Assembly: GCA_022843305.1 (NCBI GenBank)
Contig: JALHNX010000036.1
Coordinates: forward strand, 1-35,199
From: Pyrinomonadaceae bacterium
GTDB lineage: Bacteria > Acidobacteriota > Blastocatellia > Pyrinomonadales > Pyrinomonadaceae
Length of the DNA: 35,199 bases
Reading direction: 5' to 3'
Part shown: positions 1 through 35,199 of the stretch, piece by piece
How the letters are laid out: the number at the start of each line of letters is the position of its first letter
Numbering within the stretch: the stretch's first letter is position 1
The notes under the pieces: model-generated
Database searches by the model: none
Told to the model about the DNA's origin: nothing
Seen by the model: only the letters and a program-made list of their open reading frames with translations
Translations under genes and position numbers: made by a program

Positions 1-665
1 CCTGTTGTCGAAAGTCCTGATGCGTCAATCGAAAAAGTCTTTTCCAAAGCCGAAAGCGGCAAACTGCTTTCTTCAATTAACATCTGCAAATAAGGTGTCA
101 GCATTTCATCGCCGAAATAGCGGAACATACTGTTATAGTGCGGCAATTCGGCAATCAAACCTTTTTTGTGCGCTTCTTTCAAATCGGTTGAAAATCTGCG
201 TCCTGAAAAAGTCGAATAGACTTTGAAAACACAGGCAAACAAAATATCTTCAAGCGATTTGCGCGGTCTGCCGTTATATTGTGCGGGTTCGCCGATGCCT
301 TTGCAGAGCGTCGAAAGTAATTCTTGGAATTGCGCTTTTTCAGTCGTTTGCGCTTTGTTGTAGGCAGTCCAGACTTGCTTATAAGTCTTTCGTTGTTTGG
401 CGACTTTGGCGACTTCCAAAGTGTCGAGTTCGGCGATAAATTCTTGCTCGAATTTATATTCGACGGCGAAAATATGTTTACATTTCTGACGGCGAATTTC
501 GTAATCAGGGCAAGAGCATTTTTGGGATTTCAGGCAGACTTGATAGCGTCTGCTTTTGCCTGATGCAGACGGAACAAACCACGTTCCGTTTTCTTCTTTT
601 AATGTGTATCGTTTGGCGATGTCAATACCGCGTATTTCGCGGGGATTAAGTTGGTTTTCGTTCAT
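1..665 (-). CDS. DDE transposase with SWIM zinc finger, partial (3' end beyond window)
   Basis: Reading the minus strand from the ATG at 665 gives an open frame of 221 codons that runs off the left edge. It begins MNENQLNPREIRG. The N-terminal part carries a SWIM-type zinc-binding pattern with C50, C52, C62 and H64 (CSCPDYEIRRQKCKHI). Near the end of the visible part is FSIDASGLST, whose D214 looks like the first acidic residue of a DDE catalytic domain. SWIM fingers occur on some IS-type DDE transposases, which excise and insert DNA by direct transesterification. GGAGAG lies about 8 bases before the start on the minus strand. The insertion-sequence family and terminal repeats cannot be assigned because the element is cut by the window edge. 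No inactivating change is visible in the part present. Confidence 0.8.
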   Translation of the reverse strand, partial: MNENQLNPREIRGIDIAKRYTLKEENGTWFVPSASGKSRRYQVCLKSQKCSCPDYEIRRQKCKHIFAVEYKFEQEFIAELDTLEVAKVAKQRKTYKQVWTAYNKAQTTEKAQFQELLSTLCKGIGEPAQYNGRPRKSLEDILFACVFKVYSTFSGRRFSTDLKEAHKKGLIAELPHYNSMFRYFGDEMLTPYLQMLIEESSLPLSALEKTFSIDASGLSTT

Positions 666-759
666 TGTGCGTTCTCTCCTTTACTTGATTTTACAAGCGG
701 ATTTTGGCACAATAGAGTTTCCGACTAAGACGTGCCGAAATCACGCTTTGGTTTGAAAT

Positions 760-806
760 AACGCCGTTAGTTGTTAGTAGCAATTGACGGCGTTTGCTTT
801 TTTCAA
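760..806 (+). terminator. Stem-loop with T-run; possible terminator
   Basis: AACGCCGT at 760-767 pairs perfectly with ACGGCGTT at 787-794. The stem extends inward through weaker A-T and G-T pairs to a loop of about 9 bases. A T-rich run (about 798-803) follows on the + strand. Read on the + strand it resembles an intrinsic terminator, but no + gene ends here. Read on the minus strand it would lie in the 5' leader of the transposase. The role is therefore uncertain: it could shield the transposase from outside transcription or be an element-end structure. The rest of the 666-868 gap holds the promoter listed next and nothing else I recognise. Confidence 0.4.
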
Positions 807-815
807 GCTAAGAAA

Positions 816-844
816 ATTATACGTTATTTTAGCTGAAAATACAA
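816..844 (-). promoter_or_regulatory. Candidate sigma70 promoter for the transposase
   Basis: On the minus strand, TTGTAT (839-844) and a perfect TATAAT (816-821) are separated by exactly 17 bases. It points toward the transposase start at 665, giving a leader of roughly 145 bases that would contain the 760-794 hairpin. The assignment rests on consensus match and spacing only. Confidence 0.5.
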
Positions 845-868
845 GGTAAATCATTGTATTTATTGAAG

Positions 869-1183
869 TTAAGTAAGATTTTTTAAGCTCCGAATTACTT
901 TTGCCAAAGCCTTTGCTTGTGGTTCTGTTTTATCCCAAACATCATCAATCGCCTTTATCAGAATAGATTTTCCGGCAGAAATGTCTTTTCTTGCGACTTC
1001 GACAGAAATGTTCGCATACCCGCATATTCTTTTTACATTCTCAGTTACCTTTTTGAAATCCCCGCTTTTTACGCGAGAAACTTGTGATTGGTGCGTATTT
1101 GTTGCAACTGCAATACTTGTTAGCGTTACATCAGTTTCCTCTAAATACTTCCTGAATTGTTCTGCTATCTCAATATTGTTCAT
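869..1183 (-). CDS. Small Cro/C1-type helix-turn-helix transcriptional regulator
   Basis: The 104-residue protein begins MNNIEIAEQFRKYL. Its central part, including LTSIAVATNTHQSQVSRVKSG, has the spacing of a Cro/C1 helix-turn-helix, with HQSQVSRV as the likely recognition helix. A short helical C-terminal tail (ALAKVIRSLKNL) may dimerise. The frame stays open to an ATG at 1225. I prefer the start at 1183 because the bases between hold a perfect inverted repeat and the -10 box of a promoter whose predicted transcript would begin after 1225. The gene is divergent from the nuclease-methyltransferase gene about 200 bases away, an arrangement typical of restriction-modification controllers, but it is not clearly a C-protein family member. 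The DNA-binding fold is likely; target genes are inferred from position. Confidence 0.75.
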   Translation of the reverse strand: MNNIEIAEQFRKYLEETDVTLTSIAVATNTHQSQVSRVKSGDFKKVTENVKRICGYANISVEVARKDISAGKSILIKAIDDVWDKTEPQAKALAKVIRSLKNLT

Positions 1184-1188
1184 ATCAT

Positions 1189-1227
1189 TTATGCGAGTAT
1201 GCAAAATAACCTTGCATACTCGCATAA
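1189..1227. promoter_or_regulatory. Perfect 16-bp inverted repeat, probable operator
   Basis: TTATGCGAGTATGCAA (1189-1204) is repeated exactly in reverse complement (TTGCATACTCGCATAA, 1212-1227) with a 7-base spacer. It overlaps the -10 box of the regulator promoter and ends 6 bases upstream of the preferred start codon. It lies about 44 bases upstream of the candidate promoter for the divergent gene. A helix-turn-helix dimer or tetramer bound here would block the regulator's own transcription and could also affect the nuclease-methyltransferase gene. Half of it would be transcribed, so a role as an RNA hairpin is not excluded. Confidence 0.7.
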
Positions 1228-1253
1228 TAAATGAGATACTGTTCTTTAGTCAA
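1225..1253 (-). promoter_or_regulatory. Candidate promoter of the HTH regulator
   Basis: On the minus strand TTGACT (1248-1253) and TTATTA (1225-1230) are separated by 17 bases. Transcription would start near 1218, inside the inverted repeat, leaving a leader of about 35 bases before the ATG at 1183. No Shine-Dalgarno sequence is visible in that leader. Overlap of the -10 with the operator suggests autorepression. Confidence 0.5.
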
Positions 1254-1270
1254 ATAGTTGTCGGCGCAAA

Positions 1271-1299
1271 TTGAATCTTATTAGTTTTTGGTTTATTCT
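1271..1299 (+). promoter_or_regulatory. Candidate promoter of the nuclease-methyltransferase gene
   Basis: TTGAAT (1271-1276) and TATTCT (1294-1299) are separated by 17 bases and point toward the start at 1383. The implied leader contains an imperfect palindromic pair, TGTGCT (1334-1339) and AGCACA (1354-1359), and no Shine-Dalgarno sequence. The flanking DNA is very AT-rich, so chance matches are likely. Confidence 0.35.
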
Positions 1300-1382
1300 A
1301 TTTCGTTTTAATCTTAAATTATCATTTTTGGTTTGTGCTGGTAAGTATTTGATAGCACAGATTTTATCGGTCTGCATTTATA

Positions 1383-4097
1383 ATGAGTGAAGAACTAATC
1401 TCAAAAGGCTTAACAAACAACGGCGTAAAGATAGGAAACTACGAGTTTTATCCTATCGGCAATACGACTCTCAACCAGCTAAAAAAATACAAAATAATTC
1501 CGAGCCGCGATTATAAAGAATACGGAAAACGTGCGCCTGACGCTCTGCTTGTAGATAGAAGAAACAAAAACAGAATCAAAGTTATTCTCGTTATCGAGCA
1601 TAAAGATTTGGGTAAATTCACCTCACAATCGGACAAGACTATTACCGCCCAACAATGCAATGATTTATGCCAAGAATTGAAAGCCGATGTCGGTATCGCA
1701 ACCGATGGCAACAGTTTTGTTTGGATAAATCCTAACGAGCCGGACATTACCAACGAATATAACGATAGGACGACAAGCAAAAAGCGTAGCTACACAATCG
1801 TAAAAAATTCTAACGGAACTGATTTTATAAAAGAGTTTGTCGTTGACCAAAAAACAGATGAATTGGAAGTTACAAAACTGAATGTAAGGACTAGAGAAAG
1901 TCTTGGCAATCTGGAATTGATTAGGAAAAGCGTGTCGGCGGGAAATTCACAGATAGTCGAGGAAACGACTATTGATCCGTCAAGTTTAGCCAAACAGATT
2001 TGGCAAGATGTTTGGTCTGTTAGCGGAGCAACGCCTGAAAAGTGTCTTTATACTTTTGTCGAGTTATTTATTTTTAAGTATCTCAGCGATTTAGATATTC
2101 TTAACGAGGACGATAAGGGCAATAAAATAAATTTCAAACATATTTATTCTCTTTCGCCGGACGTAGCTTTTAAAAACTATTCTTATAACGTGCGCGAATA
2201 TCTTAAAACAATGTTCCCGCCCGATTCTTACGATAACACTACAATCATAAACGGAACGGTCTTAAATCCCGAAGTGCCGGAACATAGCAACGTCTTTTAT
2301 AAAATCTTGAAGAAGTTTGACGACTTCGGGGAAATGAAAAATATTGACCCAAGTTTTAAGTCAAAAGTTTTCGAGAACTTTATGAAGGAAAGTATCAGCA
2401 AGAAAAATTGGGGACAATACTTTACCCCAAGAAATATTGTTGATGCCGTAATTGAGATTTCGGATATTGAAAAACTACCCGAAGGCGCGGAAATTTGCGA
2501 TTGCGCTTGCGGGGTCGGCGGATTTATTTTAGAGCCGATGAGAGTTAAAGCCGATGGCGTTAATTTCTATTATCAGGTAAAAGGCGATGACATAAAATCA
2601 CGTTACAATTTTCACGGATTTGACAAAGGCTTTGAAAAAGAAGAACAACTTACGATTATTTTGGCAAAAGCAAATATGCTGATTTTCGTTTCCGAATTGT
2701 TAAAGAATAATCCGACAATTTCACACGAATTTTCCAGATTGTTCAATTCTACTTTCAAACTGTTAAGCAAGACAATTCTCGGAACACTTGCCCAAACTGA
2801 AAAAGACCGATACGACCTGATTTTTACAAATCCGCCATACGTTACTTCTGGAAGCAGTAATTATAAGGATGCCATTAAAAATGACAGCACGTTAAAGGAA
2901 TTTTACAAAATTAACGCTATCGGCGTTGAAGGCTTGTTTTTGGAATGGATTATTCGCAGTTTGAAACCTTCCGCAAAAGCCTTTGTTATTATTCCCGATG
3001 GCATCCTAAACAGACCGAAAGATGAAAGACTCCGAGCTTTCATCAAAGACGAGTGTATTATTGATGGAATTATCTCATTACCGAGCAACGCTTTTTACAC
3101 TACGCCGAAAAAGACCTATATTCTGGCAATTACAAAAAAATCAGGAAAAAGCGAAATTGAAAGAAAAGAACAAATTCAAACCGAGCCTGTTTTTACATAT
3201 TTAGCCAGCAATATCGGCGAAACTTTAGATGTTAATAGATTTCCGATTCCCGAAAATGATTTAACGGAAATGGTTAGCCTGTTTAATCAATTCAAAGGCG
3301 CGAAAAGCAGTTTTGAGCCTATTGGCAAGAATAGATGTAAAATTCAGCCGATAGACTTATTCATTCCCAAAGAACGCTGGTCTGTTGATAGATGGTGGAG
3401 TAAAGACGAGCGTGTCGAATTAGGGGTTGAAGAAAAAACCATCATTTTGACTTTAGACGAGTTCAAAGAAAAGGTTCAGGATACATCGGAAAAAATGAAG
3501 GAATTGCTCTCTATTGAAATGGCACTTCCCAAAAATGTTATAACCAAGACTGCTGGTGAAATTTTTGACTTCACACAAAAAATGAATAAAACGAGCTTCA
3601 CAAAAGCATTTGTCAACAAAAACAAAGGCGATATTCCCGTTTACAGCGCGTCTAAAAACCCTGATGAAGTCGGTTACGGTTATGTTCGGGATAATATCGA
3701 AGGCGTTCAATATTTTGAAGATATTTTGACTTGGAATGTGGATGGCTCAGTCGGCAAGGCATTTTTCAGACGAGGTAGATTTACGTTATCGGAAAAAGTT
3801 TTCCCTTTGATTTTGCTTGATGAATGGAAGGGTCTTCTCGACCACGACTACTTAAAAGTTGTGTTAGAGAAGAGAGCAATCGAAGCGGGTTTTACTTTTA
3901 CCAACAAAGCCGGAAAAATCTACCTGAAAGATATAGTCATTGAAATTCCTGTTGACGAAACCGGACAAGTTGATTTGAAAAAGCAACAGGAAATAGCAAA
4001 CGAGCATAAACGGCTTGACCTGATTAAAAAGCAACTAAGCGAAAATTTAGAAGATATTTTTGGAGTCGAAATAGATTTCCAAGAAGTTAAAGCCTAG
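1383..4097 (+). CDS. Fused restriction-modification protein (PD-(D/E)xK nuclease, N6-adenine methyltransferase, specificity domain), Type IIG-like
   Basis: The 904-residue single chain combines three functions. Residues 1-170 resemble a type I restriction-subunit N-terminal nuclease, with P52-D53 followed by E72-H-K74 as the PD-(D/E)xK pattern. Residues about 330-690 form an HsdM-like N6-adenine methyltransferase: FTPR at 347-350, the SAM-binding CACGVGG at 374-380, HGFD near 411-414, and catalytic NPPY at 483-486. From about 718 to the end lies one type I-like target-recognition domain followed by a helical stretch (DLKKQQEIANEHKRLDLIKK). The protein would methylate adenine in its own target and cut unmethylated DNA. 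No separate HsdS or HsdR is adjacent. With all motifs intact it is probably active. Alternatives are a methylation-only protein or a subunit with a distant partner. Base composition is AT-rich compared with the phage genes, consistent with accessory cargo. Confidence 0.85.
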   Translation: MSEELISKGLTNNGVKIGNYEFYPIGNTTLNQLKKYKIIPSRDYKEYGKRAPDALLVDRRNKNRIKVILVIEHKDLGKFTSQSDKTITAQQCNDLCQELKADVGIATDGNSFVWINPNEPDITNEYNDRTTSKKRSYTIVKNSNGTDFIKEFVVDQKTDELEVTKLNVRTRESLGNLELIRKSVSAGNSQIVEETTIDPSSLAKQIWQDVWSVSGATPEKCLYTFVELFIFKYLSDLDILNEDDKGNKINFKHIYSLSPDVAFKNYSYNVREYLKTMFPPDSYDNTTIINGTVLNPEVPEHSNVFYKILKKFDDFGEMKNIDPSFKSKVFENFMKESISKKNWGQYFTPRNIVDAVIEISDIEKLPEGAEICDCACGVGGFILEPMRVKADGVNFYYQVKGDDIKSRYNFHGFDKGFEKEEQLTIILAKANMLIFVSELLKNNPTISHEFSRLFNSTFKLLSKTILGTLAQTEKDRYDLIFTNPPYVTSGSSNYKDAIKNDSTLKEFYKINAIGVEGLFLEWIIRSLKPSAKAFVIIPDGILNRPKDERLRAFIKDECIIDGIISLPSNAFYTTPKKTYILAITKKSGKSEIERKEQIQTEPVFTYLASNIGETLDVNRFPIPENDLTEMVSLFNQFKGAKSSFEPIGKNRCKIQPIDLFIPKERWSVDRWWSKDERVELGVEEKTIILTLDEFKEKVQDTSEKMKELLSIEMALPKNVITKTAGEIFDFTQKMNKTSFTKAFVNKNKGDIPVYSASKNPDEVGYGYVRDNIEGVQYFEDILTWNVDGSVGKAFFRRGRFTLSEKVFPLILLDEWKGLLDHDYLKVVLEKRAIEAGFTFTNKAGKIYLKDIVIEIPVDETGQVDLKKQQEIANEHKRLDLIKKQLSENLEDIFGVEIDFQEVKA

Positions 4098-4116
4098 ATT
4101 TTACTAGGCTTTTTTT
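4090..4116 (+). terminator. Intrinsic terminator of the restriction-modification gene
   Basis: AAGCCTAG (4090-4097) and CTAGGCTT (4104-4111) form a perfect 8-bp stem with a 6-base loop, followed by a T-run to 4116. The gene's TAG stop codon lies inside the left arm. Confidence 0.9.
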
Positions 4117-4168
4117 ACTTTTGAGGCAAGTTTAAGCACTTATGAGGCAAAAACGACTTTTGAGGCAA
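4117..4168 (+). repeat. Three direct copies of a 13-base repeat ACTTWTGAGGCAA
   Basis: ACTTTTGAGGCAA is at 4117-4129 and 4156-4168, and ACTTATGAGGCAA at 4138-4150. Spacing is 21 then 18 bases. The middle copy supplies the ATG of the downstream ORF. The array begins right after the terminator T-run. It may be an iteron-like or operator-like protein-binding array, or a local slippage duplication. Confidence 0.6.
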
Positions 4169-4429
4169 AGCCATAAATATCTTGAAACGGCTGTTACGCT
4201 AATCGTCGGAAGCGGTTTTTACTGGGACGACCGCTGGCATACAAAGGTAGAACTTAAGGCACAAAACTACAAACACGTAAACGATAAAACAAAAGAAAAA
4301 ATGAAATCAGCGTGGTCGCTGATTTGCCAACATATCACAAACAAATACCCTGAGTGGCAAGATAAAGAGGCACAAAACGTGCCGATTAGCTACCTGCACA
4401 GAGAGCCAGGGGATGTAAAGTTTTTCTAA
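4142..4429 (+). CDS. Hypothetical protein, 95 aa
   Basis: I do not recognise this family. The protein is basic at the N-terminus (MRQKRLLRQSHK), a result of two direct-repeat copies being translated. Aromatic and charged segments follow (GSGFYWDDRWH and YPEWQDKEAQN). There is no membrane segment or cysteine pair typical of a zinc site. No Shine-Dalgarno sequence precedes the ATG, and an in-frame TAA at 4133-4135 sets the upstream limit; a TTG at 4159 is an alternative start. It sits between two terminators and is followed by non-coding DNA, so it is either a small autonomous cassette gene or a remnant. Coding status is moderately supported by length and amino-acid composition only. Confidence 0.45.
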   Translation: MRQKRLLRQSHKYLETAVTLIVGSGFYWDDRWHTKVELKAQNYKHVNDKTKEKMKSAWSLICQHITNKYPEWQDKEAQNVPISYLHREPGDVKFF

Positions 4430-4468
4430 AAAGTGTAATCACTTAAAATCAACATTCCTACTATTTAG

Positions 4469-4497
4469 TTGAAAACTTAACCAAACTGTGCTACCTT
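4469..4497 (+). promoter_or_regulatory. Weak promoter candidate before terminator hairpin
   Basis: TTGAAA (4469-4474) and TACCTT (4492-4497) are separated by 17 bases. Transcription would begin just before the hairpin at 4504-4537, so any product that stops there would be only about 45 bases long. Read-through could serve the phage genes from 4702. Confidence 0.25.
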
Positions 4498-4503
4498 AAC
4501 AAT

Positions 4504-4546
4504 ATAGCCCGCGATGTTATCAAACGTCGTGGGCTATTTGTCTTTT
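4504..4546 (+). terminator. Intrinsic terminator at the accessory/phage boundary
   Basis: ATAGCCCGCGA (4504-4514) pairs with TCGTGGGCTAT (4527-4537) over 11 pairs, one of them G-T. TTTGTCTTTT follows. It insulates the accessory cassette from the + strand phage genes. Confidence 0.75.
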
Positions 4547-4575
4547 AAAATCAGCCTACAACAAAAACGGAGCGA

Positions 4576-4676
4576 GGCGATTGAAAAAGTTTCAAGGTCT
4601 TTCAATCGCCCCTGACGCAAATTAACCAAGTATAGATTGGCTAATCTACGGTGCAAGGATTTTAGCAGGGATTAGC
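4576..4676 (+). other. Non-coding structured leader with two stem-loops
   Basis: GGCGATTGAAA (4576-4586) pairs perfectly with TTTCAATCGCC (4600-4610). Further on, GCTAATC (4640-4646) pairs with GATTAGC (4670-4676). Neither is followed by a T-run. The 272-base gap 4430-4701 therefore holds a terminator and a likely folded leader ahead of the first phage gene. It resembles no riboswitch class I can name. It could be a processing site, an attenuator, or a small RNA. Confidence 0.35.
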
Positions 4677-4701
4677 GAAAAATAAAAAGAGGCTACTCCC
4701 G

Positions 4702-5043
4702 ATGGAAAAAGAAAAAGTTGAAAAATGGTATCAGTCAAAAGCATTGCTAATAATCGTGTCGGTCGTGATGAGTTCTGTTTTGTTTATGCAGAATCTGAGC
4801 ATACAGCAGAATCAGACACGAATTGACCACCGATTAAACACGAAGGATGTTTATTTTCAAAAAAGATTGATAGACGGCGCGAAGGAACGCGAAAAGGCAT
4901 ATCTGGATATGCGGCACTGGGGCGAAAGAGTTTTGAATCATTGTTTGACCGCAAAATGTGAACTGCCGAACGATTTAACGCTTTTGCCGCCGTCCAAACA
5001 GTTCGACAGTCTGGAAAGTATTTTAACGAGGAGTAAAGAGTAA
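4702..5043 (+). CDS. Small single-pass membrane protein, phage, unknown function
   Basis: The 113-residue protein has a short charged N-terminus, one hydrophobic segment at about residues 13-30 (ALLIIVSVVMSSVLFM), and then a polar, helical tail with two cysteines (NHCLTAKCELP). AGAGG lies 9 bases before the ATG, so the start is well supported. It opens the run of + strand phage genes and ends 2 bases before the next start. The topology (N-in, tail outside) would fit an inner-membrane spanin, a superinfection-exclusion protein or a lysis regulator. No family signature decides between them. Confidence 0.65.
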   Translation: MEKEKVEKWYQSKALLIIVSVVMSSVLFMQNLSIQQNQTRIDHRLNTKDVYFQKRLIDGAKEREKAYLDMRHWGERVLNHCLTAKCELPNDLTLLPPSKQFDSLESILTRSKE

Positions 5044-5044
5044 T

Positions 5045-5284
5045 ATGGCACACGATCTAATAATTATTCTCGACCGCATCGAGCGGCTCAAAGGCGAGGA
5101 CGGCGGCGGCGGCACTCTCGGAGAACTGAAAACTCTGGCTATCGCGCTCGACGCAAGGTTTTCGCCCGAATCTCTCGAAGCGCAAGCCGAAGCCGCGCAC
5201 GAATGGCTTCATAATTTACAACACGCGCTCGAATACGCCGACAATACTTTTTCGGCACTGGTCAACGAATGTCCGGCAATCTGA
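5045..5284 (+). CDS. Hypothetical small acidic helical protein
   Basis: The 79-residue protein begins MAHDLIIILDRIERL. It has a GEDGGGGT loop near residue 20 and a long amphipathic helical stretch (ESLEAQAEAAHEWLHNLQHAL). GAGGAG lies upstream at a suitable distance. The final codons overlap the start of the next gene by 16 bases, which implies translational coupling. I do not recognise it. Its place among small membrane genes suggests an accessory or lysis role, but nothing in the sequence shows one. Confidence 0.6.
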   Translation: MAHDLIIILDRIERLKGEDGGGGTLGELKTLAIALDARFSPESLEAQAEAAHEWLHNLQHALEYADNTFSALVNECPAI

Positions 5285-5946
5285 AAATGAGTCTGAATCT
5301 GCATCCTATTTTAATCACAATCGACGGCATTAAAACGGTGTTGTTCGCGGGCGTGTCGTGGCTGGCGGGTTGGATTGCGGGCTTTGCGATTCAGTCAAGC
5401 GTTCCGAGCGTTGAAAAGCTGTCGTGGTTCGAGCATCCGGCGGTGATTGCCGGACTGGTCGCGGGCGTGATGACGGTGATCGTAACGATCATTAACCGCT
5501 TTTATCAAAAGAGCGACAAACGCACCGAAGCCGAAAAGGAACGGGCTAACAATCACACGACCTTTTCAGAAAAGATGCAGGAGTTGGCGCAGACGCAAAC
5601 CCAAATCTCCTTCACCGAACTGACGCGCCTTCACGAACGCGAGGTCAGAGTAATCACCGAGAACGCCGAACGCGAAAACAGGCTTTGGAAGCGCGAATAC
5701 TCGATCAAATCGAGAGGCGAATTTGAAGGCAGAATCCGCGCTCACGCCGCATTAAACGAAGCCGACCGATTGAAAAGTCATATTTTCAAGTGTCATAAAA
5801 TAATGTCTGACAATAACATTACGATCCCTGAGTTTCAGGAAAAATCCGGCGATGAAATTATGGCGGAGGTCGCCGTTCAAATGCTCACTTTCAAGGATGA
5901 TTTACTGGACAGATACGAACGGGCGATGGAGAACAAGGACGAATGA
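5269..5946 (+). CDS. Two-pass membrane protein with coiled coil, holin-like
   Basis: The 225-residue protein has two hydrophobic segments at about residues 23-41 and 57-77. A long charged coiled coil follows (about 84-170) and then an acidic tail. Two N-terminal membrane helices with a short loop resemble some holins, but at 225 residues and with a long cytoplasmic coil it is larger than typical ones. It may instead anchor another protein at the membrane. The start at 5269 overlaps the previous gene; an ATG at 5287 is a good alternative because it lies just after the upstream stop. The gene ends in an ATGA overlap with the next one. Confidence 0.65.
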   Translation: MSGNLKMSLNLHPILITIDGIKTVLFAGVSWLAGWIAGFAIQSSVPSVEKLSWFEHPAVIAGLVAGVMTVIVTIINRFYQKSDKRTEAEKERANNHTTFSEKMQELAQTQTQISFTELTRLHEREVRVITENAERENRLWKREYSIKSRGEFEGRIRAHAALNEADRLKSHIFKCHKIMSDNNITIPEFQEKSGDEIMAEVAVQMLTFKDDLLDRYERAMENKDE

Positions 5947-6185
5947 AAACTTTATTTATGTTAAACACCGCATCATTAGTTTTCCAATTAGGTTTAATCC
6001 TCAGCGGCACGACATTAAACGCCGGATGGTTCGCCTTCCAAGCGTTCGCCGTCGTTGGAGTTTACACGCTGATGCGCCGTCCGCCTGATAAAGAGAAAAC
6101 CGTCGCGTTCGGTTGGCTTGCTCTGCCTTATGCGCTGATGCTTTTAGGTCTGGGAGGGTTGATTTGGATGATGAAATGGGAATAA
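5943..6185 (+). CDS. Small multi-pass membrane protein
   Basis: The 80-residue protein is almost entirely hydrophobic. Likely membrane helices are at about 5-21, 27-44 and 55-77, and the charged RRPPDKEK loop would be cytoplasmic. It starts in a 4-base ATGA overlap with the coiled-coil membrane protein, so the two are translationally coupled and may work together. A holin/antiholin pair is one possibility. No family is recognised. Confidence 0.65.
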   Translation: MKTLFMLNTASLVFQLGLILSGTTLNAGWFAFQAFAVVGVYTLMRRPPDKEKTVAFGWLALPYALMLLGLGGLIWMMKWE

Positions 6186-6409
6186 AAGCCGAAAACCGCC
6201 AAACTTTTCACGACGAATTTCTCACGCCGTTAAGAAATCTGCGCCATAAAATCGCGCATTGGTTCGGGTGGAACACGGGCGCGGTCGCTACTTGGCACGG
6301 CAAACACGGCGTTTTGATGGTCGGTTTCAAGTGCGGTATTTGCAAAAAAGTGAGTGGAGTTGAAAAAGTGCCAACGCATATTTTCCCGTTCAATAAAGAA
6401 TATGAATGA
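6176..6409 (+). CDS. Small Cys/His protein, unknown function
   Basis: The 77-residue protein begins MGIKAENRQTFHDEF. C53 and C56 (CGIC) with nearby histidines (H41, H44, H68) suggest a metal-binding knuckle. The frame extends upstream, but the ATG at 6176 sits in the last codons of the preceding gene and matches the overlap pattern of this operon. Basic and aromatic residues (HKIAHWFGW) precede the Cys pair. Function is unknown. Confidence 0.55.
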   Translation: MGIKAENRQTFHDEFLTPLRNLRHKIAHWFGWNTGAVATWHGKHGVLMVGFKCGICKKVSGVEKVPTHIFPFNKEYE

Positions 6410-6593
6410 ACCGCCCAAAATCACCATCACCCGCTCAGGCGAAACTTTCACCGCGCAGATTGACGAACGCACGGGCGAAGGGCTAACAGAAATGGACGCG
6501 CTTGATGATTTGCGACCGAAACTGATGATACGGGAATGGAGTTATGCGGTAGTGGAGAAAGGTAAGGCGGAAATAGTGAGGGATTATGAGTGA
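6402..6593 (+). CDS. Hypothetical protein, 63 aa
   Basis: The protein begins MNEPPKITITRSGETFTAQ and has alternating beta-like and charged segments without membrane helices or cysteines. I chose the ATG at 6402, which overlaps the previous stop by 8 bases, over an earlier in-frame ATG that lies deep within that gene. The TGA stop overlaps the start of the next small gene. No family is recognised. Confidence 0.55.
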   Translation: MNEPPKITITRSGETFTAQIDERTGEGLTEMDALDDLRPKLMIREWSYAVVEKGKAEIVRDYE

Positions 6594-6723
6594 ACGCGAT
6601 ACCGGCATCGCTATCGGGATGCTGATAATGGCAGGGATTTTTATAATGTCGTATTTTATAGACGTTTTCTGGAAGTGGTTTTTTATGAGGAAATATGGCG
6701 AAAAGAAACGAAAAAACATCTGA
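6586..6723 (+). CDS. Very small single-pass membrane protein, 45 aa
   Basis: ATG at 6586 to TGA at 6721-6723 encodes 45 residues. There is one strong hydrophobic helix (IAIGMLIMAGIFIMSYFI, about residues 8-25), an aromatic belt (VFWKWFF), and a very basic tail (RKYGEKKRKN). The basic tail suggests an N-out, C-in topology. The start overlaps the previous gene's stop and the end overlaps the next gene by 29 bases. Such peptides in phage operons are often holins, antiholins or membrane modulators; the exact role is unknown. Confidence 0.55.
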   Translation: MSERDTGIAIGMLIMAGIFIMSYFIDVFWKWFFMRKYGEKKRKNI

Positions 6724-6865
6724 CGAAATCGCATCCATCGCTTTGAAAAATCCTTTGTCTTTAACGCCGAAGGAGATTCAAGCCGTGTGCGGCTCGGTTC
6801 TGACGCAGAAGGAACGCGACGACGAACGAATTGAGAAACTAATTAACAAAACAAAAGGGGAATGA
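6695..6865 (+). CDS. Small soluble charged protein, 56 aa
   Basis: ATG at 6695 is preceded by TGAGGAAAT, a good ribosome binding site that lies inside the previous gene. The protein begins MAKRNEKTSDEIASIALKN and is helical and highly charged, with one cysteine (C32). LSLTPKEIQAVCGSVLTQKE could form a small helix-turn-helix, and this is just upstream of the packaging genes, but the similarity is too weak to call. Composition and a well-placed binding site support coding. Confidence 0.5.
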   Translation: MAKRNEKTSDEIASIALKNPLSLTPKEIQAVCGSVLTQKERDDERIEKLINKTKGE

Positions 6866-6866
6866 A

Positions 6867-7022
6867 ATGTTAGAAATATTATTTTGGGTTTTTTGGATTT
6901 TAGGCTTGCTCGGCGGCGGGTATTTGAATAGAAGCAATTACGGATTTTTAGGAACTTTCGGAATTGTGTGGTTACTTTTATTGATTTTAGGATTGAAGGT
7001 TTTTGGATTTCAGTTGAATTAA
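6867..7022 (+). CDS. Very small two-pass membrane protein, 51 aa
   Basis: The ATG at 6867 is preceded by AAAGGGG at a 6-base spacing. The product is nearly all hydrophobic: two helices (ILFWVFWILGLLGGGYL and FLGTFGIVWLLLLILGL) separated by NRSNYG. It ends 3 bases before the small terminase gene. Two-helix peptides of this size in phages are commonly holin-like, but lysis function is not shown. The region is notably richer in A and T than the packaging genes downstream. Confidence 0.6.
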   Translation: MLEILFWVFWILGLLGGGYLNRSNYGFLGTFGIVWLLLLILGLKVFGFQLN

Positions 7023-7025
7023 AAG

Positions 7026-7616
7026 ATGGCTCAGAAGAAACTTAAACCACAGCACCAGATAATCGTTGAAGAAGTGGCGAAAGGTAAAACTCAGCGCGAG
7101 GCTTATCTTAAAGCGTATCCACAAGCGTCAGTCAAGACCGCCGACGTGAACGCTTCAAAACTACTAAGTTCCGCTAAGTTTTCAGAGGCTTTGCAGAACC
7201 GCATCAATCGCGCATTATCTCACCACCAAGTTACACCCGAAGAGGTTATCGGTTCGGCGGTTTTTAATATGCGAGCGTCAATGGATGACCTGATAGATGA
7301 AGAAGGTTTTTTTGATTTAACAAAAGCCAGAGAAACAGGTGCGATAGATTTAATAAAAGAAATCGAGTTTGTTCAAACTGTTGATTTGGAAACAAATGAA
7401 AAAATTGTTAAACACAAGGTTAAATTTGAATCACCTGCCGCCGCCCGTAAAGAAGTAGCTAATTACATCGAGGTTGAAAAAGCACCGAAACCGCCTGACA
7501 ATAATGCGGACATCGCCCGCAGATTGTTGGAAAAAGCGTTAGAAAACGGCGCACCGCGAGATGAAGCCGTCAAATATATAGTTTCTTTGGGATATAGCGA
7601 AAATGCCTTTGGATAG
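7026..7616 (+). CDS. terS: Terminase small subunit
   Basis: The 196-residue protein has an N-terminal DNA-binding helical domain (IIVEEVAKGKTQREAYLKAY, then ASKLLSSAKFSEAL) typical of the Terminase_2 family of phage small terminases. These recognise the packaging site and load the large terminase. A central helical oligomerisation region (about 65-150) and a charged C-terminus that probably contacts the large subunit follow. The last 14 bases overlap the large-subunit gene, the usual coupling of terS and terL. Start choice: ATG at 7026, three bases after the previous stop, with no obvious Shine-Dalgarno sequence, so coupled re-initiation is likely. Confidence 0.88.
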   Translation: MAQKKLKPQHQIIVEEVAKGKTQREAYLKAYPQASVKTADVNASKLLSSAKFSEALQNRINRALSHHQVTPEEVIGSAVFNMRASMDDLIDEEGFFDLTKARETGAIDLIKEIEFVQTVDLETNEKIVKHKVKFESPAAARKEVANYIEVEKAPKPPDNNADIARRLLEKALENGAPRDEAVKYIVSLGYSENAFG

Positions 7617-9702
7617 TTGGGAATGGAAGACTGTGATAGATGATGAACACGCCAAACTCAAAGGCGGCGCGGTCGAAGTGTCGAAATGGCTCGCCGCGCC
7701 TGAAAACTTCCAACTGAAATCAGCCTTAGAAACCGCTTCGACCGCATCGCAGTGGATAAAGCCCGAACAGGACAGAATTTATTCTCTGTTGGGCGAAGCC
7801 AAGAACGACATTGAGAAAAATGCGCGATTGTTCCAAATCGAATACGTCGAAAAGTATCTAACGAGAGCGGAAACCATCGCTAAAAAGAGATTGGCTTATT
7901 TCAAAACGCTTCAAACCGAAGCGGACATTGAAGCCGAAAAGTTACTCATCAAGTCGGACACATCGCACTGGTTTGAATACTACGCTTTCGGCTACGATCC
8001 AAGAGCGCGAACGCAGTTGAGTATAGTCCCGTTCGCACTCTTTCCCAAACAAAAAGAACTTCTCGACTGGCTCAATAATCTCGTCTTTTATCAGCGTAAT
8101 TCAGGGCTTATCGAAAAAGCCCGCGACGAGGGCGCGACCGAAACGCTTGTCAGATGGGGAACGTATCACTGGCTGAACACGAACGGATTCTCGATGCTGT
8201 TATCAACCAGAAAAGAGGACGAAGTTGACGCGAAGAAGAATCAGAATACATTGTTTGAAAGAATCCGCTTTCAGATCAGGTTACTTCCGGCGTGGCAATA
8301 TCCGAAAGGCTTTGACGTTGAACGCAGTATGCTTTCGACAATGAAATTAGCCAATCCCGAAAACGGCAATACGCTTTTAGGCGAAGCACCTGTCGAGAAT
8401 ATGGGGCGCGGCGGTCGCGTAACGTGCGCGATGCTCGACGAATTCGCGTTCTGGAGTTTTGCAGGCTATCCGCAGTATCGAAGCCTCAGCCAGACGACCG
8501 ACTCCATCATTATGCCGTCATCGGTTGCCGGACGTTTGAATCAATATGCGGACATTGCTTTCGACGGCGTGACTCCGAAGTTCGTGATGGACTGGCGAGA
8601 TAATCCGTTCAAAGACAAACGCTGGTATGACGCGTTGCCGTATGGATTTATCAGCCCGAAAATGTCCAAAACGACTATCGCGCAGGAAGTTGACCGCAAC
8701 TACGACGCATCACAACCCGGCAAGGTCTGGCAATGCCCCGAACCGTATGTGTTCATCACTCAAAGCGAATTCCTGAAACCTTTCGAGGCGGCGCATCTTA
8801 AACATCGTTTCTTCGATTCCAACGGAAAATTCAAGATTCCCGACGACTGGCGCATCGTCAGGACATCGGACTACGGCAAATCGCAGGGACACGAATGGAG
8901 CTATCTGCTCGGCGCACAGCCGCGAGCGAATTACCCGTTAGCGGACACACATTTCATCTTCATTTCCCGAACGCTCGAACCGACGGGATTACTGACATCC
9001 GAAGCCGTTCGCCTGTGGACGGAATGGGAAAGAGAATTGAGTCTGCGCGATATGGCGAACAAATGGACGCACAAACCTTCGGCTAATTTCAACTCGCACG
9101 AACAAAAGGAACTGAGAGAGGTTTTACTCAAAACCTACGGCGAATCGTGGATCGCGTGGGACACAGACTACCAGACGGGAATCGAAACCATCGAGGACTG
9201 GTGGACACCGACCGACGAGTTGGAACAGAATCCGTTCCGCCCCGAATTATACGGCAGATGTAAATTAGTTTTTGTTGCACCCGACGATGAATACCGGTTA
9301 GCGTTCAATGAAAGATTGAATTCTTATTTCGTGACGGTTTCCCAAAGCGAGAAAGGATTCAATCAGGCGCGAAAAGAGATCGCCGCTTATCACTATCCGA
9401 TGTCTGAATTAGGGAAAGCAAAGAAAGATATGCGACCCGCGAAAGAGTTCGACGACATTATTGACGCGATTCGCGGTTATGCCGTCAACTGGAACAGAAA
9501 GCCGAACGATCTGACGGAATTCGAGAAGGAAGAAGAAAAACTTCAGCCGAAACTTCAGTTGACGAATATCTTAGCCGAATACGAAGCGGGCGAAATCTCA
9601 GGCAGACAGAAAGCGCAGTTGCTAGACCGCCGCCAGCTCGCAACGGCGATCACGGCGAACCGCGAGAAGTTGAAGCAGATCGTGAAAAGGAGCAGGAGAT
9701 AG
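7603..9702 (+). CDS. terL: Terminase large subunit (packaging ATPase and nuclease)
   Basis: The 699-residue protein packages phage DNA into the empty head and cuts it. FPKQKELLDWL (about 147-157) leads to an unusual Walker A-like segment, EKARDEGATET (171-181); this family often replaces the classic P-loop with a KARDxGxT form. Walker B is CAMLDEFAFW (275-284) with D279 and E280. The RNase H-fold nuclease includes SDYGKSQGHEWSYLLGA (D near 424), IAWDTDYQTG (near 520) and FDDIIDAIRGYA (about 615-627), which provide the acidic metal ligands. Length fits the larger podovirus-type terminases. The N-terminal 120 residues are a helical extension. Overlap with terS and position before the portal gene support the call. 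Confidence 0.92.
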   Translation: MPLDSWEWKTVIDDEHAKLKGGAVEVSKWLAAPENFQLKSALETASTASQWIKPEQDRIYSLLGEAKNDIEKNARLFQIEYVEKYLTRAETIAKKRLAYFKTLQTEADIEAEKLLIKSDTSHWFEYYAFGYDPRARTQLSIVPFALFPKQKELLDWLNNLVFYQRNSGLIEKARDEGATETLVRWGTYHWLNTNGFSMLLSTRKEDEVDAKKNQNTLFERIRFQIRLLPAWQYPKGFDVERSMLSTMKLANPENGNTLLGEAPVENMGRGGRVTCAMLDEFAFWSFAGYPQYRSLSQTTDSIIMPSSVAGRLNQYADIAFDGVTPKFVMDWRDNPFKDKRWYDALPYGFISPKMSKTTIAQEVDRNYDASQPGKVWQCPEPYVFITQSEFLKPFEAAHLKHRFFDSNGKFKIPDDWRIVRTSDYGKSQGHEWSYLLGAQPRANYPLADTHFIFISRTLEPTGLLTSEAVRLWTEWERELSLRDMANKWTHKPSANFNSHEQKELREVLLKTYGESWIAWDTDYQTGIETIEDWWTPTDELEQNPFRPELYGRCKLVFVAPDDEYRLAFNERLNSYFVTVSQSEKGFNQARKEIAAYHYPMSELGKAKKDMRPAKEFDDIIDAIRGYAVNWNRKPNDLTEFEKEEEKLQPKLQLTNILAEYEAGEISGRQKAQLLDRRQLATAITANREKLKQIVKRSRR

Positions 9703-9704
9703 AT

Positions 9705-10043
9705 ATGGAAACGGCAATCATAATTTTAGGCATCATCGCGGGCGCATCGGTTTTATCTCTGATGTGGCTCGGTAAACTGTATGTTGACGCGCAGAAGGTC
9801 AGGCAGACCGAACGCGAATATTTGACGAACAAGTTCGAGCGCGAACGCGAAACTCTGACACTCAGATTCAACACCGAGCGCGAACAACTGCTTGACCGTC
9901 TATTGAAACGCAACGGTGTCAGCCCGATTCACGAAGAAAAGAAAGAGCAAGTGCCGTTCGTCATCGAAAGCGCACTCGCCCGCAACGCAAGAATTAAAGA
10001 GGGAAAGGAAAATCCGAAAGCGAGGATTAAAGTAAATGAATAA
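9705..10043 (+). CDS. Small membrane-anchored coiled-coil protein between terminase and portal
   Basis: The 112-residue protein has a hydrophobic N-terminal segment (AIIILGIIAGASVLSLMWLG, about 4-23) and then a strongly charged coiled coil (about 30-70, rich in ER and REQ patterns) with a basic C-terminus. GGAG precedes the start and the gene overlaps the portal start by 8 bases. The layout resembles an Rz-like spanin or a membrane tether, but it sits between two packaging genes, where small uncharacterised genes are common. Function is unknown. Confidence 0.65.
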   Translation: METAIIILGIIAGASVLSLMWLGKLYVDAQKVRQTEREYLTNKFERERETLTLRFNTEREQLLDRLLKRNGVSPIHEEKKEQVPFVIESALARNARIKEGKENPKARIKVNE

Positions 10044-12675
10044 CATCAACCCGCCCGTGATGGGCGAAACCTACACGCCAATTTTAGAGAACGACGACGC
10101 GAGAGAATCCGCCGCGTCGGAGATATGCAAATCGTCGTCCATCACGGCTTATCTGAACAAGATCGCCGACGATTTCTATTCACGCGACCGCGAGAACGAA
10201 GACCGCAAGCGGCAGAAGCGGCGAACGAAAAGACTTCGGCGATATATGACGGCAGACCACAACGGCACGATCACCGAAGGCGGCGACTGGAACGATCTCA
10301 CCGATACGGGCGACGAGTATTTCGCCGACCCGAAACTCAATACTTATCTGGCGACGATCAAGCCCGAACTCTTACAGGCGAAAACGCGCTTTCTCGTCAA
10401 ACCGAAACAGTCCAACGAGATTAAATACCGCCGCGTGGCGGACTTTCTGCGCGAGAACTTTGAACTCTGGCTGGCTAATGCTTCCTCGATCAATAAACGC
10501 CAGAGAGAAATAATGTGGAATCTTTTGCCCGCCGGAGATTCATACCGCTATTTGTTTTTGAACGAAAAGAAACTGGCGCGGATGATCGAAAAACCCGTCG
10601 CAGTCAAAAAAGAGGTCAAGGCGACGACGGGCGGATCGTGGGCGTGTCCGATCTGCGCGGCATCGGGAATGCTCTCCGATCTCGATATGAAAGAGGAATC
10701 GGAATCGGTTATCTGCCCGCAATGCCAATTCGAGCAAGTTAAGGTCAATCCGCGCATCACACAGTCATTCGAGGATGTCACGGAAACCGAAGACGTGCCG
10801 ATGTTCGATCTCGACTTTGAAGTGCCGGACGCGAACGAAATGACCGTCATCTGGACATCCGACGAGATAGACGAAGCATTGGCGGTCATCTGGACAAAAG
10901 ATATGCCGCGCTGTTTGATTCAAGACGCATTTCCCGGCAAGAAAATTCCGAAAGGAAACACCGACACCGACACCAACGACACGCCCGATTACCTGAGCGG
11001 CAATGACGACGATAAGATGGAAACCAACACGGAAATGGTCAGAGTCCAGAGGATATGGCTCAACCGTTCGGTCTATCAGAGCGCGAAAACGACGAAAGAC
11101 GAACAAATTGCCGTCGGCGAAGGCGAAGAAAAGACCTTAAAAGTTCCCGCCGGTTCGACGATTTTGAAGGAAGTTTTCAAAGAAGGCTTGTATTTCATCC
11201 GGGCGGGCGAAAAGACTATCTTACAAACTTACGAGCAGTCAATCGCCGATGTCTGGACGCATTCGGTCAACGAGATCGGACACAACGGCTACGGCACGGG
11301 CGAATGGGAAATGTTGGAGTTACAGTTCCAGAAAAACGAAGCAAGAACGAACCGGATGCAGAAATTGCTCTTAGATTCTTTCGAGCCGACCATCGAGCGC
11401 GGCGGATTCATTGACTCAATGCCGAATCAGCCCGGAGCGCGAATCGTCGTCAACGACGCGCCGACCGATATGAGTTTAGATAACATCGTTTCGCGTGTCC
11501 CTGCCGCCACATTCCCTGCCGAAGCGACCGAGATGGAACGGCAAATTGACGGCGATATGCAGGCACGGCTAGGCGCGATGTCAACCGGCGCGGCTGACCT
11601 GCCCGATATGAACGCCGTCAAAGGAACGGCGAGCGGCTACCGTCAATACCAGAATCACACGATGGAACGCCGCCGACCGCTTTTACAGATGATGGCTGAG
11701 AATCTGGACGCGAAACTATTTTATCAATACTGGAAGGCGTTCCGTGATTATCAATCACCGGCGGCGGCAGAATCTTATTTTGACAACTATCCGAAAGAGG
11801 TTGTCGAATGGTTTTTTGAGATGGATGTCAGGCGTGATTTCGAGGTGACGGTCGTTCCGAATTCCTTTATGCCGAAAACGACCGAGCAGAAGCAGATGGA
11901 GTTTCAGAACAAATACGCCCTGCTCTTACCGCTCTATCAAGCCGACCCGGAAAAGGCTGAATTACTCGAAAAAGAAATAAACGCACTTTACGGCGGCGAA
12001 TCTCAGGACGAGCAGAACGAGGAACAGACTGAGGCGCAGCTGCGATTAGACCGTGTGATCGAAGCCGCCGAAGCCATCGAAAAAGGACGGACAAATCTAG
12101 GCTTGGGCGTAACGGACGCGAACGGATTTGTTTCATTGCAATTAGTTCACACGGCACTCGCGCAGGCGACCAAACTGTGCAAAACTCTCCAGACTCCCGC
12201 CGACCCGTTTCCCGACAAACCGATAGATGTTCTTTTGGATGAACACGAACAAATCATTGACGTTTATCAGGACTATCTGCGAAGCGCGACCGGACGACAG
12301 TTAAGCCAGTTCACGCGCACGGTCATCAAGGCATTGATAGTTGTTCACTCGCAAGCCGCGCCGCAAAAAGAGATTTATGTGCAGAGTTTATTTAATCAGA
12401 TTCAATCGGCAAACAACGAATTCCAGATGGCGGAACAGTTGAAAGCCCAAGAAATGCAGATGGCGATGCAGGCACAGCAAGCCGAACAGCAGAATCAGAT
12501 TCAAGGCGAACAGCAGGCAATCGAACAGGAAGCGGCGGAAACCGAAATGATGAACAAGCTCGCCACCAAAGACGCGGAGAATCAGATGGACAGGGAGCAG
12601 GCGGAAGTCGAAGGCTCGCAAGCCATCGGATTGGAGGTCGCAAAACAAGCAGTTAAAGCAGAAAATGAAGTCTAA
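10036..12675 (+). CDS. Portal protein with an internal zinc-ribbon insertion
   Basis: The 879-residue protein sits directly after the terminase and has the size and composition of large podovirus-type portals, which form the dodecameric DNA gateway at the head vertex. A charged helical N-terminus (about 45-75) and DPKLNTYLATIKPEL are followed by a four-cysteine ribbon: C204, C207, C227 and C230 (CPIC and CPQC). That insertion is not a standard part of portals. After the central core the C-terminal 110 residues are a Gln/Glu/Ala-rich coiled coil (about 770-870) that could be a barrel extending into the capsid. The start at 10036 follows GAGG and overlaps the previous gene. The call rests on context and overall features rather than a single diagnostic motif. 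Confidence 0.82.
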   Translation: MNNINPPVMGETYTPILENDDARESAASEICKSSSITAYLNKIADDFYSRDRENEDRKRQKRRTKRLRRYMTADHNGTITEGGDWNDLTDTGDEYFADPKLNTYLATIKPELLQAKTRFLVKPKQSNEIKYRRVADFLRENFELWLANASSINKRQREIMWNLLPAGDSYRYLFLNEKKLARMIEKPVAVKKEVKATTGGSWACPICAASGMLSDLDMKEESESVICPQCQFEQVKVNPRITQSFEDVTETEDVPMFDLDFEVPDANEMTVIWTSDEIDEALAVIWTKDMPRCLIQDAFPGKKIPKGNTDTDTNDTPDYLSGNDDDKMETNTEMVRVQRIWLNRSVYQSAKTTKDEQIAVGEGEEKTLKVPAGSTILKEVFKEGLYFIRAGEKTILQTYEQSIADVWTHSVNEIGHNGYGTGEWEMLELQFQKNEARTNRMQKLLLDSFEPTIERGGFIDSMPNQPGARIVVNDAPTDMSLDNIVSRVPAATFPAEATEMERQIDGDMQARLGAMSTGAADLPDMNAVKGTASGYRQYQNHTMERRRPLLQMMAENLDAKLFYQYWKAFRDYQSPAAAESYFDNYPKEVVEWFFEMDVRRDFEVTVVPNSFMPKTTEQKQMEFQNKYALLLPLYQADPEKAELLEKEINALYGGESQDEQNEEQTEAQLRLDRVIEAAEAIEKGRTNLGLGVTDANGFVSLQLVHTALAQATKLCKTLQTPADPFPDKPIDVLLDEHEQIIDVYQDYLRSATGRQLSQFTRTVIKALIVVHSQAAPQKEIYVQSLFNQIQSANNEFQMAEQLKAQEMQMAMQAQQAEQQNQIQGEQQAIEQEAAETEMMNKLATKDAENQMDREQAEVEGSQAIGLEVAKQAVKAENEV

Positions 12676-12859
12676 ACAAAACCACAAACCGCCCAAAGAA
12701 CGCCTCGAAACGCTCGCATCGGTCGCGGGGCGCAACATCAATCTGTCTATCGCGTCCGAACTGCTTGAGATGGAGCGGCGTGTCGAGAGATTGGAAAGAG
12801 TGTGTCGAAAACTGCTCAATATGCAGAAAGTGTCGGCGGATGTAGGAATGGAGAGTTGA
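12665..12859 (+). CDS. Small coiled-coil protein, unknown function
   Basis: The 64-residue basic protein begins MKSKQNHKPPKERLETL and has a heptad-like helix (ELLEMERRVERLERVCRKLL). It overlaps the portal gene's end by 11 bases. Its location next to the portal suggests a small virion or assembly factor. No family is recognised. Confidence 0.55.
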   Translation: MKSKQNHKPPKERLETLASVAGRNINLSIASELLEMERRVERLERVCRKLLNMQKVSADVGMES

Positions 12860-12862
12860 TTT

Positions 12863-13276
12863 ATGGGAACATATATACTAATCGGCGGTAGTAAGGACGG
12901 CAAATTTTGGTCAGTTCCAGATAGAGATGCGGAGTTGCGGTTTCCTGTTTATGAACCGACTAAAATAACGGACAATCCGGGCAAGTCGGTCAGTTTCAAA
13001 ACAGAATCGTATTTTCTTGAGCCGATGGCGACAAAAACAACGACCTATTGGTTTTACAGGCACGAATCTTTAACGCTTGATGGCGCATTGGTAAAATTGT
13101 TGAAGGACTATTCGCCTAATAACCAAATAGCTTTTGATTTAGATGTTTTGCTTGATGATGTTCAGAACCGGATTACTTTCGATAATGCACACATCGGACG
13201 GTTTAATGATGAATTATCTAAAAGAGTGCGTGATATGCGACAAAAATTACTTGAAGTTATCGTAGAAATAGTTTAG
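12863..13276 (+). CDS. Hypothetical phage protein, AT-rich insert-like gene
   Basis: The 137-residue protein begins MGTYILIGGSKDGKFWSVPD. This opening resembles small phage proteins whose N-terminus reads like GGPxDG and a VPD; such proteins have no known function. The rest is mixed beta then helix, ending in LLEVIVEIV. GGAGAG precedes the start. Codon use is clearly more A+T-rich than the flanking portal and scaffold-like genes. It is followed directly by a hairpin pair and terminator, as expected for an independently acquired phage moron. No separate promoter is visible, so it probably depends on the operon. Confidence 0.65.
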   Translation: MGTYILIGGSKDGKFWSVPDRDAELRFPVYEPTKITDNPGKSVSFKTESYFLEPMATKTTTYWFYRHESLTLDGALVKLLKDYSPNNQIAFDLDVLLDDVQNRITFDNAHIGRFNDELSKRVRDMRQKLLEVIVEIV

Positions 13277-13320
13277 ATTAATTTCAGACGGGAAACCGTT
13301 CACACAATTTAACAGCCATC

Positions 13321-13339
13321 GCGGAAATTAGATTTCCGC
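13321..13339 (+). other. TTAGA-loop hairpin A1
   Basis: GCGGAAA (13321-13327) and TTTCCGC (13333-13339) form a perfect 7-bp stem around the loop TTAGA. It has no T-run of its own. It lies 6 bases before a second, larger hairpin with the same apex. The same two-hairpin arrangement recurs near 25.4 kb. Whether it works as RNA or DNA is not known. Confidence 0.75.
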
Positions 13340-13345
13340 ACCGAG

Positions 13346-13400
13346 AAGGCTTGAATGAGGAAAGAATTAGATTCTTTCTTGATTCAAGCCTTTTTGTTTT
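13346..13400 (+). terminator. Two-tier hairpin A2 with TTAGA apex and T-run
   Basis: The outer 11-bp stem pairs AAGGCTTGAAT (13346-13356) with ATTCAAGCCTT (13382-13392). A 3x3 internal loop separates it from an inner 7-bp stem, GAAAGAA (13360-13366) and TTCTTTC (13372-13378), around the loop TTAGA. TTTTTGTTTT follows. This looks like an intrinsic terminator or attenuator between the AT-rich gene and the scaffold-like gene. The remaining leader to 13440 contains a small CCGTG/CACGG stem (13414-13431). Confidence 0.8.
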
Positions 13401-13440
13401 GCTCGAAACCGTCCCGTGCGGTCAATCACGGCGTAAAAAT

Positions 13441-14709
13441 ATGAGTAAAGAAATTGAGAGAGAGCCTTTCGACGTTACGGAAGAATCTTTCGACGCGATA
13501 TTAAACGACGTAGAAGCGGAGTCCGACACGCCGCCGGAGGAGTCGTCGCCTTTAGATGAAAGTGTTGAGCTAACCGATGCGGTCGAAAGTGAAGCGGATG
13601 AAACCATCGTGGTCGAAACCGAAGAACCCGAAACTGCCGAAGACCCTGATAAAACCGAAGAAGAAACAGAACCTGAAAAGGTCGAAGAAGCCAGAGAAGC
13701 TGAAAAGCCCGATTCCGAACTGCTCGTTGAAAAGGACGGCAAAACGTATGATTTCACGTCCGCGCCCAAAGAAATGCGCGAGGTCGTCAAATCACAAAAC
13801 CGTCTTGTTAATGCTTTTGTGAGAGATAACATCGAAGCGGTGCAAACCGAACTGAGAAATCTCTCGCCGTCGTCTTACGAAAAACTCGAACAGACGATAA
13901 TCAACAAAAGCGCGACGGTTCATCCTGATAAATGGTCGGAGTTTCTGGTTACAAACAATCCGAAAATCGTGATGAATGCTCTGCTCGCACCATTCGCCGA
14001 CCCGACCGACGCGGACGGACTTAAAGATGCCGACCCGAAGCTGATCGCCGAACTTTACCGCGTTTTCCGCGAGGAAAGCGAAGAAGGTGAGGAATTACGG
14101 ACGCTTCTGGAACTCCGCAGTCCTGAATTCGGCGCGAACCCGCTACCGAAACTGACTCCGGCTGAAAAGGCGGAACTCGAAGAGCTAAGGCGCGAAAAAC
14201 AGCAGCAGTCCGCCGGCGACACGACTAAAGAAACTCAAAAAGTTTACGAGGAAGTGTTCGATTATGTGGACACGGCGACGATTATGCCGATTGTCAAGCA
14301 ATTCGGGTTGATGCCCGAAGCGTCCGACTCGCCCGAAGTGACCCGCGAAAAACGCCGCGTCGTCAATTCGCTGGCAGGCATTATTGACACCGCCTTACAG
14401 GAAGACCCGTCAACCGCCGATGACTACAGGGCACTGCTCGTTAAAATCGAAGCCCGCGACAAAGCGGGAGCGATGGCGATACTTCCCGCCTTGCAGCAGA
14501 AGATGGAAGAGGAAGCTATTTCATATTTGAGTTTTATCAAGAATTCGCAGACCGCATCTCTGAAACAAAAACACACAGCGGCTAAAAAACCGCCGACCGC
14601 CCTTGCCGCCGCAGGAAGCATCGTCCCGCCCGTTTCAAAGCCTGTGACTTTAGCAGAACGCCTCGAAACGCAGTCGGATGAAGATTTCTTACGCGCAATG
14701 GGCATTTAA
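13441..14709 (+). CDS. Acidic capsid-assembly (scaffold-like) protein
   Basis: The 422-residue protein lies directly upstream of the major capsid gene, the usual position of a phage scaffolding protein that shapes the procapsid and then leaves. Residues 1-110 are extremely rich in Glu and Asp, with many TEEPE-like repeats. The rest is mainly helical and charged, with a basic C-terminal region (about 385-400, LKQKHTAAKKPP) of the kind that contacts capsid subunits. I reject the open frame's earlier ATG at 13351 because it lies in the terminator hairpin. The ATG at 13441 gives MSKEIEREPFDV, although the Shine-Dalgarno signal is weak. It ends 9 bases before the capsid start. Scaffold function is inferred from position and composition. 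Confidence 0.72.
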   Translation: MSKEIEREPFDVTEESFDAILNDVEAESDTPPEESSPLDESVELTDAVESEADETIVVETEEPETAEDPDKTEEETEPEKVEEAREAEKPDSELLVEKDGKTYDFTSAPKEMREVVKSQNRLVNAFVRDNIEAVQTELRNLSPSSYEKLEQTIINKSATVHPDKWSEFLVTNNPKIVMNALLAPFADPTDADGLKDADPKLIAELYRVFREESEEGEELRTLLELRSPEFGANPLPKLTPAEKAELEELRREKQQQSAGDTTKETQKVYEEVFDYVDTATIMPIVKQFGLMPEASDSPEVTREKRRVVNSLAGIIDTALQEDPSTADDYRALLVKIEARDKAGAMAILPALQQKMEEEAISYLSFIKNSQTASLKQKHTAAKKPPTALAAAGSIVPPVSKPVTLAERLETQSDEDFLRAMGI

Positions 14710-14718
14710 AGGAGATAT

Positions 14719-16014
14719 ATGGCAGAAGTTTCAACCCTGACAGCGTTAAACACGCTGATCCACAAACAATTTTCAAAGGACGTTATCACGACGCTCGACC
14801 AGAGCGCGGTAATGTTCAACTGGATGAAGACCGTTGAGAGTGAAAAACTCAACAGTCAGGGGAAATCGTTCCCCGTCCAAATTGATCGCGGCGGTTCGAT
14901 TAAAGGCGCGGCGGAATACGACGATTTTCCCGATGCCGTCGCCCCGTCCTACGACGACTGGCTTCCGCAGTTACGATACGTTCTTTCAACAGGTGCGTTC
15001 TCGCACCGCGCCTTAATTCAAAACGGAATCTCGGGCGTGAACGGCACGAAATCCATCATCGGCATCGGCAAGGAACTCGGACAACGAATTCAGGATGAAT
15101 ACGAAAGTTGGATCAAACGGCTTTCGGCGGCGTGTTACCGCGACGGCAAGGGCAAGATTTCATCCGCCATCACCGCCGTTACGACCGGCGCGGCGGGAAC
15201 TTTCACGGTTGACCCGGCAACGGCAGATTATTTCGTTGATTTATTTTCAATCGGTCTGCCTATCGAGTTCCGCACGGGCGGCGGCACGGTTCACAACCAG
15301 TCCGGCGCAGACCCGGTTTCAATCGTCACGGCGGTCAACCGCGATACCGGAGTCGTGACCTGCGACAACATCCCGACCGATGCCGCAATCGGCGATTTCC
15401 CCGTCTATTCCGGTTCGTGGGATTTATTCCCGCACGGGTTCGAGTCGAACATTCAGAATCAGGACACGACCGTTAATGGTCTGGACGTAACGGGGCTTTC
15501 GCAGCTCAAATCATTGGTTCAAAGCCGGTCTGGACGCGCTTTTTCGATCAAGGACATTAACCTTGCGAACATCCGCGCAATGCGTTTCGGCGGCGTGAAC
15601 AACAAACTGACCGATTACGCCTTTTTTATGAATCCGACGCTTTACAACTCGGCTTTGAACGAAGCCTACGACCAAAGCACGATTCAGACGGGCGCAAACA
15701 ATCGCGGCAAAGTTGATTTGCTCTACGATTCTTATGAAATCGGCGGTCAGCGTGTTTATCTGGACAACGACGCGCCGCGCCGCCAACTTATCGCCTTGAA
15801 GAAATCCACCTGGAGATTCTTCTACGCGATGAAGCCGGGTCTGGTCAAAACCGGCACGAACGACGAATATTTAGTCCTTCAAAACGCCGTTTCGGGAGTC
15901 GGTCACAGAACCGGATACAACTTCTATATGGCGGCGGACTACAACATAATGACGCTCAATCCGGCGGCGAACTACCGCCTGCCTGAATACGACATTTCCG
16001 ATACTTACTTTTAA
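14719..16014 (+). CDS. Major capsid protein, HK97-fold type
   Basis: The 431-residue protein begins MAEVSTLTALNTLIHKQF and has a strong AAGGAGATAT ribosome binding site, as expected for the most abundant virion protein. An N-terminal helical arm (about 1-40), a segment with KSFPVQIDRGGSIKG, and a central region of alternating helices and beta strands match uncleaved HK97-like capsids of podoviruses. The region PHGFESNIQNQDTTVNGLDV and the C-terminal NAVSGVGHRTGYNFYMAAD suit the P and A domains. No protease gene is adjacent, consistent with a separate scaffold. It is followed by a strong hairpin before the next gene. Confidence 0.85.
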   Translation: MAEVSTLTALNTLIHKQFSKDVITTLDQSAVMFNWMKTVESEKLNSQGKSFPVQIDRGGSIKGAAEYDDFPDAVAPSYDDWLPQLRYVLSTGAFSHRALIQNGISGVNGTKSIIGIGKELGQRIQDEYESWIKRLSAACYRDGKGKISSAITAVTTGAAGTFTVDPATADYFVDLFSIGLPIEFRTGGGTVHNQSGADPVSIVTAVNRDTGVVTCDNIPTDAAIGDFPVYSGSWDLFPHGFESNIQNQDTTVNGLDVTGLSQLKSLVQSRSGRAFSIKDINLANIRAMRFGGVNNKLTDYAFFMNPTLYNSALNEAYDQSTIQTGANNRGKVDLLYDSYEIGGQRVYLDNDAPRRQLIALKKSTWRFFYAMKPGLVKTGTNDEYLVLQNAVSGVGHRTGYNFYMAADYNIMTLNPAANYRLPEYDISDTYF

Positions 16015-16029
16015 TTAACCGATGGGTGA

Positions 16030-16067
16030 GATGAGTCAGGAAATTCCTGACTCATCCTTTCATCTTT
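16030..16067 (+). terminator. Long perfect hairpin after the capsid gene, attenuator-like
   Basis: GATGAGTCAGGAA (16030-16042) is the exact reverse complement of TTCCTGACTCATC (16044-16056), giving a stem of 12 or more pairs around a tiny loop. CTTTCATCTTT follows, a poor T-run. It probably reduces rather than abolishes transcription into later genes, or stabilises the capsid mRNA 3' end. The next gene's AAGGAG lies just downstream. Confidence 0.7.
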
Positions 16068-16080
16068 AAGGAGAATAACA

Positions 16081-16638
16081 ATGAGCAGCAGATATTTTAA
16101 TACGGCAAAAAATCGCTATTTCGGAGCAGGCGCGGGTCGGGCGGCGAACGGCGTAATTGCCGACGAATCGGGTTCGGGCGGGCTTCAGTTCACGACTTTG
16201 AGATTCACCCGCATTCCCGTGACGGTCGGCAACACGACCGGCGCATCTTTCGGCAGTCTGAAGATATACGACTTTTCGTTAGGGCAGATTCGTCTGCACG
16301 GCGGACGGGCGAATCTGACTTTCAACTGGGCGGGACAGGACATCGCGGCGGGCGGTTCGGGCGATTTTTCACTCGGCACGACCGCGACGGCAGACGCATC
16401 GCTCGCCACCACCGAAGTTGACATAATGCCTTCGACCGCGATGCTCGACCCGTTCGTTGCAGGCATCGGCACGGGCAGGGGCAATCTGGTCGTCGCAACG
16501 AGCTTTGACGGCACGGGAACGGCGAAAGATATGTTTCTGAATATCATCATTGACGATGCTGACGTGGCAGATGCCGCATCCGACATCGTTCTCGTTTCAG
16601 GCACGATTATCGTTGAATGGGCAAATTACGGAGCATAG
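16081..16638 (+). CDS. Putative head decoration protein
   Basis: The 185-residue protein has a good AAGGAG site and follows the capsid gene. It is glycine-, alanine- and threonine-rich and predicted beta-rich: FGSLKIYDFSLGQIRLHGG, then a region with DFSLGTTATADASL and DIMPSTAM, ending VLVSGTIIVEWANYGA. I associate this pattern with small proteins that follow the capsid gene in many podovirus-like genomes and are thought to coat the head, but no functional residue can be pointed to. It ends immediately before the next ATG. Confidence 0.6.
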   Translation: MSSRYFNTAKNRYFGAGAGRAANGVIADESGSGGLQFTTLRFTRIPVTVGNTTGASFGSLKIYDFSLGQIRLHGGRANLTFNWAGQDIAAGGSGDFSLGTTATADASLATTEVDIMPSTAMLDPFVAGIGTGRGNLVVATSFDGTGTAKDMFLNIIIDDADVADAASDIVLVSGTIIVEWANYGA

Positions 16639-17310
16639 ATGATTCTTTATCCCGAATACAGAGGAAATCCCTCGACGTGGAAACCCGTGCGGCTTCCCGC
16701 CATTCCCGAACGGCTGATAAAAGAAATGCAGTCGGTCGGCACGGTGGCGGGACTGCCGCGTTTTCGCATCGTGGACGGCACAAAAGCGACCCTCAACTAC
16801 GAAGGCGACCCGGAACTGCCGCGAGGCACTTATCTTCAATACGCGGCACTGATTAACGTCGCACAGCCCGACGGGTATATGTATGCCGACGGCGAAACGT
16901 GGAAAAAGGTTTCGAGAGCATCGGATGTGCCTTCGGGCAAATTAGCCGTTCCCTCGACAACCTACACGGATTTCGGGATGCCGCGCTATATGGTCGAAGT
17001 TTACCGCGATGCCAGAGAACCGGGCATCGAAGAATCGGGCTACGTCTGGGCGTGGACGGTGGATATGCGCGAGCAGACAACGATTGACGGCGAACGGGCG
17101 GAAATCTCTTTGTTCAGGATGCCGTCGGCGTTCGACATTGAACACGCACGGCAACTGCTGAGAATAATCGAGATGTCAACCGTCGAATCGAACAAACAGT
17201 CGAAACAGAAATTTATGGCGAAACGCGAGAATCGTGCCGCCGCCGAGAAAGAAATAAGGAGGGAACGAAGCGCGGAAGCAATCGAAAGACTCGTCCGCGA
17301 CGAATTATAA
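16639..17310 (+). CDS. Structural-region protein, unknown function
   Basis: The 223-residue protein begins MILYPEYRGNPSTWKPVRLP. The first 150 residues look like a compact mixed fold with many aromatic residues (QPDGYMYADGETWKKV, SGYVWAWTVDMRE). The last 60 form a basic, charged helix (KFMAKRENRAAAEKEIRRERSAEAIERL). GGAG precedes the start, which immediately follows the decoration gene. Position suggests a virion component. I do not recognise the family. Confidence 0.6.
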   Translation: MILYPEYRGNPSTWKPVRLPAIPERLIKEMQSVGTVAGLPRFRIVDGTKATLNYEGDPELPRGTYLQYAALINVAQPDGYMYADGETWKKVSRASDVPSGKLAVPSTTYTDFGMPRYMVEVYRDAREPGIEESGYVWAWTVDMREQTTIDGERAEISLFRMPSAFDIEHARQLLRIIEMSTVESNKQSKQKFMAKRENRAAAEKEIRRERSAEAIERLVRDEL

Positions 17311-17314
17311 AATT

Positions 17315-18478
17315 ATGGAAACTATCAGAAGAACACCGTTAGCGGAAACGCCGCAGTCGGCAACCGCGCAGATGACATCGAGAGCGAACCGCTCGGCAAC
17401 GCAGTGGCTTTTTAATCCCTTTTCGGTCGCCGACACGACGAATTGGGCGGTTACAACCGGAGTCGGGAAACTCGCCATCGGCGGACTGACCAAAGTTACC
17501 AATGTAACCGAACAGGTTGCGCCGAACAAATCCAAGCGCGGCGAACAGGTCGTGTATGACTCGACGTTCAACTTTTCGGGTTATGTCGAGAACGAAAGAT
17601 TCGCGCTGAACATTGCCAACGAAATCGTCAACAACTACCCGCGCAGAGTGCATCGAATCCGCGCATTGGAAGGCGTTGAAGACAATAAACTGGTCGCGCA
17701 AATCGAAGAAATTCTCCTGGGCGAAGAAATGGCGGTCGCCTACATCGAAGGCGTATCAGAACCCGTTCCCGTTTTAACCCAAATGCTCGAAGTCCTGAGA
17801 TACAATATGCGCGAGGTCAGCAAGACAGATTCGCCGCAGAAAGCATTATTGCTTGCCGTCGGCAAAGAATTCGAGTCAACTATCGCCGACAATATCAAAT
17901 TGGCGATTGACGATTTGAAAACTCCGCAGCAGGATGTCGCCTCGAAAAAACGCGCCGGTTTCGATGTGAACGCGAAACGCAATTTTCTCGCATTGGGCAA
18001 ACCCGTGCCGGAAGTTAATCTTTCGATGGGCGACCAAACATCCGCACAGCAGGCGTTAGTGAACGAGCGAACTTTGAACGCATTGGAAAAGCTCAATTCT
18101 TTAATGGGCGGCGACGACGCGGTGGAAGGCATCGTTGACGAAACGACTGTTGTTAAAGATGAAGATTTGCCCGAAGGTTTTTTAACCGAAGCCGAAGGCA
18201 ATCAGCTTGCGGCGATAATCGCGCCGAAAGAAGTCGAGATGGAATTCGTCCCGCATCCGAAGATCGTTACAACTTCGCCGTTATCCGACAAGCAGATGGA
18301 AAAGGCGGAAGAAGCGGCAAAGGAAGAAGAAGCCGAAGAAGCGGAAACCGTCGAAACCGACACACTTTCGACGACACCGACCAGATGTGCGGCAACCACC
18401 GCGTCGGGTAATCAATGCAGTAATGATGCCGTCAAAGGCTCGAAATTCTGCCACATCGAAGCGCATCAAAAACAATGA
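17315..18478 (+). CDS. Structural-region protein with C-terminal CCCH-type zinc finger
   Basis: The 387-residue protein has an N-terminal helical/beta region, a long acidic middle (about 320-355, EEAAKEEEAEEAETVETD) and a distinct C-terminal module. That module has C358, C368, C379 and H384 (or H380), with the signature RCAATTASGNQC then KGSKFC. Similar RC-A-T-G-C-FC-H fingers occur as short add-ons to many bacterial and phage proteins and are thought to bind zinc. A related GSKFCxxH element appears in the small gene at 24551. It begins 4 bases after the preceding stop without a clear Shine-Dalgarno sequence and ends in an ATGA overlap. Its function in the virion is unknown. Confidence 0.65.
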   Translation: METIRRTPLAETPQSATAQMTSRANRSATQWLFNPFSVADTTNWAVTTGVGKLAIGGLTKVTNVTEQVAPNKSKRGEQVVYDSTFNFSGYVENERFALNIANEIVNNYPRRVHRIRALEGVEDNKLVAQIEEILLGEEMAVAYIEGVSEPVPVLTQMLEVLRYNMREVSKTDSPQKALLLAVGKEFESTIADNIKLAIDDLKTPQQDVASKKRAGFDVNAKRNFLALGKPVPEVNLSMGDQTSAQQALVNERTLNALEKLNSLMGGDDAVEGIVDETTVVKDEDLPEGFLTEAEGNQLAAIIAPKEVEMEFVPHPKIVTTSPLSDKQMEKAEEAAKEEEAEEAETVETDTLSTTPTRCAATTASGNQCSNDAVKGSKFCHIEAHQKQ

Positions 18479-19209
18479 TTCAAACCGCCGACATCAAACC
18501 GAAAGTAATGCGCCTGTGGGGAAATCCGTCAACAACGGAACTTTCCCCGCAGGCTCTGCGCGATGCCATCGAATCGGTCTGGAATATCGTCGTGATGGAA
18601 ATGAGCATCGTTTCGCCCCTGTATCACGCCGTCTTTTCCGAACCGTTCAATCTGTCTGACGGGTGGACTGGAAGCGTTCCGGTTGACGACCTCGCCGTTC
18701 CGATTGCCGTCGAATACCGTTCGGGCAATACATATACGGAAAGCGACTGGACGCAACTTGATACGGCGGGCATCGAGAACTGGGATTTCTACAAAGCCAA
18801 TAATCAGCCGGTGGCACTGCTGACGGGCGGCGTTTCGGGATTGACGTTAAAAACGAACTTCGACGCATCGGGCGGAGAGTTCAGACTGCGCTACATTTCC
18901 GACGGACAGATCGGCGATGCGAGCGCACCGCTCGGTCAGGCAATCGAACTGCCTTCATTCTTTTCGCCGATGTTCGAGAAGGGCGCGGCGGCGTTCGCGG
19001 GCGATTTCATCGTGTCGGACAGAGAACTGTATATCACGACCGTTCCGGCGAAACAGCAGGCTTTCAACAACGAGTTTTTAATGTATCTCGACAGATTCAA
19101 GCAGTGGCTCAGATCGAGCAGATCGGGCAAAGGCGTTCTTTTCAGAACCGCCTCGAATGCCTCGCGCAGAAACGGCGGGCGCAGGTGGAACACGGGATTT
19201 CCAAGATAA
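18475..19209 (+). CDS. Putative head-to-tail connector protein
   Basis: The 244-residue protein starts at an ATGA overlap. A helical N-terminus with ALRDAIESVWNIVVMEM is followed by a beta-rich core (FEPFNLSDGW-like segment, LTLKTNFDASGGEFRLRYIS) and a basic C-terminus (RSSRSGKGVLFRTASNASRR). A gene of this size after the capsid cluster and before the hub is usually a connector or head-completion protein. That is inference from position, not from a motif. Confidence 0.55.
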   Translation: MIQTADIKPKVMRLWGNPSTTELSPQALRDAIESVWNIVVMEMSIVSPLYHAVFSEPFNLSDGWTGSVPVDDLAVPIAVEYRSGNTYTESDWTQLDTAGIENWDFYKANNQPVALLTGGVSGLTLKTNFDASGGEFRLRYISDGQIGDASAPLGQAIELPSFFSPMFEKGAAAFAGDFIVSDRELYITTVPAKQQAFNNEFLMYLDRFKQWLRSSRSGKGVLFRTASNASRRNGGRRWNTGFPR

Positions 19210-19899
19210 ATGGCAGATTTAACGACCATCAAAAAACAGATCAACGCGATCTTAGGAACGGCGGAAGATACGGCGGGCGTGAAGCAGTATTCCGCCGTGT
19301 CGGGCGACGAGGATTTTCTCGACGGATTTATTGCCCGCGCCATCGAAGAGGCGAAGATAATAGTTGCCGAAAGAGTCTGCCAGTCGGACAACTCGACATT
19401 AAAATCAGTTTTTATTCAGGCGAATCAATCAATTACGCACGGCGCATTGATACCGACGCATTACGGCAACATCTTCAACGTCAAGATCGTTCCATATTCG
19501 GGCGCGGGCGCAAGCGCGATTCGCGGACAGAAGCGAAGTGCCGAACTTATTTCCGCCTACCGCAATAACTTCGACAATGTTTACGGGCAGACGGCGCACA
19601 ATGCGGCGGATGAAGCGTTTGAAACAGCAATACCAAGCCAGTTGGCAGGATTTTATTCCGACGAACACAATTTATTCGAGTTCACGGGACACACGGCAAC
19701 CATCAATTTCGCGGACTTTACGAATGTCGCTTTAACCGCTTACCCGACATCATTGGAAGTGCCGATCACGCACATCGCGGTCGGACTGCTGGCGAAGGAC
19801 GGCTCGGTTTCAGATAAATTCAACGAGCATTTCAACATCGGTCTGGGATTATTGGGCGATGTCGTGGCGGACAAACAGGATGCGGTTACAAAAGAATAA
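19210..19899 (+). CDS. Putative tail adaptor protein (gp4/gp11-like position)
   Basis: The 229-residue protein begins MADLTTIKKQINAILG. Its helical N-terminus (DFLDGFIARAIEEAKIIVAERV) and mixed core (SELISAYRNNF, LAGFYSDEHNLFEFTG) fit the ring-forming adaptor that sits under the portal in podoviruses, such as P22 gp4 or T7 gp11. It directly follows the preceding stop and overlaps the next start in TAATG. The family assignment is tentative; operon order is the main support. Confidence 0.6.
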   Translation: MADLTTIKKQINAILGTAEDTAGVKQYSAVSGDEDFLDGFIARAIEEAKIIVAERVCQSDNSTLKSVFIQANQSITHGALIPTHYGNIFNVKIVPYSGAGASAIRGQKRSAELISAYRNNFDNVYGQTAHNAADEAFETAIPSQLAGFYSDEHNLFEFTGHTATINFADFTNVALTAYPTSLEVPITHIAVGLLAKDGSVSDKFNEHFNIGLGLLGDVVADKQDAVTKE

Positions 19900-20168
19900 T
19901 GAATACAGAAACAACATTAAAACCGAAATCCCATCATAAAAGATATATCGGCGATCTGAGAATACAGCTCGACTGGCGCGGGACTGTTCCGCTGTGCGGG
20001 ATAACCATCGTCAGCAGCGAACAGGCAAAAACGATCCGTGAAAGTAGAATGGGCGCGAACTCCTTCTCCGCGCCGCTGTCGAGAAGCGATCTGTCAGCCC
20101 TGCGTTCGCAGATCGACACTATCATTGCCAATATTGACGAGGTTTATCCGCCGGATGAAAGCGAGTGA
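19899..20168 (+). CDS. Hypothetical small protein, 89 aa
   Basis: It begins MNTETTLKPKSHHKRYIG at a TAATG overlap. The N-terminus is basic, and a short beta core (LRIQLDWRGTVPLCGITIV) is followed by a helix (LSALRSQIDTIIANIDEVY) and an acidic end (PDESE). The stop-start junction with the next gene lies within a 17-base repeat that recurs at the following junction. No family is recognised. Confidence 0.6.
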   Translation: MNTETTLKPKSHHKRYIGDLRIQLDWRGTVPLCGITIVSSEQAKTIRESRMGANSFSAPLSRSDLSALRSQIDTIIANIDEVYPPDESE

Positions 20169-20381
20169 ATTCAAAAATAAACATTACCGCATATTTTACG
20201 GCAAGTGGCGGTTTACCGGCTGCACGTTAGTCGGCGACGAGAATAAGTTTTGCCCTCTGCGAATTGATTTTCAACTGATGAATCCGTTCCATATCGGTTA
20301 CAGCCATTCTTTCTGGCGGCATTATTTCAGCCTGTTCGTATTCGTGATTTCGTGGAACAGAAAAGATGAAAGCGAGTGAAT
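20154..20381 (+). repeat. Two copies of a 17-base gene-junction repeat
   Basis: The sequence GATGAAAGCGAGTGAAT occurs at 20154-20170 and again at 20365-20381. In each it encodes the upstream ending DESE-stop in one frame and the downstream start MKASE in another. The interval between the copies is essentially one small gene. This suggests duplication or copying of a translational-coupling cassette. Confidence 0.8.
20155..20379 (+). CDS. Hypothetical aromatic small protein, 74 aa
   Basis: It begins MKASEFKNKHYRIFYGKWRF and is rich in aromatic and basic residues, ending SLFVFVISWNRKDESE. A weak hydrophobic stretch (YFSLFVFVISW) may be membrane- or core-associated. I chose the ATG at 20155, at the overlap with the previous gene, rather than an upstream in-frame ATG within that gene. 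Two cysteines (C22 and C32) are present but there is no clear motif. Function is unknown. Confidence 0.55.
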   Translation: MKASEFKNKHYRIFYGKWRFTGCTLVGDENKFCPLRIDFQLMNPFHIGYSHSFWRHYFSLFVFVISWNRKDESE

Positions 20382-20869
20382 ACAACAAAAAACTGCCCGC
20401 CTTTCTTCATCGAACGGACAAACAGTTACAGGCGGAACAAGACCGTCAGGCGGCGTTAAAGCCCTCGACGTTCACCTACAACGAGGACAATGTTTTATTC
20501 AATCGCGCTTTAGTTGACGAACGGGCGGCGACCGAAGCGTTAGGCTTGCAAAAAGACGCGGAATCCATCGCGTTCAACCGCTTAAAGTTAGCCGAAGCGC
20601 AGTTAGAACTCGGAAAGTTCGACGAAGCCTATAAAACGCATCCCGACAAAAGATATTCGCAGTGGCTGAAAAAGATACGCGATGCCGGAAGCGAACCCTG
20701 CGATTGTCCGAAGTCCAAACAATACAACGAACAGCGCGGCGCGGAGAGAAACATCATCGAACTGCCGAACTATCGCCTGTGGCGGATGGTCTATAACGGC
20801 TCGCCGTCGCAATACATTTCTATTTTTGTCTGCAATATCTGTAAGTCGGTATGGAAAGATCACAGTTAG
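20366..20869 (+). CDS. Helical protein with four-cysteine zinc-ribbon-like end
   Basis: The 167-residue protein begins MKASEYNKKLPAFLHR. The first 100 residues are helical and alanine/leucine-rich, with LAEAQLELGKFDEAYKTHP reading like a single TPR-type helix pair. C112 and C114 (PCDCPKS) with C156 and C159 (FVCNICKS) could form a zinc ribbon. The start is within the junction repeat. The last 19 bases overlap the hub gene. Role is unknown; a scaffold-like connector or regulatory adaptor would be guesses. Confidence 0.6.
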   Translation: MKASEYNKKLPAFLHRTDKQLQAEQDRQAALKPSTFTYNEDNVLFNRALVDERAATEALGLQKDAESIAFNRLKLAEAQLELGKFDEAYKTHPDKRYSQWLKKIRDAGSEPCDCPKSKQYNEQRGAERNIIELPNYRLWRMVYNGSPSQYISIFVCNICKSVWKDHS

Positions 20870-22644
20870 CGAAATTCGAGTTCTTGGGCGGTTTTGACGT
20901 GTCAAGCCCACTGACGCGCAGTAATCCCGCACGTCTGGCAAGAGGCTCGCAGAACATCGTCTGGCGCGGCGGAAGACTCGAAGCATTCAACGGTCTGGGA
21001 AATTCACTATCTCCGCTCGTCGGCTCACGCTATTTGACCAACGCATCGGATTCATACGGGGGCTTAGGTTCTTTCGCTAACTCCAACGTTAAAGGTTCTG
21101 TTCTTAAAATTCTCAACGGTCTTTTCGTCATCGGCAACGGCGCGGTTTATTACGCGGGCGCGAGTCTGGGATTTAACGCCGTCAGCACACTTCAAATCAA
21201 ATTACTGGTTTCGGGCGCGTGGTCGGCGACGACCTATCAGGCGGGACTGCCGCAGGCATCTGCGCCGACATTGGCGGTCAGAACGTCAATCGGAGTCGGA
21301 TTGACCGGCAGAAACAAAGCAGGCAGTTACAGCGCGAAAGCATTTCTTGTGCGCGACGCGACGGGCGCGAAAGGTCTGGCATCGGAGATGTCGAACATCG
21401 TCGTCATCGAAGGTGACGCGGGTAAAACTATTCGCGTCACATTTCCGCCGATTGGAAGTTCGGGCGCGGACTTTTGGGGATTGGCGGTCACGGCGCGAAA
21501 CTTCGGCTCGACGGGACCGCACTTCGTCAACTTCAAAATTGCCGAAGCGGATTTAACAACGATTGACGGTGTTCCGCGCAGTTACGAAATTGAATGGACG
21601 GACGGCGATTTAGTCGGCAAAGACCTTGCGCCGATTGCATCCTACGCGCCGCCTGCCGCGATGTTCGCCGGAGTTCTGGGCGATTGTATGTTCTTAGACG
21701 GCGCGGTCGGCGATGTCGTGAGCGGCGTAACGGCGGGCAATCCGGGAAGCACGATAGCTATATCCTTGCCGCTGTTCGTTGAAGAATTCCCGCCCGACTG
21801 GAGATTATACCCGCCCGAAGCACCGACGGCATTGATACGCGGCGGCGACGATTTCTATTACCGCTTCGGCAAGAATTCGATGGGCGTGGTTAGTTATGTC
21901 GGCGGCAGTCCGCCTCTCTACTTCCAGCTTCTCTGGACAAACGTCGGCATCAATCACCCGCACAATGCTGCGGTCGGCGCGGGCGGAATGCTCTTTGCCA
22001 AAACAGGTAAAAGAGGTTTGGTTCGTCTGGGCGCGGGCGCAGAACCCGAATCGGCGTGGTCGGATGCGGTCGCCGACATCATTAAAGACTGGTCGGATGC
22101 CGAAACGGTTTTAGGCTGGGACGAGAATTCGCAGACTCTTTGCGTGATGAATAACGAAACCATTCTGCCCTATCACGTCAATCACGGATGGGGCGCACCG
22201 TGCGATGTGTCGGATAAAACGAACGGCAGAATAGTTGCCGCCGTCACGCACGAAGGCGGACTTTACATCGCGGCGTTGAACACGGCGGGGTCGGCAATAG
22301 ATTTATTCAAATACGACGAAGGCACAGGCAGTTTGATGACCGTCCGCTCGGACTGGCACTACGCCGAAGCCGAGTCTGAATATCTGCGGATAATTGACGT
22401 TCTATCAAGATTGGACAACCTCGACAACGATGTGACGGTTGAATTATATATCAACGAAAACGATTCAACACCATTCCGAACGTGGACGATTCCGCCTGTT
22501 AAAACGACAAGATTAAGACCCGTAAAATTAGGGAAGAAGGTTGAGAGCTTTGCGATTTCTGTAAAACATTTATCGGACGGCGGCGGCGGAATGGTTGCCG
22601 AAAGAATTATTGTCAGCGGAGTGCCGGGTCTGGTCACAAAATGA
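20851..22644 (+). CDS. Tail hub/nozzle-like protein (P22 gp10-type position)
   Basis: The 597-residue protein is beta-rich throughout, with many repeated blade-like segments such as VLKILNGLFVIGNGAVYYAG, GGMLFAKTGKRGLVRLGAG and EGGLYIAALNTAGSAIDLFK. This suits a beta-propeller-containing tail hub or nozzle that closes the portal channel in short-tailed phages (P22 gp10, T7 gp12). The N-terminus FEFLGGFDVSSPLTRSNPARLARGSQN-type opening resembles phage proteins that bind near the adaptor ring. It starts inside the previous gene and ends in ATGA with the next. No sheath or tape-measure gene is nearby. Confidence 0.68.
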   Translation: MERSQLAKFEFLGGFDVSSPLTRSNPARLARGSQNIVWRGGRLEAFNGLGNSLSPLVGSRYLTNASDSYGGLGSFANSNVKGSVLKILNGLFVIGNGAVYYAGASLGFNAVSTLQIKLLVSGAWSATTYQAGLPQASAPTLAVRTSIGVGLTGRNKAGSYSAKAFLVRDATGAKGLASEMSNIVVIEGDAGKTIRVTFPPIGSSGADFWGLAVTARNFGSTGPHFVNFKIAEADLTTIDGVPRSYEIEWTDGDLVGKDLAPIASYAPPAAMFAGVLGDCMFLDGAVGDVVSGVTAGNPGSTIAISLPLFVEEFPPDWRLYPPEAPTALIRGGDDFYYRFGKNSMGVVSYVGGSPPLYFQLLWTNVGINHPHNAAVGAGGMLFAKTGKRGLVRLGAGAEPESAWSDAVADIIKDWSDAETVLGWDENSQTLCVMNNETILPYHVNHGWGAPCDVSDKTNGRIVAAVTHEGGLYIAALNTAGSAIDLFKYDEGTGSLMTVRSDWHYAEAESEYLRIIDVLSRLDNLDNDVTVELYINENDSTPFRTWTIPPVKTTRLRPVKLGKKVESFAISVKHLSDGGGGMVAERIIVSGVPGLVTK

Positions 22645-24551
22645 AAAGCGGATTAGAACATCAAAGGTTAGAAATTGGACTTTCCAGAGAGATTGAAGAA
22701 TCGCTCGACGGTCTGGTTCGCTCACAATTCGACTTCACCACCCAAACGCCGCCCGACTCCGGCGACATCCTCACGAATCAGGGTCTGAATTATCTCGATA
22801 ATTCGGATATGGATTTTTCGACCGATGCCTATACGAATTCCGTTCCGGCAGGCGGCGACATTGCCGACGAATGCTACAACTTCTTTCGCCAGAGATTTAT
22901 CAGGATAACGGACGCTGTTTTAGTTGGCACTTCGCCGACATTGCTTTCCGCGTCCGGCGCGTTCAAATCCGCCTACACTTACCCGATGCCGTTCTTTGCA
23001 CTGGCGGCGGGAACGGGCGAAAAAGCACTCGTCGGCACGATTACGAGAGTTGACGACAACACGGCGACGATGAGCGTCAATTCACAAGCCGACATTACGA
23101 ACGGGATAGTTTTCTTCGGCGAAGCCTACGCCGAAACAGGCGCGAACGCTTTGAAGGCATCAGGACATTCCCTGTTTGCCGCCGAAACCGCCAACGATTC
23201 GATTGCCCGATGGGACGAAGCGGCAGGGCAGTGCGAAATGGGCGGCGACGGAGCGGACAACTTCGATCTGGCAATCCCCCTGCCCTTCAACCTTGCGACG
23301 CGCGGGCTGAATCTTTTCTTTTCCGCGAATGTTAAATTACGCACGGGCGAAACCGCGCCGAATCCGGTTGTCCTTTATGTCGGAGTTTACGACACGACGA
23401 GCGGAAACACGATGTTTCTCGAAGCCGACAACTTCGCGCTGACGGTTAATTACATCGGCACGGCGGGCGCGAAAGAATATGAAATGATCGTCATCGGCAC
23501 GTTCTCGAACGGCGAACAGGTTGCATCGGATGTCGTCACCGTCAGCGGAGTCGCGGCGGTTTTAGATGCAGACAATTATCTGGACTGGAACTGGGTCAAT
23601 GCGCCGAGAATTCTGGACTTTGCACTTTATCGCCGGGATACCGGCACGGGCGACGTGGTGCGCGTTTTTACCATTTACAACGGCGAAACGCGATTTTTTG
23701 ATAAAAACACGCCGGGCGAGAACACGGTTGTTTCATTCCCTTCGGCAGCCGCCCGCCGTGAATACGCCTACGCCGAATCACAGCCCTTTCTTTTAACCGC
23801 CGAATACAAGCGCGTTCCGGTCTTTTTCCGCATCCCGCCGACCTATCTGCAATCGGCGACGACGGGCAGGCAAATACTGCGAATCGGCATTTACAACGAC
23901 CCTGCGAACGATGTCCGGTGCGCCATCTTCGACCGTCCGATGCTTTCCCTGACGGAATCCATCTGGAGCAGAAGCTCGCGTGATTTTGAGCGCATTCAGT
24001 CAACTACGCCGACCTCGACCATTCCCGACGGCAATCAGGGCGGCGGCGTGTATTGCTTTACAGGAAATAATCCGGTAATCGTCAAAGACCGTCCTTCCGA
24101 CGAATGGCGTTCAATTCCGATTTCGGAAGCGAAAAAAGGAATGTTCATTCACAACGGGCGGCAGGGCGATAGGATTGTCGAAGTCCGCGAGAATATGGCA
24201 AGCGAAGTCTTTGAAGTCGAGCTGGCGAACAACATCTATCTGGAATGCACGGCATCAGAAAGATTCATCACGAATCCGTCGGACAGACAGGGAACAAGAC
24301 TGGACAAACTCGGTGTCGGCGATTTCATTCAAACACACATCGGCGGCGTAAATTATCAGACAAGAATTGTGCGGATAACGCCGAAACGTAAGGCGCAAAA
24401 AGTCTTTACACTTTCGCTTGAAAAGGATAAAATTTTTTTAGTGGGGCGATACGCGCCGCGATGGTGGCGAAATCCGATAATGTGGCTGAAACGTCCGCTT
24501 GCAGGGGCGAAAGCCCATAACCGCAAACAATTCGATTACGAGGTTTTTTAA
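22641..24551 (+). CDS. Tail protein with C-terminal degenerate Hint (intein-like) domain
   Basis: The 636-residue protein has a beta-rich N-terminal region (1-465), with repeated carbohydrate-binding-like strands, and a C-terminal Hint domain from C472. Block A reads YCFTGNNPVIVKD, followed by SIPISEAKKGMFIHN. A middle region has FEVELANNIYLECTASERF, where the usual TxxH histidine is E540. LDKLGVGDFIQT and VFTLSLEKDKIFLVGR match later blocks. The usual C-terminal His-Asn is absent (GRYAPRWW), so full splicing is unlikely. N-terminal thioester cleavage at C472 is still conceivable. Phage tail proteins sometimes carry such bacterial intein-like domains, which can release or attach protein segments. 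The domain is followed by a basic tail. Confidence 0.75.
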   Translation: MKSGLEHQRLEIGLSREIEESLDGLVRSQFDFTTQTPPDSGDILTNQGLNYLDNSDMDFSTDAYTNSVPAGGDIADECYNFFRQRFIRITDAVLVGTSPTLLSASGAFKSAYTYPMPFFALAAGTGEKALVGTITRVDDNTATMSVNSQADITNGIVFFGEAYAETGANALKASGHSLFAAETANDSIARWDEAAGQCEMGGDGADNFDLAIPLPFNLATRGLNLFFSANVKLRTGETAPNPVVLYVGVYDTTSGNTMFLEADNFALTVNYIGTAGAKEYEMIVIGTFSNGEQVASDVVTVSGVAAVLDADNYLDWNWVNAPRILDFALYRRDTGTGDVVRVFTIYNGETRFFDKNTPGENTVVSFPSAAARREYAYAESQPFLLTAEYKRVPVFFRIPPTYLQSATTGRQILRIGIYNDPANDVRCAIFDRPMLSLTESIWSRSSRDFERIQSTTPTSTIPDGNQGGGVYCFTGNNPVIVKDRPSDEWRSIPISEAKKGMFIHNGRQGDRIVEVRENMASEVFEVELANNIYLECTASERFITNPSDRQGTRLDKLGVGDFIQTHIGGVNYQTRIVRITPKRKAQKVFTLSLEKDKIFLVGRYAPRWWRNPIMWLKRPLAGAKAHNRKQFDYEVF

Positions 24552-24772
24552 TGAGTGAAGAAATAGAAGACTTACATATTTCGGATGATAGCGTTTTGGT
24601 GTGGCAGGAAACCAACAAAGGGCGTATGATTCCGTTTGTCTGGTTATTTTGCGCTAAACCGAATTGCAAAAACCGCACCTATCGGGTTGTCGGTTCAAAA
24701 TTCTGCTATCCGCATACACACAAGGATTTTATTGAGCAGATGTTGAAAAACATCGCACTCGAAAAGGTATGA
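24551..24772 (+). CDS. Small zinc-finger-like protein, 73 aa
   Basis: It begins MSEEIEDLHISDDSV at a TAATG overlap with the Hint-domain gene. C34, C39, C52 and H55 (FCAKPNCKN and GSKFCYPH) make a plausible zinc site resembling the CCCH finger ending the 17315 gene. It ends in a helix (FIEQMLKNIALEKV). A short AAAGG just before its end serves the next gene. Its location next to a Hint-domain tail protein is suggestive but its function is unknown. Confidence 0.6.
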   Translation: MSEEIEDLHISDDSVLVWQETNKGRMIPFVWLFCAKPNCKNRTYRVVGSKFCYPHTHKDFIEQMLKNIALEKV

Positions 24773-25125
24773 TTAAACTTCTGCCGCCGAGATTCTGGCA
24801 TCAATTAGAAGACATCTTCCAAGACGAGTTCGATTCGGACTTGCCGGACGTTAATTCCGATGCCGAGATATTTATGTCGGCGAACGATGGCAAGCGGACG
24901 GGCTTTATCCTTGTCGAACCCGTCAAGATGATCGGTCAGATTTACATCTATCCCGAATTCAGAGAGCAGAATGTTGCTAAAAACGCCGGAGAAATGGTAA
25001 AGTTTATGCAGAAACGCTACGACGGAACGCCCGTCGGGTGCGTCGCATCAGAACCGAGATTCGAGAAACTGTATCGTCGGCTCGGAATGGAGAAGATAGA
25101 CGGCGTGTTTTACAGAAAGAATTGA
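24769..25125 (+). CDS. GNAT-type acetyltransferase-like protein
   Basis: The 118-residue protein has the strand-helix pattern of the GNAT fold: beta strands with FILVEP and IGQIYIYPEFREQN, the acetyl-CoA pyrophosphate-binding position NVAKNAGEMVKFM (degenerate for the classic Q/RxxGxG/A), and a C-terminal block SEPRFEKLYRRLGMEKIDG typical of the family's last helix and strand. Phages often carry such single-domain acetyltransferases near their tail genes, and the substrate is usually unknown. An ATGA overlap couples it to the preceding gene. Confidence 0.7.
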   Translation: MIKLLPPRFWHQLEDIFQDEFDSDLPDVNSDAEIFMSANDGKRTGFILVEPVKMIGQIYIYPEFREQNVAKNAGEMVKFMQKRYDGTPVGCVASEPRFEKLYRRLGMEKIDGVFYRKN

Positions 25126-25127
25126 TT

Positions 25128-25280
25128 ATGAAATTAACGGACAGAATAAATTTATTGTTTCCTGTGGTTCGATTTAAGCCGACCGAAACAGTTAAATCTC
25201 TCAGTCAGAAAGTGTCCGCAAGTTTTGATAAGTGGTTGAAAACGAATTTAGAAACTTTGTTCAATCACAGAAAGAATTAG
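25128..25280 (+). CDS. Hypothetical small basic protein, 50 aa
   Basis: It begins MKLTDRINLLFPVVRFKP, with a helix-like remainder (KSLSQKVSASFDKWLKTNLETLF). I chose the ATG at 25128, two bases after the preceding stop, rather than an upstream in-frame ATG inside the acetyltransferase gene. Its TAG stop is immediately followed by the first base of the tRNA. Low GC and small size leave some doubt about coding. It could be a peptide whose translation clears the tRNA 5' end. Confidence 0.5.
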   Translation: MKLTDRINLLFPVVRFKPTETVKSLSQKVSASFDKWLKTNLETLFNHRKN

Positions 25281-25356
25281 AGTTGCGTAGTGTCAACGGT
25301 CAGCACGGCGGTCTCCAAAACCGCAGGTTAGGGTTCAAATCCCTACGCACTTGCCA
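25281..25356 (+). tRNA. tRNA-Trp (anticodon CCA), phage-encoded
   Basis: The 76-base gene folds into a complete cloverleaf. The acceptor AGTTGCG pairs with CGCACTT, with one T25283/C25350 mismatch and one G-T pair. The D arm is GTGT/GCAC with GG in the loop. The anticodon arm is GCGGT-CTCCAAA-ACCGC, with anticodon CCA at 25115+200 to 25117+200, i.e. 25315-25317. The T arm is TAGGG-TTCAAAT-CCCTA. The discriminator is G25353, and CCA is encoded at 25354-25356. It starts on the base after the preceding TAG stop, so it is probably cut from the late polycistronic transcript. It probably supplements tryptophan decoding. Confidence 0.92.
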
Positions 25357-25375
25357 ACAACAATTAGAGAGTAAG

Positions 25376-25394
25376 ACGTAAATTAGATTTACGT
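25376..25394 (+). other. TTAGA-loop hairpin B1
   Basis: ACGTAAA (25376-25382) and TTTACGT (25388-25394) form a perfect 7-bp stem around TTAGA, as in the hairpin at 13321. It lies 19 bases downstream of the tRNA and 9 bases before the larger hairpin. The stem sequence differs from the other copies while pairing is kept. Confidence 0.75.
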
Positions 25395-25403
25395 TCATCA
25401 AGG

Positions 25404-25449
25404 CTCATTCGAGAAGTGAATTAGATTCACTTTGCGAATGAGTTTTTTT
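25404..25449 (+). terminator. Two-tier hairpin B2 with TTAGA apex and strong T-run
   Basis: The outer 8-bp stem pairs CTCATTCG (25404-25411) with CGAATGAG (25435-25442). A 2x2 internal loop separates it from an inner 7-bp stem, AAGTGAA and TTCACTT, around TTAGA. Seven T residues follow (25443-25449). It looks like a full-strength intrinsic terminator after the tRNA. The next gene's TTAGGAG lies just beyond, with no obvious promoter between, so read-through or antitermination would be needed. Confidence 0.85.
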
Positions 25450-25466
25450 CGTTTTAGGAGATAAAA

Positions 25467-26024
25467 ATGGGGTCAAGTCGCGGCAAACAAAAAGAGAATA
25501 AAGCCGAAGCGAGAGTAGATCAGGCTTACGCGGAATATAAACCGTCGCCGCTTGAGGAAATGCGGACAAAACGCACGATGAAGTTCTTACAGGACTTCGA
25601 GGGAGGTAAAGATGTCAAGGACATCGAAGCCCTGAGTCCTTATCTTAATCTCTTTAACAACGCAAAAAACTCGCAATCTAATCAGATGGTCGGGCGCGGC
25701 GCGGTCGCACTGGCGAATCCGGGCGCGGCAAATCAAGTGTCAGACCTCGACAAATACGTTCAGGCACAGCGCGAACAGGACGCATCGGGGATGCTCTACA
25801 ACGCCGCGAATGAAGGCTATCAGGATGCCGTCAGCGAATCCGGTGCGCTGATGAATATGGATCAGCAAAGGAAAGCAGGGCGGTTAGGATTCGCCAATCA
25901 GCAATATCACACGGTTATGAACCGCCCCCAGAGGATTCCTTTATGGGAAAGATTGCTAAAAATAGGCGCGTCGGCGGGAACGTCAATCGCATCGGGCGGA
26001 ATGGGCGGCGGCGGAGTCGGTTAA
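25467..26024 (+). CDS. Putative ejection (internal virion) protein
   Basis: The 185-residue protein begins MGSSRGKQKENKAEARVDQAY with a good TTAGGAG site. It is polar and alanine/glutamine-rich with long helical stretches (LDKYVQAQREQDASGMLYNAA). It ends in a hydrophobic, glycine-rich tail (LLKIGASAGTSIASGG). Small internal virion proteins of T7-like phages have comparable size and a membrane-active glycine-rich element. Two larger candidates for ejection proteins lie downstream. The call is by composition and context only. Confidence 0.55.
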   Translation: MGSSRGKQKENKAEARVDQAYAEYKPSPLEEMRTKRTMKFLQDFEGGKDVKDIEALSPYLNLFNNAKNSQSNQMVGRGAVALANPGAANQVSDLDKYVQAQREQDASGMLYNAANEGYQDAVSESGALMNMDQQRKAGRLGFANQQYHTVMNRPQRIPLWERLLKIGASAGTSIASGGMGGGGVG

Positions 26025-26036
26025 AGGAGAAAAATT

Positions 26037-26315
26037 ATGGCAGCAGCGGGAATTCCCGTCATCTACGCGGTAGGCGCGACGGCAGTTAAAATTTCAAGCG
26101 CGGGAACGCGCCACAGCGCACGATTGATCCGCAATATGGGCGGCGGCAGTGTCTTTCTCGGCGGTAACGATACGGTTGAAGCGGACGCGACGAACGACCT
26201 GATGGGATGGGAACTCGCGGCAGGCGAAGATTTTCCCGATTCGATCTCGTCGGGCGCAATCTACGCGATCTCGGCTTCGGGAACGAACGACGTGATGGTC
26301 TGGGAGGTTGATTAG
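26037..26315 (+). CDS. Small beta-rich virion protein
   Basis: The 92-residue protein with a strong AAGGAG site begins MAAAGIPVIYAVGATAV. Segments SVFLGGNDTVEADATN and MGWELAAGEDFPDSIS with a final beta strand (NDVMVWEVD) match the pattern of small phage proteins with a FxGG and an AAGE turn found near tail-fibre genes. These are often called decoration or fibre-associated proteins. The TAG stop shares its last base with the GTG start of the next gene. Function is unproven. Confidence 0.6.
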   Translation: MAAAGIPVIYAVGATAVKISSAGTRHSARLIRNMGGGSVFLGGNDTVEADATNDLMGWELAAGEDFPDSISSGAIYAISASGTNDVMVWEVD

Positions 26316-26602
26316 TGAGTTTTCAGCGCGGACAATTCGGCAGCGAAACAGGCTTTACGCACCGTGCGTTCGGCAACGGCGGACAGTTCGGCGGTGGAAT
26401 CGCCGTGCCGCCCGACATCGTTCTCGACGAAATCCCTTTTCGCAGGCGCGGCGGTTCGGCAAACGATTTCGCGCTGACAATCGGCGGCGACGTTCCTTTC
26501 ATTAACCTTTCGGGCGCAAATGCCGACATCGTTCTATCGGGCGCGGGCGAAATCCCGTTTCTAAATTCAGCAGGCGCGGGCGCGGACATCGCGCTCGTTT
26601 AA
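26315..26602 (+). CDS. Repetitive beta-strand protein, probable fibre component (GTG start)
   Basis: The 95-residue protein starts at GTG 26315, one base overlapping the previous stop. After a glycine/phenylalanine-rich N-terminus (FQRGQFGSETGFTHRAFGNGG), three approximately 20-residue repeats follow the pattern D-I/F-V/A-L, three residues, G-D/E-V/I-P-F, then a GA-rich turn. The last copy is incomplete (ADIALV). Such regular strand-turn repeats suit a beta-roll or trimeric fibre shaft. It sits immediately before the tail-fibre gene. Confidence 0.6.
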   Translation: MSFQRGQFGSETGFTHRAFGNGGQFGGGIAVPPDIVLDEIPFRRRGGSANDFALTIGGDVPFINLSGANADIVLSGAGEIPFLNSAGAGADIALV

Positions 26603-26612
26603 GGACAATATT

Positions 26613-27788
26613 ATGGCAGTCAGAAAACCATTAAAAGCGGTCGCGGCAAGCTACGATGCGGACGGATTCGCAACCGCCACGCCGACGGCGTTCCGCGAAC
26701 TCGAAGCGACGGACACGATTCCCGTCGCCAATATTCCCGACCTCGCGCAGTCGAAGATCACGAACTTAGCGGCGGATTTAGCGGCGAAAGTGCCGCAGAC
26801 GCGGACGATCAACGGCGCGGATTTGTCGGCGAACCGCACCTTCACGCAGGACGATTTCGCGGACGGCACGACGAACAAGGCTTTTACGGCGACGGAAAAA
26901 ACGAAACTCGGTGGCATCGAAGCATCGGCGGATGTCACGGATGCGGCAAACGTCGGCTCATCCATTCACGGCGTGGCGGCGAAAACAACGCCCGTTGATG
27001 CCGATTCCGTTCCGCTGATAGATTCCGAAGCCTCGAACGTGCTGAAAAAGTTGAGTTGGACGAATATCAAGGCGTTTCTGAAAACTTATTTCGACACGCT
27101 TTATCTCGCGCTGACGGGCGATCAAACCATCGCGGGCGTGAAAACCTTCTCATCTTCGCCGATTGTTCCCGCGCCGACAACGGATTTACAGGCGGCAACC
27201 AAGAAATATGTTGACGATAACGCGGGCGGCGGCGGTATCGGCGGCGCGACGGGTTCGACCGACAACGCGGTTTTACGCGCTGACGGCACGGGCGGCGCGA
27301 CTTTGCAGGCTTCGAGCGTGACGATTGAAGATGGCGGCAATCTTAATGTTGCCGGTCGAATAATAGTTTCAGGTGGCGGCAATTATATCGCTTTCGGTGA
27401 TGTGCAATTCGGCGATGTTATCGGCACGGGCGCGGCAACTTTCGGTTACAACAGTTCAGCGGGAATCATTCTGCGCGACAATACCGATTTGCGAACTCAT
27501 CTCGTCGGCGGCGCAGCGGTCGCGTCTGCCGCGACGATCACGCCGACCGGAACGCTGTTTCATATTACAGGCACGACGACAATCAGCACGATCAACGCGA
27601 CGATCAGCGGATTCAATATGAAAACCGGACAGGAAATCACGATGATCTTCGACGCTTCTTTAACGGTCACGAACGGTTCGGGGCTGATGCTCGCGGGCGC
27701 GGCGAACTTCTCGGCAACGGCGGACGATACTTTAACTCTGGTTTGGGACGGCACAAAGTGGCGTGAAAAATGCCGCTCGGTCAATTAG
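26613..27788 (+). CDS. Tail fibre protein
   Basis: The 391-residue protein shows common tail-fibre shaft features: NKAFTATEKTKLGGIEASAD, DAANVGSSIHGVA, and TGDQTIAGVKTFSSSPIVPA followed by AATKKYVDDN. These short modules recur in phage fibre shafts and tail-associated proteins that trimerise. The C-terminal 150 residues are beta-rich (TLVWDGTKWREKC) and probably form the receptor-binding tip. It has a TAAGGACAATATT leader. Host receptor specificity is not readable from the sequence. Confidence 0.78.
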   Translation: MAVRKPLKAVAASYDADGFATATPTAFRELEATDTIPVANIPDLAQSKITNLAADLAAKVPQTRTINGADLSANRTFTQDDFADGTTNKAFTATEKTKLGGIEASADVTDAANVGSSIHGVAAKTTPVDADSVPLIDSEASNVLKKLSWTNIKAFLKTYFDTLYLALTGDQTIAGVKTFSSSPIVPAPTTDLQAATKKYVDDNAGGGGIGGATGSTDNAVLRADGTGGATLQASSVTIEDGGNLNVAGRIIVSGGGNYIAFGDVQFGDVIGTGAATFGYNSSAGIILRDNTDLRTHLVGGAAVASAATITPTGTLFHITGTTTISTINATISGFNMKTGQEITMIFDASLTVTNGSGLMLAGAANFSATADDTLTLVWDGTKWREKCRSVN

Positions 27789-27790
27789 TA

Positions 27791-27796
27791 AGGAGG
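27791..27796 (+). promoter_or_regulatory. Perfect Shine-Dalgarno (AGGAGG) before a non-AUG start
   Basis: AGGAGG at 27791-27796 follows the tail-fibre stop codon. No ATG, GTG or TTG in the downstream reading frame lies at a usable distance. The in-frame ATT at 27800 (spacing 3) and ATC at 27803 (spacing 6) are the only candidates. The strength of this site decides the start of the next gene. Confidence 0.6.
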
Positions 27797-27802
27797 TGTA
27801 TT

Positions 27803-28033
27803 ATCGCACAAGTTTCATTTGAGATTTCAACGGCGTTTTTAGGCAGAATGCGAGCGCGAATCATCGCGGAACAGCCCGCGCTCGCGGGGCAAACCAATGC
27901 GGTCATCAACGAAGCGGCAAGAGTTCGCGTCCGGCAGATGATCTGCGATTGGGTGCGAAGCGGCGAAGCGTATGACGCGGCAAAAGCGGCACAAAATGCG
28001 GTTACTCCGCCAAACGGCGGCGACATTACTTGA
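27803..28033 (+). CDS. Small protein with probable ATC (or ATT) start
   Basis: The frame encodes about 76 residues beginning after the ATC at 27803: AQVSFEISTAFLGRMRARII, then a helical region (ALAGQTNAVINEAARVRVRQMICDW) and a polar end (NAVTPPNGGDIT). The same frame extends upstream to an ATG at 27770, but that start would place the perfect AGGAGG inside the coding sequence and has only a weak site of its own. The protein may be a small chaperone or fibre cofactor, since it lies between the tail fibre and the tailspike. No family is recognised. The following gap (28034-28088) holds only a weak imperfect stem. Confidence 0.55.
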   Translation: MAQVSFEISTAFLGRMRARIIAEQPALAGQTNAVINEAARVRVRQMICDWVRSGEAYDAAKAAQNAVTPPNGGDIT

Positions 28034-28088
28034 ATACGCGGGTTGGTAAATGTTTTTTCGATTCGCGCATTAATATGAGCAATTAAGT

Positions 28089-30644
28089 ATGGCAAACCAA
28101 GTATCTGTGGACGCGATTACTATCCGCACTTATAACGGAAATCGAACGCCCGCTTTTGTCGGCGCGTTACCGTCGCGCTCGTTCACCGATTTAAGTGGAC
28201 AATTTATCGGCGGCGGCAATGCCCGGACGGTTGACAAAGACTGGTTCGTTAAAACGGTCGTCAGGGAAACAAGCGACGGCGTTTACACATCCGACCCGTT
28301 CACCGGCGCGGACGCGCTTTCGGCAACGCGTTGGAGCGGCGTAGATCAGGGCGTAACGTGGAATTTCTATCTTCTCGATTCGCGGCTCAACATCATCAAG
28401 ACGCTTTACCAGAACATCGTCATCAGCGATTATCTGACGACGACGAGCATCGAGGATGCGGAAATGCTCTCGCGGGCGCGATACTTTCCGCGCACGACAT
28501 CCTACGTCAACCACGATGAATTGCAGGTTTTCGCCAATGGTCTGGACTTAGCACCCGACGCGACAACCTTAGTCAAAGGTAAAGGGCTTCATTCCCGCAC
28601 GGGAACAAACACTTTCGTCAGCGACAACGACACACGGGTTGCGGATGATTTGAGCAAACACGGCGACTCTTTAGCAACCGCCGTTTCCAATATCGCAATT
28701 TTGGGCAATCCTGAAAGACGGTTGGCGATCAATTCCATTGACCGGATCACCGCCGATCTGGTCGTGCCGTCAAATATCAAGCTCGACCCGCAGAACGGCG
28801 GAATGATTCAAATTGCGCCCGGTGTCGAATTAACCGTCGAGTTAATGAACGATGCCGGAAACACGCAGGTCTTCGATCTCGAAGACAACACCGCGACGGT
28901 GAAATTTGCGAACGGCGCAGTTCCGCACCTCAACACGGCGTGGATTGCGGGCGCGGCGAACGATGCGGATATTACGCAGGCACTCGACAACCTCATCGCA
29001 TCGGCGACACTTTTCGGCGGCGGTATCTGCAAGATACTGATTCCGCAACTTGCACCATACACCAGAGGCGGACACGTCTTAGGCAACGGCACGACGATTG
29101 TAGGCAAAGGCAACTATCCGACGGCGGCGGTCGGCTTCGGCACGACTTTGAGGATGAAAGCCGACTCGACCGAAGAATTTATGTTCAAGGTCGGCGAAGC
29201 GAAGCAGTCCGGCAGATTCAGGAACATCATCCTCTCGGCGAACGGCGTGGACGCGGACGGCGTTCTATTTGAAGGCACGGGCGGAAGCGGCACGACTGCC
29301 GCCGATTTCGAGTTTAACAAAGTAACGCTCGCCGGTTTTCGCATCGGCATCAAACATAATTCTCTCGGTTCGAGCTGGCAATTAGCACAGGTCAGTTTCA
29401 AGCAGTGCATCTTTCAGGGATGCGCGATCAGTGTGCAGTCGAATTCGGTAAATAGCCTGATGACATTCGACACCACCTGCGGGTTTTCCATTCCGCTTAA
29501 CGGCATCGGTCTGAATATTATATCGAGCGGCATTATTAAATTAAACGGGTGCGAGTTCGGCGGCGGCGGCTATTCGTCGAAAGTGATGGTTATTTCAGGT
29601 TCGCACGGCGGAATTACGTTCGATGCGTGTCAGTCGGAAAACTGCGGCACGATTTTTCAGAACGATGCTTCGGACGAATCGGGTATCGTCAATATCGTCG
29701 GCGGTTCGATTATGCAGGGCAAATGCCAGATCAACCAGTCAATGACGGTCAATATCCGCGATTCGGTGATAATGAGCCATTATTTGCAGGGCGCACCGTC
29801 GGGCGGGTATGCTCACGTTGAAAACTGCTTTATCCGCGAAGTCGCCGAAGATGGTGTCGGCGGAACAATCGCCGTCGTTCCGGCGGTTCTCTCGACAATG
29901 ACGGGCGGAATGATCGTCGCAACGGAAAACCTCTCAACACTCGGCAAACACATCACCCGCCTGCCGCAGAAATTCGCCAATAAGATTGACGGCGCGGCTT
30001 CGACACCGCAAGTTTTTATCGGCAATTATTCGACTATCGCCGAAAACAAAGTCCAGTTGTGGATCGGGCAGATGGACGCGAACGAACAGCCGCTCAACGG
30101 TTACGGCATCAAGCGCAATTCTTCGACCGGGTATCTCGATTTTCTCGGCAGTCAGGCGGGATTTACGGCTTTTAACTTCAACGGCGCGATTTTTACGGTT
30201 GACGATGCTTATGATGCGACGACGTGGAACGGCAATCTTTCCGTTCCGGTCAAAAACGCCGTCCGCGACCAGATCGAAACTATTCTCGCATCCATCGCGG
30301 CAATTCTGGACGGCGCGGATTTTACGGGCGCGATCACCGCCCCGTCAATCGCCGTCGGTTCGGGCGGAACGGCAATCACGAAAGTCGTCAAAGGCACGGT
30401 CAACATCAACTTTGCCGATCTTGCCGCCGATACGGTGGCGACCGAAACCGTCACGCTGACGGGCGCGGCGGTCGGCGATACCGTCATCCTGAATCCGCCT
30501 GCCGCCGGACTGACTGCCGGACTGCTGATATTGCAGGCGTTCGTTTCCGCTGCTAATACCGTGAGCATCGTCGTTCTAAATCATTCAGGCGGAAATATAA
30601 ACGAGGGCGCGGCAGATTGGAATTACGTCTTAATTCGTTCTTGA
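28089..30644 (+). CDS. Tailspike-like protein, probable beta-helix
   Basis: The 851-residue protein has an N-terminal virion-binding-like region (1-140). Its central region (about 270-600) has the short strand-turn repeats of a right-handed parallel beta-helix, with segments such as GNGTTIVGKGNYPTAAVGFG, FRNIILSANGVDADGVLFEG and IVNIVGGSIMQGK. Pectate-lyase-like spikes of this kind bind or cut host surface polysaccharides. A C-terminal region (about 670-851) rich in alanine, glycine and threonine probably trimerises. Catalytic residues are not clear, so enzymatic activity is uncertain. The Shine-Dalgarno signal is weak. Confidence 0.75.
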   Translation: MANQVSVDAITIRTYNGNRTPAFVGALPSRSFTDLSGQFIGGGNARTVDKDWFVKTVVRETSDGVYTSDPFTGADALSATRWSGVDQGVTWNFYLLDSRLNIIKTLYQNIVISDYLTTTSIEDAEMLSRARYFPRTTSYVNHDELQVFANGLDLAPDATTLVKGKGLHSRTGTNTFVSDNDTRVADDLSKHGDSLATAVSNIAILGNPERRLAINSIDRITADLVVPSNIKLDPQNGGMIQIAPGVELTVELMNDAGNTQVFDLEDNTATVKFANGAVPHLNTAWIAGAANDADITQALDNLIASATLFGGGICKILIPQLAPYTRGGHVLGNGTTIVGKGNYPTAAVGFGTTLRMKADSTEEFMFKVGEAKQSGRFRNIILSANGVDADGVLFEGTGGSGTTAADFEFNKVTLAGFRIGIKHNSLGSSWQLAQVSFKQCIFQGCAISVQSNSVNSLMTFDTTCGFSIPLNGIGLNIISSGIIKLNGCEFGGGGYSSKVMVISGSHGGITFDACQSENCGTIFQNDASDESGIVNIVGGSIMQGKCQINQSMTVNIRDSVIMSHYLQGAPSGGYAHVENCFIREVAEDGVGGTIAVVPAVLSTMTGGMIVATENLSTLGKHITRLPQKFANKIDGAASTPQVFIGNYSTIAENKVQLWIGQMDANEQPLNGYGIKRNSSTGYLDFLGSQAGFTAFNFNGAIFTVDDAYDATTWNGNLSVPVKNAVRDQIETILASIAAILDGADFTGAITAPSIAVGSGGTAITKVVKGTVNINFADLAADTVATETVTLTGAAVGDTVILNPPAAGLTAGLLILQAFVSAANTVSIVVLNHSGGNINEGAADWNYVLIRS

Positions 30645-30653
30645 GGATAATTT

Positions 30654-31985
30654 ATGTTCGAGCATTACTGGCAACAGCAACAGCGCAAAAAACTATTCGG
30701 GCTTTTGGATGAATCTCTGCCCGTCAACGAGGCGGGAATGCTTAACGACCCCGAAACGAGCGCGTTCCCCGTCGCGGATGAGCCGCAGCCGCTTCGCACG
30801 GAAGGCTTTCAGAAATTTCTCCAGACTCAGGAAACGCCCGTGCCTCAGACACCGATGCCCGCACCGCAACAACCTGTGCCGCCGACACCCGACCCGGCAC
30901 AGGTTGCTTTTCCCGTCGCGCCCGAACCGACTCAGCCCGTCCAGCCCGTTCAACCGGCAACTCCTTACCCTGTATCGCAGGCGGATATGACGCAGGAACG
31001 CATCAACGCCATCGGCAACAAAGATTATTCGATTAAGAAAAATCAGCCGCTTTTGAACGCTCAGGGCGAAGTCGTCGGCACTTACGACCAACGCGGCAAA
31101 GACCGTGATAAGAAGTGGTCAACTCTCGAAAAAATAGGAAACGCCGCACAGGGATTTCTGATGGGTCTGGCAAAAGGCGGACTCGGCGGCGGCATCGCGG
31201 AAGGCGTGAGAGGCGCGACGAATAGAAATTACAACGAAAAACTCGATGACCGCCGCGAATTACAGACGCTTTACCCGCGTCTGGCACAGGAACAGCAGGC
31301 GGAAACCTACGGGCGGCAGAGAGAGTTGCAGAACGCGAACATTGCGCTGGCACAGCAGAAACCCGCCATCGAGAGCCGCAAACTGTCGCAGAAGGACACT
31401 CAAATAGCGATGCGGCAATCGCAACAGGAATTTCAGAAAGCGAACGCCGAACAAAAAACCGCTCTTTCGACGATTATGAAACGCGGCTACTACCGCGAAG
31501 GCGTGAACGCCGAAGAAGATGCGAGATTGGCGGCACTGGACATCGTTCTGCCCGATTTCGATTCACGCAAGCGCGATGTCCGCGAACAGGCGGGCAAGTT
31601 CTACCAGCGCAATCCCGACACGAATCAATGGGAAGAAACCAATATGCCGACGGACGAGTCGGAAGTGCCGATAGATTTCGTGATCGGCGGCAAGCAGATG
31701 AAACTGCGACCGCGTGACATTGCGAACATCGAGGCGAGCAAAGAGCGTCAGACTTCTGCTCAGACGTTCACGGCGGAAGAAAACGAGAAGAAACGCGCAT
31801 TCGAGCTTCAGAAACAGAAGATCGGCAACGATATGCGATTAACGCTCGAAACCCTTAAAAACATCAATACCTCGATGCAGAAGGAAACCGACGCGACACG
31901 GCGGCAGATTTTACAGCAACAGCAGATCGAAGCGCAGAAAGAATATATCCGCTTACGTGCCGAAGCTAAGCAAATGGAGCAGTAA
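30654..31985 (+). CDS. Proline/glutamine-rich putative ejection protein
   Basis: The 443-residue protein has a GAGGA site. Residues about 40-115 are rich in proline and glutamine (VPQTPMPAPQQPVPPTPDPA). A short glycine-rich hydrophobic helix follows (AAQGFLMGLAKGGLGGGIAE, about 164-183). The rest is a long charged coiled coil with a Gln-rich end. A disordered linker, membrane-active helix and coil are a plausible layout for an internal virion protein that leaves the capsid with the DNA. Its stop overlaps the next start in TAATG. No recognised family. Confidence 0.55.
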   Translation: MFEHYWQQQQRKKLFGLLDESLPVNEAGMLNDPETSAFPVADEPQPLRTEGFQKFLQTQETPVPQTPMPAPQQPVPPTPDPAQVAFPVAPEPTQPVQPVQPATPYPVSQADMTQERINAIGNKDYSIKKNQPLLNAQGEVVGTYDQRGKDRDKKWSTLEKIGNAAQGFLMGLAKGGLGGGIAEGVRGATNRNYNEKLDDRRELQTLYPRLAQEQQAETYGRQRELQNANIALAQQKPAIESRKLSQKDTQIAMRQSQQEFQKANAEQKTALSTIMKRGYYREGVNAEEDARLAALDIVLPDFDSRKRDVREQAGKFYQRNPDTNQWEETNMPTDESEVPIDFVIGGKQMKLRPRDIANIEASKERQTSAQTFTAEENEKKRAFELQKQKIGNDMRLTLETLKNINTSMQKETDATRRQILQQQQIEAQKEYIRLRAEAKQMEQ

Positions 31986-34900
31986 TGGACGGAAACATTG
32001 ATTTCGATGAATTAGACAAGGAAGCCGCATCTTTGGGCATCAAACTGCCGAAACTTCCGCCTAAACCGAAACCCGCACCCTCGCAGAATCCGTTCGAGCG
32101 ACCCGCACAGGTTCTCGGAGTTGACCCTGTTGATCTGGCAACCATCGTCAGTTTTGAAACACGCGGCACGTTCGACCCGGAAATTGTCGGCGGCGAAGGC
32201 AATCGTTATCGCGGTGCGATTCAGTTCGGTATTCCCGAACAAAAACTCTATTACAAACCCGGACAAACTCTGGAAGAACAACTCAACGACGGTGTGGTGC
32301 GGTATTTTCAAGACCGTTTCAAGAAAGCCGGAAAGCAAACCAAAGGCGCAAGCCTTGAGGATTTATACACGACCGTCATCGCGGGCAATCCGAATGCCAA
32401 CCGCAATGCGCGGGATTCTTTCGGCACATCGGCTTTAAGCGGTGTCGAAAAGATGCGGAAAGAACATCGTCAGCGCGTTATTGACCGATTCTTCGGCGGT
32501 AAATTGCCGAAAGGCGTGGACTTTGACGAACTCGACAAAGAGTTTGCCGCATTGACGGGACAAACCGATTTCGATGCGCTCGACAAGGAATTTGCATCGC
32601 TCGGCGGACAGATTCCCGCTCAACCCGTTGACCCTTCAAACCTCAACAACATCCCGCAGGACATATTCGAGGCGAACAAACAGGCTTTAAGTCAGCCGAA
32701 CGTGCCGAACGCGATCACGCCGACGGTTGAAGCGATTCCGCCGGCAATCAAAACCGTGCCGACATTTACGCCGAATCCCGTTCCGCAACCGCAAATCGAA
32801 ACTTTGAGCAGTTCGCCCGTGATTGAAGGCATTGACCCGACACTTCCCGTAACCGCCGACAACGCTTTTGCGTTCGGCAATCCGGTTGATGAACGCGTCG
32901 CCGTCGAAGGGCAGTTCAAAACCTTTTTACAGGCGAAAGGCAAACAAACGCCGACTCAGGCAGATGTCGCGGAGTTCAACGAAATCCAAAAGCTGACGGC
33001 GGACGCGGCGAATAAAGAGAACGCCGAAGCGATGCGCCAATCGGCACAGATACAAGCACCAACTGTTCGGGAAAACCGAACGGTTCGAGAGCGGACGGCG
33101 GAACAGACTGAGCAGAAACCGCCCGAACAGTTCAGCGAAATCGTTCGCAAAAACGTGCCTTACACCGGCGCGAAAAACAAATTCGACCAGAAACGATGGG
33201 CGGAAAAGGAAACCGAGCGTTTAATTCTGGAAGCGGTTGACGGCGCGACCGGCGTTGATGTCGAGGAAGCCCGCAAACAATTTACGCCCGACACCGACAT
33301 CGGCGAGGGCGAGTGGAGAGATAAGGTCAATTTCTCGATCAAAACCGATTTTTTGAACGAGGTTGCCGCACAGCGTGATTTACGGCGGCGGCGCGAATTT
33401 GCCGACATTCAGCGTCCCGACCTTGTTAATCAGTATCTGAAAGATGCCGACCCGAACCTGACGGAAGAAGAAAGGCAATTCGATGCCGAAGTTCGTGCAA
33501 GGCGCGACTTGGGCGAACTTTCGCCCGAAAAAGCGTGGGAACTGATGAACAACAACCGTTCGGAAGTTTTGCGGTCGCAAAAAGAAGAACGCGACGAAAT
33601 TCGCGCCGAGTTAATTAAAATCCGCGATGCCAACAATGCTTTATACGTCGGACAGGCAACCGTCACAGAACCGACCGAAGCGGAAATAGACAAAGAGCAA
33701 AGACTCAGAAACCTTACTAAATTAACGAGTGCCGAAATGCGCGAAGCGTCAGGTGTCGGGCAGAACGTCGGAAGTTTGGGCGCGGGATTTCTCGGCGGCA
33801 CGGGTAGAAGTCAATCCGCTTTGGCGGGTATCGCCCGACCGTTCGCGTCAATCGGCATCCTGCCCGAAGATTGGTATGCGACATTATCGAAACAAGGCTC
33901 GAAACAACAGTTAGCCGAAGCCGAAAACGCGAAAACAAAAACCGGCGTTCTTTCAACCACGTTAAGAATCGCGGGCGGGCTGACGGCAGACGTTCCGCGT
34001 CTGATCGGATTGTCAAGACTTCCCGGCGGCGCGGTCGTCGGATTCGGTTTAGACTCAGGCTTGCAGTCGGCAGGGCGCGGCGAAACGCCGGGACAAATCG
34101 CTAAAGAATCCGTTAAAGGCGCGGCGATGGGCGCATTATTCGTCGGCGGCTCGAAATTACAGCAGATCGTTAAAAATAAATCTTTCTTGTCTATGCTTCC
34201 GACCGCCGAAAAAGAAGCACTTTTAGCCGGACAGAAACTAGCACCGACAGGGCAGAATCTCGGCGTGTTCTTAGCGTCCAGAGTTTTAGGCGAAGGAACG
34301 CGCATCGGCACGGTCGGCGGCGGCACATACGGCATCGAGCGCGTCACGGGCGCGACTCCCGAAGAAGCACTTCACGCGGCGATCACCAATGTTCTGACGG
34401 ATATGGTGATGAGTCACGCGGGAAAGATCGGCGACTATAAAAAGATTGCCGGAAAGGTTTTCCGTATTTGGAAGGACGGCAAAAAAAGCGATGTGATCGT
34501 TGACGAAACGGGCGCGGTCAAACTGCTGAAAGGCGAAGTTCGCCCCGATTACGTTGACGGCGAGATCGTTATTGACGCGCAGAACTATGCGCGGTCGGAA
34601 GGCGCGAAAAACATCACGCCGCGAAAACTGCTCAAAGGCGCGGAACGTGAAACGCCGGTCGAAACAAAAGTCGAAACATCGCCCGAATCCGTTTCGCCGA
34701 CCAAAACACAACCATCCAACAAAGTCCGCGACGGGGAATCAATCGTCAAAAAACTTGACGAAGCGGACGTTTCGGCGACATTCAAAGCCCTGACCGCGAA
34801 AGGTTATTCGCCGAAAGAAGCGGGCGAAATGATCGAGGCTGAACTTGCGAACCGCAAAGCCCAAAACACGCCCGAAGCTGTCGAAAAAGCACCCGACATC

Positions 34901-35199
34901 AAACCGAATGAAACAAAACAGGAGATCGCTGAACAAAAACAGACACCTATGGAAGTCGCTCCAAAGGTATCTGAATCAGAAGTTAAAGCACCTGAAACGA
35001 AAGTAAAAACGGCGGAAAAACCGATTTCAGACGAATTGAACAAAACCGCCTTTGAATCGGCGCAGAAGAATCCGTTAAAGATCGTCAAACACGATAAAAT
35101 TGACATCGGCACACACGTTCAGGGAGCAACTACATTAGGCAAGGTTGTTGACATCAAACAAGACCGCGACGGCACGACGCTTTATAAAATCCGCAGTTT
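31985..35199 (+). CDS. Giant virion protein with N-terminal lytic transglycosylase domain (partial, runs off window)
   Basis: The frame from ATG 31985 stays open for at least 1,071 codons to the window end. Residues about 45-165 resemble a lytic transglycosylase domain: LATIVSFETRGTFDP with probable catalytic E58, followed by YRGAIQFG (75-82). It would cleave peptidoglycan during DNA entry. The motif DFDELDKE occurs at residues 6-13 and 179-186, and DFDALDKE at 195-202. Glycine-rich hydrophobic stretches near residues 590-720 may contact membranes, and an acidic, lysine-rich tail follows. Size, domain order and position resemble T7 gp16-type internal virion proteins. The right end, and any additional enzymatic domain, lie outside the window. 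Confidence 0.78.
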   Translation, partial: MDGNIDFDELDKEAASLGIKLPKLPPKPKPAPSQNPFERPAQVLGVDPVDLATIVSFETRGTFDPEIVGGEGNRYRGAIQFGIPEQKLYYKPGQTLEEQLNDGVVRYFQDRFKKAGKQTKGASLEDLYTTVIAGNPNANRNARDSFGTSALSGVEKMRKEHRQRVIDRFFGGKLPKGVDFDELDKEFAALTGQTDFDALDKEFASLGGQIPAQPVDPSNLNNIPQDIFEANKQALSQPNVPNAITPTVEAIPPAIKTVPTFTPNPVPQPQIETLSSSPVIEGIDPTLPVTADNAFAFGNPVDERVAVEGQFKTFLQAKGKQTPTQADVAEFNEIQKLTADAANKENAEAMRQSAQIQAPTVRENRTVRERTAEQTEQKPPEQFSEIVRKNVPYTGAKNKFDQKRWAEKETERLILEAVDGATGVDVEEARKQFTPDTDIGEGEWRDKVNFSIKTDFLNEVAAQRDLRRRREFADIQRPDLVNQYLKDADPNLTEEERQFDAEVRARRDLGELSPEKAWELMNNNRSEVLRSQKEERDEIRAELIKIRDANNALYVGQATVTEPTEAEIDKEQRLRNLTKLTSAEMREASGVGQNVGSLGAGFLGGTGRSQSALAGIARPFASIGILPEDWYATLSKQGSKQQLAEAENAKTKTGVLSTTLRIAGGLTADVPRLIGLSRLPGGAVVGFGLDSGLQSAGRGETPGQIAKESVKGAAMGALFVGGSKLQQIVKNKSFLSMLPTAEKEALLAGQKLAPTGQNLGVFLASRVLGEGTRIGTVGGGTYGIERVTGATPEEALHAAITNVLTDMVMSHAGKIGDYKKIAGKVFRIWKDGKKSDVIVDETGAVKLLKGEVRPDYVDGEIVIDAQNYARSEGAKNITPRKLLKGAERETPVETKVETSPESVSPTKTQPSNKVRDGESIVKKLDEADVSATFKALTAKGYSPKEAGEMIEAELANRKAQNTPEAVEKAPDIKPNETKQEIAEQKQTPMEVAPKVSESEVKAPETKVKTAEKPISDELNKTAFESAQKNPLKIVKHDKIDIGTHVQGATTLGKVVDIKQDRDGTTLYKIRS

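Follow-up and report, generated by a model that had tools for sequence, protein, structure and literature searches.

Rho-independent terminators have been predicted between the late-gene clusters of phage SPP1 (PMC6316719), and accessory gene units in phage genomes are known as morons (PMC6316719). Phages also make use of hairpins such as that of lambda nut/boxB, which is bound by N (PMC3526286), while HK022 put, present in two copies, is a two-hairpin RNA (PMC9378689). The stretch of DNA analysed here (the window, 35,199 nucleotides of a 5.7 Mb Pyrinomonadaceae genome in 322 contigs) carries two elements, A and B, which share features with each of these. As in SPP1, an intergenic hairpin with a U tract delimits late-gene clusters, but here it comes with an extra upstream hairpin, a defect in mid-stem and four identical loops. 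As with morons, small AT-rich genes and tRNAs lie beside the terminators between core genes, although here a terminator remains even at sites with other accessory genes or none. Lambda boxB, a short hairpin with a loop recognised by a phage-specific protein, offers a comparison of possible workings only, since boxB lies outside the terminator and its loop sequence differs. With put, finally, the elements share a length of about 70 nt, two stem-loops and the presence of two similar copies in one phage genome, but put is found downstream of early promoters, where it counteracts terminators, whereas here hairpin 2 runs into a U tract in the structural region; on location and on this U tract, the elements do not belong with put. 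In our judgement, A and B are probably intrinsic terminators with an accessory upstream hairpin, fixed at two boundaries of the structural region, where they would insulate the variable accessory-gene slots while allowing partial readthrough.

Both copies follow one plan in the same register: a first hairpin, a spacer, a two-tier hairpin and a U tract (Table 1). The initial annotation had described this layout at 25376-25449, and hairpin, spacer, two-tier stem and seven T residues are found there as claimed, downstream of a tRNA-Trp gene at 25281-25356; the corresponding arrangement in copy A spans 13321-13395. Hairpin 2 of copy B has a folding energy of -21.5 kcal/mol. Upstream of copy A is a portal-like block; downstream come a scaffold-like gene and then the gene for the major head protein, with the portal and scaffold roles assigned from position and size. 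The order upstream of copy B is GNAT-like gene, short ORF, tRNA-Trp. AT-rich genes do precede both copies, with 39% GC before A and 34% before B (25128-25280), in a structural region of about 52%. The virion genes said to lie downstream are apparent after A, where scaffold-like and head genes come next, but not after B, where the next gene has no known family, as searches of Pfam and PHROG returned no match.

Table 1. Features at and around the two elements (window coordinates)
Feature	Position	Strand	Remarks
AT-rich gene before copy A, 39% GC	12863-13276	+	without tblastn match in the relative loci compared
Copy A, hairpin 1, GCGGAAATTAGATTTCCGC	13321-13339	+	UUAGA loop
Copy A, hairpin 2, two-tier terminator	13345-13393	+	UUAGA loop; -28.2 kcal/mol
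Copy A, U tract	13391-13395	+	T tract of hairpin 2
Possible H-type pseudoknot, leader 3' of terminator A	13408-13431	+	S1 ACCG/CGGU, S2 CCGUG/CACGG
Scaffold-like gene directly after terminator A	13441-14709	+	role suggested by position before the capsid gene
Major head protein gene	14719-16014	+	phrog_14242, E 3.6e-10
GNAT acetyltransferase-like gene upstream of copy B	24769-25125	+	two relatives have one too
tRNA-Trp (CCA), accessory	25281-25356	+	missing from the G002 and G100 regions read
Copy B, hairpin 1, ACGTAAATTAGATTTACGT	25376-25394	+	7-bp stem, UUAGA loop; can be extended to a UAG triloop
Copy B, hairpin 2, two-tier terminator stem	25403-25443	+	9-bp outer stem, 1x1 defect, inner UUAGA-loop stem
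Copy B, outer stem, 5' arm GCTCATTCG	25403-25411	+	pairs with CGAATGAGT, 25435-25443
Copy B, inner hairpin AAGTGAATTAGATTCACTT	25414-25432	+	within the outer stem
Copy B, U tract, T x7	25443-25449	+	read from sequence
AGGAG, likely to be the ribosome-binding site for the gene after B	25456-25460	+	few nt 3' of the U tract; from sequence
Gene directly 3' of terminator B	25467-26024	+	conserved in relatives (37-38% and 31% identity)

The core shared by these hairpins, AATTAGATT, is present in the window in exactly four copies, always on the plus strand and always within them, where 0.40 occurrences are expected. Of the six pentaloop hairpins in the window with perfect Watson-Crick stems of 7 bp or longer, four have a TTAGA loop, and the window contains no further TTAGA-loop stem of at least 4 bp; 200 dinucleotide shuffles, scored for stems of 6 bp or longer, never gave the same pentaloop more than twice. 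Fold z-scores were -7.48 for A and -5.95 for B. All 25 scored base pairs form in both copies, 10 of them with both sides changed, a count drawn from these two sequences; sliding the pairing partners by one to three columns as a control brought the paired fraction down to 26-53%. As every pair is kept, ten of them through two-sided changes, we take the RNA structure to be real, and the comparison of the copies provides strong evidence for structure at the RNA level with constrained loops. Loop and closing pairs thus agree between A and B, as the initial annotation had stated, and the stems of the four UUAGA hairpins covary; its statement that the stem bases differ at most positions overstates the difference between the copies, given that 47 of 82 alignment columns are identical.

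Conservation was followed in two phage or prophage regions of same-family genomes (G002 and G100) and in the viral contig L262; a further fragment, G086, ends short of both sites. Virion proteins of these relatives are about 30-49% identical to those of the source phage, with gene order kept. The head protein search led to G002, a genome of the same genus (38% identity, same gene order), and as a single query against viral contigs and phage records the same protein found no relative; a profile of the 597-residue tail-region protein led to L262 (49% identity) and to a more distant copy in G100. Strong terminators stand at both syntenic positions in all three. Site A reads AAAGCCGAACCG...CGGTTCGGCTTTTTTT in G002, AAAGCCAG...CTGGCTTTTTTC in L262 and AGGCTGTGATGAGCAGAGG...CCTCTGTTGATCACAGCCTTTTTT in G100, while site B is AAAGCCGAACGATGAAAAATCGTTCGGCTTTTT in G002, a 14-18 bp hairpin with T7 in L262 and a bulged hairpin with T5 in G100. 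None of these terminators, at either site, has a TTAGA loop, indicating that UUAGA is not needed for the conserved function. At both sites of the four phages, a stable hairpin runs into a U tract, as characterises intrinsic terminators, and its place between transcription units is conserved. The long, internally mismatched stems, which recur at much the same place in several phages, could also be RNase III-type processing hairpins that make mRNA 5' and 3' ends without terminating transcription; such processing does not require a U tract, however, and one follows the hairpin at all eight sites, which makes this reading improbable.

What varies is the surroundings. Between terminator B and the homologue of the following gene lie one or two small genes in G100 and L262; in G100 this homologue was assigned by position and weak resemblance. 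The relatives differ in their flanking accessory genes and tRNAs, so the terminators stay at the boundaries while small genes vary on either side. This bears on the initial suggestion that the element marks where genes were added and might travel with the AT-rich genes. Both boundaries are indeed variable gene slots, and AT-rich genes precede both copies, but the three relatives keep a terminator at the boundary with different inserts or none, and theirs are ordinary, non-TTAGA terminators beside the same flanking genes, the very finding that the initial annotation had named as speaking against its proposal; the element is thus no part of the insert, and we consider boundary marks that move with inserted genes highly improbable. 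In L262 the accessory slot before site A contains an ORF (867-1478) that, by its sequence, may encode an ECF sigma factor; it also contains a tRNA-Ser (TGA) at 1696-1782.

The likeness of A and B could also have arisen by intragenomic copying, with recent duplication or conversion making the loops alike by descent rather than by selection. Similarity between A and B is among the highest of all pairs in two phages (z of 8.4 in the source phage and 11.1 in G002), and the two align gap-free over the whole terminator hairpin; in G002 they are mutual best matches through the outer stem and not the loop. However, copying of whole elements leaves unexplained why hairpins 1 and 2 of a single element share the nine bases of AATTAGATT, the ten two-sided stem changes around intact loops point to constraint, and neither L262 nor G100 shows similarity between A and B. 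We therefore hold copying to be unlikely. The best guess is instead selection for recognition of the loop, since it is the stems that diverged and the loop with its closing pairs that stayed the same.

An upstream hairpin is not confined to the source phage. When the 50 nt before each terminator were folded and compared with shuffles, the eight sites together gave a combined p of 2.7e-5, with p at or below 0.05 singly in four of the eight; 4 of 30 host terminators fell below 0.05 in the same test. When 285 kb of host DNA was surveyed more strictly, requiring an upstream hairpin of 7 bp or more no further than 40 nt away, 2 of 31 terminators qualified. A covariance model trained on A and B alone matched site A of G100 along the entire element (34.1 bits, E 6e-4) and site A of L262 weakly (E 3.4); a search of 162 genomes from the class, with stricter filters and a cut-off of E 0.001, yielded no other copy. 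Support for the tandem plan is therefore good in the source phage and at site A of G100, and moderate at the other sites. Upstream of terminator B of G100 lies ACGTAATTTAGATTAC (about 1664-1680 of L267), which is near the hairpin-1 core of the source phage and may be a chance occurrence.

The loop was also sought elsewhere. In Rfam, at gathering score, the tRNA was the sole match, and the elements fit no described family. Searches for paired AATTAGATT across viral and bacterial contigs yielded, among the matches listed, almost exclusively chance occurrences in AT-rich coding sequence. One candidate pair of hairpins (L024) was rejected, as it has no U tract and an unrelated neighbourhood, and the matches in L155, from a Lachnospiraceae genome, look like an operator array of TTCCTNAGGAA in which TTAGA is the spacer; there, at 7120-7234, TTCCTNAGGAA palindromes with five-base spacers precede a response-regulator gene. 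The host genome contains AATTAGATT 66 times, compared with 27 for a reversed control. None of 22 host occurrences checked had a stem of six extra pairs, and the sampled host terminators used no TTAGA loops. Within the window itself, a possible operator is seen at 1189-1227, where a perfect 16-bp inverted repeat with its arms 7 nt apart coincides with the beginning of a minus-strand ORF (869-1225) that looks like a helix-turn-helix regulator; a 904-aa ORF (1383-4097), with an NPPY motif and 37.6% GC in a contig of 50% GC, may by its sequence be a DNA methylase.

Terminator B ends 17 nt before the start codon of the next gene, leaving no room for a promoter, and so strong a terminator at this distance would seem counter-productive without readthrough or antitermination. 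The UUAGA loops could belong to an antitermination system, either by binding a phage-coded factor, in the manner of lambda N and boxB, or as an RNA-only device like HK022 put, with the terminators overridden when due. The four UUAGA loops do provide what a nut site would have, a boxB-like hairpin with a loop that is constant within the phage while the stems covary; the loops of the relatives differ, as expected if each phage had one factor of its own, and the missing space for a promoter before the gene after B fits as well. Unlike in nut or put sites, however, the loops also lie inside the terminator hairpins, and the relatives have no matched loops between A and B. On balance, we regard a link to antitermination as unlikely, to about the same degree as copying. 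The more specific proposal that UUAGA in both hairpins forms a paired site for a phage-coded RNA-binding factor, which would switch between late stop and readthrough with a loop code particular to each phage, is still more doubtful. No kissing-loop partner was found in the simple sense, AATTAGATT being present in the window on the plus strand only.

The leader between terminator A and the scaffold start codon could form an H-type pseudoknot in all four phages, with sequences that are all different (13408-13431 in the source sequence; about 18555-18590 in L259, 2097-2135 in L262 and 8490-8550 in L266). The stems would be ACCCG/CGGGU with UGCA/UGCA in G002 and UCCC/GGGA with CUGUC/GACAG in L262; the G100 version is longer and has a rival nested fold. 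Among 300 shuffles, 18 were as good for the source phage, 3 for G002, 4 for L262 and none for G100, by a score that counts stacks only and with loop-length limits set after the pattern had been seen. We treat the pseudoknot as a lead; it would give the scaffold/capsid message a structured leader. Further along, directly 3' of the major head protein gene, a perfect 13-bp inverted repeat (16030-16056) forms a hairpin followed by a T-rich stretch.

If A and B are terminators, as we think probable, A would form the boundary between the portal block and the scaffold-capsid genes, and B that between the tail-acetyltransferase block and the next conserved gene. At each, the two-tier hairpin and U tract would release most RNA polymerase arriving from upstream, including that from accessory genes and tRNAs in the slots, and the fraction that reads through, or is antiterminated, would transcribe the genes 3' of the terminators. 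It is plausible, judging from their position directly before scaffold and capsid and before a conserved structural-region gene, that the elements set the relative expression of virion genes. As the leading guess, the UUAGA loop of all four hairpins may be recognised by a factor that is specific to the phage and binds or processes RNA. If the loops are not recognised, these are ordinary terminators with an odd sequence habit; if they are, they would represent an undescribed control of late termination. Terminators that stay fixed across phages with proteins only about 30-49% identical suggest that late genes in these phages, whose bacterial hosts are uncultured, are expressed in a punctuated manner, rather than as one long transcript.
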